From Pseudomonas sp. L5B5 (GTDB taxonomy: Bacteria; Pseudomonadota; Gammaproteobacteria; Pseudomonadales; Pseudomonadaceae): DNA of 64,000 nucleotides. A model generated the notes under the pieces. It did no database searches, was not told the origin of the DNA, and saw only the letters and a program-made list of their open reading frames with translations. The DNA lies in assembly GCF_020520285.1 (NCBI RefSeq), contig NZ_CP084742.1:3782001-3846000 (forward strand), given 5' to 3'. Positions 1 through 64,000 of the stretch are shown piece after piece (position 1 is the first letter of the stretch; every line of letters begins with the position of its first letter). Both the position numbers and the translations under genes were made by a program.

Positions 1-397
1 CGTCGAAACCACCAACGGTGGCGCGGGTGAAGGGTATGTGCATCTGCAGGCCGGGACGGCCCGAGAAGTCGATCACCACGCGGGACAGGGCTTCATCCAG
101 CGGCACATAGGCGTGGCCGTAGCGACGGATGCCTTTCTTGTCGCCGATGGCCTTGCTGAACGCCTGGCCCAGGGTGATGCCGACGTCTTCCACGGTGTGG
201 TGGTCGTCGATGTGCAGGTCGCCCTTGCTTTCGATATCCAGGTCGATCAGCCCATGCCGGGCGATCTGGTCCAGCATGTGCTCGAGGAAAGGCACGCCGA
301 TATCGAATCGGGCCTTTCCGGTGCCATCCAGGTTGATCGAGGCTTTGATCTGGGTTTCCAGAGTGTCGCGCTCGACAGATGCCTTACGTTCGGCCAT
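1..397 (-). CDS. hisB: Imidazoleglycerol-phosphate dehydratase HisB, N-terminal part
   Basis: HisB dehydrates imidazoleglycerol phosphate to imidazole-acetol phosphate in cytosolic histidine synthesis. Reading leftward from the ATG at 397, the visible 132 residues start [12 protein letters not shown]. They contain both N-terminal metal-ligand blocks of the family, EHMLDQ at about residues 39-44 and DDHHTVED at about 64-71. The substrate-loop region ([16 protein letters not shown]) is also present. Pseudomonas HisB is normally about 197 residues, so roughly the last third lies outside the window to the left. In pseudomonads hisB usually heads a hisBHAF operon running away from this window. The product is the monofunctional form, with no phosphatase domain before this start. 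Confidence 0.95.
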
Positions 398-579
398 CAC
401 CAGCTCCGCAAAATCATTGGGCGAAAAAGGCGAGCAGTATAGGCCCGACAAGGGCCAAACAGGAACACGTGGGGCGACATCCTGACGGGCGCAAACCAAT
501 GACTGCGGGGCTGTACCTGTCATGACAAGCAACCCCGCATGCAAGAGCGGGCTGACCCGCTCCTGCACCTGGCGTGTCC

Positions 580-2241
580 CTAGTGGAACAGCACCGCCGT
601 CTTCTGCAGGGTGACCCACACGCCCCACGCCAGGGGAATGCCCACCACCAGCCAGGCAGCGATCACCAGCGGCTTGCTGGCCGGCGACGCCTTCCACTCC
701 AGGACGACACTGCTATCGGCGCCCTTGTCGTGGCCCAGCGCCTGCTCGGCCGCCAGTTGCTCGTCGGTCATGAAGTACTTGTCGGCCACCGGGCGCACCA
801 TCAGGTTGCACAGGAAGCCCAGCACCAGCAGGCCGGCGAGGATGTACAGGGTGATGTCGTAGGCCGCGGCGCGCTCGACGCCGATGCTCAACTGGTACTC
901 GCGCAGGTAGTTCACCAGCACCGGGCCCAGCACGCCGGCAGCCGCCCAGGCCGTCAGCAGGCGACCGTGGATCGCGCCCACCATCTGGGTGCCGAACAGG
1001 TCCGCCAGGTAGGCCGGCACCGTGGCGAAGCCGCCGCCGTACATCGACAGGATGATGCAGAACGCCGCCACGAACAGGGCGACGTTCCCCAGGTGGCCGA
1101 GGTTCGGGACCAGCGCATACAAGGCAAAGCCCAGGGCGAAGAACACGAAGTAGGTGTTCTTGCGGCCCAGGTAGTCGGAGAACGACGCCCAGAAGAACCG
1201 ACCGCCGATGTTGAACAGGCTCAGCAGGCCGGTGAAACCGGCGGCAATGGCGGCAATCTGCGCCAGTTGCCCGGCGTCCAGCTGGCTGAAGCTCAGGCCG
1301 TTGCCCAGCAGCTTGCCGGCGAACACTTCCTGCAGCAGGGGCGAGGCCATGCCGAGGATGCCGATACCGGCCGACACGTTGAGGCACAGCACCAGCCACA
1401 CCAGGCGAAATTGCGGGGTCTTCCAGGCCACGTTCACGTGCACGTGGCGGTGGGTGATCATCGCGTTCGCGGCTTTTTTCACCGGGGCGCTCCAACCTTC
1501 GGGCTTCCAGCCCGTCGGCGGGACCCGGTAGGCCAGTGCGCCACCGATCATGAACACGAAGTAGATCGCGGCCATCACCAGGAAGCTCTGCCAGACACCC
1601 ACGCTGGTGGGGGTGGCGAAGTGGCTCATCAGGGCTGCCGCCAGGGGTGCACCGACCATCGCGCCGCCGCCAAAGCCCATGATCGCCATGCCGGTGGCCA
1701 TGCCGCGCTTGTCCGGGAACCACTTGATCAGGGTCGATACCGGGGAGATGTACCCCAGGCCCAGGCCAATGCCACCGATCACCCCGGAGCCGATCCACAT
1801 CAGCCAGATCTGGTGGGTATAGACCCCCAGCGCGGAAATCAGCAGGCCGCCGCACCAGCACAGGGCCGACACCACGCCCGCCTTGCGCGGCCCGGCATGT
1901 TCCAGCCAGCCGCCCCAGATCGCCGCCGAGCAGCCCAGGAAGATGAAGAACAAAGTGTAGATCCAGCCGAGCATGGAAATCGGCCAGTCGCACTGGGACG
2001 AGAAGACCTGGGCGATGAAGCCCATGCCCGGCTCGCAAGCCACGGGTGCGCCGATGCCCAGCGCCTTGGACAGCGGTAGCCAGAACACCGAGAAGCCATA
2101 GGCCATGCCGATGCACAGGTGAATGGCCAGGGCGGCCGGTGGAACCAGCCAACGGTTGAAACCGGGCTTGGCGATGATGCGTTCTTTGGACAAGAACGCC
2201 GGCTGGGCGGGCGCAGTGGCAGCCGCAGTGCTAGAGCTCAT
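580..2241 (-). CDS. MFS transporter of the oxalate/formate antiporter (OFA) family
   Basis: This is an inner-membrane major facilitator of 553 residues. After a cytoplasmic N-terminus of about 30 residues come hydrophobic helices. The first ([20 protein letters not shown]) and the conserved loop [20 protein letters not shown] (about residues 175-194) are typical of OFA (OxlT/YhjX) proteins. The protein is longer than the usual 400-430 residues because of a long segment between helices 1 and 2, a charged central loop around residues 240-270, and a C-terminal extension ending in one more hydrophobic helix. That longer form is known in many Proteobacteria. The gene is monocistronic, and a GGGGG ribosome-binding site lies 7 bases before the ATG. 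The substrate cannot be read from sequence; a small mono- or dicarboxylate is the family expectation. Confidence 0.85.
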
Positions 2242-2482
2242 GGATGTTCCCCCAATTATTGGAATTGTTCATCGGCCACTCCCCTGCGACGACCTTGGCA
2301 CGCAGGCGCGATCGTTCTGGTTGAGTAAAGCTTCCTTTGAGCAGGCGCGACATTAAGTCGCAGAAGGACGGACGAACCGCCAGAGGTTACCATCTGCGAA
2401 ACATTAAGAAACCAAACTGCTAGCGCCTTTTTTGCCGCAACTGCGCTGTTCGTTGCCATCCACTTTCATCCCAGGAACCTCC

Positions 2483-2881
2483 ATGCCCATCGTTGTCCAA
2501 GCGCTGGACCCAGCCAGCCACCAGGACCAGCAAGACCTGCAGAAGATCTACCAGGACGCTCCGCACTGGCTGTTCGCTCCCCACGACGACGCACGGCAAC
2601 TGATCGCCAGCGCCCTGCAGGAAGGCCGCCTGATCGCTGCGCGCTTCAACGATCGACTGCTGGGGGCCGGATACCTGCAACGGCACTCGGACGGCTGGTA
2701 CCTGTCCCACCTTTGCGTACGCACGATCACCCGACGCCGCGGCGTGGCCGAGCGCCTGGTAAGCCAGGCCTGGGAAATGGCCCGGGCCCAGGGTGCATCC
2801 CTGTACCTGCTGGCGCCGGCCGGCCATCTCGAGGCCCAGGCCCTGGCAGCGAAGCTGCAACTGGAGCTCAAAGCCCTGTAA
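2483..2881 (+). CDS. PanZ/PanM-like GNAT acetyltransferase-fold protein
   Basis: This is a protein of about 132 residues. The ATG at 2483 was chosen because AGGAA lies just upstream; an in-frame start at 2432 has no such signal. The sequence contains LIAARFNDRLLGAGYLQ (about residues 50-66) and VRTITRRRGVAERLVSQA (about 80-97). The second block is the acetyl-CoA pyrophosphate-binding loop (RRxG) of GNAT enzymes, and both blocks resemble E. coli PanZ/PanM (DLQKI, IYAARFNERLLA, RREVTRRRGV). In enterobacteria PanZ binds acetyl-CoA and drives maturation and feedback inhibition of aspartate decarboxylase PanD. Whether that role holds in Pseudomonas is unknown, so the name is by fold and family only. 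The gene stands alone, 80 bases before asmA. Confidence 0.75.
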   Translation: MPIVVQALDPASHQDQQDLQKIYQDAPHWLFAPHDDARQLIASALQEGRLIAARFNDRLLGAGYLQRHSDGWYLSHLCVRTITRRRGVAERLVSQAWEMARAQGASLYLLAPAGHLEAQALAAKLQLELKAL

Positions 2882-2961
2882 GCGGTTTGGGTCAACAGTC
2901 GCCAGTCCCGGGCGTTATACTGCCCCGCTAAATTCTGAATTCGACATACAAGGACTCGCCC

Positions 2962-5187
2962 ATGAAAGCGCTCGGCAAAATCCTGGGTCTGGTAATTCTC
3001 GGGCTGTTGCTGATCATCGTGGCTCTGGGTTTCGCCCTGACCCACCTGTTCGATCCCAACGACTACAAAGAAGAAATCCGCCAGATTGCCCGCGACAAGG
3101 CCCACATCGAGCTGACCCTCAACGGCGACATCGGCTGGAGCCTGTTCCCCTGGCTCGGCCTGGAGCTGCACGATGCCGGCGTGGCCACCCTGGCCAATCC
3201 CACCCAGCCGTTCGCCGACCTGCAGATGCTTGGCCTGTCGGTTCGGGTGCTGCCGCTGCTGCGCCGCGAAGTGCAGATGAGCGACGTGCGGGTCGAGGGC
3301 CTGAACCTGCGCCTGACCCGCAACAAGGACGGCCACGGCAACTGGCAGGACATCGGCAAGGCCGCCCCGGCCGACCGCCAGGCCGAGACCCCGGCCACCA
3401 GCACCGGCGACGCCGGACAGGCCACCGCCAGCGCGGAAAAACCCTCGCAGCCGATCCGCCTGGACATCGACAGCCTGACGGTGAACAACGCCCGGGTCGA
3501 ATACAACGATGAACAGACCGGCAAGCAGTTCACCGCCGAGAGCATCCAGCTGAGCACCGGGCCGATCCACGAAGCCACCAATACTCCGGTCAAGCTCACG
3601 GCCTTCCTGGCCAGCACCCAGCCCGCCGTGCGCGTGCGTACCGAGCTCAATGGCGAACTGCGCTTCGACCGCGCCCTGCAGCGCTACCAGTTCGAAGACA
3701 TGCGCCTTGCCGGCGAAGCGGCCGGCGACCCCTTGCAAGGCAAGACCCTGACCTTCGCCGCCCAGGGCCAGCTGCTGCTGGACAAGGCCGCCAACGTCGC
3801 CCAATGGACCGGCCTGAAAATCTCCCTCAACCAGCTGCGCGCCCTGGGCGAACTCAAGGTCAATGACCTGGACAAGACCCCACAGATCAGCGGCGGGATT
3901 TCCATCGCCCAGTTCGACCTGGCCAAGTTCGTCGACAGCGTCGGCCAGAGCCTGCCGGCCATGGCCGAGGGCAGCCTGAGCAAGGTCGAGCTGGTCAGCC
4001 GCCTGCAAGGCACTCCCACCAGCCTGGCCCTGGAAGACCTGAACCTGAAGCTCGACGACAGCACCTTCAGCGGCCGCCTGGCCATCGAGGACTTCGCCAG
4101 GCAAGCCGTGCGCGCCCAACTCAAGGCCGACACCTTCAACGTCGACCGCTACCTGCCGCCCAAGTCCGCCGCAGCCAACAGTGCAGCCTCGGCGCGCAAG
4201 GCCGAAGTGCAGAGCAGCGAGGCCGATGCCATGGCTGGAGCCGGCACCACGCCGCTGCCCAACGCACCCACCAAGGGCGCCTGGAGCACCGATCGACTGC
4301 TGCCGGTGGAACGCCTGGCCAAGCTCGACGTGGACGCCGACCTGAACTTCGGCCAACTGACCCTGGACAAACTGCCGATCCAGAATGCCGCGCTCAAGGC
4401 CTCCGGCCAGGGCGGGCTGCTCAAGCTCGCCAACCTGCGGGGTGAGCTGTACAACGGCAGCTTCGAGGCCAGTGGCACCCTGGACGTACGCCAGAGCACG
4501 CCGCAACTGGCCCTGCAGACCCGGATCAACCGGGTGCCGGTGGAGCGCATCCTCGAAAGCCAGGGCCAGACCCCACCGGTCAAGGGCCTGGTGACCCTGA
4601 ACAGCACCCTGAGTGGCAATGGCAACAGCCAGAAAGCCCTGGTCGACAGCCTCAACGGCAACGTCGGTTTCAGCATCAACAACGGCGTGCTGCTCAATGC
4701 CAATATCGAACAGCAACTGTGCCAGGGCATCGCCGTGCTCAACCGCAAGAACCTGACCAGCACCCCGCGTGGCAAGGACACCCCCTTCCAGGAGCTCAAG
4801 GGCAACCTGACCTTGCGCAATGGCGTGGCCAGCAACCCGGACCTGAAGGTGCGCATCCCCGGCATGAGCGTCAACGGCAACGGTGACATCGACCTGCGGG
4901 TGCTGGGCATGGACTACCGCGTGGGCATCGTCGTCGAGGGCGACCTGAGCGACAACCCGGACCCGGCCTGCCAGGTGGGCGAGCGCTTCCGCGGCATCGA
5001 GCTGCCGTTGCGCTGCCGTGGCCCGCTGGAGCTGGGTGCCAAGGCCTGCCGCCTGGACAAGGACGGCCTGGGCCAGGTCGCGGCCAAGCTGGCCGGCGAC
5101 CGGCTCAAGGACAAGATCGAAGAGAAGCTCGGCGACAAGGTCAGCCCGGAACTCAAGAACGCGCTCAAGGGGCTGTTCAAGCGATGA
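2962..5187 (+). CDS. asmA: AsmA family inner-membrane-anchored protein
   Basis: This protein has 741 residues. It starts with an N-terminal membrane anchor (about residues 5-28, ILGLVILGLLLIIVALGFAL). A long periplasmic region of beta-rich AsmA repeats follows, with a low-complexity Ala/Ser/Gln stretch around residues 135-160. The AsmA C-terminal domain (about 490-690) includes GLVTLNSTLSGNGNSQKALV and the NGDIDLR motif. AsmA-like proteins are now viewed as relatives of bridge-like lipid-transport proteins that move phospholipids between the membranes. The stop codon overlaps the mutY start (ATGA), and mutY in turn overlaps yggX. The three genes therefore form one translationally coupled operon, an arrangement common in pseudomonads. 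The start is preceded by AAGGA. Confidence 0.9.
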   Translation: MKALGKILGLVILGLLLIIVALGFALTHLFDPNDYKEEIRQIARDKAHIELTLNGDIGWSLFPWLGLELHDAGVATLANPTQPFADLQMLGLSVRVLPLLRREVQMSDVRVEGLNLRLTRNKDGHGNWQDIGKAAPADRQAETPATSTGDAGQATASAEKPSQPIRLDIDSLTVNNARVEYNDEQTGKQFTAESIQLSTGPIHEATNTPVKLTAFLASTQPAVRVRTELNGELRFDRALQRYQFEDMRLAGEAAGDPLQGKTLTFAAQGQLLLDKAANVAQWTGLKISLNQLRALGELKVNDLDKTPQISGGISIAQFDLAKFVDSVGQSLPAMAEGSLSKVELVSRLQGTPTSLALEDLNLKLDDSTFSGRLAIEDFARQAVRAQLKADTFNVDRYLPPKSAAANSAASARKAEVQSSEADAMAGAGTTPLPNAPTKGAWSTDRLLPVERLAKLDVDADLNFGQLTLDKLPIQNAALKASGQGGLLKLANLRGELYNGSFEASGTLDVRQSTPQLALQTRINRVPVERILESQGQTPPVKGLVTLNSTLSGNGNSQKALVDSLNGNVGFSINNGVLLNANIEQQLCQGIAVLNRKNLTSTPRGKDTPFQELKGNLTLRNGVASNPDLKVRIPGMSVNGNGDIDLRVLGMDYRVGIVVEGDLSDNPDPACQVGERFRGIELPLRCRGPLELGAKACRLDKDGLGQVAAKLAGDRLKDKIEEKLGDKVSPELKNALKGLFKR

Positions 5188-6251
5188 GAGCCGAGGCTTT
5201 TTCCAGCGCTGTGCTGGACTGGTATGACCGGCACGGGCGCCACGACCTGCCCTGGCAGCAGGACATCAACCCGTATCGGGTCTGGGTCTCGGAGATCATG
5301 CTGCAGCAGACCCAGGTCAGCACCGTGCTCAACTACTTCGACCGCTTCATGGCCTCGCTACCCACGGTACAGGCCCTGGCCGAAGCCCCGGAGGACGAGG
5401 TCCTGCACCTGTGGACCGGCCTGGGCTACTACACCCGGGCACGCAACCTGCAGAAGACCGCGAAGATCGTGATGGCCGAACATGGCGGCGAGTTTCCCCG
5501 CGACGTGGAGAAGCTCACCGACCTGCCGGGCATCGGCCTGTCCACCGCCGGGGCCATTGCCAGCATCAGCATGGGCCTGCGGGCGCCGATCCTCGATGGC
5601 AACGTCAAGCGGGTCCTGGCGCGCTTCACCGCCCAGGAGGGCTATCCGGGGGAACCCAAGGTGGCCAAACAGCTATGGGCGACAGCCGAGCGCTTCACGC
5701 CTCACGCGCGAGTCAACCACTACACCCAGGCGATGATGGACCTGGGGGCGACCCTCTGCACTCGCAGCAAGCCCAGTTGCCTGCTGTGCCCCCTGGAGCG
5801 CGGCTGCGAGGCGCACATGCTCGGCCTGGAGACCCGCTACCCGATCCCCAAGCCACGCAAGGAAGTGCCGCGCAAGCGCACCCTGATGCCCATGCTGGCC
5901 AACCGCGAGGGCGCCATCCTGCTTTACCGGCGCCCCTCCAGCGGGCTCTGGGGAGGCTTGTGGAGCCTGCCGGAGCTCGACGACCTGGACGATGTCCAGC
6001 ACCTGGCACTGCAGCATTCCCTGGAAGTGGGCCAGCAACAGCAGATGCCGGGGCTGGTACACACCTTCAGCCACTTCCAGCTGGCCATCGAGCCCTGGCT
6101 GATCCGGGTCGAAGAGTCGGCCCTGCACGTCGCCGAGGCCGATTGGCTCTGGTATAACCTCGCCACCCCGCCGCGCCTGGGCCTCGCCGCCCCGGTGAAG
6201 ACACTGCTCAAGCGCGCGGCCGAAGTCTTGAATGCAGGAGAGTCGTCATGA
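5184..6251 (+). CDS. mutY: A/G-specific adenine DNA glycosylase MutY
   Basis: MutY removes adenine mispaired with 8-oxoguanine, preventing G:C to T:A transversions. All diagnostic parts are present in 355 residues. The catalytic Glu is in [11 protein letters not shown] (about residue 37). The helix-hairpin-helix is [15 protein letters not shown] (about 116-130), and the catalytic Asp is in [13 protein letters not shown] (about 144). The [4Fe-4S] cluster ligands C-x6-C-x2-C-x5-C lie in [23 protein letters not shown]-like C-terminal domain for 8-oxoG recognition follows (about 230-350, with [13 protein letters not shown]). The start overlaps the asmA stop by four bases (ATGA) and the end overlaps the yggX start, so expression is coupled with an oxidative-stress partner. 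Confidence 0.97.
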
Positions 6252-6520
6252 CCCGCACCGTAATGTGCCGCAAGTACCAAGAAGAACTGCCAGGCCTGGA
6301 CCGTCCGCCGTATCCGGGCGCCAAGGGCCAGGATATTTTCGATCACGTCTCGGCCAAGGCCTGGGCCGACTGGCAGAAACACCAGACCCTGCTGATCAAC
6401 GAAAAGCGCCTGAACATGATGAACGCCGAAGATCGCAAGTTCATCCAGGCGGAAATGGACAAGTACTTCTCCGGCGAGGAATACGCCAAGGCCGAAGGTT
6501 ACGTGCCGCCAGCGGAGTGA
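6248..6520 (+). CDS. yggX: YggX family oxidative damage / Fe-S protection protein
   Basis: This is a 90-residue cytosolic protein beginning [19 protein letters not shown]. It carries the family core: PYPGAKGQ at about residues 23-30 and [17 protein letters not shown] at about 43-59. The single conserved Cys near the N-terminus (CRKY) is also present. YggX binds iron and protects labile Fe-S clusters and DNA from oxidative damage. It is a classic neighbour of mutY, whose product has an Fe-S cluster and repairs oxidative lesions. The ATG overlaps the mutY stop and has AGGAG upstream. Confidence 0.95.
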
Positions 6521-6587
6521 AATCGCTGTAAATCCGGGGGGCGGATCGTAAGCGGCGGTAATAATTAAACTTTTTTTCAAAACTTGC

Positions 6588-6616
6588 TTGACGACCCCCT
6601 GAAAAACCCGTTTAAT
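6588..6616 (+). promoter_or_regulatory. sigma-70 promoter of tRNA-Phe
   Basis: TTGACG at 6588-6593 and TTTAAT at 6611-6616 are separated by 17 bases. They end about 11 bases before the mature tRNA 5' end, as expected for a stable-RNA promoter. Confidence 0.75.
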
Positions 6617-6626
6617 GCGCCCCGTT

Positions 6627-6702
6627 GCCCAGATAGCTCAGTCGGTAGAGCAGGGGATTGAAAATCCCCGTGTCGGCGGTTCGATTCCGTCTCTGGGCAC
6701 CA
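6627..6702 (+). tRNA. tRNA-Phe (anticodon GAA)
   Basis: This is a 76-base cloverleaf. The acceptor arm GCCCAGA pairs with TCTGGGC, and CCA is encoded at 6700-6702. The anticodon stem GGGGA/TCCCC encloses TTGAAAA with GAA at 6660-6662. The D loop has AGCTCAGTCGGTAGAGC and the T arm has GGTTCGATTCC. No attachment-site duplicate of its 3' end was noticed nearby. Confidence 0.97.
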
Positions 6703-6747
6703 CCTTCAGCTTTCAGGTGGTGTTTACATCACGTGAAAGCAACCAAG

Positions 6748-6772
6748 AAACCCGCCTAGTGCGGGTTTTTTG
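6748..6772 (+). terminator. Intrinsic terminator of tRNA-Phe
   Basis: AAACCCGC-CTAGT-GCGGGTTTTTT forms a short GC stem followed by a T run, 46 bases after the tRNA. The remaining bases to 6904 contain no gene that I can see. Confidence 0.85.
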
Positions 6773-6904
6773 CTTTCTATGGTTTACCAACCCTTCAAGG
6801 CCGATTCGGCCTGGAGCCCCGCCCGCAGCACGGCAGCGATGCTGTGATCCGCCAGCGCATCGCTCCATAGCTAGCCTCAGTGGCTAACGCGCTACAACCT
6901 GCGC

Positions 6905-7429
6905 CTATTCACGATCGGTGAATACCATCCGCGCACCTGCCAGCTCCTCCGACTGCGGGACTTCGAACACGCTTTCAGCGAAATCGAACATCTGCGGGGT
7001 GACCTCCATGGTGTACGTTTGCCCCCGCTGCTCATTGCGGCGCGCTACCCGATTGCGCCGAACTTCCGCTTCCGCGGTGACGTAGTGGAGTACGGCCGGG
7101 CTGCCGTGCCGGGCGGCAAAGGCGTAAGCCGTATCGCGTCGCTGGCGACGAAGAAAGCCCAGGTCGAGGATGACGGAGCCGCCACAACGCAACACCTCGG
7201 CAGCCATCCAGTAGATGACTGCCTCGCAACGGTCCACCCGCTCGGCAAACCATGCGGGGTTCATTGTCTGTACAGTGGTGCCCGATACGATGTCAGGCGC
7301 AAACAACTTGGCCATCCAGGCATCCATGGAGAAAACCACAGCGCTACCGCCGCTCGAGAGTTCATGGGCATAAGTGGACTTGCCCGCTCCCACAGGCCCG
7401 CAAACCAGGTGGACAGCGCTGTGTTCCAT
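6905..7429 (-). CDS. P-loop AAA/zeta-toxin-like kinase
   Basis: This is a protein of about 174 residues with a Walker A motif CGPVGAGKST near residue 10. A catalytic-Asp-like FSMDAWM follows, then a second hydrophobic strand SVILDLGFL that may carry Walker B acidic residues. A basic lid-like region (RRNRVARRNEQR) comes next. The architecture matches small AAA_33 kinases related to zeta toxins and chloramphenicol phosphotransferase-like proteins. The true substrate is unknown. The ATG at 7429 is preferred because AAGGA lies 7 bases upstream; an upstream in-frame TTG at 7447 lacks such a signal. No antitoxin-like partner is adjacent; a MerR gene lies upstream in the same direction, 34 bases away, so the two may be co-transcribed. 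Confidence 0.7.
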   Translation of the reverse strand: MEHSAVHLVCGPVGAGKSTYAHELSSGGSAVVFSMDAWMAKLFAPDIVSGTTVQTMNPAWFAERVDRCEAVIYWMAAEVLRCGGSVILDLGFLRRQRRDTAYAFAARHGSPAVLHYVTAEAEVRRNRVARRNEQRGQTYTMEVTPQMFDFAESVFEVPQSEELAGARMVFTDRE

Positions 7430-7463
7430 GATCGATTCCTTATTCAAATTCCAGCGGCACGAC

Positions 7464-8483
7464 TTAGATCAGCGCCAGGGCGCGGTTGATGAAATGCACC
7501 AGCGAGTCGTTCAGGCCGGTGCATGCACTCAAACCAGGTTCTTGTGCGTAGGCATGGCGCACCTTGCGCTCAAGCTCCAGGTCGTCACCGTAATGGGAGG
7601 CACGAAACAACCCCAGCCACTGCCGAGCCAGCTCCTGCATGCCAGGGGATGCAGCTTCGAGGCCGTTGCGCTGATGCTCGCGGGCCTGCGCGATCAAGGG
7701 CTGCCACTGCCAGAGATGCTCGAGTTGGCGCTGCGTCAGGTCTTTCTGCTCGGAGGGGGTCAGGTAGTTGCCCAATAGCGCTGCTCGAGCATGGACGAAT
7801 GCCACCATGACCCAATCCAACATGGCGTCATGAATCCCGTTGAGCTGCTGCGCTCGCCGGGAGTTGCGCTGGAGCGCCGTCAGCTTGAACGCCAGCTCGG
7901 CATCCTCGGCGACGGTCAAATGCACCAGGCGCATCCAGCGCCAGGCCAATGCTTGCGCGTGCGGACTGTGCCCTGGCGCCTGCGCCGCGATAGCTGACTG
8001 GACGTCGGCCACCAGCACCCCCCAGTCGCGCTCGACATCATCCAGCCGCTCTTCGACGGCCAGCAAGGCCGCGATCTCGCTTTCGGACAGGACTTCCTCT
8101 TGCAGGGCCAGCATCTCCAGCATGTCGATCCAGTCGATGCCGAGAAGCACGGTGCCCTTGCCTATCTTCTGGTTCAGCCTCAGCAGGCGCACGCGCAGCT
8201 TCTCTATATGGCGTTGCTGCGCAGCCAGGGATTCAAGTTGCCGGGAAATGAGCTCTGCGGGAGACAGGCTGTCCGCTTGCAGCATCTGCTTGATCTGGCC
8301 CAGCGAATGCCCGCCCTGCTTGAGCACCTGGATACGCCCCAAACGAGCGGCGTCGGCCTCTGAATACAGCCGATTGCCGCCATTGGAGCGTGCGGATGGA
8401 GAAAGCAATCCCAGCCCATCGTAATGATGCAAGGTGCGCACTGTAACGCCAGCCCTGAGAGCCAGTTCGCCGATCTTCAACAT
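7464..8483 (-). CDS. MerR family transcriptional regulator with TipAS-like effector domain
   Basis: The protein has 339 residues. The N-terminal winged helix is classic MerR: LKIGELALRAGVTVRTLHHY (residues 2-21), then DGLGLLSP and GNRLYSEADAARLGRIQVLK. A coiled coil follows at about residues 75-105 (LESLAAQQRHIEKLRVRLLRL). The long C-terminal part (about 120-339) is helical and rich in His and Trp, like the drug-binding TipAS/antibiotic-recognition domains of TipAL and SkgA. Such regulators activate their own or neighbouring promoters when they bind a small amphipathic ligand. The downstream P-loop kinase could be a target. The regulatory ligand is unknown. Confidence 0.8.
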   Translation of the reverse strand: MLKIGELALRAGVTVRTLHHYDGLGLLSPSARSNGGNRLYSEADAARLGRIQVLKQGGHSLGQIKQMLQADSLSPAELISRQLESLAAQQRHIEKLRVRLLRLNQKIGKGTVLLGIDWIDMLEMLALQEEVLSESEIAALLAVEERLDDVERDWGVLVADVQSAIAAQAPGHSPHAQALAWRWMRLVHLTVAEDAELAFKLTALQRNSRRAQQLNGIHDAMLDWVMVAFVHARAALLGNYLTPSEQKDLTQRQLEHLWQWQPLIAQAREHQRNGLEAASPGMQELARQWLGLFRASHYGDDLELERKVRHAYAQEPGLSACTGLNDSLVHFINRALALI

Positions 8484-8569
8484 TCCTCATCTGCCTCCCT
8501 ACGCCGAGCAATGATTGAAGACAGGATAAATCCTCACGCTACGTCAGGTTCAAGCCCCCAGGGCTGTGC

Positions 8570-9025
8570 TCAAAAGTTATCCCAATGGACGTTTAGATCG
8601 CGCCGGGCGCTAGCGGCGACATCGATAGTGCTACGCCGCTGCAGGCCCTTGCGGGTAGTGACGACCTGGAACGTGCCAGGGGGCAGTTGCACATAGACGA
8701 TCGGCCCCACCCCGACCAGGCTCAACAGGGAATGCCCTTGGGCATTCTCGATCGCCACGTCCACATCCGAGGTGTACTGGTTCTGCGGGCCGACGGAAAA
8801 CGTCAGGTGCAGGTTGTAGCCCGTCACCTGCTGGATGGCCCGCGACTCATCCAGGCCAATCCCGCCGCTGAGGTAGGCGATACCGTTTTGCTGCTGCGGC
8901 ACCAACTGGACGCCGGCCGGATCGATCGGCTCGCTGCTGGCGACGGCGCCCAGTACGCTGGGTGATGCCAGCGCAAGCAGCAGCGCAGCGAGCGCCGACA
9001 TGACACTGATGGAAGAGCATTTCAT
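8570..9025 (-). CDS. Exported hypothetical protein
   Basis: This is a protein of about 151 residues starting MKCSSISVMSALAALLLAL, a Sec signal peptide with likely cleavage after VLGA. The ATG at 9025 is chosen because GGGAG lies 8 bases upstream and it puts the signal peptide at the N-terminus; a longer in-frame start at 9061 would bury it. The mature region is predicted beta-rich. It ends with a YVQLPPGTFQVVTTRKGLQ-like strand pattern, reminiscent of carboxypeptidase-regulatory-like or PEGA-type beta sandwiches found in periplasmic proteins. No catalytic motif is visible. It is monocistronic, and its function is unknown. Confidence 0.65.
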   Translation of the reverse strand: MKCSSISVMSALAALLLALASPSVLGAVASSEPIDPAGVQLVPQQQNGIAYLSGGIGLDESRAIQQVTGYNLHLTFSVGPQNQYTSDVDVAIENAQGHSLLSLVGVGPIVYVQLPPGTFQVVTTRKGLQRRSTIDVAASARRDLNVHWDNF

Positions 9026-9257
9026 GATGACCACTCCCGGGTTCGTTTCGAACCACTGCAATGGGACGCCACCATCAAGCCTCCAGCCCCAGGATCGGTA
9101 GCGCCCGGGCCTCCCCTATTGCATCTCGAATGGCCAAGCCACGACAGGCTTGCATAGCCGGTCCGTCTCAAGCTCCCAAGTTTCAGTGTACGCCCCGGCA
9201 CCAGCGGTTTTAGATCGATTCGACACCAAGGCTTGAGCAAAGGCGCCTAAGGCCGCC

Positions 9258-9839
9258 TTAGTCCAGCCCAGACCTCATCAGCATCTCAAGGGCCGCATCG
9301 GCCTCGGCGCGCTGCGCCTTGGTGGGTTTGCCGGCAAATTGGCTGCGCTGCTTGTTGAGGGTCAGGTAAGCGTTATCGCCACCCTTCCAGATGTAGGAAT
9401 AGATCAGCAGAAAACTGTCGGAGCCGGGCTGGCAGTAAGGGGCGACACTGCGCAGCGGCGCGAGCAGCTGGATCATCTCACCGTAGTTGTCGGTGAACTC
9501 CAGCAGGGCGAACTGCCAGCGACCGGTGCGCGGATCATAGTGCGAAGCGCTACCCGGCCCCGCCCAGATCTGCACCACCTCCTGCAGGCTGCGCGCACCG
9601 GAATCCTTCAACCACTCGGCGTCGACCCGCGCCGAACCGTACATGTCCTGGCTGTCGAACCACTTCTGCCAATCGCTGTAGGAGATCGCCGAGCGTGGCG
9701 CCGCCGCCATGGCATTGACGTACTGCTCGGGAGTCATGGTGCAACGCAAATACACCGAGGCGGGCTCGCTGGCCTGCGCCTGCCCACCCCCTGCCAATAG
9801 CGCCGCCAGCGCCAGCCCTGTCCATGAGCGAAATTGCAT
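9258..9839 (-). CDS. Exported hypothetical protein
   Basis: This 193-residue protein has a Sec signal peptide (WTGLALAALLAGGGQAQASE, cleavage near residue 23). The ATG at 9839 has AGGAA 7 bases upstream. The mature part contains two Cys (CTMTPEQYV at about 33 and APYCQPGSDSF at about 140) that could form a disulfide in the periplasm. It also has aromatic-rich segments (YSDWQKWFDSQDMYG). I do not recognise the family. The gene stands alone, transcribed in the same direction as the previous exported protein but separated by 230 bases, so co-transcription is uncertain. Confidence 0.65.
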   Translation of the reverse strand: MQFRSWTGLALAALLAGGGQAQASEPASVYLRCTMTPEQYVNAMAAAPRSAISYSDWQKWFDSQDMYGSARVDAEWLKDSGARSLQEVVQIWAGPGSASHYDPRTGRWQFALLEFTDNYGEMIQLLAPLRSVAPYCQPGSDSFLLIYSYIWKGGDNAYLTLNKQRSQFAGKPTKAQRAEADAALEMLMRSGLD

Positions 9840-9954
9840 CGTTGTCGTTCCTGATCGATCGAGAAAAGGCTGCCAGCATACCCGCGTCGATACAAATCAA
9901 GGGCACGGGTCGGCGCCGCACAATCCGCTCAGCACCGAGCGTGCGCCTGCCACC

Positions 9955-10275
9955 TCAAGCAGGTGCCTGCGCCGCCTGCCAATGCTTCATCTCCTCAGCA
10001 ATGAAATGCTGTACCAAATCGCTGTACAGCTTCTCGATCGCGTCCGCGTTCAGGCCTTCGGCCTCGGCCCATTCGCGGCGGGTGGCGAGCATCGCCTTGA
10101 AGCGCTCCTCGGCCCGTACGGTGGCCGCCGAGGTCTTGAACTTCGACGCGGCCAGCACGTACTTGAAACGCGCGCCCAGCAGCGCAATGACCGTCCGATC
10201 CAGGGTGTCGATTTCCCGACGGATATCTTCCAAGCCCTGGCATTGTTCCGGGCTCATCTGATGCTTCACTTCCAT
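9955..10275 (-). CDS. AroQ-fold chorismate mutase / isochorismate-pyruvate lyase (PchB-like)
   Basis: This protein of about 106 residues belongs to the AroQ all-helical family and closely resembles PchB, the isochorismate-pyruvate lyase that makes salicylate. The aligned blocks are ECQGLEDIR-type helix 1, AASKFK and a W-A-E repeat (EWAEAEGL). PchB active-site residues R14, R31 and K42 correspond to R19, R36 and K47 here, but PchB Q90 is replaced by Glu (E95, in IAEEMKHW). No isochorismate synthase (pchA) or siderophore genes are adjacent, so it may act as a chorismate mutase, a lyase or both. The ATG at 10275 has GGAG 8 bases upstream; longer in-frame openings upstream lack signals. Confidence 0.8.
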   Translation of the reverse strand: MEVKHQMSPEQCQGLEDIRREIDTLDRTVIALLGARFKYVLAASKFKTSAATVRAEERFKAMLATRREWAEAEGLNADAIEKLYSDLVQHFIAEEMKHWQAAQAPA

Positions 10276-10396
10276 GCTCAAGGCTCCATTGATGTCTAGG
10301 ACTACCCGACTTTGGCCTGCCCGGATTATTCCCATGGCGGCGCATGGGAGTAAAGTTGCGGGCCCGCGCCCATTCGACTGCCAAGGAACTGTTCGC

Positions 10397-10726
10397 GTGA
10401 ACCAGAAGAGAACCCGAGTCCGCCTGCCCCACCCCAAGCCCGGCAAGACTGGCAGGGGTGCCTGGGTATTCCTGCTGATCGGTAGCGTGCTGCTGGCACT
10501 CACCGTACTGCTGGGCTGGACCCTGGGGAGCGCGTTGCTGGAGGGCGTGATCGTCACCAGCAACCGCGCCGGCCCGAAGTTCGTCTATAGCCAGGCGCAG
10601 CAACCCACCCAGTTCTACGCCGAACTGCTCTGGCAGGGCATCACGACCCTGATGCTGGGCGCCCTGGCCGTTGCCGCGCTGTGGATTGGCCGGTTACTAA
10701 TGAGCACCGACAAACAACGCCACTGA
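10397..10726 (+). CDS. Small inner-membrane hypothetical protein
   Basis: This protein of about 109 residues uses a GTG start at 10397, chosen because AAGGA lies 9 bases before it. The reading frame stays open upstream into the divergent chorismate mutase region, where an ATG start would overlap that gene. The N-terminus is basic (NQKRTRVRLPHPKPGK). Two hydrophobic segments follow, at about residues 24-50 (WVFLLIGSVLLALTVLLGW) and 82-104 (GITTLMLGALAVAALWIG), with a short extracytoplasmic loop between them. Function is unknown. The downstream hydrolase follows 40 bases later and could be co-transcribed. Confidence 0.65.
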   Translation: MNQKRTRVRLPHPKPGKTGRGAWVFLLIGSVLLALTVLLGWTLGSALLEGVIVTSNRAGPKFVYSQAQQPTQFYAELLWQGITTLMLGALAVAALWIGRLLMSTDKQRH

Positions 10727-10766
10727 ACCTGACCCCTTCACTTCGGCCATCCAGGAACAATGTCCC

Positions 10767-11741
10767 ATGTCCCTGTTGTCACCCCCCGAACTGCCTGTCA
10801 CGAACTCCGCCAAGGTCGAACCTGCCAGCGGCCCCGGCGAAAGCTTCAGCGAACCGGCGGCAGACGGCTTCATGCTCGGCGGTTTCGCCTGGCGCCAGCC
10901 CCTGGCCAACCCGCAGCGCCCGGTGGTGATCATCTGCGCCGCCACCTCGGTACGCTGCCGCTACTACGTGCGTTTCGCCGACTACCTGTTCGCCCACGGT
11001 TTCGATGTCATGACCTACGACTACCGCGGCATCGGCGAATCCAGGCCTGCCTCGCTCAAGGGCTTCAAGGCCTCCTGGTCGGACTGGGGCACCCTGGACT
11101 TCGAAGCGATGCTGCAACGGGCCCAGCGGGAGTTTCCCGGCCAGCCGATCGACGTGGTGGGTCACAGTTTCGGCGGTTGCGCGGCGGGCCTGGGCAGCTC
11201 GGCAGGGCAGATCCGTCGTATCGCCACCATGGGTGCGCAGTTCGCCTACTGGCGCGACTACGCCCCACAGGAACGCTGGCGGATGCTGGGCAAGTGGCAC
11301 CTGGCAATGCCCCTGCTGACTCGCCTCTACGGCTATTTCCCCGGCAAGCGGCTGGGCTGGATGGAAGACACCCCGGCAGGCGTGGTCCGCGACTGGAGTA
11401 CCGCGCATCCGCGCTTCGAGGGCCGCCCCAGTGGCCGCAAGGTCGCCGCCCAGCGCAACGGGGGCCTTTTCAGCCACGTCAGCGCGCCGATCCTGGCCAT
11501 CAGCCTCAGCGACGACCCGTTCGGCACCGAAGCCGCCATCGAGCGCTTGCTGGGCTACTTCCACAACAGCCCGCGCACCCACTTGCGTATCCGTCCGCAG
11601 GACATCGGCGAAACCGCCGTCGGCCACTTCGCGTTCTTCCACAGCCGCTTCGAAACCCGGCTCTGGCCGATCATCCTCGGCTGGTTGCGCCACGGCGAGC
11701 TGGACAGCGCCAGTCCGGGGCGCATCGTTCCCAGGGCCTGA
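10767..11741 (+). CDS. Alpha/beta hydrolase
   Basis: This 324-residue cytosolic protein has the alpha/beta-hydrolase core. The nucleophile elbow is VVGHSFGG at about residues 131-138 (Ser nucleophile). An oxyanion-hole strand lies in VVIICAATSVRCRYYVRFADYL, and YDYRGIGESRP is the conserved lid-proximal motif. The late FAFFHSRF block supplies a plausible catalytic His (VGHFAFF). It matches the COG4757-type predicted hydrolases found in many pseudomonads, whose substrates are unknown. It lies downstream of the small membrane protein, spaced by 40 bases. Confidence 0.8.
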   Translation: MSLLSPPELPVTNSAKVEPASGPGESFSEPAADGFMLGGFAWRQPLANPQRPVVIICAATSVRCRYYVRFADYLFAHGFDVMTYDYRGIGESRPASLKGFKASWSDWGTLDFEAMLQRAQREFPGQPIDVVGHSFGGCAAGLGSSAGQIRRIATMGAQFAYWRDYAPQERWRMLGKWHLAMPLLTRLYGYFPGKRLGWMEDTPAGVVRDWSTAHPRFEGRPSGRKVAAQRNGGLFSHVSAPILAISLSDDPFGTEAAIERLLGYFHNSPRTHLRIRPQDIGETAVGHFAFFHSRFETRLWPIILGWLRHGELDSASPGRIVPRA

Positions 11742-11876
11742 GCGGCACCCGGGCGCCACCTCCCGGCCGATGGCAGGTGCTGCGACCCCGATTTACTGGC
11801 ATCCTTGCCCGCCTCACCGGCCGCTGCAGCAGCGCGGCCCATGCAATGCACCTTCAAGCAACAAGGTAAGACGCCC

Positions 11877-12287
11877 ATGGCATCTGCGGACAAGCAACAT
11901 AAAAGGGCCCAGCGGGCAAAAGCCAAGGCCAAGCAGAACCGCGCCAAACGCAGCGCACCGACCTCGGAACTGGAGCTGGATCCCAACGATAGCCGCATCG
12001 ATTTCGAATCGGTGGACCTGACCGAACTGTTCGTGAAAATGCGCGACGCCGAAAAAACCAGCCAGCAGGCCCTGTGCGCGGCGTTCCTCGCCGACCCGCT
12101 GCTGGAACTGGTGTATGAACAGGAAGGCGAACAGGGCGCCACCGACTTCATCCTCGCGGCGCTGATCGAGTACCGCAACTGGTCCACCGAGGCCGACGAA
12201 GCCAGCGCACTGGCCTGGATCGAGTCCGAAGCCTTCCAGGCCGACTACACCGCCGCTTCCCAGGCGCTGTTCAGCAGCGAAGGCTGA
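11877..12287 (+). CDS. Conserved hypothetical protein, basic N-terminus and acidic C-terminus
   Basis: This protein of about 136 residues uses the ATG at 11877; earlier in-frame starts at 11805 and 11841 are possible but precede a non-coding-like segment. Residues 1-30 are strongly Lys/Arg/Ala-rich (KQHKRAQRAKAKAKQNRAKR), suggesting a helix that binds nucleic acid or a partner. Residues 40-136 are acidic and helical, with several Trp and Glu clusters (LIEYRNWSTEADEASALAWI). I do not recognise a named family. The gene ends in a strong intrinsic terminator 15 bases downstream and could be read from the hydrolase promoter. Confidence 0.6.
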   Translation: MASADKQHKRAQRAKAKAKQNRAKRSAPTSELELDPNDSRIDFESVDLTELFVKMRDAEKTSQQALCAAFLADPLLELVYEQEGEQGATDFILAALIEYRNWSTEADEASALAWIESEAFQADYTAASQALFSSEG

Positions 12288-12301
12288 AACCGCCAGGCAT
12301 T

Positions 12302-12336
12302 AAAAAAGGGCGCATCCAGTGGATGCGCCCTTTTGC
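12302..12336 (+). terminator. Intrinsic bidirectional terminator
   Basis: AAAAGGGCGCATCC-AGT-GGATGCGCCCTTTT is a perfect stem with A and T runs on both sides. It serves the gene ending at 12287 and also the convergent gene ending at 12365. Confidence 0.9.
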
Positions 12337-12364
12337 ATTTCAGCTACAGGAGCCGACCCGATAC

Positions 12365-12685
12365 TCAGGCCGCTTCCAGCCGCGGGATTTCCATGCCGAT
12401 GCGCGAGCTGGCAAAGCTCAGGTCGCCGCTGGCGATGGACTGGGCCTTGAAGCCGGCACCGATCAGGTCACGGACATGCAGCTTGTTGTAGATGAACATG
12501 AACACCAGGTTGCTCAGGCCGAATGTGAACATGGACAGCAGGAACATGATCGCCGCCCATTTCCAGTCGGCACGGAACAGGGCCGGGATGAAACCGAAGA
12601 AGAACACGGTCCAGGAGAAACCGACTGGCGCTTCCTTGATGGCCCCGGTGTTCGGGTTTTTGAAAATGATTTTAGTGAACGCCAT
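12365..12685 (-). CDS. DUF2628-like small membrane protein
   Basis: This 106-residue protein begins MAFTKIIFKNPNTG. The hallmark segment APVGFSWTVFFFGFIPALFRADW (about residues 19-41) is followed by a second hydrophobic helix (AAIMFLLSMFTFGLSNLVF). Then comes FMFIYNKLHVRDLIGAGFKA, the NK-x3-RxLI-x-GF pattern seen in DUF2628/HrgC-type proteins. These are small inner-membrane proteins of unknown function, often with a cytoplasmic tail as here. The gene is convergent with its left neighbour and shares its terminator. Confidence 0.75.
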   Translation of the reverse strand: MAFTKIIFKNPNTGAIKEAPVGFSWTVFFFGFIPALFRADWKWAAIMFLLSMFTFGLSNLVFMFIYNKLHVRDLIGAGFKAQSIASGDLSFASSRIGMEIPRLEAA

Positions 12686-13063
12686 GCGCGTCTCCTTGCC
12701 GCCCCGTTATGAGGAACCAATGACCGGGCGATCACCATTGGACCCTGAATGCTTGGTTCTTCGGACAGGGACCACTGACCACGCCAAAGGCGAGTGCAAA
12801 CAGGTCAGGAGCAGGAAAGGCAGGGATGGTTCAAGGGAGGAGAGAGGCGGCCCCTGGGGCCCGACAAGCGTTCAATCCCTTGTACAACAGCGCTATTCCA
12901 TAGCTCCTCTCACGCTGGCACGCAAGAGCTCTTATCGAAGAGCGCGCAGGCTACTATTTCGCCTGCATGCTGTCCACGAAACGCCATGTAACAAGTCAAA
13001 AATCCAATAAAAAGGGCCACTGTCTATGTTGGCAGCAGCCTTTTTGGCCTTCAGACGATCAAA
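12686..13063. other. Gene-poor stretch
   Basis: Nothing convincing is coded here. Short open frames on the plus strand show no start signals or family resemblance. A hairpin with AAAAAGG/CCTTTTT arms lies at about 13009-13055 and would terminate leftward transcription from the questionable gene at 13064-13555. Confidence 0.5.
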
Positions 13064-13555
13064 TCACCAGCTGGGCATCAGGACGCCCTTGCGCTCCATC
13101 CGGGACAACCTGTCCCCCAATACCGTGGCGACGAACAGGATCACGCGTCGTAGCTCCAGCCCCCCGCTGGAGTCATCGACAGCTTGCCCGCCACCCGGAC
13201 CAGAACCACCCGCCAACAACAAAATCCTAACTTCGCCCGACCTGCATTCGTTCTGGTGAAAAGAAACCTCCAGGACATTGCCTATCTCGTACGCAAAGCC
13301 AGCACCAGGATGCTCCGCAGTCTCGCCGAGCCCGGTTGCCAACGTGCCCTCTGAAGAACTGCAAGCCATTGAGCCCAGAGGCATTTCGCCAGGCCACTGG
13401 TGGACGCCCCGACAGATCGTGCATCGCTGCCCGGCGCAAACAGAGTCCAAAAGTGCGAGACACACAAATAGGCAGCAGATCCACGACCTTTGGCCCGTTA
13501 ACCCTTCCAACACCCGGCCAAAGGTGGCACCATCGCGCCTTTTTTTACGCGACAC
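13064..13555 (-). CDS. Questionable hypothetical protein
   Basis: This 163-codon frame opens with GTG (VSRKKRRDG). It has a hydrophobic, Cys-rich segment at about residues 25-42 (WICCLFVCLALLDSVCAG) that looks like a signal peptide or anchor, then a Gly-rich stretch (LLLAGGSGPGGGQAVDD). It ends near VILFVATVLGDRLSRMERKG. Codon use is less GC3-biased than that of neighbours. Support: the frame is long, the N-terminus is sensible and a hairpin with a T run lies just past its end on the same strand. Against: there is no recognisable domain, no clear ribosome-binding site and competing frames overlap. It may be a recent acquisition or not a gene. Confidence 0.3.
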   Translation of the reverse strand: MSRKKRRDGATFGRVLEGLTGQRSWICCLFVCLALLDSVCAGQRCTICRGVHQWPGEMPLGSMACSSSEGTLATGLGETAEHPGAGFAYEIGNVLEVSFHQNECRSGEVRILLLAGGSGPGGGQAVDDSSGGLELRRVILFVATVLGDRLSRMERKGVLMPSW

Positions 13556-13754
13556 CCACCGGATCCAGGGTTCAAACGGGCGTTCGGTTGTTGATGGGGC
13601 GACAGTCAGCTGTGCCGATGCGACAACCTGTCACACGTCGCTCGTTTACCTCCGGCAGTGCTGTTGGCTGCGATTCGAACCCTATGCTAGCTTGGCGCCT
13701 CGCCAGGAAGGCAGCCCAACAGCAGGAGCACATTGAACTCTATGAGGACCGCAC

Positions 13755-14528
13755 ATGGCTGAGGCCACGCCCGCGCTTGAAATCCGCAACTTGCACAAAC
13801 GCTACGGCTCCCAGGAGGTACTCAAGGGTATCTCGCTGACCGCTCGCGACGGTGACGTGATATCGATCCTGGGGTCCTCCGGTTCCGGCAAGTCCACATT
13901 CCTGCGCTGCATCAACCTGCTGGAAAACCCGCACCAGGGCCAGATCCTGGTCGCCGGTGAAGAGCTCAAGCTCAAGCCCGCGAAAAATGGCGAGCTCGTC
14001 GCCGCCGACGGCAAGCAGATCAACCGCCTGCGCAGCGAAATCGGTTTCGTATTCCAGAATTTCAATCTCTGGCCGCACATGACGGTACTCGACAACATCA
14101 TCGAGGCGCCACGCCGGGTGCTGGGCCAGAGCAAGGCAGAAGCCATCGAGGTGGCCGAGGCACTGCTGGCCAAGGTCGGCATCGCCGACAAGCGCCACGC
14201 CTACCCGGCCCAATTGTCCGGCGGCCAGCAGCAACGCGCCGCCATTGCCCGGACCCTGGCGATGCAGCCCAAGGTCATCCTGTTCGACGAGCCGACCTCG
14301 GCCCTGGACCCGGAAATGGTCCAGGAAGTCCTCAACGTGATCCGCGCCCTGGCCGAAGAAGGCCGCACCATGTTGCTGGTCACTCATGAAATGAGCTTTG
14401 CCCGCCAGGTCTCCAGCGAAGTGGTGTTCCTGCACCAGGGTCTGGTAGAAGAGCAAGGCTCGCCACAGCAGGTCTTCGAAAACCCGCTTTCGGCACGCTG
14501 CAAACAATTCATGTCCAGCAACCGCTAA
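13755..14528 (+). CDS. Basic amino acid ABC transporter ATP-binding protein (HisP-like)
   Basis: This 257-residue ATPase energises import of a polar or basic amino acid. It has Walker A (GSSGSGKST, about residues 40-48), the Q-loop (FVFQNFNLWPHM), the signature LSGGQQQRAAIART, Walker B with the catalytic Glu (VILFDEPTSALDP) and the H-loop (LLVTHEMSF). The spacing and the extra YGSQEVLKGISL start match the HisP/AotP/OccP group. It begins a four-gene operon with a binding protein and two permeases, with GAGG upstream of the ATG. A regulator is not adjacent. Confidence 0.92.
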   Translation: MAEATPALEIRNLHKRYGSQEVLKGISLTARDGDVISILGSSGSGKSTFLRCINLLENPHQGQILVAGEELKLKPAKNGELVAADGKQINRLRSEIGFVFQNFNLWPHMTVLDNIIEAPRRVLGQSKAEAIEVAEALLAKVGIADKRHAYPAQLSGGQQQRAAIARTLAMQPKVILFDEPTSALDPEMVQEVLNVIRALAEEGRTMLLVTHEMSFARQVSSEVVFLHQGLVEEQGSPQQVFENPLSARCKQFMSSNR

Positions 14529-14541
14529 CGGAGCTACACGC

Positions 14542-15303
14542 ATGCAGAGCTATAAGAAAATCCTCCTGGCCGCTGCCGTCACCCTGGCCTTCAGCGCCAG
14601 CGCCGTCGCCGAGACCCTGAAAATGGGGATCGAGGCCGCCTACCCACCGTTCAACAACAAGGATGCCAGCGGCCAGGTCGTGGGCTTCGACAAGGACATC
14701 GGCGACGCCCTGTGCGCCAAGCTGAAAGTCGATAAGTGCGAAGTGGTCACCTCCGACTGGGATGGCATCATCCCGGCCCTGAACGCCAAGAAGTTCGACT
14801 TCCTGGTGTCTTCGCTGTCGATCACCGACGAGCGCAAGCAGGCGGTGGACTTCACCGACCCGTACTACTCCAACAAGCTGCAGTTCATCGCTCCCAAGAA
14901 AGTCGACTTCAAGATCGAGAAGGCCTACCTCAAGGGCAAGGTGATCGGCGCCCAGCGCGCGACCCTGGCCGGCACCTGGCTGGACGATCGCAACATGGAA
15001 GACGACTACGACGTGAGCATCAAGCTCTACGACACCCAGGAAAACGCCTACCTCGACCTGCTCTCCGGCCGCCTGGACGGCATCCTGGCCGACAAGTACG
15101 TGCAGTACGAATGGCTCAAGAGCAAGGACGGCCAGAACTTCGAGTTCAAGGGCGAGCCCGTGGTTGAAAGCGACAAGATCGGTATTGCCGTGCGCAAGGG
15201 CGACCCGCTGCGCGAACGCCTGAACAAGGCACTGGCCGAGATCAAGGCCGACGGCACCTACAAGAAAATCAACGACAAGTACTTCCCTTTCAGCATCGAA
15301 TGA
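14542..15303 (+). CDS. Periplasmic Lys/Arg/Orn/His-type amino acid binding protein
   Basis: This 253-residue exported receptor has a Sec signal at residues 1-23 (ILLAAAVTLAFSASAVAE). The mature part opens with TLKMGIEAAYPPFNNKDASG and continues with VGFDKDIGDALCAKL. It carries two Cys (about 55 and 62) that form the small disulfide of the HisJ/ArgT family. SSLSITDERKQAVDFTDPYY is the classical ligand-binding strand, and ADKYVQYEWLK precedes the C-terminal lobe. The receptor captures a basic amino acid in the periplasm and hands it to the two downstream permeases. The start has GGAG 8 bases upstream. Confidence 0.92.
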   Translation: MQSYKKILLAAAVTLAFSASAVAETLKMGIEAAYPPFNNKDASGQVVGFDKDIGDALCAKLKVDKCEVVTSDWDGIIPALNAKKFDFLVSSLSITDERKQAVDFTDPYYSNKLQFIAPKKVDFKIEKAYLKGKVIGAQRATLAGTWLDDRNMEDDYDVSIKLYDTQENAYLDLLSGRLDGILADKYVQYEWLKSKDGQNFEFKGEPVVESDKIGIAVRKGDPLRERLNKALAEIKADGTYKKINDKYFPFSIE

Positions 15304-15376
15304 TCCTGCATTGCCTGGCCGGCGCACTCCTCTGAGTGCGCCGCACTTCTGCAACGCCTTGCGATATGACTAGACC

Positions 15377-16072
15377 ATGAACTTCGACCTCTACGGATTC
15401 GGCCCGGCGCTTGCCGCTGGCGCGCTGATGACCGTCAAACTGGCCCTCTCGGCCCTGTGCCTGGGGCTGGTGCTCGGCCTGGCCGGCGCGCTGGCCAAGA
15501 CTTCGCCCTACAAGCCGCTGCAATGGCTGGGCGGCGCCTATTCGACGTTGGTACGCGGCGTTCCGGAATTGCTGTGGGTACTGCTGATCTATTTCGGCAC
15601 GGTAAACGGGATGCGGGCCCTGGGAGAATTCCTCGGCAACCCCGACCTCGAACTCAACGCCTTCAGCGCCGGGGTCATCGCCCTCGGCCTGTGCTTTGGC
15701 GCCTATGCCACGGAAGTGTTCCGGGGTGCGCTCCTGGCCATTCCCAAGGGCCACCGTGAAGCCGGCCTCGCCCTGGGCCTGTCCAAATGGCGGATTTTCT
15801 CGCGATTGGTCATGCCGCAGATGTGGCGCGTCGCCCTGCCCGGCCTGGGCAACCTGTTCATGATCCTGATGAAGGACACCGCCCTGGTGTCGGTGATCGG
15901 CCTGGAAGAAATCATGCGCCATGCGCAGATCGGCGTGACCGTCACCAAGCAGCCGTTCACCTTCTACATGGTCGCCGCCTTCATGTACCTGGGCCTGACC
16001 ATCCTGGCCATGATCGGCATGCACTTCCTGGAAAAACGCGCCGCTCGCGGCTTCGCAAGGAGCGCCCAATGA
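15377..16072 (+). CDS. Amino acid ABC transporter permease (HisQ-like)
   Basis: This 231-residue inner-membrane permease has about five helices. The ATPase-contact EAA loop is GHREAGLALGLSKWRIFSRLVMPQMWR (about residues 120-146; HisQ style). Its last four bases overlap the start of the second permease (ATGA), so the two form the heterodimeric channel. The gap of 73 bases after the binding-protein gene contains a hairpin-like GCGCACTC/GAGTGCGC sequence (about 15322-15343). Such structures often lower downstream expression relative to the abundant receptor. Confidence 0.92.
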   Translation: MNFDLYGFGPALAAGALMTVKLALSALCLGLVLGLAGALAKTSPYKPLQWLGGAYSTLVRGVPELLWVLLIYFGTVNGMRALGEFLGNPDLELNAFSAGVIALGLCFGAYATEVFRGALLAIPKGHREAGLALGLSKWRIFSRLVMPQMWRVALPGLGNLFMILMKDTALVSVIGLEEIMRHAQIGVTVTKQPFTFYMVAAFMYLGLTILAMIGMHFLEKRAARGFARSAQ

Positions 16073-16758
16073 ACTGGGAAGTGATCATCAAGTGGCTGCC
16101 AAAGCTGGCCCAGGGCGCAACCCTGACCCTGGAGCTGGTGGCCATCGCCGTTACCGCCGGCCTGCTGCTGGCCATCCCGCTGGGCATCGCCCGCTCGTCC
16201 CGCCTGTGGTACGTGCGCATCGTGCCCTACTGCTACATCTTCTTTTTCCGTGGTACGCCGCTGCTGGTGCAACTGTTCCTGGTGTACTACGGCCTGGCGC
16301 AGTTCGATGCGGTGCGTGAAAGCTCGCTATGGCCTTACCTGCGGGATCCGTTCTGGTGCGCCACCGCCACCATGACCCTGCATACCGCAGCCTATATCGC
16401 CGAGATCCTGCGGGGCGCGATCCAGGCCATTCCGCCCGGGGAAATCGAAGCGGCGCGGGCCCTGGGCATGTCCAAGCCCAAGGCCCTGCTCTACATCATC
16501 CTGCCGCGGGCAACACGCATCGGCCTGCCGGCCTACAGCAACGAAGTGATCCTGATGCTCAAGGCCAGTGCCCTGGCCAGCACCGTGACCCTGCTGGAAC
16601 TGACCGGCATGGCCCGGACGATCATTGCCCGGACCTATCTGCCGGTGGAGATCTTCTTTGCCGCGGGGCTGTTCTACCTGCTGATGGCCTACATCCTGGT
16701 ACGCGCCTTCAAGCTGTTGGAGCGCTGGCTGCGGGTCGACGCCTGCCAGGGACGCTGA
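16069..16758 (+). CDS. Amino acid ABC transporter permease (HisM-like)
   Basis: This 229-residue permease starts MNWEVIIKWLPKLAQGATLTLE. The start ATG overlaps the previous stop codon, which favours it over longer in-frame openings. RGTPLLVQLFLVYYGLAQFD (about residues 60-79) and the EAA loop IPPGEIEAARALGMSKPKAL (about 123-142) are HisM/AotM hallmarks. It forms the second half of the membrane channel of the basic amino acid importer encoded just upstream. Confidence 0.92.
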   Translation: MNWEVIIKWLPKLAQGATLTLELVAIAVTAGLLLAIPLGIARSSRLWYVRIVPYCYIFFFRGTPLLVQLFLVYYGLAQFDAVRESSLWPYLRDPFWCATATMTLHTAAYIAEILRGAIQAIPPGEIEAARALGMSKPKALLYIILPRATRIGLPAYSNEVILMLKASALASTVTLLELTGMARTIIARTYLPVEIFFAAGLFYLLMAYILVRAFKLLERWLRVDACQGR

Positions 16759-16805
16759 GCCCGTCCGCTCCCGCCAGGGAGCGGTCCTGCCCCGGACGCC
16801 ACACC

Positions 16806-18017
16806 ATGTCCCCACCCCTCCAAGGCCCCGCCCTGCTGACTCGCTTCCAGGCTCTGGGCGGCTTTCTCCTGGAACACCAGGAGCTGTGGCGCCCGCGCCC
16901 CTTCCACCACCTGCACCTGCCCTGGGAATCCCGCTATCCACAGCTGGCCCTGTGGCTGCGCCAGCGCTCCCTGGAAGACGCCGAGGCCGCCCACAACCAT
17001 CCGGAGCAGCTCCAGGCACCGGCCCCCTTCGGCGAACTGGCCGCGCGCTCCCGGGCCCTGTCTGCCGTGGCCGAGTTGCCTGGCCAGGGACTGCCGCCCC
17101 TGCGCCAGCGCCTCAGCGTCGATGTACCTGGACGCAAGTGGCAGCAGATCGAGGCCTTCGCCGCCTGCCTGCAATTCGCTAGCGCCCCCGGGCACTGGCT
17201 CGACTGGTGCTCCGGCAAGGGCCATCTCGGGCGACGCCTGCTGCAAGACGGGCAATGCCTGACTTGCCTGGAGCACGACCCGGCGCTGGTGGCCAGCGGC
17301 GAGCAATTGAGCCGCCACCACGGCCTGCCCGCCACCCATCTGCAGCAGGACGTCCTGGCCACGACGGCGGCGGCTCAGCTGACAGTCGAGCACAGCCCGG
17401 TGGCCCTGCACGCCTGCGGCGATCTGCACGTGCGCCTCATGCAGCTGGCCAGCCAGGCAGGCTGTCGCCAGCTGGCCATCGCCCCGTGCTGCTACAACCG
17501 CACGGGCGCCAGCCATTACCGGGGTTTATCCACAGCCGGCCAGGCTTGCGGCCTGACACTGTCCCTGGATGACCTGGCCCTGCCCATGAGCGAGACCGTG
17601 ACCGCCGGCGCCCGGGTGCGCCGCCAGCGCGACACCTCCATGGCCCGCCGCCTGGCCTTCGACCTGCTGCAACGCCAGTTGCCCGGGGTCGACGACTACC
17701 TGCCGACCCCCTCGCTGCCCAGCCACTGGCTGGACAAGCCGTTCGCCGAATACTGCCGCGACCTGGCGGCTCTCAAGCAGTTGTCCACAGTCGGCGCGCA
17801 AGACTGGCCGGCGCTGGAGGCCGCCGGCTGGCAGCGCCTGGCCCAGGTACGCAACCTGGAGCTGCTGCGCGGCCTGTTCCGCCGCCCCCTGGAGTTGTGG
17901 CTGGTACTGGACCGGGCGCTGTTCCTCCAGGAGCAGGGTTATGCCGTGCGCCTGGGAACCTTCTGCCAGGCCTCCTTGACCCCGCGCAATCTGCTGCTAC
18001 TGGCAGAACGCCGATAA
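16806..18017 (+). CDS. METTL25-like SAM-dependent methyltransferase
   Basis: This is a 403-residue protein. The ATG at 16806 is used; the frame is open upstream but runs inside the permease. The methyltransferase core begins near residue 134 with WLDWCSGKGHLGRRLL, the SAM-binding motif I. CLEHDPALVASGEQL is motif II, VALHACGDLHVRLMQ (about 200) follows, and IAPCCYNRTG (about 225) is the conserved CCY signature of the METTL25/GSTCD-type family. The N-terminal 130 residues and a C-terminal helical part are family-typical. The target is unproven. It lies 47 bases after the transporter operon and may be separately expressed. Confidence 0.8.
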   Translation: MSPPLQGPALLTRFQALGGFLLEHQELWRPRPFHHLHLPWESRYPQLALWLRQRSLEDAEAAHNHPEQLQAPAPFGELAARSRALSAVAELPGQGLPPLRQRLSVDVPGRKWQQIEAFAACLQFASAPGHWLDWCSGKGHLGRRLLQDGQCLTCLEHDPALVASGEQLSRHHGLPATHLQQDVLATTAAAQLTVEHSPVALHACGDLHVRLMQLASQAGCRQLAIAPCCYNRTGASHYRGLSTAGQACGLTLSLDDLALPMSETVTAGARVRRQRDTSMARRLAFDLLQRQLPGVDDYLPTPSLPSHWLDKPFAEYCRDLAALKQLSTVGAQDWPALEAAGWQRLAQVRNLELLRGLFRRPLELWLVLDRALFLQEQGYAVRLGTFCQASLTPRNLLLLAERR

Positions 18018-18208
18018 CCCGCCGTTGGGCCTATCGACCATTGCTGGTTGCACTCGATCCCACGAAAGAAAAACCAAGTCCGTTGCAGCTACTAGTCTCT
18101 AGGCGTGCTGGCCACGAGCAGCGCTCGGGCAACCGATCCGGCGCAACCAGAACCGTCATGTTTCGACAGGAAGTCGCCAGGTTCACCATCACCTACAGGG
18201 AGTTATCC

Positions 18209-19840
18209 ATGAACGTCATAGACCACCAGGCACACACTTACGAAACCCTGCAGAAGGGGTTCAACCTGCGTTGGCCGCCCAGTATCGAACAGGGCGCACA
18301 GCGGATTTATGTGTGTACGACACCCGATGAAGTCCTGGCGGCAGCCAATACCGCACTGCGTGAGGGCTATCGCATCACGGTGCGCAGTGGCGGCCACTGC
18401 TACGAGGGTTTTGTTTCCAACAAGTTGAACGGCGAGGCAGAAAGCCTGGCGATTATCGACGTGGGGGAAATGAAAGGCCTGAAATACGATGAAAGCCAAT
18501 CCATCACTTCTCCCTGGGACAGCCGGAACAAGAAGTATCGATTCATGACCTTGACCGGCAACCAGAACTGGGACGGCTACCTGTCACTGTACAAGCAGGC
18601 CGGGCGCACCATTCCTGGCGGTTCATGTTATTCGGTCGGCGTGGGTGGGCATATTAGCGGTGGCGGTTATGGGTTGTTATCCCGCCTGCAGGGCTTGACC
18701 GTGGACTGGGTCACCGGCGTCGACATTCTTGTGCCGGTGGAAAACTCGCGGCAACTGGAATTCCGGCATGTTCGCGCGGATAGCCCATCAAACAACGACA
18801 AGGCATTGTTCACCGCCTGTTGCGGAGCCGGCGGTGGCAACTTCGGCATCATCATCGGCTACTACTTCGACCAACTGCCCCAAGCCCCGCAAAAAGCCTA
18901 TTGGATTCCCCTGGCCTACCCGTGGAAAGAGCTGATTCCCAACTTCTCGAACTTCCTGCGAGCTTATTGGCAGTGGTTCGCCGATAACGACGCCGCCGCA
19001 ACCAGCCCGGTGGAAGGCATTGGCAACGGTGGCTTGTTCACCCTGTTGAAACTCAACCACGTGGATACCTCCGACCATGTGGTGCTGGCAATCCAGTACA
19101 CCGGCCCCAATGGCCAGGTCGGCGGCGCCAACGACATACCGCTCAACGATTTCATCAACAAGATGAATGCCGCGGCGGGCCTGACACCGACCCTGCATGA
19201 CGGTTTCATCGCGCCTAACATTGCCCCGCTCAGGCACCCGCAGGCGGGCAGGAAATTCAAAGGGACAGCGGCTCAACACACGGCGATGGACTGGCTGTAC
19301 GTCACTCAAATGATCAACGGCTCGGGCAACAACCAGCGGGGTAAATACAAGTCCGACTATCAGGTCGAACAGTTCTCCGAGCAGGCCTGCAACGCGCTGT
19401 TGACGCACTTGACCGAAGCCACGCCAGACAAACGCTTCAGCCAGTCGCTGGTGCAGATTGATTCCTACGGCGGGGCGATCAACAAAAAGGGCATGGGCAC
19501 CACCGCTGTTCCTCAACGCAGCTCGCTGCTTAAAGCCCAATACCAGACCTATTGGACTCATGCCGCCGAGGACGGGGTGCAGTTGGCCTGGATTCGCAAC
19601 ATCTTCACTGCCGTGCACGGCGGCAAGCCGCAACGACCTGCCTACGATGGCTGCTACATCAACTACCCCGATGTCGACATGAAGTACACCGACAGCGGCG
19701 CGCTAGACCCCAACTGGCTGAACCTGTACTACGGCTGGAATTCCGAGCTCATCACCAAGCTTGCCAACCTCAAGGCCGCCATTGATCCGCACAACCTGTT
19801 TCGTCATGAACTGTCCATTCCGGCCACAAGGACCGAGTAG
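18209..19840 (+). CDS. FAD-linked oxidase, berberine-bridge-enzyme (BBE) type
   Basis: This is a 543-residue oxidoreductase. The ATG at 18209 follows AGGGAG by 6 bases. The FAD-binding PCMH domain spans about residues 30-250, with VRSGGHCYEGFV (His for 8-alpha-histidyl FAD) and GGSCYSVGVGGHISGGGYGL, whose Cys corresponds to the 6-S-cysteinyl ligand. Both covalent flavin attachments therefore look possible. The C-terminal BBE segment is YGWNSELITKLANLKAAIDPHNLF. No signal peptide is visible, unusual for plant relatives but normal for bacterial ones such as aclacinomycin oxidoreductase. The substrate is unknown; no biosynthetic cluster adjoins it. The upstream 190 bases hold no other gene. Confidence 0.8.
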   Translation: MNVIDHQAHTYETLQKGFNLRWPPSIEQGAQRIYVCTTPDEVLAAANTALREGYRITVRSGGHCYEGFVSNKLNGEAESLAIIDVGEMKGLKYDESQSITSPWDSRNKKYRFMTLTGNQNWDGYLSLYKQAGRTIPGGSCYSVGVGGHISGGGYGLLSRLQGLTVDWVTGVDILVPVENSRQLEFRHVRADSPSNNDKALFTACCGAGGGNFGIIIGYYFDQLPQAPQKAYWIPLAYPWKELIPNFSNFLRAYWQWFADNDAAATSPVEGIGNGGLFTLLKLNHVDTSDHVVLAIQYTGPNGQVGGANDIPLNDFINKMNAAAGLTPTLHDGFIAPNIAPLRHPQAGRKFKGTAAQHTAMDWLYVTQMINGSGNNQRGKYKSDYQVEQFSEQACNALLTHLTEATPDKRFSQSLVQIDSYGGAINKKGMGTTAVPQRSSLLKAQYQTYWTHAAEDGVQLAWIRNIFTAVHGGKPQRPAYDGCYINYPDVDMKYTDSGALDPNWLNLYYGWNSELITKLANLKAAIDPHNLFRHELSIPATRTE

Positions 19841-20191
19841 GTTCCGGCCTCGACACATCACACAGGCATGAGTACAGCGTGCTCGATCGAGCCTCCCGGC
19901 GGCCCAGCGCCATCGGCTTGACGAGCAGGCTGCATACCTCTGCGACTGGGCGTCGCAGCCTGTGGATAAGTCTGTTGATGGAATCTTGAGAAAGCCAGGT
20001 ATTGCTGGATGCGCAAGCGCAATCCGCAACTGGTCATTTTTTGCTCACAAAATAAACCATCGAAAAAACAGCCAGTTGCAAAAAGATGAGAATGGGTACG
20101 CATATCCGGCATTTTGCGACCCCGCCAACCCATCGGTTGTGCATAAACACCCGAGCGAACGGATATAACGCCCCTCGCCCGGGCACCTGGA
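19841..20191. other. Intergenic region without recognisable genes
   Basis: This is 351 bases between convergent genes. It has locally AT-rich runs (about 20035-20085) and a CCTGTGGATAAGT stretch near 19972. I see no gene or strong terminator here. Confidence 0.5.
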
Positions 20192-21775
20192 CTACTCGTC
20201 GGCTCGTGCCGGAATCCACCAGTCTTCACCTCGCGCCGTGCGGATGTACTCCGGCCAGCGGAAGTCGTGGGGCACCTGGAAGTCCGCGGGCAGCAACGGC
20301 GCCTGCCAGCGGCTGCCACCGATCCCGCCGCCGGTACGCTCGACGAACTCAGCCTTGGCCGCCGCCAGCAACGCCTCGTCAGTGAGCAGGTCGACCAGGG
20401 TCGCGGCGATGGTCTTGGCCGCCACCTCGATCATCGGGTCGATCGTCTGGCGAATCCCTCCCAGGGCGTTGGACACCCAATCCGGATAGACAACCCCCGC
20501 AGGCGCGCTGAGCATCGGTCGAGCCACCAGCAGGCGCACCGTGGGGCAATGCCAGGTGTATTCCGGGTAATCGTCGGACGTCAGGTAGTTCTGCCAGGCG
20601 GGCATCTGCAGGCGCATCTGGCGCTCGCATTCCTGGGGTTCGATCAACGCCTCGGTGGCCGGCAGGAACGGCCGATCCATGGCCGCAAGGCCGAGATTGC
20701 GCTGGATCTCGCGGGCAATCTCCCGGGCCTCCTCGTCCCACTGCGGGGCGCCCACCGCCGCCAGGTTGTCGTAGGTGGCCTGGGCCATGACATGGTTGGG
20801 CAGGCCGCCCCGAGACTTGCACACCCAGGTCTTTTTCCACCGGCAGCCGGTGGCCATGGCCGCTGCCGCAGCGTTGTTGTCCATCACCTGGGAGATGGTC
20901 TCGGCCTGCTCGATGGAGTCGCAGCGCAGCAAGTACTGGATCTGCGCCAGGTGCGGCGGCAGGTTGTCGGCCGTGGCCTGGCCGGCCGTGAGGATCGCCT
21001 CGTTGTAGCTCCACAGGCCGGTGAACGGCAGGGTCGAGCGACGCAGACTCTCATTCAGGGTGTAGAAGTGCACCAGCGCATCGTTGGCCCCCGGCGCCCG
21101 GGCGGCCAGGTGATTCTGCGGGATCGGGCTGTAGCGATCGGCGGCGATCCAGTTCTGCGGGTCCTCGCAGGTGAAGCTGTAGATATAGGCGTAGGCGATG
21201 CCGCAGTGGGTGTCCCAGGTGGTGGTGTTGTTCAGCGGCAGCATGTAGGTGGGGTGGAAGCTGATCGCGGCATCCAGGTCGTCGTAGTAACCCTTGGCGG
21301 CGTGCACGGGCTTGGAGGCACGGAGCTTTTCCGCCGGCTCGCCAAAGAACCTGATGCTGCCCTGCAGGCCGAATTCCACCATGGTCGCCTTGGCCGCCAG
21401 GGCCCCGCCCAGGGCACTGATGCCCAGGGCCGAGTGCGGGTCGGTGTGCCCCGGAGCGAAGCGCGACAGGCCGTCGCGCGGTTGTTTACGGGTAGTGGCC
21501 GCCTGGCAGTTGCCAGGCACCGCGTCGTACTCGCCATAGGTGGCCAGCAACGGGCCCCGGCCCTGGGTGAAGGTGGCGCAGAAAGCGGTGGGCATGCCGC
21601 CGCTGGCGCGTTCGACAGTGAACCCCTCGGCTTCCAGCAGCGCCACGTACCAGGCACTGGACTTGTATTCACGGAACGCCGGCTCGGCGTAATGCCAGAT
21701 GATCTGGTGCCAGTCCGACAGTTGCTGACGGTGGCGTTCAACCCAATCCAACGCGAATTCCTTGTAGCGAGACAT
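20192..21775 (-). CDS. M20-family amidohydrolase (AbgB-like)
   Basis: This protein of about 527 residues belongs to the M20 metallo-amidohydrolases, the group of AbgB and N-acyl amino acid hydrolases. Seen: EYDAVPG (catalytic Asp and loop), CATFTQGRGPLLATYGEYD, GHTDPHSALGISALGGALAAK (metal-ligand His/Asp region, about 110-130), FFGEPAEKLRASKPVHAAKG (metal-ligand Glu) and a C-terminal FHPTY... dimerisation lid. These enzymes cleave amide bonds of N-acylated amino acids or aminobenzoyl-glutamate in the cytosol. AGGAG lies 8 bases before the ATG at 21775; a GTG 9 bases earlier is less likely. It is divergent from a LysR gene and near an ABC importer, suggesting that an imported amide is cleaved here. 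Confidence 0.8.
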   Translation of the reverse strand: MSRYKEFALDWVERHRQQLSDWHQIIWHYAEPAFREYKSSAWYVALLEAEGFTVERASGGMPTAFCATFTQGRGPLLATYGEYDAVPGNCQAATTRKQPRDGLSRFAPGHTDPHSALGISALGGALAAKATMVEFGLQGSIRFFGEPAEKLRASKPVHAAKGYYDDLDAAISFHPTYMLPLNNTTTWDTHCGIAYAYIYSFTCEDPQNWIAADRYSPIPQNHLAARAPGANDALVHFYTLNESLRRSTLPFTGLWSYNEAILTAGQATADNLPPHLAQIQYLLRCDSIEQAETISQVMDNNAAAAAMATGCRWKKTWVCKSRGGLPNHVMAQATYDNLAAVGAPQWDEEAREIAREIQRNLGLAAMDRPFLPATEALIEPQECERQMRLQMPAWQNYLTSDDYPEYTWHCPTVRLLVARPMLSAPAGVVYPDWVSNALGGIRQTIDPMIEVAAKTIAATLVDLLTDEALLAAAKAEFVERTGGGIGGSRWQAPLLPADFQVPHDFRWPEYIRTARGEDWWIPARADE

Positions 21776-22066
21776 CCACGGCACTCCTGATTATCCAGGT
21801 TCCGATCGTTCACGGCCGGGGCGCATCGACGCTCGCCGGACCTCTCGGACCTGCTGTTGTTATGGGAATGGTCCGGTCGGCTGCGGGCCGGATCGGGGCC
21901 CAGTATTGGTGAAGCACAGATCACATCAATCGAATTATTTCGCCGCCAATGTCAAAGAAAATTGACCAGTCAAGGAGCATCCCGGCCCATACTGCGCCAC
22001 GCGCCATGCCGCTCGGGGCGCGCAGCCCACACCCGCGAAGACAGGTCCAGCCGATCCGGAGGTTGT

Positions 22067-22984
22067 ATGCGATATCCCTCGATCACCGCCTTGCGCGCCC
22101 TCGACGCGGTCGCCCGGCTGGGCAGCGTGACCGCTGCGGCCGAGCAACTGAGCCTGACCCGCAGCGCCATCAGCCACCAGATCATCAGCCTGGAGCAGGG
22201 CCTGGGTTTCGCCCTGACCGAACGGGTCGGACGCGGCATCGGCCTGACCTACCAGGGCCAGTGCTATGCCCGCGAAGTGCGGCGCATCCTCGCTGATATC
22301 CAGGATGCCGGCCGGTTGTTCGATGGCCCGGCGGTGTCCGGCAAATTGCGCATCAGTTGCAACCCCGGATTCGCCAGCTTCTGGCTGTGCAACCACATCA
22401 ACGGGTTCCTGCGCCAATATCCCCAGGTCCAGTTGCAGGTGGTCAGTCCTCGCTCCCAGGAGGACACCAGCGACCCCGAGGCCGACCTGTTCATCGCCTA
22501 CGGCATCGGCGACTGGCCGGGGCTGCTGGTGGAGCAGATCGTCACCCTGCGCTTCTCGCCGGTATGCAGCCCGCGCCTGATCAACAGCATCGGTGGCCTG
22601 AAGACCGCACACGATCTCAAGGACTTCCCGCTGATCCACATGAGCGACACCAGCGACTGGCGGGTCTGGCTGGCCGCCGCCGGGGCCAGCCGGGTAGACG
22701 CCGACAGCGGCATCACCTTCTCCGATGCCCACTGTGCCCAGTCGGCGTGCATCGCTGCCCAGGGCGTGGCCATCGGCGACAACCTGCTCAGCGGCGATGC
22801 CCTGGCCCGGGGCCTGCTGGTGCGCCCATTCGACATCGCCATCAACGCCCGGCGCGGCTACTTCCTGGTGATTGATCCGGCCAAGGCCGAACGGCCGGTG
22901 GTCCAGGCCTTCGGCGCCTGGCTGAAGAACCAGCTGCAGACCAGCGCCCAGGGCATCATCGACCATCTGCCGAACGAGCCCTGA
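22067..22984 (+). CDS. LysR family transcriptional regulator
   Basis: This is a 305-residue regulator. Its N-terminal helix-turn-helix (residues 1-60) reads ITALRALDAVARLGSVTAAAEQLSLTRSAISHQI, followed by LEQGLGFALTERVGRGIGLT. The effector domain starts with GKLRISCNPGFASFWL (about 92). The ATG at 22067 is 4 bases after GGAGG; longer upstream in-frame openings would add about 70 non-conserved residues. It is divergent from the amidohydrolase (291 bases apart) and upstream of the ABC importer, so it most likely controls one or both. The intergenic region shows no obvious T-N11-A site that I can assign with confidence. Confidence 0.88.
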   Translation: MRYPSITALRALDAVARLGSVTAAAEQLSLTRSAISHQIISLEQGLGFALTERVGRGIGLTYQGQCYAREVRRILADIQDAGRLFDGPAVSGKLRISCNPGFASFWLCNHINGFLRQYPQVQLQVVSPRSQEDTSDPEADLFIAYGIGDWPGLLVEQIVTLRFSPVCSPRLINSIGGLKTAHDLKDFPLIHMSDTSDWRVWLAAAGASRVDADSGITFSDAHCAQSACIAAQGVAIGDNLLSGDALARGLLVRPFDIAINARRGYFLVIDPAKAERPVVQAFGAWLKNQLQTSAQGIIDHLPNEP

Positions 22985-23155
22985 GCTCCGGACGACAGGT
23001 CTGCGCCTGCTGGCCAATGGATAATTTCACTCACCAATGAGGCAAAAATTATTCCATTGATGTGGCGTTGCTTTTGCCAATAATGAGCCGACCGCCTGCT
23101 GTTCCAACAATAAAAATTCCACAGCGCAGGTCGGGTTTCGCAGGAGAACTCTGTA

Positions 23156-24247
23156 GTGTCCAGCAGTCCTTCGACTCAACTCAGCGCCCAGGGAATCAGC
23201 CAGTACTACGGCAGCTTCACCGCCCTGGATGGCATTGACCTCGACGTTCGCCAAGGCGAATTCCTCACCCTCCTGGGCCCCTCCGGGTCCGGCAAGACCA
23301 CCCTGCTGATGATCCTCGCAGGCTTCCTTTCCCCCAGCGCCGGCAAGCTCATGGAACGTGGCGTCGACATCAGCCGGCGCCCCGCGGAAAAGCGCAACTA
23401 CGGCATGGTGTTCCAGGGCTATGCACTGTTTCCGCACATGAGCGTGGCCGACAACGTCGCCTATCCGCTGCGCATCCGCGGGGTGAAGGCCGACGAGCGC
23501 CAGCGCCGGGTCAAGCACATCCTCGAAGTCGTGGGCCTGGGCGCCCACCTGCACAAGAAACCCTCCGAGCTTTCCGGCGGCCAGCAGCAACGGGTGGCCA
23601 TTGCCCGGGCCCTGGTGTTCGAGCCAGAGATGCTGCTGCTCGACGAACCGCTCTCGGCCCTGGACAAGAACCTGCGCGAACAGCTGCAGGCCGAACTGCA
23701 GCGCATCCACCGCCAGGTCGGCACCAGCTTCGTGTTCGTCACCCACGACCAGGGCGAAGCCCTGGCCCTGTCGACCCGCATCGCCATCTTCAACCAGGGC
23801 CGCCTGGCGCAGATCGACTCCCCGCAAGAGATCTACGATCGGCCACGCAACCGCTTCGTCGCCGAATTCCTCGGCAAGATGAACCTGTTCCCCCTGCAGG
23901 GCATTTCCCGCAGCGGCAACCAGGCCAGCGGCCGTTGCGCCGACACCGCGCTGCACGCTGCGCTACCCGGTGTGTTGAGCAGCCAGCCGCAACTGCTGGC
24001 GGTGCGCCCCGAGCACATGACGCTGCATACCGAACGCCCGCTGCCGGGCGAGCACAACGTGCTGCCGGCGCACATGGGCGAGCGGGTCTACCAGGGTTCC
24101 AGCACCCATCTGGCCCTGAACATCAGCCCGGAACTGGCGCCGGTGAACCTTTCGGTGCCCGGCGACCATCCCGGCGCCCGCTTGCCCAGCGGCACCCCGG
24201 TCTGGCTGAGCTGGCCGGTGCGCCACAGCTTCCTGCTGGAAGCCTGA
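23156..24247 (+). CDS. Polyamine-type ABC transporter ATP-binding protein (PotA-like)
   Basis: This 363-residue ATPase uses a GTG start (AGGAG 9 bases upstream). Motifs: GPSGSGKTTLLMILAG (Walker A, about residues 44-59), YGMVFQGYALFPHMSV (Q-loop), LSGGQQQRVAIARAL (signature), MLLLDEPLSALDKNLREQLQ (Walker B/D-loop) and FVTHDQGEAL. A C-terminal TOBE-like beta domain (about 290-363, LLAVRPEHMTLHTE) marks the PotA/CysA/AfuC branch. It is the first gene of a four-gene importer; a REP pair sits between it and the binding-protein gene. The substrate is probably an organic cation, amine or amino acid derivative. Confidence 0.9.
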   Translation: MSSSPSTQLSAQGISQYYGSFTALDGIDLDVRQGEFLTLLGPSGSGKTTLLMILAGFLSPSAGKLMERGVDISRRPAEKRNYGMVFQGYALFPHMSVADNVAYPLRIRGVKADERQRRVKHILEVVGLGAHLHKKPSELSGGQQQRVAIARALVFEPEMLLLDEPLSALDKNLREQLQAELQRIHRQVGTSFVFVTHDQGEALALSTRIAIFNQGRLAQIDSPQEIYDRPRNRFVAEFLGKMNLFPLQGISRSGNQASGRCADTALHAALPGVLSSQPQLLAVRPEHMTLHTERPLPGEHNVLPAHMGERVYQGSSTHLALNISPELAPVNLSVPGDHPGARLPSGTPVWLSWPVRHSFLLEA

Positions 24248-24269
24248 GCCCCGCGATCAGTCAGGCAAT

Positions 24270-24361
24270 TGTAGGAGCGAGGCTTGCCCGCGATGGGCTG
24301 CAGAGCGCTGCGTTGATCCCGTAACGTTCACGACCATCGCGAGCACGCTTCGCTCCTACAA
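24270..24361. repeat. REP pair (REPIN-like)
   Basis: TGTAGGAGCGAGGCTTGCCC at the left end is answered in reverse complement at the right end by an arm ending GCTTCGCTCCTACA, giving a 92-base imperfect palindrome. The same arms occur at 46017-46116. This is the REP-type palindrome common in fluorescent pseudomonads. Inside an operon it may modulate mRNA stability between the ATPase and binding-protein genes. Confidence 0.85.
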
Positions 24362-24444
24362 AGGATCACCACCCCGGTTTTCGTACAGAACAACAACAAT
24401 CAACGGCCGGCGCCTCGAACACCGGCCTTGCGAGGACTTGCCCC

Positions 24445-25557
24445 ATGAGCCAGCACCATCAGCGCGACTGCATTGAAATCCTCATCGAAAAAGCCCGCGG
24501 CGGGCAAGTCAGCCGCCGCACCTTCGTCCAGGCCATGGGCCTGCTGGCGGCCGTGCCCCTGGCCTTGCGCAGCGGCATCAGCTGGTCGGCGGACAAGCCC
24601 CTGGTGCTGGTCAACTGGGGCGGCGATGCACTGAACGCGTTTCGCACAGCCTGGACCGACAGCTTCACCAAGAGCACCGGCATCCCGGTGCGCATCGATG
24701 GCACCGGCCCCACCGAAGGGGCCATCCGTTCGCAGCTGGCCAGCGGCCGGCCCAGCTGGGACGTGGTGGATGTGGACAGCTATAGCGCCATGACCCTGGG
24801 CCGCGACAAGGTCCTGCAGCCCCTGGACTACAGCGTGGTGCAACGGGACCTGGTGGCACCGGCGTTGTCCCATGAACATGGGATTGCCGGTTACCTGTTC
24901 AGCTATGTACTGGCCTGGGACAGCCAGAAGTTCGGTGACAGCGGCCCCAGGAACTGGGCAGATTTCTGGGACGTGGAGAAATTCCCCGGCAAGCGCACCC
25001 TCTACAAGTGGATGAACGGCATGCTCGAAGCCGCCCTGCTGGCCGATGGCGTGGCGGCCGAACAACTGTACCCGCTGGACGTGCCCCGGGCCCTGCGCAA
25101 GATCGACGAACTCAAGCCCCATGTCCTGTCGTTCTGGGGGTCGGGCGCCGAAAGCCAGCAGTTGATGATCGAAGGCGAAGCCAGCATGGGCGCCATCTGG
25201 CACACCCGCGCCACCCTGCTCCATGAAGACAGCGATGGACGCATCCAGTGGGGCTTCGACAACGCATTCCTCAATGCCAGCAGTTGGGGTGTGCTGCGCG
25301 ACAATCCGGCCGGAGCCGCCCCAGCCATGCAGTTCATCCAGCATGCCCTGCAGCCGGCCGGCCAGTTGAAGTTATTCGAGACCCTGGGCAACGGCCCGTC
25401 CAATGCCGCGACCCAGCAACTGATGAGCGCCGAGCAGCGGGAGATCAACTGCGCCTCCGAAGCCAACATGAAAAAGCAGATTTTCCTCGATACCCAGTGG
25501 TACGCCGATCACTACTCCAGCACCCTGGAGCAGTACCTCACCCACCTGTCCAAGTGA
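24445..25557 (+). CDS. Tat-exported ABC transporter substrate-binding protein (PotD-like)
   Basis: This 370-residue receptor has a twin-arginine signal: VSRRTFVQAMGLLAAVPLAL (about residues 26-45), with an SRRxF motif followed by a moderate hydrophobic stretch. Mature features are VLVNWGGDALNAFRTAWTDSF (about 52-72) and DVVDVDSYSAMTLGRDKVLQ. FWDVEKFPGKRTLYKWMNGM (about 174-193) is the hinge of PotD/AfuA-type proteins. Export by Tat implies cytosolic folding. The gene lies in the importer operon 198 bases after the ATPase gene, with a REP pair between them. Its ligand is inferred to be a polyamine-like or amide compound, given the nearby M20 hydrolase. Confidence 0.85.
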   Translation: MSQHHQRDCIEILIEKARGGQVSRRTFVQAMGLLAAVPLALRSGISWSADKPLVLVNWGGDALNAFRTAWTDSFTKSTGIPVRIDGTGPTEGAIRSQLASGRPSWDVVDVDSYSAMTLGRDKVLQPLDYSVVQRDLVAPALSHEHGIAGYLFSYVLAWDSQKFGDSGPRNWADFWDVEKFPGKRTLYKWMNGMLEAALLADGVAAEQLYPLDVPRALRKIDELKPHVLSFWGSGAESQQLMIEGEASMGAIWHTRATLLHEDSDGRIQWGFDNAFLNASSWGVLRDNPAGAAPAMQFIQHALQPAGQLKLFETLGNGPSNAATQQLMSAEQREINCASEANMKKQIFLDTQWYADHYSSTLEQYLTHLSK

Positions 25558-25567
25558 GGCGCCGACC

Positions 25568-26404
25568 ATGAGTGCGACCCAAACCGCGCGCCTGGAACGC
25601 AGCCTGCTGCTGGTGCCCCTGCCGCTGTTGCTGGTGCTGTTCTACCTGCTGCCGTTCGTGGGCGTGGTGAGCTGGAGCTTCACCCTGCCCGAGCCCGGCA
25701 TCGAGCAGTACCAGCGCATCGCCACGGACCCGGCGATCCACGACATGCTGCTGCGCACCCTGCGCCTGTGCCTGACCGTCAGCCTGCTGGCCCTGGCGAT
25801 CGGCTACCTGCTGGCCTACTGCTGGGTGTTCAGCCCGCCGTTCTGGCAGCGCATGGTGGAAATCTGCGTGTTCATCCCGTTCTGGATCTCGGTGCTGGTC
25901 CGCGCCTTCGGCTGGCTGATCGCCCTGCGCAGCAATGGCGTGGTCAACGACAGCCTGCTGTCCCTGGGCTGGATCGATCATCCCCTGCAACTGACCCGCA
26001 ACGAGCTGGGGGTGGTGATCGGCATGCTCCACTTCATGATCCCCTACGCCCTGTTTCCGCTGCTGTCGAGCATGCGCCAGCTTGACCAGCGCGTGCTGCT
26101 GGCTTCCCGCGGGCTAGGCGCCGGGGCCTTGCGAACCTTCTGGCAGGTGCTGCTGCCGCAGACCCTGCCGGGGCTGCTGGGGGCCTTCATCATGGTCTTC
26201 GTGTTCTGCCTGGGCTTCTTCATTACCCCTGTGCTGCTGGGCGGCGGGCAGACGGTGATGATCGCCGAGTACGTGTTCCTGCAGATGTTCCAGACCAGCA
26301 ACTGGGGGCTGGGCGCGGCCCTGAGCCTGGTGCTGCTGGCCCTGGTCAGCGCGCTGATCTGGCTGCTGATGCGCATTACCCGTGTCAATCGACTGGTGGG
26401 TTGA
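25568..26404 (+). CDS. ABC transporter permease (PotB-like)
   Basis: This 278-residue inner-membrane permease has about six helices, starting LLLVPLPLLLVLFYLLPFVG. VFIPFWISVLVRAFGWLIAL (about residues 99-118) and the EAA loop with GLGAGALRTFWQVLLPQTLPG (about 180-200) match the PotB group. A short 10-base gap follows the binding-protein gene. It pairs with the next permease in the same operon. Confidence 0.88.
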   Translation: MSATQTARLERSLLLVPLPLLLVLFYLLPFVGVVSWSFTLPEPGIEQYQRIATDPAIHDMLLRTLRLCLTVSLLALAIGYLLAYCWVFSPPFWQRMVEICVFIPFWISVLVRAFGWLIALRSNGVVNDSLLSLGWIDHPLQLTRNELGVVIGMLHFMIPYALFPLLSSMRQLDQRVLLASRGLGAGALRTFWQVLLPQTLPGLLGAFIMVFVFCLGFFITPVLLGGGQTVMIAEYVFLQMFQTSNWGLGAALSLVLLALVSALIWLLMRITRVNRLVG

Positions 26405-26411
26405 GGTCACT

Positions 26412-27227
26412 ATGAATACACATCGCACTGCCCTGAGCACCCGGCTGATCGCCGTGATTGCCATGGCCTTCATGCTGTTCCCGTTGCTGACGGTGATCCC
26501 GGTGTCCTTCACCGCCAAGCGCTACCTGTCGATGCCCGAGGGCAACTGGTCGCTGCGCCACTACGAGGCATTGCTGAGCAACCCCGACTGGCTGTCGAGC
26601 ATCGGCCAGAGCCTGGTCATCGCCACGGCCACCAGCCTGATCGCCACCTTGCTGGCGGTGAGTTTCAGCCTGGGCATCTGGTACCTGCGCTCCCGCCTGG
26701 CGACGCTGCTGATCGGCCTGGTGCTGCTGCCGATGGCGATCCCGCCGGTGATTTCGGCCCTGGTGCTGTACTTCATGGAGACCCGGCTGGGACAGATCGC
26801 TCCCGGCTGGGGCTATGACAGCCTGCCGGGGGTGGTGATCGCTCACGTGGTGATGGTGGTGCCCTATGGCGTGGTGACCATGCTGGTGGCGCTGAGCCAG
26901 GTGGACCGGCGCATCGAACTGGCTTCGCGCAACCTGGGCGCCAGCCTGATGCAGACCACCTTCCTGATGATACTGCCAAACCTGAAGCTGGGGATCTTCT
27001 CCACCGCGCTGCTGGGCTTCGCCCTGTCCTGGGAAGAGGTGGCAGTGACCTTGTTCATCACCAGCGTCGACGTCAACACCCTGCCCCGGCGGATCTGGAG
27101 CGGGCTGCGGGACAACGTCGACCCCAGCGTGGCGGCCATTTCCGTGCTACTGATCAGCCTGACCCTGCTGGTGCTCGTCGGTCGCCTGGCCTTGCAGTAC
27201 TACGCCCAGCGCCGCGCCCGCTCCTGA
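26412..27227 (+). CDS. ABC transporter permease (PotC-like)
   Basis: This is a permease of about 271 residues. The ATG at 26412 has GAGG 5 bases upstream; an in-frame GTG 30 bases earlier lies inside the previous gene and is not preferred. Helices include STRLIAVIAMAFMLFPLLTV and TSLIATLLAVSFSLGIWYL. The EAA loop is ASRNLGASLMQTTFLMILPN (about 175-194), matching PotC. It ends the four-gene importer that begins at 23156. Confidence 0.88.
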   Translation: MNTHRTALSTRLIAVIAMAFMLFPLLTVIPVSFTAKRYLSMPEGNWSLRHYEALLSNPDWLSSIGQSLVIATATSLIATLLAVSFSLGIWYLRSRLATLLIGLVLLPMAIPPVISALVLYFMETRLGQIAPGWGYDSLPGVVIAHVVMVVPYGVVTMLVALSQVDRRIELASRNLGASLMQTTFLMILPNLKLGIFSTALLGFALSWEEVAVTLFITSVDVNTLPRRIWSGLRDNVDPSVAAISVLLISLTLLVLVGRLALQYYAQRRARS

Positions 27228-27238
27228 CCCATCCTTTT

Positions 27239-27370
27239 GTGGCGAGGGAGCTTGCTCCCGCTGGCTGGCAACGCCAGCCCGATGGCTGAGTCCCGGTTCC
27301 AACCGACGGACCGCTGGCTCAGGCTCTACGGCCGCTGCGCGCCCGAGCGGGAGCAAGCTCCCTCGCCACA
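27239..27370. repeat. REP-like inverted repeat, second family
   Basis: TGTGGCGAGGGAGCTTGCTC at the left and its reverse complement (GAGCAAGCTCCCTCGCCACA) at the right bound a 132-base palindrome-like unit. The arms differ from the TGTAGGAGCGAGG family seen at 24270 and 46017, so two REP families occur in this window. It sits just past the ABC operon and may act as its transcriptional end. Confidence 0.8.
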
Positions 27371-27736
27371 GTGCCAACCTCTCTGGCTATTCGCTTCTGA
27401 GCTGACCGAGGTCACGTCTGGACCACCGGGTTTCGTTCCATAGTGCGCGGCTCGTCCCCACGGGCTTGCTGGCCTCTTCTAGACTCAATGAGTGGTCGTA
27501 TTCGGAACTGAGCAAGTCGCTTTCGTGCGGATCAATCAGAGGCAGCGTGTCAAGCTGCCCTTTATGCTCTGGACAGGCGCGGCCATGACCGCGCCGGGTA
27601 CGACAAGATGCCCATTCAGGGTGCATGGCTACCGGCCAGATCGCCGCGCTACCGTGACGTGGCAAGCAGAGCCGCAGCCGAGACTTTCGGACAACCGACA
27701 ACCACCAGGTGTGTCCGTGACCGTGAGGAATGCTGT
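27371..27736. other. Intergenic region upstream of fdsG
   Basis: This is 366 bases with no gene I can support. It must hold the promoter of the formate dehydrogenase operon; I see no unambiguous sigma-54 or sigma-70 site. Confidence 0.5.
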
Positions 27737-28213
27737 ATGCCTGATGAAACGTTGCACCTGTCTGTGATCCACACCCTGCTGGAGCGCCACAAGGACGTTC
27801 CCGGGGCACTGTTGCCGCTGCTCCACCAGATCCAGGAAACCCTGGGTTACATCCCCGACCTGGCCATCCCCGAAATCGCCCATGGGCTCAACCAGAGCCA
27901 GGCCGAAGTGCGCGGAGTGATCAGCTTCTACCATGACTTTCGCACCGCGCCGCCAGCGCGGCACATCCTGCGCCTGTGCCGGGCCGAGTCCTGCCAGAGC
28001 CGTGGGGCCGAGCAACTGGCCGCGCAGCTGCGCGAACGCCTGCAATTGGATGACCACGGCAGCAGCGCCGATGGCCGCATCAGCCTGCGGCCGGTGTACT
28101 GCCTGGGGGCGTGCGCCTGCTCGCCGGCCCTGGAGCTGGACGGCCAGTTGCATGCCCGGCTCAGTGCCGAACGCCTGGATGCCCTGCTGGACAGCTGCCG
28201 GGAGGATGCATGA
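27737..28213 (+). CDS. fdsG: NAD-dependent formate dehydrogenase gamma subunit FdsG
   Basis: This is a 158-residue NuoE-like [2Fe-2S] subunit. HTLLERHKDVPGALLPLLHQ is the usual N-terminal helix, and LGYIPDLAIPEIAHGLNQS follows. Cluster ligands lie in LCRAESCQ (about residues 79-86) and CLGACACSP (about 121-129). It passes electrons between FdsB and FdsA in the soluble NAD+-reducing formate dehydrogenase. It heads the operon fdsG-fdsB-fdsA-fdsD, all overlapping by four bases. The ATG at 27737 has GAGG upstream. Confidence 0.92.
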   Translation: MPDETLHLSVIHTLLERHKDVPGALLPLLHQIQETLGYIPDLAIPEIAHGLNQSQAEVRGVISFYHDFRTAPPARHILRLCRAESCQSRGAEQLAAQLRERLQLDDHGSSADGRISLRPVYCLGACACSPALELDGQLHARLSAERLDALLDSCREDA

Positions 28214-29772
28214 TGGCCAACCTCTATCTGTCCTGTGACTCCCTGGCCCGCGCCGTGGGTGCCGACCCAGTGGCCGACGCCCTCCTCGCCCAGGCCGGCC
28301 AGCGCCAGCTGTCGCTACAACTGCAACGCACCAGCTCCCGTGGCCTGTACTGGCTGGAGCCGCTGCTGGAAATCGACACCCCGGACGGGCGCCTGGGCTT
28401 CGGCCCGGTGAGCGTCGCCGACGTGCCGTCGCTGCTGGACGCCCTGCAAGCCGAGCCGGCCGGCCACCCCCTGGCCCTGGGCCTGGTGGAACAGATTCCC
28501 TACCTGAAGAGCCAGCAGCGCCTGCTGTTCGCTCGCGCCGGCATCACCCGGCCGTTGTCCCTGGAGGACTATCGGGCCCATGGCGGTTTCGCCGGCCTGG
28601 AACGCGCCATTGCCCTGGGCGGCGAACAGACCGTCGCCACGGTGCTCGACTCCGGCCTGCGCGGCCGGGGCGGCGCGGCCTTCCCCGCCGGGATCAAGTG
28701 GCGCACCGTGCGCGAGACCCCGCCGCAACAGAAGTACGTGGTATGCAACGCCGACGAGGGCGATTCCGGGACCTTCGCCGACCGCATGCTGATGGAAGGT
28801 GATCCCTTCCTGCTGATCGAGGGCATGGCCATCGCCGGCATCGCCGTCGGCGCCAGCCTTGGCTATATCTATGTGCGCTCGGAGTATCCACAGGCCGTAC
28901 AGACCCTGCGCGCAGCCCTGGAGATCGCTCGGGATGCCGGCTACCTGGGGGTCAACGTCGCCGGTAGCGGCCAGCCCTTCGACCTGGAAGTACGGGTCGG
29001 CGCCGGGGCCTACATCTGCGGCGAGGAAACTGCACTGCTCGACTCCCTGGAAGGCAAGCGCGGGATCGTCCGCGCCAAGCCGCCGATCCCGGCGCTGCAA
29101 GGCCTGTTCGGCCAGCCGACCCTGGTGCACAACGTGCTGACCCTGGCCTCGGTGCCGCTGATCCTGGCCAGGGGCGCGCCGTTCTATCGCGACTACGGCA
29201 TGGGCCGTTCCCTGGGCACCATGCCCTTCCAACTGGCGGGCAATATCCGCCAGGGCGGCCTGGTGGAACGGGCCTTCGGCCTGACCCTGGGCGAGCTGGT
29301 GCACGACTACGGCGGCGGCACCGCCAGCGGCAGGCCACTGAAAGCGGCCCAGGTCGGTGGCCCCCTTGGCGCCTGGGTGCCACCTGCACAGTTCGATACA
29401 CCGCTGGACTACGAGGCCTTCGCCGCCATCGGCGCGATGCTCGGCCACGGCGGCGTGGTGGTGGCCGACGACAGCCTGGACCTGGCCCGCATGGCGCGCT
29501 TCGCCCTGCAGTTCTGTGCCGAGGAATCCTGCGGCAAGTGCACCCCGTGCCGCATCGGTTCGACCCGTGGCGTGGAGGTCATCGACCGTTTGCTCGCGGC
29601 CCCCGGAACCGAAGAACGCCAGCACCAGGCACTGATCCTCAAGGACCTGTGCGACACCCTGCAATACGGCTCGCTGTGCGCCCTGGGCGGCATGACGTCC
29701 TACCCGGTGGCCAGCGCCCTCAAGCACTTCCCTGCCGACTTCGGTCTGCAACCCTCGGAGGCCGACCAATGA
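28210..29772 (+). CDS. fdsB: NAD-dependent formate dehydrogenase beta subunit FdsB
   Basis: This is a 520-residue NuoF-like flavoprotein that reduces NAD+. An N-terminal thioredoxin-like segment (about 1-110) precedes the core. Core motifs are GLRGRGGAAFPAGIKW (NADH/FMN site, about 155-170), VCNADEGDSGTFADRML and GAYICGEETALLDSLEGKRG. The C-terminal [4Fe-4S] ligands are in ESCGKCTPCRIGSTRG and SLCALGGMTSYP. The start overlaps the fdsG stop codon; a second ATG immediately follows (MMAN). It forms the diaphorase part of the FdsABG complex in the cytosol. Confidence 0.94.
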   Translation: MMANLYLSCDSLARAVGADPVADALLAQAGQRQLSLQLQRTSSRGLYWLEPLLEIDTPDGRLGFGPVSVADVPSLLDALQAEPAGHPLALGLVEQIPYLKSQQRLLFARAGITRPLSLEDYRAHGGFAGLERAIALGGEQTVATVLDSGLRGRGGAAFPAGIKWRTVRETPPQQKYVVCNADEGDSGTFADRMLMEGDPFLLIEGMAIAGIAVGASLGYIYVRSEYPQAVQTLRAALEIARDAGYLGVNVAGSGQPFDLEVRVGAGAYICGEETALLDSLEGKRGIVRAKPPIPALQGLFGQPTLVHNVLTLASVPLILARGAPFYRDYGMGRSLGTMPFQLAGNIRQGGLVERAFGLTLGELVHDYGGGTASGRPLKAAQVGGPLGAWVPPAQFDTPLDYEAFAAIGAMLGHGGVVVADDSLDLARMARFALQFCAEESCGKCTPCRIGSTRGVEVIDRLLAAPGTEERQHQALILKDLCDTLQYGSLCALGGMTSYPVASALKHFPADFGLQPSEADQ

Positions 29773-32666
29773 TCACTCTCTTCGACCCCGCCAAGGACAT
29801 CGACCTCAACGCCGTGGACCTGGGCACCCCGGCCCGCGACAGCCAGGTGCAGGTCAGCCTGAACATCGACGGGCGCAGCATCAGCGTGCCCCAGGGCACC
29901 TCGGTGATGCGCGCCGCGGCCCTGCTGGGCACCAGCATTCCCAAGCTCTGCGCCACCGACAGCCTGGAAGCCTTCGGCTCGTGCCGCATGTGCCTGGTGG
30001 AAATCGACGGCATGCGCGGCTACCCGGCCTCCTGCACCACCCCGGTCAGCGAAGGCATGGTGGTGCATACGCAAACGCCGAAGCTGTCGAGCCTGCGCCG
30101 CAACGTGATGGAGCTGTACATCTCCGACCACCCGCTGGACTGCCTGACCTGCTCGGCCAACGGCAACTGCGAGCTGCAGACCGTGGCCGGCCAGGTGGGC
30201 CTGCGCGAAGTGCGCTACGGCTATGAGGGCGCCAATCACTTGAGCGACCAGAAGGACAGCTCCAACCCCTACTTCGACTACGACCCGAGCAAGTGCATCG
30301 TCTGCAACCGCTGCGTGCGCGCCTGCGAGGAAACCCAGGGCACCTTCGCCCTGACCATCAGCGGCCGGGGTTTCGAATCCCGCGTGGCGGCGGCCGGCGG
30401 CGACAACTTCCTGGACTCCGAATGCGTGTCCTGCGGCGCCTGCGTGCAGGCCTGCCCCACCGCGACCCTGATGGAAAAGAGCGTGGTGGAACTGGGCCAG
30501 CCGGAGCGGGCAGTGATTACTACCTGCGCTTACTGCGGCGTGGGCTGTTCGTTCCGCGCCGAGATGAAGGGCGACCAACTGGTGCGCATGGTCCCGGACA
30601 AGAACGGCCACGCCAACCACGGCCACTCCTGCGTCAAGGGCCGCTTCGCCTGGGGGTATGCCACCCACCCGGACCGCATCACCAAGCCGATGATCCGCAA
30701 GCACATCAGCGACCCGTGGCAGGAAGTCAGCTGGGACGAGGCCGTGACCTACGCTGCCAGCGAGCTGCGGCGCATCCAGCTCAAGTACGGGCGCGACTCC
30801 ATCGGCGGCATCACTTCCAGCCGCTGCACCAACGAGGAAACCTACCTGGTGCAGAAACTGGTGCGGGCCGCCTTCGGCAACAACAACGTCGACACTTGCG
30901 CCCGGGTCTGCCATTCCCCCACCGGCTATGGCCTGAAGCAGACCCTGGGGGAATCCGCCGGGACCCAGAGCTTCGATTCGGTGATGCAGGCCGACGTGAT
31001 CCTGGTGATGGGCGCCAACCCCAGCGACGCCCACCCGGTGTTCGGCTCCCAGCTCAAGCGCCGCCTGCGTGAAGGGGCGCGGCTGATCGTCATCGACCCA
31101 CGGCGCATCGACCTGGTGGACTCGGTCCATGCCCGCGCCGAGCTGCACCTGGCCCTGCGCCCGGGCACCAACGTGGCCATGCTCAACGCCCTGGCCCACG
31201 TGATCGTCACCGAGGGCCTGGTGGACGAGGCATTCGTCGAGGCCCGCTGCGAGCCCGAGGCCTTTGCCCTGTGGCGCGCCTTCGTCAGCCGTGAGGACAA
31301 CTCGCCAGAGGTGCTGGGCGTGATCTGCGGCGTGCCCGCCGCCGACATCCGCGCCGCCGCCCGTCTGTACGCCACCGGTGGCAACGCGGCGATCTACTAC
31401 GGCCTGGGCGTCACCGAGCACAGCCAGGGCAGCACCTCGGTGATGGGCATCGCCAACCTGGCCATGGCCACTGGCAACATCGGCCGCGAAGGGGTCGGGG
31501 TCAACCCGCTGCGGGGCCAGAACAACGTCCAGGGTTCCTGCGACATGGGCTCCTTCCCCCACGAGCTGCCGGGCTACCGGCACATCTCCAACCAGACCGT
31601 GCGCCAGGAGTTCGAGCAGGCCTGGAACGTCACCCTGCAACCCGACCCGGGCCTGCGCATTCCCAACATGTTCGAGGCGGCCCTGGGCGGCAGCTTCAAG
31701 GGCCTGTACTGCCAGGGCGAAGACATCGCCCAGAGCGACCCCAACACCCAGCACGTGACTGCCGCCCTGTCGGCCATGGAATGCGTGGTGGTGCAGGACA
31801 TCTTCCTCAACGAAACCGCCAAGTTCGCCCACGTGTTCCTGCCGGGCGCCTCGTTCCTGGAAAAGGACGGCACCTTCACCAACGCCGAGCGCCGCATCTC
31901 GCGGGTTCGCAAGGTCATGCAGCCGCTGGGCGGCAAGGCCGACTGGGAGGGCACCCTGGCCCTGGCGGCGGCCCTGGGCTACCCGATGCACTACGAACAT
32001 CCGTCGCAGATCATGGACGAGATCGCCCGCCTGACGCCGACCTTCACCGGCGTCAGCTACGCCGCCCTGGACCGCCAAAGCAGCCTGCAGTGGCCGTGCA
32101 ACGCCCAGGCACCGGATGGTACGCCGACCATGCACATCGACGAGTTCGTGCGTGGCAAGGGGCGCTTCATGCTCACCGGCTACGTGCCCACCGACGAGAA
32201 GGTCAACGGCCGCTATCCGCTGCTGCTGACCACCGGGCGCATCCTCAGCCAGTACAACGTCGGCGCCCAGACCCGGCGCACCGAGAACGTCGCCTGGCAC
32301 GCCGAGGACCGCCTGGAGATCCACCCCACCGACGCCGAGAGCCGGGGCATCGGCGAAGGCGACTGGGTGGGCATCGGCAGCCGCGCCGGGCAGACGGTGT
32401 TGCGGGCCCGGGTGACCGAGCGGGTGGCGCCGGGGGTGGTCTACACCACCTTCCACTTCCCCGAATCGGGCGCCAACGTGATCACCACCGACAACTCCGA
32501 CTGGGCCACCAACTGTCCGGAGTACAAGGTCACGGCGGTGGAGGTCAGCCGGGTCTACCATCCGTCCGAATGGCAGAAGCGCTACCAGGCCTTCAGCGAC
32601 GAACAGCAGCGCCTGCTGCACGCCCGCGACCGGTCCCGGGGCGGCAAGGCGGAGGTGCGCCGATGA
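29769..32666 (+). CDS. fdsA: NAD-dependent formate dehydrogenase catalytic subunit FdsA
   Basis: This is a 965-residue molybdenum/tungsten subunit that oxidises formate to CO2. The N-terminus has a ferredoxin-type [2Fe-2S] site (SCRMCLVEIDG, about residues 77-87), a His/Cys cluster (DHPLDCLTCSANGNCELQ, about 120-137) and two [4Fe-4S] motifs (CIVCNRCVRACEETQG and CVSCGACVQACPTATL). The molybdopterin part begins with AYCGVGCSFRAEMKG (about 253). The catalytic residue is Cys, not selenocysteine, in VDTCARVCHSPTGYG (about 374-388). The length matches soluble FdsA rather than membrane FdnG. It overlaps fdsB and fdsD by four bases each. Confidence 0.95.
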   Translation: MITLFDPAKDIDLNAVDLGTPARDSQVQVSLNIDGRSISVPQGTSVMRAAALLGTSIPKLCATDSLEAFGSCRMCLVEIDGMRGYPASCTTPVSEGMVVHTQTPKLSSLRRNVMELYISDHPLDCLTCSANGNCELQTVAGQVGLREVRYGYEGANHLSDQKDSSNPYFDYDPSKCIVCNRCVRACEETQGTFALTISGRGFESRVAAAGGDNFLDSECVSCGACVQACPTATLMEKSVVELGQPERAVITTCAYCGVGCSFRAEMKGDQLVRMVPDKNGHANHGHSCVKGRFAWGYATHPDRITKPMIRKHISDPWQEVSWDEAVTYAASELRRIQLKYGRDSIGGITSSRCTNEETYLVQKLVRAAFGNNNVDTCARVCHSPTGYGLKQTLGESAGTQSFDSVMQADVILVMGANPSDAHPVFGSQLKRRLREGARLIVIDPRRIDLVDSVHARAELHLALRPGTNVAMLNALAHVIVTEGLVDEAFVEARCEPEAFALWRAFVSREDNSPEVLGVICGVPAADIRAAARLYATGGNAAIYYGLGVTEHSQGSTSVMGIANLAMATGNIGREGVGVNPLRGQNNVQGSCDMGSFPHELPGYRHISNQTVRQEFEQAWNVTLQPDPGLRIPNMFEAALGGSFKGLYCQGEDIAQSDPNTQHVTAALSAMECVVVQDIFLNETAKFAHVFLPGASFLEKDGTFTNAERRISRVRKVMQPLGGKADWEGTLALAAALGYPMHYEHPSQIMDEIARLTPTFTGVSYAALDRQSSLQWPCNAQAPDGTPTMHIDEFVRGKGRFMLTGYVPTDEKVNGRYPLLLTTGRILSQYNVGAQTRRTENVAWHAEDRLEIHPTDAESRGIGEGDWVGIGSRAGQTVLRARVTERVAPGVVYTTFHFPESGANVITTDNSDWATNCPEYKVTAVEVSRVYHPSEWQKRYQAFSDEQQRLLHARDRSRGGKAEVRR

Positions 32667-32881
32667 GCACCGCCAACCTGGTCAAGATGGCCAACCAGAT
32701 CGCTGCGTACTTCGCCAACGAGCCGGATCAGGCCCAGGCCATGCTCAGCGTGCGCAACCACATGCAGCTGTTCTGGACCCCGGCCATGCGCCAGGAGCTG
32801 TTGACCTGGCACCAGCAGCAACAGCAGAGCGAGCTGCATCCGCTGGTGCGCCAGGCCATCGCTGCGGGTCAACCGACCTAG
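32663..32881 (+). CDS. fdsD: Formate dehydrogenase delta subunit FdsD
   Basis: This 72-residue protein has NLVKMANQIAAYFANEPDQA (residues 5-24) and HMQLFWTPAMRQELL (about 36-50), the conserved core of FdsD. FdsD is a small helper needed for cofactor loading or maturation of FdsA. Its ATG overlaps the fdsA stop. A Gln/His-rich tail (WHQQQQQSE) precedes the stop. No fdhD/fdsC sulfurtransferase is adjacent in this window; it must be elsewhere. Confidence 0.92.
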   Translation: MSTANLVKMANQIAAYFANEPDQAQAMLSVRNHMQLFWTPAMRQELLTWHQQQQQSELHPLVRQAIAAGQPT

Positions 32882-32887
32882 GCCAGC

Positions 32888-32922
32888 ACGGCCCGGGCCG
32901 TCCCCGCGACGGGCCCGGGCGT
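32888..32922 (+). terminator. GC-rich hairpin after fdsD
   Basis: GCCCGGGCC-GTC and its complement GAC-GGGCCCGGGC form a strong stem at 32891-32920 just after the operon. There is no T run, so it may act as a 3'-end stabiliser or weak terminator. Confidence 0.45.
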
Positions 32923-32929
32923 CATTCCC

Positions 32930-33574
32930 TCACAGGCCGGAGCAGCGTTGCTGTGCCGGCTGAGTGGTCGGGAGCGCCAAAGGCATGCTGGCTCCCGGTT
33001 TGCTCAGGGGCAGCAGCTGGTACACGGTGAACACACACATCGCCTCCACTTCGCCGCCGGCCACCGGAATGTAGTTCAGGCCGACGTAGGCTTCGTAGCT
33101 CTTGCCCGGCTCGAACACCACCACCTTCTGCACCTGCGGGCAGGTGCGATAGGTGTTGACGGAGCCCCCTGCCGCCACACCACCACCGTCCAGCAGGAAC
33201 GGGCGTCCGGCGGGCACCCGGTATTCGGTGACGACCTCGGAGTAGTCACCTTCGCCCCGGCGGATGGCCCCCGGGTAATCCGGCAGCTTCGGGGCGAACC
33301 GCGCCAGCATGTCGATCTGCCGTGGGACCTCGGGGAACTGCGGGTAGTTGACGTTCGGCCGGTGGCCGCTGACGAACCGCCCGGCCTTGGCCAGCCGCTG
33401 ACTGTCAGGGAGGCAACCGGCATAGGCGGCGCCCCGGACTTCACCGTTGGTGATCACCCGCAGTTGCGCGACCGCGGTTCCCAGGGGTGGCTCCGAATAG
33501 GGTTCCACCGGCTTGACGCTGCATGCGCCAAGCAGTCCCAACAGCCCTGCCAGGGCGAGATTTCTGACACTCAT
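32930..33574 (-). CDS. Lipoprotein of unknown function
   Basis: This 214-residue protein carries a lipobox LGAC at residues 15-18 after LALAGLLGLLGACS, so it should be lipidated at Cys18 and act in the envelope. Two further Cys pairs are possible (AYAGCLP, TYRTCPQ, AMCVF, QRCSG). The mature part has a beta-type pattern (FVSGHRPNVNYPQFPEVPRQ, EPGKSYEAYVGLNYIPVAGG). I do not recognise a named domain. The gene is convergent with fdsD. Confidence 0.7.
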   Translation of the reverse strand: MSVRNLALAGLLGLLGACSVKPVEPYSEPPLGTAVAQLRVITNGEVRGAAYAGCLPDSQRLAKAGRFVSGHRPNVNYPQFPEVPRQIDMLARFAPKLPDYPGAIRRGEGDYSEVVTEYRVPAGRPFLLDGGGVAAGGSVNTYRTCPQVQKVVVFEPGKSYEAYVGLNYIPVAGGEVEAMCVFTVYQLLPLSKPGASMPLALPTTQPAQQRCSGL

Positions 33575-33789
33575 CGTTGCTTCCCTTGAACTGGTTTCGC
33601 CTCATGGCCCGGGCAGGCTATCGGCAGGTATCGCGCAGGCTCCAGGGTGGGCGGCGTACAACCAGGGCGCCCGACCACTTGCGCGAAAACGCAAGCCAGC
33701 TTGTGCCCGCCGGGATGTACCGCGGCCAGCCACCCGCCTACTCTGCGGCCATCTACCTGAACAACAAGAACAACCAGGGAGCATTCGTC

Positions 33790-35175
33790 ATGGCACTCGA
33801 TTACGCGGTGATGTTGGTCTATGTCCTGCTGATGGCCGGCCTCGGCTGGTGGGGCATGCGCAAAGTGAAGAACCAGGACGACTTCCTGGTGGCCGGCCGG
33901 CGCCTGGGGCCGGCACTGTACCTGGGCACCCTGTCGGCGGTGATGCTCGGCGGAGCCTCCACCATCGGTTCGGTGCGCCTGGGCTACAGCTACGGAATCT
34001 CCGGGTTGTGGCTGGTGTTCATGCTGGGCCTGGGGATCATCGTCCTGAGCCTGGTGCTGTCCCGGCAGATCGCCCAGTTGCGGGTGTTCACCGTGACCCA
34101 GATCCTCGAACAGCGCTACCAGGCTTCATCGCGCCTGATCGGCGGCTGCGTGATGGTGGCCTACGACCTGATGGTGGCAGTCACCGCGACCATCGCCATC
34201 GGCTCGATCACCGAGGTGGTATTCGACATCCCGCGCATACCGGCGATCCTCTGTGGCGGCACCCTGGTGATCTTCTACTCGGTGATCGGCGGCATGTGGT
34301 CGCTGACCCTCACCGACATCATCCAGTTCGTGATCATGACCCTGGGCATCTTCTGCGTCCTGCTGCCCATGAGCGTCGGCCAGGCCGGCGGCCTCGAGGC
34401 CCTGCAGGCCAGGCTGCCGTCCGGCTTCTTCGAGCTGGGCAACATCGGCCTGGACACCATCCTCGCCTACTTCCTGCTGTACTTCTTCGGTGCGCTGATC
34501 GGCCAGGACATCTGGCAACGGCTGTTCACCGCCCGCAGCGAACAGGTGGTGCGCTACGCCGGCCTCGGCGCCGGGGTCTACTGCATGTTCTACGGCGCCG
34601 CCTGCGCCCTGGTGGGGGCCGCCGCCAAGCTGCTGCTACCAGACCTGGCGGTGGCCGAGAACGCCTTCGCCGAAGTCACCCGCAGCGTGCTGCCCGCCGG
34701 GTTGCGCGGGCTGGTGGTGGCCGCCGCCCTGGCCGCCATCATGTCCACCGCCAGCGCCTGCCTGCTGGCCTCGGCCACGGTGCTCAAGGAAGACATCTAC
34801 AGCCGCTTCCTGACCCGGGGCCGGGGGAATCACCTGTCCACCAGCCGCTGGATCACCCTGGGCCTGGGGGTGGCGATGCTGGTGATGGCCTGCCTGGTCA
34901 ACGACGTGATCGCGGGCCTGAGCATCGCCTACAACCTGCTGGTGGGCAGCCTGCTGGTGCCGATCATCGGAGCCCTGCTCTGGCGCCGGGCCTCGGCCCA
35001 TGGCGCCATCGCTTGCATGATCAGCGGCAGCCTGACCGTGATCGGCTTCATGGCCCGCGACGGCATCCTGGCCAACACCCCGATCTACTACGGCCTGGGC
35101 GCCAGCCTGCTGACCTTCGTCGCCGTCAGCCTGCTGAGCCAGCCGGCACCGGCCCTGCCCAGTACCACCGAATGA
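33790..35175 (+). CDS. gpuP: Sodium:solute symporter (GpuP-like)
   Basis: This is a 461-residue membrane transporter of the SSS family. The ATG at 33790 has AGGGAG 8 bases upstream; the frame is open further up but without signals. The start is YAVMLVYVLLMAGLGWW, and the SSS core includes DDFLVAGRRLGPALYLGTL (about residues 32-50), VFDIPRIPAILCGG and the late AALAAIMSTASACLLASATV (Na+ site region). It directly precedes a ureohydrolase (29 bases). In P. aeruginosa the gpuP symporter similarly precedes gpuA in the 3-guanidinopropionate pathway, which suggests that role here; no gpuR regulator follows in this window. Confidence 0.7.
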   Translation: MALDYAVMLVYVLLMAGLGWWGMRKVKNQDDFLVAGRRLGPALYLGTLSAVMLGGASTIGSVRLGYSYGISGLWLVFMLGLGIIVLSLVLSRQIAQLRVFTVTQILEQRYQASSRLIGGCVMVAYDLMVAVTATIAIGSITEVVFDIPRIPAILCGGTLVIFYSVIGGMWSLTLTDIIQFVIMTLGIFCVLLPMSVGQAGGLEALQARLPSGFFELGNIGLDTILAYFLLYFFGALIGQDIWQRLFTARSEQVVRYAGLGAGVYCMFYGAACALVGAAAKLLLPDLAVAENAFAEVTRSVLPAGLRGLVVAAALAAIMSTASACLLASATVLKEDIYSRFLTRGRGNHLSTSRWITLGLGVAMLVMACLVNDVIAGLSIAYNLLVGSLLVPIIGALLWRRASAHGAIACMISGSLTVIGFMARDGILANTPIYYGLGASLLTFVAVSLLSQPAPALPSTTE

Positions 35176-35204
35176 CCCCCTGTATCCAGAATGAGGAACC
35201 GCCC

Positions 35205-36164
35205 ATGCCCACGTCTTTCCCGCAACCGGTGGACGCCGCCCTGGTCCCGCGCTTCGCCGGCATTCCCAGCTTCATGCGCCTGCCCCTGTTCGACGACCCC
35301 GCGCAGGTGCAGATCGCCCTGGTCGGAGTGCCCTGGGATGGCGGCACCACCAACCGCGCCGGCGCCCGTCATGGGCCACGGGAAGTGCGCAACCAGTCGA
35401 GCCTGATGCGCAAGGTGCACCACGTCAGCCGTATCGCCCCCTATGACCTGGTGCGGGTCGGCGACCTGGGCGACGCGCCGGTCAATCCCATCGACCTGCT
35501 GGACTCGCTGAAACAGATCGAAGGCTTCTTCAGCCAGTTGCACCAGGCCGGCGCCGTGCCGCTGTCGGTGGGTGGCGACCACCTGGTGACCCTGCCGATC
35601 TTCCGCGCCCTGGCCCGCCAGCGGCCGATCGGCATGGTGCACTTCGATGCCCACTCCGATACCAACGACCGCTACTTCGGCGACAACCTCTACACCCACG
35701 GCACACCCTTTCGCCGGGCCATCGAAGAAGGCCTGCTGGACCCCAGGCGCACGGTGCAGATCGGCATCCGTGGCTCGATCTACTCGGCCGACGACGAAGA
35801 CTTCGCCAAGGACTGCGGAATCCGCGTGATCCACATGGAGGAGTTCGCCGACCTGGGCGTCGAGGCGACCCTGGCCGAAGCCCGACGCGTGGTCGGCGAT
35901 GAGCCGACCTACATCAGCTTCGACATCGACGTGCTCGACCCGGCCTTCGCCCCCGGCACCGGCACCCCGGAAATCGGCGGCATGACCACCCTGCAGGCCC
36001 AGCAGATGATCCGCGGCCTACGCGGCCTGAACCTGGTGGGTGCCGACGTGGTGGAAGTCTCGCCGCCCTTCGACCTCGGCGGCGCCACCGCCCTGGCAGG
36101 CGCGACCCTGATGTTCGAACTGCTGTGCATCCTGGCCGAGTCGGTGGCGTCCCGGAGCGACTGA
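35205..36164 (+). CDS. gpuA: Ureohydrolase (guanidinopropionase/agmatinase family)
   Basis: This 319-residue enzyme hydrolyses a guanidino compound to urea and an amine using a dimanganese centre. Metal ligands are visible: His in SVGGDHLVTLP (about residue 125), DAHSD (about 148-152) and the two Asp of SFDIDVLDP (about 242-250). The substrate-loop sequence VGVPWDGGTTNRAGARHGPRE resembles my recollection of P. aeruginosa GpuA more than GbuA. Together with the adjacent symporter this makes 3-guanidinopropionase the best guess. Agmatinase cannot be excluded, but agmatine is handled here by the deiminase route (aguBA at 55-57 kb). GAGGA lies 7 bases before the ATG. Confidence 0.75.
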   Translation: MPTSFPQPVDAALVPRFAGIPSFMRLPLFDDPAQVQIALVGVPWDGGTTNRAGARHGPREVRNQSSLMRKVHHVSRIAPYDLVRVGDLGDAPVNPIDLLDSLKQIEGFFSQLHQAGAVPLSVGGDHLVTLPIFRALARQRPIGMVHFDAHSDTNDRYFGDNLYTHGTPFRRAIEEGLLDPRRTVQIGIRGSIYSADDEDFAKDCGIRVIHMEEFADLGVEATLAEARRVVGDEPTYISFDIDVLDPAFAPGTGTPEIGGMTTLQAQQMIRGLRGLNLVGADVVEVSPPFDLGGATALAGATLMFELLCILAESVASRSD

Positions 36165-36402
36165 TCGACTATCGCATCGAAGGCCCCAGCCCCCGTGGCC
36201 GAGACCAAGGAAGTGGCGTCCCCGGTAGCCTGCATCGCCACGCCCTGCTCCTCGGCCACCCTCAGCGCCGCCCTGGGCGTGGACAGCGGCGAGGTGGAGA
36301 GCCTGGCGATCTAGCCCGGCTCCAGACCGCCATGACCGACCAAGCGGCAGCAAGCCCTGCCCGCCCCAGAAACCCCGCGCAAAAATAGTCAGATTTCAGG
36401 GG
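36165..36402. pseudogene. Possible gene remnant between gpuA and tRNA-Thr
   Basis: Coding-like frames, with strong GC3 bias but no start or full length, run here on both strands. On the plus strand APAPVAETKEVASPVACIAT leads to a TAG at 36312-36314; on the minus strand the frame reads VAEEQGVAMQATGDATSL. This suggests a truncated gene, perhaps the regulator expected next to gpuPA, but I cannot identify it. Confidence 0.25.
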
Positions 36403-36430
36403 TTTACAGAACCCCGCCAATCGCTATAAT
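36403..36430 (+). promoter_or_regulatory. sigma-70 promoter of tRNA-Thr
   Basis: TTTACA at 36403-36408 and a perfect TATAAT at 36425-36430 have a 16-base spacer and end 14 bases before the tRNA. Confidence 0.75.
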
Positions 36431-36444
36431 CGTCGCCCTAACAC

Positions 36445-36520
<76 letters not shown>

Positions 36521-36565
36521 TTCAAGGTTCCATAGAAAGCTTTCAAAATCTCTGGAACCCCCGAA

Positions 36566-36591
36566 AAACCCGCTTTCTGGCGGGTTTTTTC
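36566..36591 (+). terminator. Intrinsic terminator after tRNA-Thr
   Basis: AAACCCGC-TTTCTG-GCGGGTTTTTT ends tRNA transcription before the integrase. An extra GGTTCCA/TGGAACC inverted repeat (36526-36559) precedes it. Confidence 0.85.
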
Positions 36592-36683
36592 GTTTTGGCG
36601 TTCCGTCGGATTCCGAGGGTAGCCAGCGCTAATAAGGGTAGTTTTAAGGATAGAGGTCCGTTTCGATATCGGAGACTACCCTT

Positions 36684-38003
36684 ATGGCCCGCACCACTGC
36701 CCCGCTTACAGACACCGCCTGTCGCACGGCAAAGCCCAAAGAGCGCGAATACAAGCTCTTCGACGGCGACGGTCTTTACCTGCTTGTGCAACCCAACGGC
36801 CGCAAAGGCTGGCGACTCAGGTACGTGAAACCTGATGGCCGCGAAGGCCTGACCGCCCTCGGCAGCTATCCGGTGGTCGGGCTAGGCGACGCACGCCGCA
36901 AGCGCTTCGAGATCAAACAGCAGCTCGCCAACGGCATAGATCCCATCCAGTACAAGCAACAAACCAAGACTCAGGCCGTGATCAACGGTCGGACCTTCGA
37001 AAGCGTTGCGCTCGACTGGCACGCCAGCATGGTGCCCAAGTGGGCGCCCGGCCACGCCAAGACAGTGCTCAGCCGATTGAAAACCCACGTGTTCCCTTTA
37101 ATCGGTGCCAGAGCAATCGTTGAGCTGGACACCCACGACCTCATGCAGCCACTGGAAGCCGTGACGAAGCGCGGCACGATCGACGTGGCGCTCAGGATCA
37201 AGAACTACCTGCAAAGCATCATGCGTGAAGCCAAACGGCTGCGACTGATCACGGCGAACCCGGCTCACGACCTCGATGGCTCGATCAAGACACCACGGGT
37301 AACTCACCGGCCCGCACTCCCCCTATCACGACTCCCAGAGCTATTGGCTTGCATCGAGGACTACAGAGGTCGCCCACTCACGCGCCTCACGGTGATGCTG
37401 TCGTTGCATGTATTCGTACGCTCCAGCGAACTGCGCTTCGCCCGTTGGAATGAGTTCGACCTCAAGTGCGGAATCTGGGAGATTCCCGACACCCGCCCGG
37501 CGCTGGACGGAGTGCCCTTTTCCACAAGGGGTACGAAGATGGCCGGGGACATTCACGTTGTACCCTTATCGCCGCAAGCCGTGGCCTTGCTCGAGCAGAT
37601 CCACGCGATCACCGGCAAATTCGAGCTGGTGTTCGCTGGCGATGCCAAGCCATGGAAACCGATGTCCGAGAACACGGTGAATGCCGCGCTCAGGACGATG
37701 GGTTACGACACCAAGGTGGATATTTGCGGCCACGGGTTCCGAGCCATGGCGTGCAGTGCGCTGGTCGAGTCCGGGCTGTGGTCAGAGACGGCCATCGAAC
37801 GGCAGATGAGCCACAAGGAACGCAACAACGTGCGGGCCGCTTATACCCACAAGGCCGAGTTCCTCGAAGAACGCCGGATGATCATGACCTGGTGGAGCCG
37901 GTTTCTGGAGGCGAACCGCGAGGACCATGTGACGCCGCATGAGTTTGCCAAGCAGACGGGCGAGAACGTCACGCGGCTTCGCAGTGCCAAGAGGACCGAG
38001 TAA
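36684..38003 (+). CDS. P4-type tyrosine integrase
   Basis: This 439-residue site-specific recombinase catalyses insertion and excision of the island. The N-terminal DUF4102 arm-binding domain (about residues 5-90) contains LTDTACRTAKPKEREYKLFD and GLYLLVQPNGRKGWRLRY. The catalytic domain has the first Arg in HVFVRSSELRFARW (about 236-249). HGFRAMACSALVESG supplies the H-x-x-R pair (about 348-362). ERQMSHKERNNVRAAYTHKAE (about 371-390) is the C-terminal motif, with Tyr in AAYTHK as nucleophile. Gene orientation away from the tRNA and adjacency to attL match P4-family islands. The sequence appears intact. Confidence 0.93.
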   Translation: MARTTAPLTDTACRTAKPKEREYKLFDGDGLYLLVQPNGRKGWRLRYVKPDGREGLTALGSYPVVGLGDARRKRFEIKQQLANGIDPIQYKQQTKTQAVINGRTFESVALDWHASMVPKWAPGHAKTVLSRLKTHVFPLIGARAIVELDTHDLMQPLEAVTKRGTIDVALRIKNYLQSIMREAKRLRLITANPAHDLDGSIKTPRVTHRPALPLSRLPELLACIEDYRGRPLTRLTVMLSLHVFVRSSELRFARWNEFDLKCGIWEIPDTRPALDGVPFSTRGTKMAGDIHVVPLSPQAVALLEQIHAITGKFELVFAGDAKPWKPMSENTVNAALRTMGYDTKVDICGHGFRAMACSALVESGLWSETAIERQMSHKERNNVRAAYTHKAEFLEERRMIMTWWSRFLEANREDHVTPHEFAKQTGENVTRLRSAKRTE

Positions 38004-38036
38004 CCCGCCGCACCACCACCTCAACTCGCTGTGAAG

Positions 38037-38240
38037 TTACCCACAGCACCGCATGAAGCTCCTCCGCGCGGGTCCTTTCAAACGGGGCTGCAAAGCCGCC
38101 CCGTTTGAAAGGACCATATCTCAGAAAAAACTGCTGGCACAGCTTACGTCTGTGGAAAACCACTAATGTCCACCGGGGGATAGTTTTATCCACAGGCGCT
38201 AAATCCCTGATATCGCGCTGCTTGACGAATATTGTCCACA
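38037..38240. promoter_or_regulatory. Cluster of DnaA-box-like nonamers
   Basis: TTACCCACA (38037-38045), TGTGGAAAA (38151-38159, reverse strand TTTTCCACA), the consensus box TTATCCACA (38186-38194) and TTGTCCACA (38232-38240) lie within about 200 bases. One perfect and three near-consensus sites in a short AT-moderate region could mark an origin of the excised island or a DnaA-controlled promoter. The two-strand arrangement and the adjacent large hairpin support a functional site only weakly. Confidence 0.35.
38071..38115. repeat. Perfect 18-bp inverted repeat (hairpin)
   Basis: GGTCCTTTCAAACGGGGC (38071-38088) and its exact complement (38098-38115) are separated by 9 bases. No T run follows, so it is more than an ordinary terminator. 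It lies 68 bases after the integrase stop. Confidence 0.8.
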
Positions 38241-38475
38241 AGCGTAGACCGGGAGTCGCAAGAGCTGTCGATGACAGCACCCCAGGTGACCCGAACCTTT
38301 AAGGTCACGCCGCTCCCTCGGTGGTTCACCCGCAAGTACGATTCGCGTCCGGCAGCTCGTACGGTCACTACCCATGTGATGGATGCCAACTCAATATCGT
38401 TGCCCCTGCGGTAACCACCCTACCCATCTGCTCAGCAGCAGCCTATCCGCTTGGCCATTTCGCGTGCGCCAACCT

Positions 38476-38509
38476 GCGCCCGTCTCTTTCACTGGAAAGA
38501 GACGGGCGC
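38476..38509. repeat. Perfect 15-bp inverted repeat (hairpin)
   Basis: GCGCCCGTCTCTTTC and its exact complement are separated by ACTG. There is no following T run. Confidence 0.75.
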
Positions 38510-38909
38510 TCATGACACTGCTGCAGCCCTGATCGCACATGGCTCAGCCGCAATTCCCCTCGTGACAATTGGCGTGACAAACACCGATGTCACCAGCAAC
38601 AGCCATGCAGATGATGGTGCCGCAGACCAGGAAATGGACTGCACCTGACTGACAGTCAGGCATGCCCCGGTCATCACATGCTGCGTTCACCCGACTCAGG
38701 ATCTCGCGGCACTGGTCTCGTCAGCCAATGCAGCCTCCGCCCGCCCACCGGTAACGGTGTTCAGGAGGCCAGATCATGAGATGCCCTTGCTCCCGGACGT
38801 AAGGAGCCGCCAGTCCCGCGTTAGAGGACATCCCCACAGGTCGCAGGGGCCTTGATCCCTGATAACACTCAGCATTCTTGGCGGGATGACGTGAGGGAGA
38901 GATTGGCAA

Positions 38910-39215
38910 TTATTGGAGGATGGCTATGCAACTGCGCGAGACCAAGGACCACCACGTCCCTTGCTCCAACAGCAGATATCGTCCTTGCCCTATCCATGGA
39001 CCGAAGCCCACTGGCGTGTCCCGCCCTGCCATGCCTAAGCAGAGGCCCCGATAGACGGAAACGCCATTGAGGGTCAAGTAATCATCGACTCGCGGTCGTC
39101 CGCTGCGACAGGACAGAGCGGTGACATCGGTACCCCGCTCCTGGTCTGCGTCGGGGAGCTCATCCCGTTTTGGCCCGCTGGCGCTAATGGCGACGGATGC
39201 TGACGAAATCGGCAT
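38910..39215 (-). pseudogene. Possible IS5-type transposase remnant
   Basis: The 101-codon frame includes SGRPRVDDYLTLNG (about residues 38-51), then RDTPVGFGPW (about 66-75). This echoes the GRPRVDDR..LNGI and WRDLP..FGPW order at the start of IS5-family transposases. Several conserved positions are altered (the Trp before RD is missing) and no catalytic DDE part follows, so it is at best a degraded fragment. The resemblance is judged by eye and may be chance. Confidence 0.3.
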
Positions 39216-39322
39216 TTCAAGGGTCTGGTACAGGATCTGGTTGACTGCCTGAATTTATGGCTCAGGCAGCACCCCTGACTGCCATTTTTCACCAGAAAAG
39301 CTGAGCCGTAAGCTAATGTTAA

Positions 39323-39350
39323 TTTCCCGATCGGGAAAAAAATGTACAAT
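39323..39350 (+). promoter_or_regulatory. Palindromic operator and promoter of the cassette
   Basis: A perfect 16-bp palindrome TTTCCCGATCGGGAAA (39323-39338) lies just before a TACAAT -10-like hexamer (39345-39350), overlapping the -35/spacer position. It is 52 bases upstream of the HipB-like repressor gene. The spacing and symmetry fit an autoregulated XRE-type operator; repression of the whole five-gene operon is inferred. Confidence 0.6.
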
Positions 39351-39390
39351 AGGCAGAAATAGCTAACCAAATTGTTCTTGGACATTCATC

Positions 39391-39648
39391 ATGGCTTTCG
39401 TCGGTTCTTGTGCCTTAATTGGTAGCACTGTGGCAACGTCGCGAAAAGCTTTGCATATGACGCAGCGCCAGCTGGCAGATACTGCGGGTGTGGGAGTGCG
39501 GTTTATTGTTGACCTAGAAGCTGGTAAAGAAACAGTCAGGATGGGATTGGTTTTAGTCGTTCTTTCCGCTTTAGGGATAAATATAAACTTGGAGAAAGCG
39601 AGTTGCCCCCTCATTGAAGAGAGTGTCATAGGGGGAGTGAATGGCTAG
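39391..39648 (+). CDS. HipB-like XRE family transcriptional repressor
   Basis: This is an 85-residue DNA-binding protein. The helix-turn-helix is LIGSTVATSRKALHMTQRQL (residues 9-28), then ADTAGVGVRFIVDLEAGKET and LVLVVLSALGINI. This closely follows the HipB pattern (TQ-x2-LA-x3-GV-x2-RFI-x-DLE-x-GK-x-TV). No HipA kinase gene accompanies it; instead it is followed, with an 8-base overlap (ATGGCTAG), by a radical SAM gene. It probably binds the palindrome at 39323-39338 and represses its own operon. The start has only a weak GGA upstream. Confidence 0.85.
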   Translation: MAFVGSCALIGSTVATSRKALHMTQRQLADTAGVGVRFIVDLEAGKETVRMGLVLVVLSALGININLEKASCPLIEESVIGGVNG

Positions 39649-40414
39649 TTACATCTCAGGCACTAAGGACCGTATTTTCATAAACCCCACTTTAGGATGT
39701 GACTCTAACTGCTCCTATTGTTATTTAGGAACACAAGGCCTAGATATTGGGAAAAAAACTATAAGCCCCAAAAGTGCTGAGTTTCTGATTGAAGGTCTGC
39801 TTGCTTTCCCGGGTTTTAGAAAAGGTAAGGAAGGGACAGTCATCTCTATTGGATGCTACTCAGAGTGTTGGAGCCCCGCTAATATCGCCGTCACAAAAGA
39901 CTTTATAAAAACAGCACTCGAATTTTTGAATCCGATACAGTTCGCGACAAAACGCTCGGTTAGCACTACTCAGCTAGCAGATATTTTTCCATTAATAGAG
40001 TGGAGCGGGCAGCTATCTTTATTTATATCATGTTCAACAATATCTCAATGGCGCACCTATGAAAAAGGAACATCAAAACCTCAAGACAGATTCAGAGAAA
40101 TAACCCAACTGCTGTCGAACGGCTTAAAGGTTTGCATTTACATCAAGCCTGTACTAGATGGCGTTACAATAAATGATTTGGATCTATTCGCCGACGTGAT
40201 AGATCGCACTGGCTGCTCTGTAGTTATCGGTGACATATTTAATTTTACATCACCAAACAGTAGGCCAGATTTGATTAAGGCGCCAATTCCTTCAACTGGA
40301 CTCTATGTCTGCGCTAGCAATGACATGGAATACATTTTAAACTTCTTTCGCATGAAAGAGTACATCTGTTATAATAACAGTGTCGACGCCATTAATTTCT
40401 GGAGGTCCGAATGA
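39641..40414 (+). CDS. Radical SAM enzyme (spore photoproduct lyase-like, COG1533-type)
   Basis: This 257-residue protein has the [4Fe-4S] motif C-x3-C-x2-C at residues 20, 24 and 27 within NPTLGCDSNCSYCYLGTQG. The next conserved strand TVISIGCYSECWSPANIAVT (about residues 67-86) corresponds to the SIGSYTDPYQP region of COG1533/SPL-like radical SAM proteins, with Cys in place of Asp/Pro. Later motifs are KVCIYIKPVLDGVTINDL and VVIGDIFNFTSPN. It is shorter than SPL and has no clear second cluster or substrate-recognition domain. It should generate a 5'-deoxyadenosyl radical; the substrate is unknown. GGGGGAG precedes the ATG. It overlaps both neighbours. Confidence 0.85.
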   Translation: MASYISGTKDRIFINPTLGCDSNCSYCYLGTQGLDIGKKTISPKSAEFLIEGLLAFPGFRKGKEGTVISIGCYSECWSPANIAVTKDFIKTALEFLNPIQFATKRSVSTTQLADIFPLIEWSGQLSLFISCSTISQWRTYEKGTSKPQDRFREITQLLSNGLKVCIYIKPVLDGVTINDLDLFADVIDRTGCSVVIGDIFNFTSPNSRPDLIKAPIPSTGLYVCASNDMEYILNFFRMKEYICYNNSVDAINFWRSE

Positions 40415-40839
40415 ACTCAAATAATGAAATTATATATGTAAAAGACAGAATCAATGAGATTGAAGGCAAAGACTTGCCTACAGCAATTTCCTCATTCTCT
40501 GACCCCCAGAACTTAATTGTAGCCCTGCTCGGCAGTTTAGGGTTTGACCCCGTTTCTTACGACCAGAAAGATACTGAATACCATTACTACTCAATAATTC
40601 AATCTCAGAAAGTTGATTTGGTTGTATTTGATACCAGGTCCCGGAGCTTGAGCGGGCATGCCGTATCTGACTTAGAAGCGGCTTTTTCTATAGTGAAGGC
40701 TATTGAGGGCTCTCTTAGTGACGCAATGTATTTTCCTCCTGACCTGAGAAAGAAAGTGGTCGACTCCGTAATAAGTGATGCAGGTGTTGATGAAGATTTC
40801 TTTAAGAAAGTCCTGGCGGGCTGGAAAGCATATAAGTGA
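40411..40839 (+). CDS. Unknown cassette protein, 142 residues
   Basis: This 142-residue soluble protein starts MNSNNEIIYVKDRIN. The sequence has LIVALLGSLGFDPVSY and KVDLVVFDTRSRSLSGHAVS (about residues 70-89), then a helical C-terminus KKVVDSVISDAGVDEDFFKK. I recognise no family or catalytic motif. The gene overlaps the radical SAM gene by four bases (ATGA) and the next gene by four (GTGA), so it is translated with them and probably works in the same complex or pathway. AT-rich codons match the cassette. Confidence 0.7.
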   Translation: MNSNNEIIYVKDRINEIEGKDLPTAISSFSDPQNLIVALLGSLGFDPVSYDQKDTEYHYYSIIQSQKVDLVVFDTRSRSLSGHAVSDLEAAFSIVKAIEGSLSDAMYFPPDLRKKVVDSVISDAGVDEDFFKKVLAGWKAYK

Positions 40840-41663
40840 ATACTATGAGTGACGTGCTTTCAGGACTAAATACATTTTCAGGCGAGTTCTTTACTGCAGC
40901 CGTACTTGCGATACTTGCGCTAGGGGGAATTTTGACTCTCCTAGAGTGGAGTGGTTTTTTACCTCAGGCCTTGTCGAGGTTTTTGCTACGAAATAGAGTC
41001 AGGGAACTTAAAGACATTTTAAAAGATCTGGGAGTAGACTTTTCCGAACAAAAAAAAGTACGATTTCGATCGAAGCTTGCTTCATATTTTGATGGAAATT
41101 CCGACATTGCTTCCGAAGTAAAAAAAATTATAGCTAAACACTTGAGGAAAGGCGACTTTAAAGTCGGCCGCACTTCTGACTTTAAAATTAAGGACTTCGC
41201 CGATTTGATGTCCGCCTCGTGCGACCCGAAAGAGGCAGTATTAATTGCTAGGTGCCTAAGCACATACTTGAAAAATAATATCTCTGAGTTTAGTGCTGAC
41301 TCTTTCGACTTCGTAGCATGCCCGAAGAGTGGCTCGCCATTTATCGCTTATGAGTTTGCTAAAATCTTGCAAAAACCATTGGTATTGCACGATTGTCACG
41401 AGGAAAAGTACCGAGTGGACGACCCGACACTAAGTGCCCTATCGAAAATTGATTATGGATTCGATCTAAGGCCAGGCATGGTTGGCTTGGTCGTAGATGA
41501 TAGCACTACTGGCGGAAGGAAAGTCTGCTCACTAGTGAGCGATCTGCGTCACTTCGGCTGTGTAATTGGCGACTGTCTTGTGGCCTTCGAACCACAAGGG
41601 AAAAATGGGAAGAATCTTCTTTTATCAAATGGCGTTAGACTTCATTCGATTGTTAAGCGGTGA
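40836..41663 (+). CDS. Membrane-anchored phosphoribosyltransferase-like protein
   Basis: This 275-residue protein uses GTG at 40836 (GTGA overlap with the previous stop); an ATG three codons later is an alternative. A hydrophobic helix at about residues 19-37 (AAVLAILALGGILTLLEWS) suggests membrane attachment. The C-terminal half has the PRPP-binding motif of type I phosphoribosyltransferases, VGLVVDDSTTGGRKVCSLV (about residues 219-237). FVACPKSGSPFIAYEFAKIL is a preceding strand (PPi-loop-like), comparable to orotate phosphoribosyltransferase. The middle region (about 60-130) is Lys-rich. It probably transfers or removes ribose-5-phosphate on a base or nucleotide; this activity is inferred, not shown. 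Confidence 0.75.
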   Translation: MNTMSDVLSGLNTFSGEFFTAAVLAILALGGILTLLEWSGFLPQALSRFLLRNRVRELKDILKDLGVDFSEQKKVRFRSKLASYFDGNSDIASEVKKIIAKHLRKGDFKVGRTSDFKIKDFADLMSASCDPKEAVLIARCLSTYLKNNISEFSADSFDFVACPKSGSPFIAYEFAKILQKPLVLHDCHEEKYRVDDPTLSALSKIDYGFDLRPGMVGLVVDDSTTGGRKVCSLVSDLRHFGCVIGDCLVAFEPQGKNGKNLLLSNGVRLHSIVKR

Positions 41664-41666
41664 CGT

Positions 41667-42344
41667 ATGGGAAAAATAATTGCGATCGAAGGTATTGATG
41701 GTAGTGGTAAAAACACTCAGTCAAATAAAATCCTTCAAGGCTTTTTAGATAGTGGCTTTAAGTGCGAGAAAATGTCTTTCCCACGATATGGAGAGACGTT
41801 TTTTGGCCGTGAAGTTGGGCGCTACCTAAATGGGGAATTTGGCAGTCTCGAGTCCATCAGCCCTAAGCTTTCGGCAATGCTGTATGCTGGCGATAGATAC
41901 GAGTCTAGAGATGATATTCTAAGCAAGATTGGCGGCAACGGAATTCTTATTTGTGACCGTTATGTTTATTCTAACGTCGCCCATCAAAGCGCAAAACTTT
42001 CAACTGAAGCCCGCGATGAAATTTCGCAATGGATTGAAGAGTTAGAATTCAATATCTACAAGTTACCCAAGCCAGACCTGACAATCTTTCTCGACGTCCC
42101 CCCGTCAGTTTCAGGAAACTTGATCCTTAAAAAAGAGTTAAGGGATTACACCGACAAAAAGAAAGACCTTCACGAAGAGGACGAAAGCTACCTTGAAAAG
42201 GTCTATCATGTCTTTAAAAAGCTTGCCTGCGAAACGCCCGACTGGATCATAATTGACTGCTTTGAGAACGGTTTATTACTTGGCGAAAATGAGATTTATG
42301 AAAAAATCAGAACGGAGCTAGTAAAGCGAGACTTTTACAGTTGA
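41667..42344 (+). CDS. Thymidylate kinase-like nucleoside monophosphate kinase
   Basis: This 225-residue kinase has Walker A IEGIDGSGKNT (about residues 7-17). The thymidylate kinase substrate block FPRYGETFFGREVGRYLNGE (about 38-57) follows, and ILICDRYVYSNVAHQSAKL (about 94-112) carries the DR-Y motif of dTMP kinases. LTIFLDVPP is the strand before the lid. It is a second tmk-type gene beyond the host's chromosomal one, placed 3 bases after the phosphoribosyltransferase gene. It most likely phosphorylates a (modified) nucleoside monophosphate made or altered by the upstream enzymes. AT-rich codons match the cassette. Confidence 0.85.
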   Translation: MGKIIAIEGIDGSGKNTQSNKILQGFLDSGFKCEKMSFPRYGETFFGREVGRYLNGEFGSLESISPKLSAMLYAGDRYESRDDILSKIGGNGILICDRYVYSNVAHQSAKLSTEARDEISQWIEELEFNIYKLPKPDLTIFLDVPPSVSGNLILKKELRDYTDKKKDLHEEDESYLEKVYHVFKKLACETPDWIIIDCFENGLLLGENEIYEKIRTELVKRDFYS

Positions 42345-42794
42345 CTTGACCTTATTGGGACATTCTTACGATTTCAAAGTTAGCTGAGGGCGCGCAGATT
42401 TCTGTATGTCAACTAAATATGCGCCCCTTTTGCTTTGACTTCAACTTTGGCCATTATCCCCGCCTTACACTCTCACTGACATAGACAACATAGCAACGAC
42501 GTTCTGGGCGTGCAAATATAGCACCACCTTAAAACCTTGGCCACACCTGCACTTAACAACTACAACTCCGCCATCCTTCTCTAGACATGTAGAAATACGC
42601 ACCAATTTATAAAAATGCAATAGAATTGCGCAATTCGAAGGCCTCAATCTGCCAGGCCTACAACGTAAATATTCCCCTCGACTGCTTAATCTGGTCCCAT
42701 CCAGGAGCCCAGAAAGAGAAAAAGGATATTTTTAGGGATAGCCGGACGATAAGAATTATAATTAATGCATTAGTATCATATGGTTACGTACTTT
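42345..42794. other. AT-rich tail of the island
   Basis: There is no convincing gene here; a leftward 60-codon frame at 42465-42647 has one Cys-x-Cys-Gly motif and nothing else recognisable. A weak terminator hairpin follows the kinase gene. Confidence 0.45.
42386..42432 (+). terminator. Possible terminator of the cassette operon
   Basis: GGGCGC (42388-42393) and GCGCCC (42421-42426) can pair over a 27-base loop and are followed by CTTTTGC. This is weak but plausible as the operon end, 42 bases after the kinase gene. Confidence 0.35.
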
Positions 42795-42817
42795 TTCGAC
42801 TCTTGGTGCCGCACCAT
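42795..42817 (+). repeat. attR, degenerate copy of tRNA-Thr 3' end
   Basis: This begins TTCGACTCTTGGTGCCGC and ends in the CCA-containing tail. Relative to attL it has one substitution and one deletion. Same orientation as attL, 6.3 kb away, so it defines the right end of the island. Confidence 0.8.
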
Positions 42818-42825
42818 ATAAAACG

Positions 42826-42858
42826 AAGCCTCTGCAGAAATGCAGGGGCTTTGTTGTT
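42826..42858 (+). terminator. Intrinsic terminator beyond attR (original tRNA-Thr terminator?)
   Basis: GCCTCTGCA-GAAA-TGCAGGGGC (42828-42849), followed by TTTGTTGTTT. Its position just outside attR suggests that it was the terminator of tRNA-Thr before the island inserted. Confidence 0.7.
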
Positions 42859-43119
42859 TCCAGGCTCCAGAAATCCTGTCCCCATGCCTTCAGCACGGTT
42901 GTGATCTCGGTGCTTCACCGCCTGCCCCCTCGCCTGCCCCTGGCTTCGCACACTGGCCTCATTCATTTTTGAAGTGCGCCCTGCCTGAAAGCACGCTGAT
43001 ATTGTTGCTGATTCGCCCCTTGTGTTGGCTGCACGGTCGTCAGCACCGCTGCGTCAAACGTTTTGCGCTAGTGTTTCCCTGCGGACCAGGACGGTCCTTT
43101 GACGCAGGTGCAAACGCTC

Positions 43120-44103
43120 ATGCCCCACCCAACGCCCTCCATCAAACTCAGCACTCTTCAGCAACTCGCGCCCTACTTGAGCATGCACGGGGTATCGCCG
43201 CTGGAGTTCTTTCGACGTTACGGTATTTCCCCTCAGGTTTTTCAGTACCCGGATGCCTGGGTGCCGCGAGCGACCTGCTTTCATGTAGCCAGTGAAATGG
43301 CCGCGCTCACACAAGATCCCTTCGCGGGTGCAACGCAGGGGCACCTGATCGAAGTACGCTCACTCGGCGCCTGGGGCGAGTTGATCCTGGGTTCGTCCAA
43401 TCTCGCTCGGACGTGCGCAGTGGCGGCGATCCATACGGACTTGCTGCATCAAGGGAGTGACGTAAGAATCGTCACCGAAGGCCGTACGATGAAACTGATC
43501 CGGCAATCCACCGGACAGCACGGGGCGAATCCGAAGCAGGTCATTCTCGGCACGCTGGCGCTGCTGAGAAACGTACCGCTCGGGTCCGGTGAGCCATGCG
43601 CCGTCCGTGTGCATCTGCAAAACCCGAGGCAACGAGGAAATGAGGCGCTGGAGAAGTACCTGGGGCCGAATCTGCACATGAACGCGCAGCACAACATGAT
43701 CGAATTCGATCGTGAGTTGCTCGACATCTCCCTGCCGCTCGGCCGGGATGACGCCTGGAAAGCCACCGAGGCCTTGAAGTCGACCGCGAAAGCCGCCGGC
43801 ATGCTTATCGAGCGGATCGGGGATCAGGACCGATCCACTCTTACCGCCATTTCAAGAAACCTCGGATTGTCTTCCCGAACACTACAGCGTCGCCTCAAAT
43901 ACTGCGGCATCGACTTCGAAGACCTGCGGGACAAAACCCGTCGCAGCGAAGCGCTACAACTGATTGCCAGCAAAAAGTACAGCGCAACCGAAATTGCCTA
44001 CATGGTTGGCTACAGTGATCAAGCGCACTTTACCCGAGCCTTCAAGCGCTGGACCGGAAGTTCACCATCGCGCTACCGCTCGCTCTTGAAAGATGATCGT
44101 TAA
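43120..44103 (+). CDS. AraC family transcriptional regulator (OruR/AraC-N type)
   Basis: This is a protein of about 327 residues. An N-terminal arabinose-binding-type sensor domain (about 1-200) has LSTLQQLAPYLSMHGVSP and the AraC-N pattern FFRRYGIS. The C-terminal helix-turn-helix pair (about 230-327) reads LTAISRNLGLSSRTLQRRLK, then ATEIAYMVGYSDQAHFTRAF and KRWTGSSPSRYR. ATG at 43120 is chosen; an in-frame TTG at 43099 is possible. The gene lies 262 bases after a putative terminator. Its partner genes are not obvious: the next gene on the same strand is the HHIIP secreted protein 363 bases away, so it could control that pair. Confidence 0.85.
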   Translation: MPHPTPSIKLSTLQQLAPYLSMHGVSPLEFFRRYGISPQVFQYPDAWVPRATCFHVASEMAALTQDPFAGATQGHLIEVRSLGAWGELILGSSNLARTCAVAAIHTDLLHQGSDVRIVTEGRTMKLIRQSTGQHGANPKQVILGTLALLRNVPLGSGEPCAVRVHLQNPRQRGNEALEKYLGPNLHMNAQHNMIEFDRELLDISLPLGRDDAWKATEALKSTAKAAGMLIERIGDQDRSTLTAISRNLGLSSRTLQRRLKYCGIDFEDLRDKTRRSEALQLIASKKYSATEIAYMVGYSDQAHFTRAFKRWTGSSPSRYRSLLKDDR

Positions 44104-44466
44104 CCTCTTTGCCTGCCCCTTCCCTCTACTATCGGACGCCTGCCAATGGCGTCCTTCACGGCACTTGCTTGCTGTGCTTTTGGCACCAAATGGCAAGTTT
44201 CCAGGGGACGGCTCTTATACAGTCCGAAAGGTGTCGATCCGCCACCTGATCGGTGGTTGCAACGCAAATGCCGTTAACTGTCTGGTTACGACACCCGGCT
44301 GAAACCATAGGTCAGGCTCTATCGAGCGAGCAACGAAATACTGAGCGGCAAAGGAGGTTTGCAAAACCAGAATCCGTCGATCTATAAGTTGGATTATTCG
44401 AGCAAAAGTGAGTTTGCCTGATCGATAGGCTGCGGCCATCGGCATTTACAATGAAAGGAGTTCATC
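44104..44466. other. Intergenic region upstream of the secreted HHIIP gene
   Basis: This is 363 bases without a gene. A GGACGCC-TGCCAAT-GGCGTCC hairpin (44134-44154) may terminate the AraC gene. The region is where a promoter for the downstream pair must lie. Confidence 0.5.
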
Positions 44467-45027
44467 ATGAAGAAAGTAATGCTTTGTTTTGCCTTGTTAT
44501 TTGGTTTCACATGCAGTTCTGCCATGGCAGCCCGCCCCGACTATCCCTTTGATGATTCGATCGCTACCGGCTTGTCGCGCCACCATATTATTCCGTGGGA
44601 AGAACTGGTCGAGTTTGGTACCGACAACTTTACCAGCGATGCAGACAGAACGACCTTGATCAATGCCATTATCGGCACCCGCAAGGTCAATCTCGGTTCA
44701 TTCCAGAATGATATACCGACGTTGGTCAAAGGACTGAATCCGCCGAAAAATTCCGAAGCAGTGGAGGTCTGGCAATCGTTACTGGCCTGGACTCAGGGCA
44801 ATCTGGTCGTGGGAACCAATGCTCGCCCTGATGACCCTGGTAGCAAGTTTGATGAAGTTGCCTATACCTGTCTGAAAGCTGTCAACCCCGACAATAACTA
44901 TACTAAAATCTTTAATGATTGGAAGAATAAAAGTAAGGACGCTGATCAGAAAAAAAAGGATTTCCTGATGATGGCAGCGCATGACATCGCGAATGCCGCA
45001 GGCCAGCCATGCTGGACTAATCCTTGA
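44467..45027 (+). CDS. Secreted protein with HHIIP motif (possible His-Me-finger nuclease)
   Basis: This is a 186-residue protein with a clean Sec signal peptide (VMLCFALLFGFTCSSAMAA, cleavage near residue 22) and a strong AAAGGAG site before the ATG. The mature N-terminus contains SRHHIIPWEELVEF (about residues 37-50). An H-H-I-I-P start is characteristic of the xHH branch of HNH/endonuclease VII-like nucleases, often polymorphic toxin ends. A Cys pair (YTCLKAVNP and GQPCWTNP) could form a disulfide after export. The remaining motif of a full nuclease is not certain, so the call is tentative. The genes are less GC-rich than neighbours and are followed closely by a partner gene. Confidence 0.6.
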   Translation: MKKVMLCFALLFGFTCSSAMAARPDYPFDDSIATGLSRHHIIPWEELVEFGTDNFTSDADRTTLINAIIGTRKVNLGSFQNDIPTLVKGLNPPKNSEAVEVWQSLLAWTQGNLVVGTNARPDDPGSKFDEVAYTCLKAVNPDNNYTKIFNDWKNKSKDADQKKKDFLMMAAHDIANAAGQPCWTNP

Positions 45028-45058
45028 TTTCAATCATCATGACGCGCAGGAAAAAATC

Positions 45059-45595
45059 ATGGCTAATATTATTACCGTAGGTAGCATCACGACCCCTAAT
45101 CCTTTTCTTTGGTTGAATCCGGATACGTTGGGCCTGCCCGATGTCGTCTACGTCATTCAATCAAATGCTCCAAAAGGCGACTGGGTAGATGTAGGGCAGT
45201 TCTGCGCAGTGCTATCAAGCGCCTGGCTCAATGATGCCAAACATCCAGCACAGTTCGATATTAAAAGCTTTGACGATCCGGGCAAAATTCAGTTGGCCCA
45301 GCAAGTGATTGAGGCATCGAATAGTTTGGCCTCACAAGTAAAAGCGGCGGAGCAGGCGATACACGGCAATTCCAAGTCGAAGGACCAGGTTACAAAGGAG
45401 TTTTCGGCATACAAAACCGGCACTAAAACCTGGGCAGGAAATGATAGGCATGTCATCGGCATCTACATAATTAGCGCCACGGAAATGCAAGTTTATGATT
45501 CGAACCTGGGAACCGCAACCAAAAAGTCGCGCACCGTCTTTGCGCAAGTACTGAAGGATTATGCATTGAATGCTTTTGTAGTGGCTGCTGCTTAA
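45059..45595 (+). CDS. Partner of the HHIIP protein, unknown function
   Basis: This protein of about 178 residues has no signal peptide, so it is predicted to be cytosolic. Features: a hydrophobic-polar N-terminus ITVGSITTPNPFLWLNPDTL, PDVVYVIQSNAPKGDWVDVG (about residues 29-48) and a helical Lys/Gln-rich middle (VKAAEQAIHGNSKSKDQVTK). The C-terminus is VFAQVLKDYALNAFVVAAA. The gene lies 31 bases after the secreted HHIIP gene, with AGGA before the ATG, suggesting co-expression. An immunity-like role would require the effector to act in a compartment this protein reaches; as a cytosolic protein it could only protect against re-entry. I cannot assign a family. Confidence 0.5.
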   Translation: MANIITVGSITTPNPFLWLNPDTLGLPDVVYVIQSNAPKGDWVDVGQFCAVLSSAWLNDAKHPAQFDIKSFDDPGKIQLAQQVIEASNSLASQVKAAEQAIHGNSKSKDQVTKEFSAYKTGTKTWAGNDRHVIGIYIISATEMQVYDSNLGTATKKSRTVFAQVLKDYALNAFVVAAA

Positions 45596-45604
45596 TGTTG
45601 GCAG

Positions 45605-45640
45605 GCGATGCGCATGAAATGCGCATCGCTGTTTGTTTTA
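45605..45640 (+). terminator. Intrinsic terminator of the HHIIP pair
   Basis: GCGATGCGCA-TGAAA-TGCGCATCGC followed by TGTTTGTTTT is a perfect stem, 9 bases after the partner gene. Confidence 0.9.
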
Positions 45641-46352
45641 CATTATTTAGTTAGTGTTTTAACGGCGAGCGTGCTGCATTACAGACAAGATCAACACGGA
45701 AGTTCCAATGCAGGAGCGGGTGATGAACGCATCACCCGTTCTTGCTGTATCACAAAGACTGCCATGTATCACACCAACCCTATCCCAGCGACTGAGCGCT
45801 ACTGCGTCTATCAGACGCAACCACAGTTAAGCAGCTTACCGCCAGTGTCCAACAAGGCCAGTATCTCCCACCGAAACTTTGGCGGGCTTGCGCTCACGTA
45901 AAACGCAAATACCCAACAGGCCAATACTGCCTATCGGTTCAGCAATGGCTCTGAACTAAAAAGCTCACACTAAAGGTGGGAGTTCCTGCCGTAATGCTGT
46001 TCAGTTAAGGAAATGGTAGGAGCGAGGCTTGCCCGCGATGGTCTTCAGAGCGCCGCGTTTATCCAGTAAACACGCGCTACCGTTAACGACCATCGCGAGC
46101 AAGCTTCGCTCCTACAGGGGATCACCTTGCTTAAGTGAACAGCATTAGGAGTTCCTGCCGGGCTTTTCGGTGGTGGCCGGCTACCGGCCATGGGGGGGCA
46201 GTTATCGCCATGAGGGGTTTGTCTACGGGGTTGTCCAGAAGGGCCCGCTGCTGGGTATCAGCGGACCCTTCCGAGCCTTGCATGGCCAGGCTCCCCCCAG
46301 GCATGCGCTTCATGCTCCAATAGCCGCCGATTCCAGTTGCACGCAGGCGCCC
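45641..46352. other. Gene-free stretch with hairpin and MITE-like element
   Basis: A hairpin pairs GCGGGTGATG (45716-45725) with CATCACCCGT (45730-45739). The element at 45992-46147 has its own entry. I see no supported gene. Confidence 0.55.
45979..46160. mobile_element. 156-bp MITE-like element carrying a REP pair
   Basis: Element 45992-46147 has terminal inverted repeats TAATGCTGTTCAGTTAAG and, as complement, CTTAAGTGAACAGCATTA (one mismatch in 18). It is flanked on both sides by GGAGTTCCTGCCG (45979-45991 and 46148-46160), a perfect 13-base direct repeat. Inside lies a REP palindrome of the same family as at 24270 (arms starting at 46017 and ending at 46116). No transposase is encoded, so it would be mobilised in trans if at all. 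Confidence 0.6.
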
Positions 46353-46739
46353 ATGAAATCCATCGCAGTATCGATCCTGACCCTGTTGCTCCCTTCCATG
46401 CTCTTCAGTGCCCCGGCCCTGGCCGGCGATGCCGAAGCCGGCGCCAAGTTGTTCAAGCGCCTGTGCAGCGGCTGCCACAACATCGGGCCTTCGGTGCGCA
46501 GTTCCTTCGGGCCAGAGCTCAACGGCATCATCGATCGCCCGGCCGGTAGCGCCCAGGACTACCAGTACTCGACGGCGATGAAGTCCTCGGGCATCGTCTG
46601 GACCCGGGACAAGCTCTCCTTGTACCTGCAAGATCCCAAGGGCGTGGTGCCCGGCACCCGGATGATTTTCTGGGGCTTGAGCGACGAAGAGAAAATCGAC
46701 AATCTGTTGGCCTATCTGCAGACCTTCCCTACCCCCTGA
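46353..46739 (+). CDS. Class I c-type cytochrome
   Basis: This 128-residue periplasmic electron carrier has a Sec signal (IAVSILTLLLPSMLFSAPALA, cleavage near residue 23). It has a heme-binding CSGCH motif (about residues 39-43) inside AGAKLFKRLCSGCHNIGP. A later Met ligand is in PGTRMIFWGLSDEEKIDNLL (about 104). The fold (AGAKLF..CxxCH and late M) is that of small class I cytochromes, similar to cytochrome c-550. The ATG at 46353 is the start that places the signal peptide first; earlier in-frame openings are unlikely. Confidence 0.88.
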   Translation: MKSIAVSILTLLLPSMLFSAPALAGDAEAGAKLFKRLCSGCHNIGPSVRSSFGPELNGIIDRPAGSAQDYQYSTAMKSSGIVWTRDKLSLYLQDPKGVVPGTRMIFWGLSDEEKIDNLLAYLQTFPTP

Positions 46740-46770
46740 TTCCGTTTCGCCTCCTTACAAGGATGTTTCG

Positions 46771-47901
46771 ATGAAGCTTTCCCTGCTGTCCCTGGCGACC
46801 GCCGGACTGGCCCTGGCCGTGCTCGCACCGCAAGCGGGCGCCGCCGGTTTCGACTGTGCCAAGGCCTCGACGCCGGTCGAGAAGACCGTCTGCAACACGC
46901 CGAAGATGTCCGCCCAGGACGATGAGTTGAATCGCCGCTACAACGGGCTCAAGCACTTGCAGGTGTTTCGCCTGCTGCAAGTGCGCTGGCTGCGCGAAGT
47001 GCGCGATACCTGCACGCCCGACGATTGCCTTGAGGGGGCCTATCGGGCCCAGCTGAAGATGCTCGCACCGCTGCCGATTCCCCCGGCCCCGGGCAAGAAC
47101 GAGCTCCTGCCCATGGCTCCGACGCAACAGTACCGCCTGGATGAGGCCGAACACTGGCAGCGCTTCCCGCTGGCGTCCTTCCCTGCCATAGCCCCCCAGG
47201 GCGACAAGCAGATCGTCGACGCCCAGGTGATCGACGGCGTTCTGCGCGTGGTGTTGTTCACCGGCCTGTACCAGCGAGACCAGGACGGCTTCGTCGGCAC
47301 CTTGTACGAATATGCCGATGACCAGCCGGGCCTGTATCCCATCGCCCGGGACATCGCCTTCACCGGCTGGACCTCCCAGGGCTCCAACGACCAGGGCCTG
47401 CGTTTTGCCGGGTTCGACAGTGGGCTGCTGTACTACCGCCAGCGCATCGGCGGCGACCTGCAGCAAAGCATGACCTATCGCCTGGGCTCACGCAGCGCGC
47501 CCGAGGCCAGCGTGAAGTCCTACCAAACCCCCTCGAACACCGTGCGCCATGCCCGGGCACGGGTGGGCCAGGACCTGAATGTGGATAACTACAGCCTGTC
47601 CCTGGACTACGACCAGCAGAGCAACGGCACCTACAGTGAAAATGTCACCGCGCACAACGACACCGAGGAGGGCTGGAGCATCGTCAACCCGACCTGGAGC
47701 GCTACCCGCCCGATCATGTACTTCGACAACGAAGGGCCGCGGGCCTGCATCTGGCGAGTCGACACGCAGTACAAGACCTTGTTCAAGATCGTGCCCGAGC
47801 ATGAAGCCGTCTCAGCACGCCCGATCGACCTGCATGGCCGCGAGGCGGTGGTGTACCTGGAAGGCAACCAGCTGAAGTTCGCCTTCAAGTACGATGATTG
47901 A
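46771..47901 (+). CDS. LprI-like (DUF1311) periplasmic protein
   Basis: This 376-residue exported protein has a Sec signal (LSLATAGLALAVLAPQAGAA). The N-terminal mature domain FDCAKASTPVEKTVCNTPKM (about residues 27-46), with LNRRYN and further Cys (DTCTPDDCLEG), matches the DUF1311/LprI family of putative lysozyme inhibitors. A long beta-rich region (about 130-376) follows, ending in REAVVYLEGNQLKFAFK. The function of the long form is unknown. It lies 31 bases after the cytochrome gene and shares the transcript up to the terminator at about 47919. Confidence 0.8.
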   Translation: MKLSLLSLATAGLALAVLAPQAGAAGFDCAKASTPVEKTVCNTPKMSAQDDELNRRYNGLKHLQVFRLLQVRWLREVRDTCTPDDCLEGAYRAQLKMLAPLPIPPAPGKNELLPMAPTQQYRLDEAEHWQRFPLASFPAIAPQGDKQIVDAQVIDGVLRVVLFTGLYQRDQDGFVGTLYEYADDQPGLYPIARDIAFTGWTSQGSNDQGLRFAGFDSGLLYYRQRIGGDLQQSMTYRLGSRSAPEASVKSYQTPSNTVRHARARVGQDLNVDNYSLSLDYDQQSNGTYSENVTAHNDTEEGWSIVNPTWSATRPIMYFDNEGPRACIWRVDTQYKTLFKIVPEHEAVSARPIDLHGREAVVYLEGNQLKFAFKYDD

Positions 47902-47918
47902 GGGCAAGTGCCAGGGCA

Positions 47919-47951
47919 AAAAAAGGCTCGTCAATGACGAGCCTTTTTTTC
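47919..47951. terminator. Bidirectional intrinsic terminator
   Basis: AAAAGGCTCGTC-AAT-GACGAGCCTTTT is a perfect stem with flanking A and T runs. It ends the gene finishing at 47901 and the leftward operon from 49348. Confidence 0.9.
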
Positions 47952-47972
47952 ATGGCGCGATCCGCATCCAGC

Positions 47973-48668
47973 TCAAGGCAGGGTGACCTTGTACTCGGCC
48001 AGCTTGGCCTGGTGTTGGGGCTCGACGTACTTCTGGTTCACCAGCTTGGCGAACTTGCTGAAGTCGCTGCGGGCGTCGTCGGTCAGGCCCAGTTTGTCGT
48101 AGGCAAGGCCGCGGTGGTAGAAGGCCCAGGCATAGTCGGGCTGGCGTTGCAGGCCGGTGCTGTAGGCCTCGGCAGCCTCGCGGTACTGCCCCAGGTCGTA
48201 GAGCGTCTGGCCCAGGTGGTAGTAGGTCGGCATGTTGAAGCCGCCGCCCTTGCCCGTCTCGCCCAGGTTGGCGTCGAGGTTGGACTGCACCAGTTCCAGG
48301 GCCTTGCGCGGATTGCCCGCTTCGCGATACAGGCGGCTGAGGTCGAGCACTGCGCGGGCATCGGGCTTGCCTTCCAGGGCGATGGATTTTTCCTTGGCGC
48401 TGATGGCTTCCGGATAGCGCTTGAAGTTGGCGTAGGCATCGGACTTGAGCCAGTACACCAGGCTCTGCATGTGCGCGGACAGCTGGTTCTTCTCAAGGCA
48501 CAGGTCGGCCTCTTGCAGCACCACGTCGAACTTCTCGACCTTGGCGGCCTGGCCCACCAGGCGGCAATGGGCATAGTTGATCTGGTCCTGGCTTTGCAGG
48601 CCGGCACAACCGCCCAGGAGCACGGAACCCAGGAGCAGGAGCGCTCCACGAACAGACGATGAAGGCAT
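47973..48668 (-). CDS. TPR-containing lipoprotein
   Basis: This is a protein of about 231 residues. The lipobox is LGGC after VRGALLLLGSVLLGGCAG, so it should be membrane-anchored by lipid. Several tetratricopeptide repeats follow (about residues 45-210), for example SDAYANFKRYPEAISAKEKS, then LGQTLYDLGQYREAAEAYST and LAYDKLGLTDDARSDFSKFA. Such lipoproteins scaffold envelope complexes. It is the second gene after 48674-49348, with 5 bases between, so it is co-transcribed. The ATG at 48668 is preferred over an in-frame TTG at 48677. Confidence 0.82.
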   Translation of the reverse strand: MPSSSVRGALLLLGSVLLGGCAGLQSQDQINYAHCRLVGQAAKVEKFDVVLQEADLCLEKNQLSAHMQSLVYWLKSDAYANFKRYPEAISAKEKSIALEGKPDARAVLDLSRLYREAGNPRKALELVQSNLDANLGETGKGGGFNMPTYYHLGQTLYDLGQYREAAEAYSTGLQRQPDYAWAFYHRGLAYDKLGLTDDARSDFSKFAKLVNQKYVEPQHQAKLAEYKVTLP

Positions 48669-48673
48669 GATTT

Positions 48674-49348
48674 TCAATCCAGCAGGTGGGCGTTGAGGTC
48701 AGGGCGATAGACTTGCAGCAGCGGCGCGGTAACGGTGCCCTGCAGGCTGCAGAAGATCGTGGTGCGCCCGGCGATCGGCTCCTGGTCGACACCCTTGTCG
48801 ATGCTCAGGACGCGCTCGACGAAACCGAACGGCGTCGCCACGCCGCCACCGACCAGGCCCTCGGTGCGCCATTTCTGGATCGGATCACCCACCCGGCGGA
48901 TGTCCACCCGGCTGAAAGCGCCACGCTCGTCCTTCACGCGAGCATTGTCCGCCAGCAGCGGCTTGAGGCTTGCCGCCACGTCCTTGGGTTGGCCCTCGGC
49001 GACAAATCCCCAGAACAGCATGTTGCCCGCCGACTTCATCGACATGGCTTCGTTGTAGTAGCCCACCAGGCGCACACCCTTGACCACCAGCGGTTGCTCG
49101 AACGCCTGGTAGCGGCCACCTTCCTGCAACGGGTTCATGACCCTGGGCGCCTTGACCGCGCCGTACTGGGCCAGGTTCAAGGTGCCGACTGGCAGCTGGG
49201 CGGTATTCAGGCTCTGGAAGAACTGAGCGTCGCAGCGGGAAAAATCACTCAGCAACTGCTCGGGCGAGGTCGCTGGCTGGCCATGGGCGACGCTGGCGAC
49301 ACCCAGCAGGCACAGGCCGGACAACAGGGAACGGAACATCGAAATCAT
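48674..49348 (-). CDS. Exported hypothetical protein, operon partner of the TPR lipoprotein
   Basis: This is a protein of about 224 residues with a Sec signal (FRSLLSGLCLLGVASVAHGQ). I do not recognise the mature domain. It has FSRCDAQFFQSLNTAQLP and a beta-rich middle (QPLVVKGVRLVGYYNEAMSM), and ends LLQVYRPDLNAHLLD. ATG at 49348 or 49339 are both possible starts; neither has a strong ribosome-binding site. It is adjacent to and co-transcribed with the TPR lipoprotein, so both may act on the same envelope process. Confidence 0.65.
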   Translation of the reverse strand: MISMFRSLLSGLCLLGVASVAHGQPATSPEQLLSDFSRCDAQFFQSLNTAQLPVGTLNLAQYGAVKAPRVMNPLQEGGRYQAFEQPLVVKGVRLVGYYNEAMSMKSAGNMLFWGFVAEGQPKDVAASLKPLLADNARVKDERGAFSRVDIRRVGDPIQKWRTEGLVGGGVATPFGFVERVLSIDKGVDQEPIAGRTTIFCSLQGTVTAPLLQVYRPDLNAHLLD

Positions 49349-49428
49349 CCGTGAAGGGGAAAGGGGGTACGGACTTTAGCAAGATTGCCCACAGGCGACC
49401 ACATTCCGGCCAGCGCCCTGCGGGCATG

Positions 49429-49457
49429 AAAAAGCCCCGAACCAGTCGGGGCTTTTT
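49429..49457. terminator. Intrinsic terminator of the porin gene
   Basis: AAAAAGCCCCGA-ACCAG-TCGGGGCTTTTT ends the porin transcript on the minus strand and also insulates the leftward operon. Confidence 0.85.
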
Positions 49458-49498
49458 GGCATTGCGCCACCTGCAACCAGGTGGTGATCAGGCGTTCA

Positions 49499-50785
49499 TC
49501 AGAACACGTTGATCGGGTAGTCGACGAACACACGCAGTTCGTTGCCGCCCACGTTGTAGTCGGAAGACTTCTGCGATACGCGCAGGACCGAACTGCGAAC
49601 CTTCACGCTCAGGTCTTTGGCCGGGCCGCTCTGCACCACGTACTTGAACTGGTTGAAGATTTCGCGCTCGCTGCCGCCGGAGGACGTGGCGGTGGTGATG
49701 TTGTCGCCACGCACGTAGGCCACGTTGTAGGTCAGGCCCGGTACGCCGAAGGCGCTGAAGTCCAGACCGTAGCCCAACTGCCAGCTGCGCTCGTCTTCAG
49801 CGTTGAAGTCGGACCAGTAGGAGTTGGCCAGGTAGATGGTGTTGCCACCGTCGCCCACGCGGTTCTGGCCACGCTGATAACCGCCGTAGGCGTAACCCAG
49901 GTGGCTGTCGCCGGTGCTGCGCTGATGCGCCAGGGTGAAGGAGTGCGGGCCGGTGGCGTAGGTCGCTGCCAGGCTCCAGATCTTGTTGTCCTGGCCGCCA
50001 GCCTTGGCCTTGGTCGCATAGGACTTGTCCAGCTTGGTGCGGTAGCCGTTGAAGTCCAGGGTCAGGGACTGATCGGTGGCCAGCGGGAACACGTAGTTCA
50101 GGTTCACGTACTGCTTCTTCAGCACGTCTTCGACGTCGGAAGCGTACAGGGCGCCCTTGAACTGATCGGTGAACTGGTAGCTACCGCCCAACACGTTGAT
50201 GGACTTCAGGCCACCGCTGTCACGACCTTCGTCGCTCTTGCGCGATTCGGCGGTGAAGTGACCGGCATTCAGCTCCAGGCCCTTGATCTCCTTGGAGGTA
50301 ATCAGGGTACCGGTGTAGCTTTCCGGCAGCAGGCGCGCGTTGTCGTAGTTCAGTACCGGCAGGGCCGGCATCTGGTCGCCGTAGGTCAGCACGGTGTTGG
50401 AGAAACGGAACTTGACCGCGGCGCCGGCCTTGGCCAGGTCGTTGGCGGCCTTGCCGCTGTTGTCCTGCTGGAAGAAGTCGATGCCGCCGGCACCGCTGCG
50501 ACCCTTGCCGCCGTCCAGGCGCAGTGCGTACAGGCCGAAGGCGTCAACGCCCACGCCCACGGTGCCCTGGGTGAAACCGGAGGAGAAGGTGCCGATGAAG
50601 CCTTGGCCCCATTCAGCCTTGTCCTCGTTGCCGTCCTTGTAGTCACGGTTGATGTAGGCGTTGCGCACCAGCACTTTCAGGCTGCTGTCTTCAACAAAAC
50701 CCTTGGCGTCGGCCTGGCCGTCGGCCATGGCTTGTGTAGCGCTCAAAATCCCCAGTGCAATCAAGCAGATCCGCTGTTTATACAT
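49499..50785 (-). CDS. OprD family outer-membrane porin
   Basis: This protein of about 428 residues has a Sec signal (MYKQRICLIALGILSATQAMA) and the OprD start GFVEDSSLKVLVRNAYINRD (about residues 30-49). Typical loops and strands follow (GQGFIGTFSSGFTQGTVGVG) and it ends with a Phe-terminated last strand (NVF). The ATG at 50785 is 7 bases after AAGGA, which fixes the start. OprD-type channels take up a specific small substrate, such as basic amino acids or aromatic acids. The substrate is not obvious; no linked catabolic genes are adjacent. Confidence 0.9.
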   Translation of the reverse strand: MYKQRICLIALGILSATQAMADGQADAKGFVEDSSLKVLVRNAYINRDYKDGNEDKAEWGQGFIGTFSSGFTQGTVGVGVDAFGLYALRLDGGKGRSGAGGIDFFQQDNSGKAANDLAKAGAAVKFRFSNTVLTYGDQMPALPVLNYDNARLLPESYTGTLITSKEIKGLELNAGHFTAESRKSDEGRDSGGLKSINVLGGSYQFTDQFKGALYASDVEDVLKKQYVNLNYVFPLATDQSLTLDFNGYRTKLDKSYATKAKAGGQDNKIWSLAATYATGPHSFTLAHQRSTGDSHLGYAYGGYQRGQNRVGDGGNTIYLANSYWSDFNAEDERSWQLGYGLDFSAFGVPGLTYNVAYVRGDNITTATSSGGSEREIFNQFKYVVQSGPAKDLSVKVRSSVLRVSQKSSDYNVGGNELRVFVDYPINVF

Positions 50786-50865
50786 TTTATTTTCCTTATT
50801 ACGGTTTGATGACGCGCTGTGAGCTCTGGCGGCTATGGCGTTTGAACGCTCTTCTACCGTCGATA

Positions 50866-50899
50866 CAAAAAGCCCGCCCACATGGGATCGTGGCGGGCC
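50866..50899 (-). terminator. Intrinsic terminator of the NTF2-like gene
   Basis: On the minus strand GGCCCGCC is complemented by GGGCGGGC, followed by TTTTTG. It lies 125 bases beyond the NTF2-like gene ending at 51024. Confidence 0.75.
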
Positions 50900-51023
50900 T
50901 TTTAATATTCTGCAATATGGCTCTTGGCCACAGGCGTTGGGGCGAATCCTATCTGCGCCTTTAACAACGTGTCAATTTCGTGAATCGTCTTTGAATAGCT
51001 GAAAATGTTCTAAGAATCGCGGG

Positions 51024-51413
51024 CTAGAGCATTGCCAGCTGTACGCTGTGACTATCGACGAACTGTTCGAAATGGGTGACCTGGCCATCCTTGAGTGTCC
51101 ACAGGTGGGCTACCCGTACATCGATCGGTTTGCCCGACGCGTTGTAGATGCCCTGGTAATTGCCATAGGCGAATACCTTGTCACCCTGGGCGACATAATT
51201 CTCGACCTTGAAGGTGAAGTCTTGCCACTCCGAGCCCAGGCGCTTGAAGACATGCTCCAGCACCTGCTCGAATCCAACGTAGGTACCGGCATAGGGAAAG
51301 CCCGCCGCTTCGGTCCAGCGGGCATCGGGAGCCAGGGCGGCTGCGGTGTTGCGCGCATTTTCCTGGGAGTTGGCCCCTTCATAGGTGCTTTTGATCAACG
51401 CAAGGTTATCCAT
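51024..51413 (-). CDS. NTF2-like / SnoaL-like protein
   Basis: This is a protein of about 129 residues of the NTF2/SnoaL cone fold. An early helix precedes AALAPDARWTEAAGFPYAGT (about residues 26-45). FTFKVENYVAQGDKVFAYGNYQ and VAHLWTLKDGQVTHFEQFVD (about 97-116) supply the conserved strands. Members include isomerases, hydrolases and nucleotide-binding proteins; the exact activity is not predictable. GGAG lies 6 bases before the ATG at 51413. It is co-oriented with the DsbA-family gene 27 bases upstream, so the two likely share a transcript. Confidence 0.75.
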   Translation of the reverse strand: MDNLALIKSTYEGANSQENARNTAAALAPDARWTEAAGFPYAGTYVGFEQVLEHVFKRLGSEWQDFTFKVENYVAQGDKVFAYGNYQGIYNASGKPIDVRVAHLWTLKDGQVTHFEQFVDSHSVQLAML

Positions 51414-51440
51414 GGGTGACTCCACTCGGTTCAGGTGAGT

Positions 51441-52136
51441 TCAGGGGGTGCAACCGTCCAGTCCACACGCCTGGACCTGGCCGGCAGGGGGACTGTCAGC
51501 CAGGTCCAGGGAGTCTTCCAGCCACTGGGCGAACGCCTCGGGCTTACCCAACCAGGGGCTGATATCGAGCAACTGATAATGCCCGTCGCGCTCCAGTGCC
51601 AGGGTCGGGAAGCCCTGGCCGCCGACCTTGGCCAGCAGCGCCCGGCTGGCCTTTATATGGTCGTCCAGCTCATGAGCCAGTGCCTGGTCGAACGCCGCGG
51701 CAAAGGGCTCGGGGGCCAGGTCCAGAGTCTGTGCCAGTTCCACCAGGACTTCACGCTCGGCAATCCGTCGGCCTTCCACATAGTGGGCAGTCTGCAACCG
51801 CCCCAGCAATTCCAGGCCTCGGCCGGCCAGGGCCTGGGCTGCCAGCACGGCGGCAATCGGCGGGGCCGAGTCGAAGACCGCCGAATGGTCGCGCAGCAAA
51901 CCCTCGAAATAGGTCTGGCCGAACGGTTGCCCGGTGTACTCGGCAATGCGCCGGTCATGGGGCATGACGTAGTCACGCAGCTGTGGCGACACCGGCTGGC
52001 GGTTGCGGCCGGTCATCATGCCGCCGCCATGGGCGATCACCGGCAGCACCGCCTGGGCGGCCTGCACCAGCGGCTTGGCGCCGTAGCACCAGCCGCACAA
52101 CGGGTCGTGTATGTAATGAAGAGTGGCCGAGGACAT
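51441..52136 (-). CDS. DsbA-family thioredoxin-fold protein (FrnE-like)
   Basis: This protein of about 231 residues lacks a signal peptide and has a CGWC active-site motif at residues 14-17 (DPLCGWCYGAKPL). Motifs of the DSBA/HCCA-isomerase/FrnE family follow (GGGMMTGRNRQPVSP, QPFGQTYFEGLLRD). A helical insert (about 90-170) precedes the C-terminal KVGGQGFPTLALERDGHYQL, with the cis-Pro (GFPTL). It is a cytosolic redox or glutathione-transferase-like oxidoreductase. GGAG lies 5 bases before the ATG at 52136, ruling out the longer in-frame opening. It likely heads an operon with the NTF2-like gene. Confidence 0.85.
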   Translation of the reverse strand: MSSATLHYIHDPLCGWCYGAKPLVQAAQAVLPVIAHGGGMMTGRNRQPVSPQLRDYVMPHDRRIAEYTGQPFGQTYFEGLLRDHSAVFDSAPPIAAVLAAQALAGRGLELLGRLQTAHYVEGRRIAEREVLVELAQTLDLAPEPFAAAFDQALAHELDDHIKASRALLAKVGGQGFPTLALERDGHYQLLDISPWLGKPEAFAQWLEDSLDLADSPPAGQVQACGLDGCTP

Positions 52137-52357
52137 AGGGGCTCCAGCAGGATCTTGAAAATTCGACAGGACGCAGACTATGCCCCTCGCGTCAGCTGAA
52201 AAACCTCGAAATGGCTTCCAGTCTGTTTCTGGATCCGGTCGAATCGCATCATTGAGTGCCCATGAACGAGCAAATGGTTGAGAGACTGAATCGTTACAGT
52301 TTTGAAATAATTGGAAACAATAGAAACAAATGAGTTTTAGCAAATAATTAACATAAG

Positions 52358-52379
52358 TAAATAGCAACCATTACCATTC
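52358..52379 (+). promoter_or_regulatory. Weak Fur-box-like sequence
   Basis: The reverse strand reads GAATGGTAATGGTTGC, resembling Fur-box repeats (GATAAT) with two A-to-G changes, 27 bases before the TonB receptor start. The match is degenerate; iron control is expected for such receptors but is not proven by this site. Confidence 0.3.
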
Positions 52380-52405
52380 GCGCCTCCCGAATCACCCCCT
52401 CTCGG

Positions 52406-54508
<2,103 letters not shown>

Positions 54509-54530
54509 TCCGCCCGGATCTCGGGCGAAA

Positions 54531-54561
54531 AAAAAGCGCTGCCATCCTGGCAGCGCTTTTT
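54531..54561 (+). terminator. Intrinsic terminator of the TonB receptor
   Basis: AAAAAGCGCTGCCA-TCC-TGGCAGCGCTTTTT is a perfect stem 23 bases after the stop. Confidence 0.9.
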
Positions 54562-54577
54562 CACGATCCTTGTCTGT

Positions 54578-54778
54578 CTATCCTTTCACCACGTCCCACA
54601 ACGCTTGCAGTTCTGCCTCGCTGAGCAATCCAGCGGGGTAACGCTCAATGATGATCCGGCGCGGATCAGGTTCCCTGATCTGACGCGTTCCATTGGATTT
54701 CAACCATTGCACCAGAACGTGCAGCGCTTCGTTACTCATTGCCAAGGGATGCGATGCCTGCTCGCTGACCATATTCAT
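54578..54778 (-). CDS. Small hypothetical protein
   Basis: This is a 66-residue frame: MNMVSEQASHPLAMSNEALH, then VLVQWLKSNGTRQIREPD and LLSEAELQALWDVVKG. A shorter start (MSNEAL, 54739) is possible. The amphipathic helices and GC3 bias suggest a real gene. No family is recognised. It is convergent with the TonB receptor; its end shares the intergenic terminator. Confidence 0.5.
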   Translation of the reverse strand: MNMVSEQASHPLAMSNEALHVLVQWLKSNGTRQIREPDPRRIIIERYPAGLLSEAELQALWDVVKG

Positions 54779-54920
54779 TCCAGCGCTCTCTCCCGGTTTC
54801 TGAGCGACCTAACTTATCCAAGGTTTATGACAGAACATCAGAGTTCCACATGTCTCAGAATCACACTCAGGCAGATACAAGAGCTATGCCAATGTGCCCG
54901 GCAGACCGATCTGCAACCAT

Positions 54921-54953
54921 GAAAAAGCCCGCGGCCCATCTGGGCTGCGGGCT
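54921..54953 (-). terminator. Intrinsic terminator of the aguBA operon
   Basis: On the minus strand AGCCCGC and GCGGGCT form a stem around a GCCCAGATGGGC centre, followed by TTTTTC, about 70 bases after aguA. Confidence 0.8.
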
Positions 54954-55024
54954 GGCTGGAAGGCCCCGGCACTGGGCCGGGGCCAAGACCGTCGAACGGC
55001 CCACACACGCTGTTACAAGGGCAC

Positions 55025-56131
55025 TCAAACCCGATGCGGTGCGGGTTGCTGTTGGGTAAGGCAGTGGATGTTTCCGCCCCCCAGTAACAGTTCGCGCCCA
55101 GGCACCATCACCACTTCGTGTTCGGGAAACAGCTGCTGCAGGATCGCCTTGGCCTGGGCGTCCATCGGATCGTCGAAACTCGGGGCGATGATCCCGCCGT
55201 TGACGATCAGGAAGTTCACGTAGGAACCGGCCAGGCGCACCGACGGATTGCGCTCCTGGCTGCCTTGCACCGCATCGACACCGGCACATTCCTCCTCGGT
55301 GGCGAACAGCGGGCCGGGAATCGGCATCTTGTGCACCTTGAAGGCCCGGCCCTTGGCGTCACGGGTGTTTTCCAGCACCTGCATGGCCGCCTGGCAACGG
55401 GGATAGTTCGGGTCCTGCGGGTCGTCGGTCCAGGCCAGCAGCACTTCGCCCGGACGCACGTAGCAGCAGAAGTTATCCACATGGCCGTCGGTTTCGTCGT
55501 TGTACAGGCCATCCGGCAGCCAGACGATCTGCTCCACCGCCAGGTGATCGCGCAGCACCGCTTCGATCTGCTCGCGGGTCAGGTGCGGGTTGCGGTTGTG
55601 GTTGAGCAGGCATTCCTTGGTGGTGATCAGCGTGCCTTCGCCATCGACATGGATCGAACCGCCTTCGAGCACGAAACCCTCGGTGCGGTATTCCTGGCAG
55701 CGCTCCATCTCCAGCACCTTGCTGGCCACCTGCTCGTCACGGTTCCACGGCGAATACAGGCCACCCTCGAAACCGCCCCAGGAGTTGAAACCCCAGTGCA
55801 CGCCACGGACTTCGCCGCTGTCGTTGATGACGAAGGTCGGGCCGGTGTCACGGACCCAGGCGTCGTCGCTGGACATCTCCACCACTCGGATGTTCGGGAC
55901 GTCCAGGCGCGCGCGCGCGTTTTCATACTGGGCCGCGGACACGGCCACGGTCACCGGTTCGAAGCGGGCGATGGCCTTGGCCACTGCGGCGTGGGCGGCC
56001 TGGGCCGGCTTGCCGCCCAGGCGCCAGTTGTCCGGGCGCTCGGGCCAGATCATCCAGGCCTGGGTCTGGCTGGCCCATTCGGCCGGCATGTAGAAACCGT
56101 CGGCGCGTGGCGTGCTGTGCAATGTACTCAT
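55025..56131 (-). CDS. aguA: Agmatine deiminase AguA
   Basis: AguA hydrolyses agmatine to N-carbamoylputrescine and ammonia. The 368-residue protein has the guanidine-modifying (PPAD) fold: [20 protein letters not shown] (about residues 14-33), [16 protein letters not shown] (about 90-105) and [20 protein letters not shown]. The nucleophile Cys is in [17 protein letters not shown] (about 350-361). It is the second gene of the operon with aguB, 5 bases after it, matching the known aguBA pair of pseudomonads. It gives the cell an agmatine-to-putrescine route independent of agmatinase. Confidence 0.95.
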
Positions 56132-56136
56132 GATGT

Positions 56137-57015
<879 letters not shown>

Positions 57016-57289
57016 GGATCAACTCCTGGGCGAATGGACGCAGTCAATGACGACGGTAATGGGCAGGACGCAGCAGCGCAGGCCCGACAACGGCCACTTT
57101 ATATCCGATAAAAATCGACTTTAAAAGCTAAAACCACAGCCAATCAAATAAATACCCGATAAAATACAGATATTAATCGACTTAATGGACAAAGTAGTCG
57201 TCGGATAAAGCACTTGGCCGGCCCTCCTCTCCCCCAGGCGATGCCGCGGGCGGATGGCCGGCCAAGGAAGGACCGGGGTGGCGCGCGCC

Positions 57290-60208
57290 CTAGAGGCCTT
57301 CGCCCAGCACCTTGGACAGCATGTCGACGAAGAAGTCGACGCTCTGCCGGGTGGTGACCATCGGCGGCTTGATCTTGAGGATGTTGAGGTAGTCGCCGGT
57401 GGGCTGCATGAAGATCCCCAGCTCCCGCAGGCGCTCGCAGAGCAGGGCGGTTTCCTCGGTGGCCGGCTCCAGGGTGTGGTGATCGCGGATCAACTCCAGC
57501 CCCAGGTAGAAGCCCGAACCATGCACCGCTCCCACCAGCGGATGCAGGTCCTTGAGCGCCTCCAGGCGCTGGCGGAAGTGTTCGCCCACCACCCGCGCGT
57601 TGTCCCAGAGCCCTTCGTCGCGCATCACGTCCAGTACCGCGATACCGATGCGGCAACTGGCCGGGCTGCCACCGGACGACGAGAAGAAATACCCCTCGGC
57701 CTCCAGCGCCTCGGCGATCTCGCGCCGGGTGATCACAGCCCCCAGGGGCTGGCCGTTACCCATGCCCTTGGCCATGGTGATGATGTCCGGCACCACGCCC
57801 TGCTCCTCGAACCCCCAGAAGAATTCGCCCATGCGGCCATACCCCACCTGGACCTCGTCGGCGATGCACACCCCGCCCCGCTCCCGGACCCGCTGATAGA
57901 CCTCGCGCAGGTAGCCCCGGGGCAGCGAGATACCGCCGGCGTTGCCATAGACCGGCTCGCAGATGAAGCCCGCCAACTGGCGCCCCGTCTCGTCGAGCTT
58001 GGCCAGTTGCTGGTCGACGCTGCGCAGGTACTGCGCGCTGGTATCCGGCCCCCGGAACTCGCCACGGTAGGTGTTGGGGGCCGTCACCGGATGCACCCAA
58101 TCCGGGCGACTGGTGAGGGCCTGGGGGTTGTCGGCGATCGAGGTAGAGACGGCATCGGCGGCCACCGACCAGCCGTGGTAGGCCTCCAGCACGCTGAGCA
58201 TGTCGCGCCCACCGCTGTAGGCCCACGCCAGGCGAATGGCCAGGTCGTTGGCCTCGGTGCCGCTGTTGACCAGGAACACCCGGTCCATGGAGTCCGGGGC
58301 CAGCGCCAGCAGGCGTTCGGAAAACTCGGCGATGGCGGCGTAATGAAAGCGCGAGTTGGTATTGAGCAACGACCACTGTCGAGCCGCCTCGGCCGCCATC
58401 CGCGGATGACCATGGCCGAGCACGGCGACGTTGTTGAGCATGTCCAGGTAGGAGCGGCCCTGCATGTCGATCAAGTGGTTGCGCCAGCCGCGCTCGATCC
58501 GTGGTGGATCGACGTAATAGTGCTTCTGGGTGCGGGCAAAACTGGCATCGCGCCGGGCCAGCAGGGCCTGGGCGTCCACTTCCGGCTCGGCGTCACAGGC
58601 CAGCCCCAGCAGCGCCGCCGGTGACGGGCACAGGGCCTGCCAGGCCGGGGCCCACGAGGGGCTGCAGAACAGCGGCGGATCCAGTTCGACACTCCGGCAC
58701 AGCTGGACCTTGAGCCGGCCATCGGCGGCCACCGCGCCCAGCACCTGGCCCTTGACCAGCGCCGCACCCGGTTGAACCGAGGCCTCGACGTCCCACAGCC
58801 GCAGGCTCAGCCCGGGCCCGTCCAGGCGTAGCTGGTCCTGCGCCACCCTGTGCAGGGTGCCGGCGAACGGTGCCTCCACGGCGGTGCCCGAAGGCACCTG
58901 CAACTGCACATGCAACGCACAGGTCTGCGGCTCCAGCGCACTGTCTGGCTGGGTGCGTGACAGACGGTACTGCCCATAGCGACTGGCCGCCTGGCCATGG
59001 ACAGCACCCGCCTCGGCCAGCAGACGCTCGTCGATGCCCGGCTGCTCCCAGTTGCCGGCGGCAAAGTGCGGGCTGAGTACCCCCAGGTCGATTAGGGCGA
59101 ACTCCCGTCCGACCAGGCTGGGCAGCAACGGGGCGAACCCTTCGCTGGCGATGGCCGGCAGCGAGTGGCCAACCGCGCAGAGGATCGCAGCCTCCATCAG
59201 TTCGAAAGGCACGGAAACGGCGACCCGAAAGATCTCCCACTCGTGGTTCAGGTTGCTGCGGCTGTATTCGTTGCCCGGGTCGATCGCGACCTGCTGCTCG
59301 CCACTGAGCACCAGCACGGCGGCCCGGGCCACGATCAGTGGCCAGAGCGCCAGCAGTTCCACCCGCAGCAACGGGTTGACCCGATGGTAGGCCTGGATCG
59401 CCGGCAGGATACGCAGCGGATCGCCCTCGGCGTGGTGCAGTAGGGCCGCGCAGGTCACCGACAGGTCGGTGATGCGCCAGGTGCGGACCAGGTCGCCGAA
59501 GTCGATCACCCCTTGCAACTGCCAGTGGCGTGCGGCGTCTCGTTGCCAGACCACATTGTCGTCGGTGATGTCCATATGGATCGCCTGCACCGGCAACTGC
59601 TCGATCAGTGGTCGCAGATGGCGCTCGGCACGCTGCGCGGCATCGGCGATCAGATCCCGTTGCCCGGGCTCCTGGATCACCGGCAGCAGGTGTTCGATCA
59701 ATGCCTGGGCATGCCGGGCATCCCATTGCAGGGTGCGCTCCAGGCCAGGATGCTGGAAATCCGCCAGGGCCAGGTCCATCTGCCCGCAGAGCCGACCCAG
59801 GCCGGCCACCAGTTCCAGCCCCAGGTGCGGCAGGTGGGTCAGGGAACGGCCGTCTATATAGTCGAGCAGGCGTACATGCAGGGTTTGCCCGGCCACTTCC
59901 AGGGTCAGCAGCTCTTCGCCATTGCGCGCCGGCATGACCCTGGGCACCCGCAACTCGGGATGTTGGCGCAGATGCCTGAGACCTTCGTGCTGTGCCTGCA
60001 GCTCCCGGGCGTCGTAGTCACCCCGGCAGATCTTCAGGACAAACCGGCCCTGGGGGCTGTCGACGCGGTAGTTGAGGTCCTGCTGGCTGCCCAGGGTCTG
60101 CAAGGTGCCTTGCAGGCCGTAGTGGGTCTGCAGCAACTCCAGCGCTTGCTGCGCAGTGACCTGTGGACTGGGCAGACTGGCACGATGGATCAAGGTGGCG
60201 AGCAACAT
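57290..60208 (-). CDS. Phosphotransferase / M23-like / class III aminotransferase fusion
   Basis: This is a 972-residue protein. The N-terminal third (about 1-330) is an APH-type kinase: QAIHMDITDDNVVWQ (H-x-D-x4-N catalytic loop, about 201-215) and LQGVIDFGDLVRTWR (Mg-binding DFG-like D). The middle (about 430-545) has a beta domain like M23 peptidase/lipoyl-like parts (VEAPFAGTLHRVAQDQLRL, PGAALVKGQVLGAVAADG). The C-terminal part (about 555-970) is a PLP-dependent class III aminotransferase. It carries NSGTEANDLAIRLAWAYSGG, IADEVQVGYGRMGEFFWGFE and the PLP Lys in ITMAKGMGNGQPLGAVI. The kinase-plus-aminotransferase fusion resembles hydroxylysine/ethanolamine-phosphate-type enzymes. The ATG at 60208 has AGGGG upstream. 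It lies upstream of aguBA on the same strand, perhaps acting on amines. Confidence 0.88.
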   Translation of the reverse strand: MLLATLIHRASLPSPQVTAQQALELLQTHYGLQGTLQTLGSQQDLNYRVDSPQGRFVLKICRGDYDARELQAQHEGLRHLRQHPELRVPRVMPARNGEELLTLEVAGQTLHVRLLDYIDGRSLTHLPHLGLELVAGLGRLCGQMDLALADFQHPGLERTLQWDARHAQALIEHLLPVIQEPGQRDLIADAAQRAERHLRPLIEQLPVQAIHMDITDDNVVWQRDAARHWQLQGVIDFGDLVRTWRITDLSVTCAALLHHAEGDPLRILPAIQAYHRVNPLLRVELLALWPLIVARAAVLVLSGEQQVAIDPGNEYSRSNLNHEWEIFRVAVSVPFELMEAAILCAVGHSLPAIASEGFAPLLPSLVGREFALIDLGVLSPHFAAGNWEQPGIDERLLAEAGAVHGQAASRYGQYRLSRTQPDSALEPQTCALHVQLQVPSGTAVEAPFAGTLHRVAQDQLRLDGPGLSLRLWDVEASVQPGAALVKGQVLGAVAADGRLKVQLCRSVELDPPLFCSPSWAPAWQALCPSPAALLGLACDAEPEVDAQALLARRDASFARTQKHYYVDPPRIERGWRNHLIDMQGRSYLDMLNNVAVLGHGHPRMAAEAARQWSLLNTNSRFHYAAIAEFSERLLALAPDSMDRVFLVNSGTEANDLAIRLAWAYSGGRDMLSVLEAYHGWSVAADAVSTSIADNPQALTSRPDWVHPVTAPNTYRGEFRGPDTSAQYLRSVDQQLAKLDETGRQLAGFICEPVYGNAGGISLPRGYLREVYQRVRERGGVCIADEVQVGYGRMGEFFWGFEEQGVVPDIITMAKGMGNGQPLGAVITRREIAEALEAEGYFFSSSGGSPASCRIGIAVLDVMRDEGLWDNARVVGEHFRQRLEALKDLHPLVGAVHGSGFYLGLELIRDHHTLEPATEETALLCERLRELGIFMQPTGDYLNILKIKPPMVTTRQSVDFFVDMLSKVLGEGL

Positions 60209-60440
60209 ACAACGACCCCTGGCGATGGTTATTGGCCGCCTATATCGCCACCGGCCAGGACAATGCGCAACCCCCTGATCGTGCCCCTGGCGCAAAGCCG
60301 CATCAGCCATGAACGGGCCTCATGGCAGGCCCGCGACAAATTCGACTGACGGTGCCTATTGCACCTCAAGGGTTGTACCGACAAGCTATGCTGCATTCGC
60401 CACGGTTATTGATTGTTTTTAAGGATACAGGCCTCTAAAC

Positions 60441-61523
60441 ATGCGCATTCTCGTTACCGGCGGAGCCGGTTTTATCGGTTCGGCCCTGGTCCGCCATCTG
60501 ATTCAGCACACGGAACACGAAGTGCTGAACCTGGACAAACTGACCTACGCAGGCAACCTGGAATCGCTGCATAGCATCGCCAGCAATAGCCGCTACGAAT
60601 TCGTCAAGGCCGACATCGCCGACCAGGCCACCGTCAGTGCCGTACTGGCACGCTTCGCGCCCCATGCAATCATGCACCTGGCCGCCGAGTCCCACGTGGA
60701 CCGTTCCATCGACGGACCGTCCGACTTCATCCAGACCAACATCGTCGGCACCTACAGCCTGCTGGAAGCGACGCGCGCCTACTGGCAGCGCTTGCCCGAG
60801 GCGGAAAAAGCCACCTTCCGCTTCCACCACATCTCCACCGACGAGGTCTACGGCGACCTGCATGGCGTCGACGACCTGTTCACCGAGACCACGCCCTACG
60901 CCCCCAGCTCGCCCTACTCCGCGAGCAAGGCCGCGTCCGACCATCTGGTCCGTGCCTGGCAGCGTACCTACGGCCTGCCGGTGCTGATCACCAACTGCTC
61001 CAACAACTACGGCCCGTTCCACTTTCCCGAAAAACTGATCCCGCTGGTGATCCTCAATGCCCTGGCGGGCAAGCCGCTGCCGGTCTACGGCAATGGCCTG
61101 CAGGTACGTGACTGGCTGTACGTCGAGGACCACGCCCGGGCGCTGTTCAAGGTAGTCACCGAAGGCGTGGTCGGCGAGACCTACAACATCGGCGGCCACA
61201 ACGAGCAGAAGAACATCGATGTAGTGCGTGGCATCTGCAGCCTGCTGGAAGAACTGGCCCCGGCCAAACCGGCAGGCGTGGCCCACTACGCCGACCTGAT
61301 CACCTTCGTCCAGGACCGCCCCGGCCACGATCTGCGCTACGCCATCGACGCCGGCAAGATCGAGCGCGAACTGGGCTGGGTACCTGAAGAAACCTTCACC
61401 AGTGGTCTGCGCAAGACCGTGCAGTGGTACCTGGAAAACCTCGAATGGTGCCGCCGGGTACAGGACGGCAGCTATCAGGGCGAACGCCTGGGTTCCACCG
61501 ACATCAAGGATCTGATCGCATGA
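60441..61523 (+). CDS. rmlB: dTDP-glucose 4,6-dehydratase RmlB
   Basis: RmlB makes dTDP-4-keto-6-deoxyglucose, the second step of dTDP-L-rhamnose synthesis. The 360-residue SDR enzyme has the NAD motif [18 protein letters not shown] (residues 3-20). [19 protein letters not shown] (about 80-98) follows, with [15 protein letters not shown]. The catalytic YxxxK is in [12 protein letters not shown] (about 160-171). It heads the overlapping operon rmlBACD, in which all four genes overlap by four bases. Confidence 0.97.
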
Positions 61524-62395
61524 TCAAGGGCATCGTTCTGGCAGGCGGGTCCGGTACCCGCCTGCACCCCATCACCCTCGGCGTATCCAAGCAGCTGTTG
61601 CCGATCTACGACAAACCGATGATCTACTACCCGATCTCGGTGCTGATGCTGGCTGGCATCCAGGACATCCTGATCATCTCCACCCCCCAGGATCTGCCGC
61701 AGTACCGCAACCTGCTGGGCGACGGCAGCCAGTTCGGCGTGCGCTTCAACTATGCCGAACAGCCTTCGCCGGATGGCCTGGCCCAGGCCTTCCTGATTGG
61801 CGAGGAGTTCATCGGCAATGATCCGGTGTGCCTGATCCTCGGCGACAACATCTTCCACGGCCAGTACTTCGGCGAACAACTGCGCGATGCCGCCAAACGG
61901 ACCTCTGGCGCCACGGTATTCGGCTATTGGGTCAAGGACCCGGAGCGTTTCGGAGTCATCGATTTCGACAACGAAGGCCGGGCCCTGTCCATCGAGGAAA
62001 AACCCAAGAAACCGAAGTCCAGCTACGCCGTCACCGGCTTGTACTTCTATGACAACGACGTGGTGCAGATCGCCAAGGCGGTCGAGCCCTCGCCACGGGG
62101 CGAGCTGGAAATCACCGACGTCAACAACGCCTACCTCAAGCGCGGCGACCTGCATGTGGAGCGCTTCGGTCGCGGCTTCGCCTGGCTCGATACCGGCACC
62201 CACGACAGCCTGCTGGAAGCCTCGCAATACGTGCAGACCATCGAGCACCGCCAGGGCCTGAAAGTCGCCTGCCTGGAAGAGATCGCCTACGAGAACCGCT
62301 GGATCAGCCGCGAGCATCTGCTTGAGCGCGCGGCCTATTTCGGCAAGACGGGCTACGGCCAGTACCTGTTCACCCTGGCCGGAGAAGCCCAATGA
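61520..62395 (+). CDS. rmlA: Glucose-1-phosphate thymidylyltransferase RmlA
   Basis: RmlA activates glucose-1-phosphate with dTTP, the first step of dTDP-rhamnose synthesis. The 291-residue protein has the nucleotide-binding motif [16 protein letters not shown] (residues 4-19). [17 protein letters not shown] and [14 protein letters not shown] (Asp for Mg2+) follow, with the sugar-binding [15 protein letters not shown] later. It starts with an ATGA overlap with rmlB. Length and motifs are standard. Confidence 0.97.
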
Positions 62396-62937
62396 AGGTC
62401 ATTGCAACCGAGCTGCCTGGCGTGCTGATCATCGAGCCCAGGGTGTTCGGTGACGAACGTGGTTTCTTCTATGAAAGCTTCAACGCCAAGGCCTTCGCCG
62501 AGGCGAGCGGGCTGCAGGTGCAATTCGTCCAGGACAACCATTCGCGCTCGCAGAAGGGCGTGCTGCGCGGCCTGCATTACCAATTGCAGAACACCCAGGG
62601 AAAACTGGTGCGGGTGACCCAGGGCGAGGTGCTCGACGTTGCCGTCGACATCCGCCGCAGCTCGCCGCACTTCGGCCAGTGGGTGGCGGTGCGCCTGTCG
62701 GCGGCCAATCATCGCCAGATGTGGGTACCCGAAGGGTTCGCCCACGGTTTCGTGGTGCTCAGCGATTTCGCCGAGTTCCTCTACAAGACCACCGACTACT
62801 ACACGCCATCGGCAGAGCGCAGCATTCGCTGGGACGACCCGACGCTGGCCATCGACTGGGAGCTCACCGAGCCCCCGCAACTCTCCGCCAAGGACCAGGC
62901 AGCAAACCTGTTGAGTGAGGCCGACCTGTTCCCATGA
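62392..62937 (+). CDS. rmlC: dTDP-4-dehydrorhamnose 3,5-epimerase RmlC
   Basis: RmlC epimerises dTDP-4-keto-6-deoxyglucose at C3 and C5. The 181-residue cupin has [20 protein letters not shown] (residues 9-28), [20 protein letters not shown] with the catalytic His, and [21 protein letters not shown] tail reads [20 protein letters not shown] with the catalytic Tyr. It overlaps rmlA and rmlD by four bases. Confidence 0.97.
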
Positions 62938-63815
62938 ACACTCCCTTGAAGATTCTTGTCAGCGGCCAGCACGGCCAGGTTTCCCGCGAGCTGCAAAAGC
63001 GCCTGGGCGACCTGGGCGAACTGCTGGTCCTGGGCCGCGATCAGCTGGACCTGACCCATCCGGACCAGATCCGCCAGCAGATCCGGGCGCTGCGCCCCGA
63101 CCTGATCATCAACGCCGCCGCCCACACGGCGGTCGACCAGGCAGAGAGCGAGCCGGAACTGGCTTTCGCCATCAACGCCATCGCTCCGGGCGTGTTCGCC
63201 CAGGAAGCCTTCGAGCTGGGTGTCCCGTTGATCCACTACTCCACGGACTATGTGTTCGACGGCAGCAAGGACAGCCCCTACGTCGAACAGGACGAGCCCA
63301 ATCCGCTGAGCGTCTACGGCCAGAGCAAGTTGGCCGGAGAACGGGCCATCAACCTGGTCCAGGGCCAGCACCTGATCCTGCGTACCAGCTGGGTCTACTC
63401 CAGCCACGGCAAGAACTTCCTCCTGACCATGCAGCGCCTGCTGCAGGAACGACCGGAGCTGCGGGTGGTGGCCGACCAGATCGGCGCCCCGACCTGGGCC
63501 GGCACCATCGCCGACAGTACCCGCGCCCTGATCGAGCGCTGGCAGGCAGGAACGCCCGGAGCCTGGGGCACCTATCACCTGACTGCCCACGGCGAAACCT
63601 CGTGGTTCGGCTTCGCCCAGGCCATTGGCGAGCAATTGCTGGCCCTGGACAAACCCTGCGCGATCCTGGAGGCCATTCCCTCCAGCGCCTACCCGACCCC
63701 GGCACCGCGGCCGCTGAACTCGCGACTGGACTGCAGCCGCCTGGCGCAGGAATGGGGCGTGATCCAGCCGGACTGGCACACCGCATTGCGCGAGTGCCTT
63801 GCCGAACAGGGCTGA
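62934..63815 (+). CDS. rmlD: dTDP-4-dehydrorhamnose reductase RmlD
   Basis: RmlD reduces the keto sugar to dTDP-L-rhamnose using NAD(P)H. The 293-residue SDR protein has KILVSGQHGQVSRELQKRLG (residues 6-25) and IINAAAHTAVDQAESEPELA. HYSTDYVFDGSKDSPYVEQD follows, and YGQSKLAGERAI carries the YxxxK motif. The terminal block FRPTYPTPAPRPLNSRLDC-like (SSAYPTPAPRPLNSRLD) is typical. It ends the operon. Confidence 0.97.
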   Translation: MNTPLKILVSGQHGQVSRELQKRLGDLGELLVLGRDQLDLTHPDQIRQQIRALRPDLIINAAAHTAVDQAESEPELAFAINAIAPGVFAQEAFELGVPLIHYSTDYVFDGSKDSPYVEQDEPNPLSVYGQSKLAGERAINLVQGQHLILRTSWVYSSHGKNFLLTMQRLLQERPELRVVADQIGAPTWAGTIADSTRALIERWQAGTPGAWGTYHLTAHGETSWFGFAQAIGEQLLALDKPCAILEAIPSSAYPTPAPRPLNSRLDCSRLAQEWGVIQPDWHTALRECLAEQG

Positions 63816-63897
63816 CGCTCGGTGACGTGCGGTCGCCGGTTACCCAACGTCGGCAGACCCCGGGCATAATGCGCCTGTATCCACAGGCGCCCTATCC

Positions 63898-64000
63898 ATG
63901 ACTGCACCCCTTCCCCGTCGCCCCCGCTGGCGCAGCCTGGCCTTGCTGGCCCTGTGCCTGGCACCGCTGCTATGGCCCCTGGAGCGCCTGGCGGAAAGCT
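63898..64000 (+). CDS. Start of a membrane protein gene, cut by the window edge
   Basis: The visible 34 residues are basic followed by a hydrophobic helix (SLALLALCLAPLLWPLERLA). This resembles the N-terminus of a membrane sensor kinase such as the acidic-amino-acid sensor AauS of pseudomonads, but the fragment is too short for certainty. It lies 82 bases after rmlD. Confidence 0.45.
   Translation, partial: MTAPLPRRPRWRSLALLALCLAPLLWPLERLAES

Follow-up and report, generated by a model that had tools for sequence, protein, structure and literature searches.

A five-gene cassette of putative nucleotide enzymes in a Pseudomonas tRNA-Thr element as a candidate phage defence

Viperin is a radical SAM enzyme that comes with a nucleotide kinase of the thymidylate kinase (TMK) fold and, by dehydrating a nucleoside triphosphate, makes a chain-terminating nucleotide. 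Spore photoproduct lyase (SPL) is a repair enzyme for a thymine lesion in which the roles of Cys and Tyr residues have been described (PMC3742179), and protection against T7 and lambda has been reported for a phosphoribosyltransferase (PRTase) acting together with DprA (PMC9122126). In this article, I discuss five genes of Pseudomonas sp. L5B5, found in a window (the whole stretch of DNA analysed) of 64,000 nucleotides from contig NZ_CP084742.1, which form the cargo cassette of an integrative element at a tRNA-Thr gene and which I read, at a probability of roughly 0.4, as most likely being an anti-phage system that acts on nucleotides.

The initial annotation had drawn the five open reading frames correctly as an operon: none contains an internal stop, the first four overlap by 8, 4 and 4 bases, and 3 bases separate the fifth from its neighbor (Table 1). 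Its remark on AT-richness also holds, with 41-48% G+C in the five genes vs. 57-71% elsewhere in the window; this comparison excludes the AT-rich stretch at 39-43 kb and a second one at 44-46 kb, which has 49%.

Table 1. Features of the element and its cargo, in window coordinates.
Feature	Position	Strand	Basis or remark
tRNA-Thr (anticodon TGT), integration site	36445..36520	+	3' end = left att copy
Element-family backbone (tRNA, integrase, radC RNA)	36445..38901		89-93% identity to sister elements
Tyrosine integrase of element, 439 aa	36684..38003	+	Pfam
radC RNA motif (Rfam RF01754)	38250..38386	+	64 bits vs. gathering score 40
Cargo segment, exchanged between elements	38902..42794		Backbone homology ends 38901; att copy from 42795
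16-bp perfect palindrome TTTCCCGATCGGGAAA, candidate operator for repressor	39323..39338		Operator role putative
HipB/Y4mF-like XRE repressor, 85 aa	39391..39648	+	TIGR03070
Radical SAM enzyme, SPL/PA0069-like, 257 aa	39641..40414	+	C20, C24, C27 cluster motif; C72, Y28 align with SPL relay
142-aa protein	40411..40839	+	5 relatives in protein database
Membrane-anchored type I (orotate-PRTase-like) phosphoribosyltransferase, 275 aa, GTG start	40836..41663	+	PRPP loop, hydrophobic helix
Thymidylate kinase-like enzyme, 225 aa	41667..42344	+	Pfam, TIGR00041
Right att copy = degenerate tRNA-Thr 3' end	42795..42818	+	Comparison with three relatives

What had been described as a small tRNA island on which the operon sits alone now has boundaries, with the tRNA-Thr(TGT) and integrase on one side and the right att copy on the other, and it proves to be a 6.3-kb mobile element inserted in that tRNA gene with the operon as its cargo. 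The site is unoccupied in three genomes of the genus; in three relatives, the DNA found here 3' of the right att copy comes immediately after an intact tRNA-Thr. Of 199 genomes in the genus, 58 (own genome counted) have an integrase match (E<=1e-150, up to 99% identical), and the same tRNA-Thr lies directly upstream of the integrase in all 10 elements with related integrases that were fetched; in all five of these ten that were compared, the backbone is 89-93% identical and ends at 38901.

The cargo of sister loci at this tRNA includes Hachiman, capP, AbiD, CARF, PRTase_III-A (which is linked to retrons, and whose PADLOC models match a gene of sister locus L033) and a PD-T4-6-like kinase. PADLOC models matched four of four sister loci in a first sample and four of nine loci, one of the four weakly, in a second, both as raw counts. 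The cassette is probably defensive because anti-virus systems are frequent at this position in close relatives of the element; the anti-phage role proposed initially thus gains support from sister cargo, while protection itself I infer from this context.

Turning to the enzymes, the dTMP kinase motifs that were noted in the last protein are intact, and it matches the Pfam family at E 1.5e-23 (83.9 bits vs. a cut-off of 27) and TIGR00041 just above cut-off (83.5 vs. 83.25 bits), with 159.8 bits vs. a cut-off of 193 on the dTMP kinase model NF005923. At the position of an M. tuberculosis TMK Tyr that presumably disfavours ribose, the window protein and that of locus L014 have His, those of L003 and L013 Tyr and that of L015 Phe. 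Weak PADLOC matches are to PDC-M51B (32.1 bits, and 60.0 bits for a TMK-like protein from a Loktanella MAG), and weak matches to VakA score 20.8 and 30.3 bits, respectively. These conserved motifs would suit a metabolic cargo, namely genes for salvaging or repairing nucleotides (a stand-in dTMP-type kinase, a PRTase and radical SAM repair of damaged pyrimidines) to the benefit of the host or the element, and so would the thymine-lesion repair by SPL (PMC3742179) and the report that P. putida KT2440 obtains its TMPK activity, which is essential, from an island-borne dNMP kinase (PMC10653934). However, that kinase is described there as T4-type, and salvage would poorly explain a repressor and a membrane PRTase. 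The rarity of the families (among 5.8 billion proteins, 46 relatives of the PRTase, 41 of the radical SAM protein and five of the 142-aa protein) and the defence-rich sister cargo suit conflict better, so that I consider metabolic cargo unlikely, if worth keeping in mind.

The 275-residue protein bears out the PRPP motif and membrane helix ascribed to it: the type I loop DDSTTGG with its paired Asp is invariant in 25 sequences, and all 25 aligned sequences have the single N-terminal hydrophobic helix. Its scores are 20.9 bits on Pfam PF00156 (cut-off 26.3) and 18.6 bits on the orotate PRTase model TIGR00336 (cut-off 106.8), and its best relatives of solved structure are orotate PRTases (E 1e-9). 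The conserved helix, together with the PRTase genes of the DprA-PRTase system (PMC9122126) and of the sister locus with PRTase_III-A, would also fit anti-phage action by the PRTase itself as a sensor or effector. It might bind PRPP or NMPs, deplete a pool or damage the membrane, and the other enzymes would modulate its action. Against this, the window PRTase matches no PADLOC family at E<=1, PRTase_III-A included, and the conserved radical SAM partner is left unexplained; I find it an unlikely account, though a respectable one.

The radical SAM call also holds, by a weak match and the CxxxCxxC motif at residues 20-27. The best NCBIfam match is PA0069 (47.7 bits), the SPL model TIGR04070 gives 19.0 bits vs. 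a cut-off of 400, and C72 and Y28, neither of which varies among 28 sequences, align with the relay residues of SPL (HHalign probability 87.4%) as counterparts of the fourth Cys (C141 Bs / C140 Gt) and Tyr99/98; judged by its sequence, the protein belongs near the SPL/PA0069 group. The viperin parallel of the initial annotation holds only by analogy: beside this sequence kinship, 0 families match at E<=1 in PADLOC (whose library presumably includes viperin models), and the predicted fold (AlphaFold2, pLDDT 94.3) resembles RlmN, SPL and viperin about equally.

Plasmid matches to the radical SAM protein comprise 15 records, all <60% identical, the best being an Agrobacterium cluster; among the matches listed, the two with a named-family annotation are of the PA0069 family. 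The distant relative on Agrobacterium plasmid pAt1 is accompanied by tmk, two pyrF, NUDIX, PLP enzyme and MFS genes. Its company of tmk, pyrF and NUDIX genes fits the nucleotide chemistry that I propose for the defence cassette, and the setting as a whole would favor production of a small molecule resembling a nucleoside, as an antibiotic or a signal for use against other bacteria. Yet the pAt1 protein is only 30.5% identical and has Pro in place of Cys72, the accompanying TMK reaches 128 bits on TIGR00041 and so looks like an ordinary dTMP kinase, and the window operon lacks an exporter, ligase or further tailoring gene, all of which makes this reading improbable.

The first gene was called HipB-like, and it does resemble that family, with 71.3 bits on TIGR03070, slightly below the cut-off of 71.65; HipB/Y4mF membership takes a score above that cut-off and a HipA-type partner, and the operon has no HipA-like gene. 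A HipB-type toxin-antitoxin or addiction module retaining the element could begin with such a gene, but XRE genes commonly regulate cargo and the other four genes show no HipA-like kinase or toxin-family match, so I rate it as very improbable. Upstream, the 14-base core of the palindrome has a single match in the window at <=2 mismatches (0.18 expected). A promoter and terminator scan gave no excess over shuffled sequences.

The radical SAM and membrane-PRTase genes travel together, and beyond chance. Between the 46 PRTase and 41 radical SAM matches there are six exact coincidences in the size of the longest contig, where a rough local-density estimate expects 0.16; an IMG/VR prophage has the two genes in a 4-base overlap, although its proteins share only about a third of their residues with those of the window; and the distances of the two proteins correlate over 8 pairs, six of them assigned by equal contig size (r 0.885, p 0.0008). 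In the Loktanella MAG, PRTase and TMK-like genes (the latter product 37% identical to the window TMK) lie one gene apart and close to matches to CARF_STK_AAA, at 1607 bits, and to a type II MTase, at 273 bits, in a gene set that differs from that of the window. The initial annotation had staked its proposal on homologues being neighbors elsewhere, and for these pairs they are. Phage searches that took the PRTase and the L005 radical SAM protein as queries, and plasmid searches that took the PRTase, P0038 and P0026, found no relative; a genome-contig scan with a single protein query, which reaches close relatives, found 1 locus; and PRTase and radical SAM profiles on genome samples returned the starting genomes (1/398, 1/298, 1/394, being G686 itself, and 1/398), strains falling outside these samples because each holds one genome per species.

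The 142-aa protein has no Pfam, PADLOC or NCBIfam match and weak PHROG matches, its five relatives are each >=50% identical, and two of the five come from contigs equal in size to one with a radical SAM match. IMG/VR scans with its family, P0079 and P0045 found no relatives. A 164-aa ORF beside the Loktanella TMK was considered as a homologue on account of common SDL and SDAM motifs and was rejected, its first profile score being circular because the ORF was itself in the profile; against a profile built without it the values are E 1.1 and HHalign probability 5-6%, and BLASTP gives E 38. The different Loktanella gene set and the close relatives to which the 142-aa protein is confined would be expected if unrelated island genes had come to lie together by accident and did not act jointly, but this is scarcely credible given the overlapping operon and a recurrent radical SAM-PRTase linkage far above chance that extends to the divergent prophage.

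How, then, might the cassette work as an anti-phage system? In the scheme I propose, with regulation, order of steps, substrate and phage target all conjectural, the XRE protein would act at the upstream palindrome to hold operon expression low; once infection sets in, the orotate-PRTase-like enzyme anchored in the membrane would make a pyrimidine-type nucleotide with PRPP, or open one in reverse; the SPL-like radical SAM enzyme would alter the pyrimidine (or the sugar) by hydrogen abstraction, with Cys72/Tyr28 giving the hydrogen back; and the TMK-like enzyme would phosphorylate the product, which a host kinase step would turn into a triphosphate, either a poison for the synthesis of phage DNA or RNA or a signal. 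The boldest version, which I put forward as a doubtful conjecture, is phage defence of a new class, built on an SPL-type Cys72/Tyr28 relay that remodels a membrane-made pyrimidine nucleotide and a TMK-fold kinase that activates it, the strategy of viperin invented independently a second time.

Compared with described systems, the cassette is a testable candidate for defence, a role that its context suggests, and no description of the five-gene set was found in a search of the accessible full-text literature. The TMK-like component of PADLOC candidate PDC-M51, a name that the same kind of search did not find, matches the window TMK weakly, whereas no other PDC-M51 part was matched in the window. 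PP_1964, the KT2440 dNMP kinase, is likewise a nucleotide kinase brought by a genomic island, but it is described as T4-type and its 65-kb island as lying inside tmk (PMC10653934). DprA-PRTase (PMC9122126) and PRTase_III-A each have a PRTase within an anti-phage locus, as is proposed for the cassette, whereas the window operon has neither DprA nor reverse transcriptase, and the PRTase_III-A models match the L033 gene and not the window PRTase. With SPL/PA0069 the radical SAM protein shares CxxxCxxC, the Tyr that follows its last Cys, and a fourth Cys, but it scores far under the 360- and 400-bit cut-offs, has 257 aa vs. models of 348 and 338 positions, and travels with nucleotide enzymes. Like viperin, the cassette pairs a radical SAM enzyme with a TMK-fold kinase; unlike viperin, it has an SPL-like Cys/Tyr relay and adds a membrane PRTase, a 142-aa protein and a repressor. 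If the proposal is right, this would be a second bacterial radical-SAM route to antiviral nucleotides, through an enzyme group other than viperin and with its own base-attaching enzyme, from which new chemistry of antiviral nucleotides could be drawn and on which the way SPL-type enzymes acquired new substrates could be tested directly; even with other chemistry, the tRNA-Thr element family offers a readable hotspot for more defence genes.

The operon is almost beyond doubt cargo of an integrative element seated in tRNA-Thr(TGT). DNA downstream of the operon matches DNA that directly continues the intact tRNA-Thr in three genomes of the same genus (L024, L025 and L026), which are empty sites (search of 38 genomes, own included; any match in 11), while in the window 6.3 kb comprising the integrase, the radC RNA and the operon separates the two. 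Among 199 genomes of the genus, own included, 58 contain a match to the integrase (E<=1e-150) at up to 99% identity, and in the ten best other genomes with an unbroken integrase frame (integrase identity 86-99%) the tRNA-Thr always stands immediately upstream and a second att copy lies downstream in eight, none being found in the 16.2 kb covered for L068 and the L072 sequence stopping at a contig end. Five of the ten were compared with the window as DNA, and in all five identity of 89-93% runs from the tRNA through 38901, a block that includes the radC RNA, and then stops; the DNA from there to the empty-site match is therefore exchangeable cargo, and the operon its sole recognisable coding content. 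The tRNA is a hotspot of a widespread element family (L033-L036 and L067-L076 besides the window), where the swapped cargo comprises Hachiman, capP, AbiD, PRTase_III-A and unknown genes. Beyond the element lies an AT-rich ORF pair, 186 aa (secreted-looking) and 204 aa, with no confident Pfam family.

Coordinates of features (window positions unless a locus is named)
Feature	Position	Strand	Remark
tRNA-Thr(TGT)	36445-36520		
radC RNA motif RF01754	38250-38386	+	64 bits; between integrase and cargo
Exchangeable cargo	38902-42794		
Palindrome	~50 bases upstream of regulator gene		16 bp, perfect
Five-gene operon	39391-42344	+	
Empty-site match	42795-42860		
AT-rich ORF pair	44467-45595		
Loktanella MAG island	L003:6000-18000		
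TMK locus on IMG/VR contig	L013:5006-6708		contig of 176 kb
Agrobacterium plasmid cluster	L011, NZ_CP048575.1:121912-138442		
dCTP deaminase-like gene and neighbours	L036:845-2820		
Recurring cargo genes	L068 and L070, about 5-11 kb		

The five genes overlap by 8, 4 and 4 bases, with a 3-base gap before the last. Family scans make the first a HipB/Y4mF-like XRE regulator, and the palindrome is likely its operator. The radical SAM protein matches its families weakly (its best NCBIfam model, the PA0069 family, gives 47.7 bits where 360 is the cut-off), and the 142-aa protein has no match in Pfam, PADLOC or NCBIfam scans. The PRTase, of orotate-PRTase flavour, scores 20.9 bits with Pfam PRTase, below the cut-off of 26.3; one hydrophobic helix precedes its domain in 25 of 25 sequences, the loop DDSTTGG is invariant across the alignment and a K-x-G-S-P stretch is invariant or almost so. 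The thymidylate kinase-like protein (TMK), slightly above the TIGR00041 cut-off and below that of NF005923, retains four motifs known from the M. tuberculosis-type enzyme (Walker A, FPRY, DRY and SN), and at the reference Tyr, a guard against ribose, it has His (as in L014), with Tyr in L003 and L013 and Phe in L015. Together these enzymes would attach, alter and phosphorylate a pyrimidine-type nucleotide.

At the reach of protein search the families are rare, with 46 relatives of the PRTase, 41 of the radical SAM protein and 5 of the 142-aa protein among 5.8 billion clustered proteins, and their linkage elsewhere is nearly certain. The closest relatives with a name are from Pseudomonas, which makes that genus the probable host. 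Read from equal longest-contig sizes alone, PRTase and radical SAM matches coincide exactly in 6 cases (0.16 expected) and 142-aa and radical SAM matches in 2 (0.011 expected), the expectations being rough local-density estimates. In L005, an IMG/VR prophage, the radical SAM and PRTase genes overlap by 4 bases, close to the contig end and in cargo position after what reads as an endolysin-type gene. Over eight pairs (window, L005 and six size-matched pairs) the distances of the two proteins correlate (r 0.885, p 0.0008; r 0.57, p 0.011 when L005 is omitted). In L003, a Loktanella MAG, an AAA_28 kinase-like gene comes next after the PRTase, and then a convergent TMK 37% identical to the window's; close by are an apparent integrase-like gene, a CARF_STK_AAA gene (1607 bits) and a C5-cytosine MTase, and the 20.8 kb covered here contains no radical SAM relative. 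This island also holds XRE, membrane-protein and 164-aa protein genes. TMK relatives lie on IMG/VR contigs too (40, 37, 29 and 26% identical), which means that resemblance to the TMK is not specific by itself. The 40% relative, in L013, directly follows a putative adenosine deaminase gene. Separately, an Agrobacterium plasmid clusters SPL/PA0069-like radical SAM, tmk, two pyrF, NUDIX, PLP-enzyme, ATP-grasp and MFS genes, apparently an uncharacterised pathway to a metabolite derived from a nucleotide.

The sister elements were scanned in two samples. The first (L033-L036, from the att search, weaker matches L029 and L030 left out; ORFs of at least 150 aa, 7/8, 5/6, 5/5 and 5/5 scanned, respectively) gave PADLOC matches at E<=1e-5 in all four loci: CARF (324 bits), PRTase_III-A (115), type II MTase (143) and AbiD (204) in L033, for which no more than an integrase remnant was found; capP (158) in L034 (integrase 80%), which also has a DUF6791-ThiF protein; a PD-T4-6-like kinase (108) in L035 (80%), which also has a UvrD-like ATPase; and complete Hachiman (HamA 413, HamB 1067) in L036 (82%). 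Next to this Hachiman lies a dCTP deaminase-like gene (PF22769, 52 bits) that may be a second defence gene aimed at nucleotides. The second took the biggest cargo ORF of nine integrase-selected elements (L072 dropped at its contig end; the second-biggest in L069, where the biggest is a 341-aa gene found repeatedly behind the integrase, its 326-aa positional counterpart in L034 being Integrase_1): four matched PADLOC (L076 300 bits, L073 93, L069 WYL 83, L067 only 29.5) and five did not, nor did an additional L073 ORF, the tenth protein scanned. These raw counts indicate that defence cargo is frequent, not universal. None of the 14 sister loci gave a match at E<=1e-3 to the profiles built from the operon's radical SAM, 142-aa, PRTase and TMK families. 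Genes of 494 and 328 aa recur near-symmetrically in L068 and L070, and the 494-aa proteins scanned lack PADLOC matches.

The cargo of a defence-carrying family, recurrence in a prophage, CARF and MTase neighbours and the parts list all point to a putative anti-phage nucleotide pathway, the best explanation I can offer, held tentatively at a probability of roughly 0.4. The DefensePredictor paper (PMC13092281) counts a thymidylate synthase and a 5-hydroxymethyluracil kinase among the domains for which it newly validates a defence role, its figure legends abbreviating dNMP kinase and PRTase, and another paper describes protection by DprA and a PRTase against T7 and lambda (PMC9122126); enzymes of nucleotide chemistry are thus already an accepted class of defence component. 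Among the papers listed by full-text literature searches, none described this five-gene set, and the combination looks new. Viperin has a kinase neighbour, and that pairing is the closest known idea to the operon; the operon's radical SAM protein comes from a different enzyme group.
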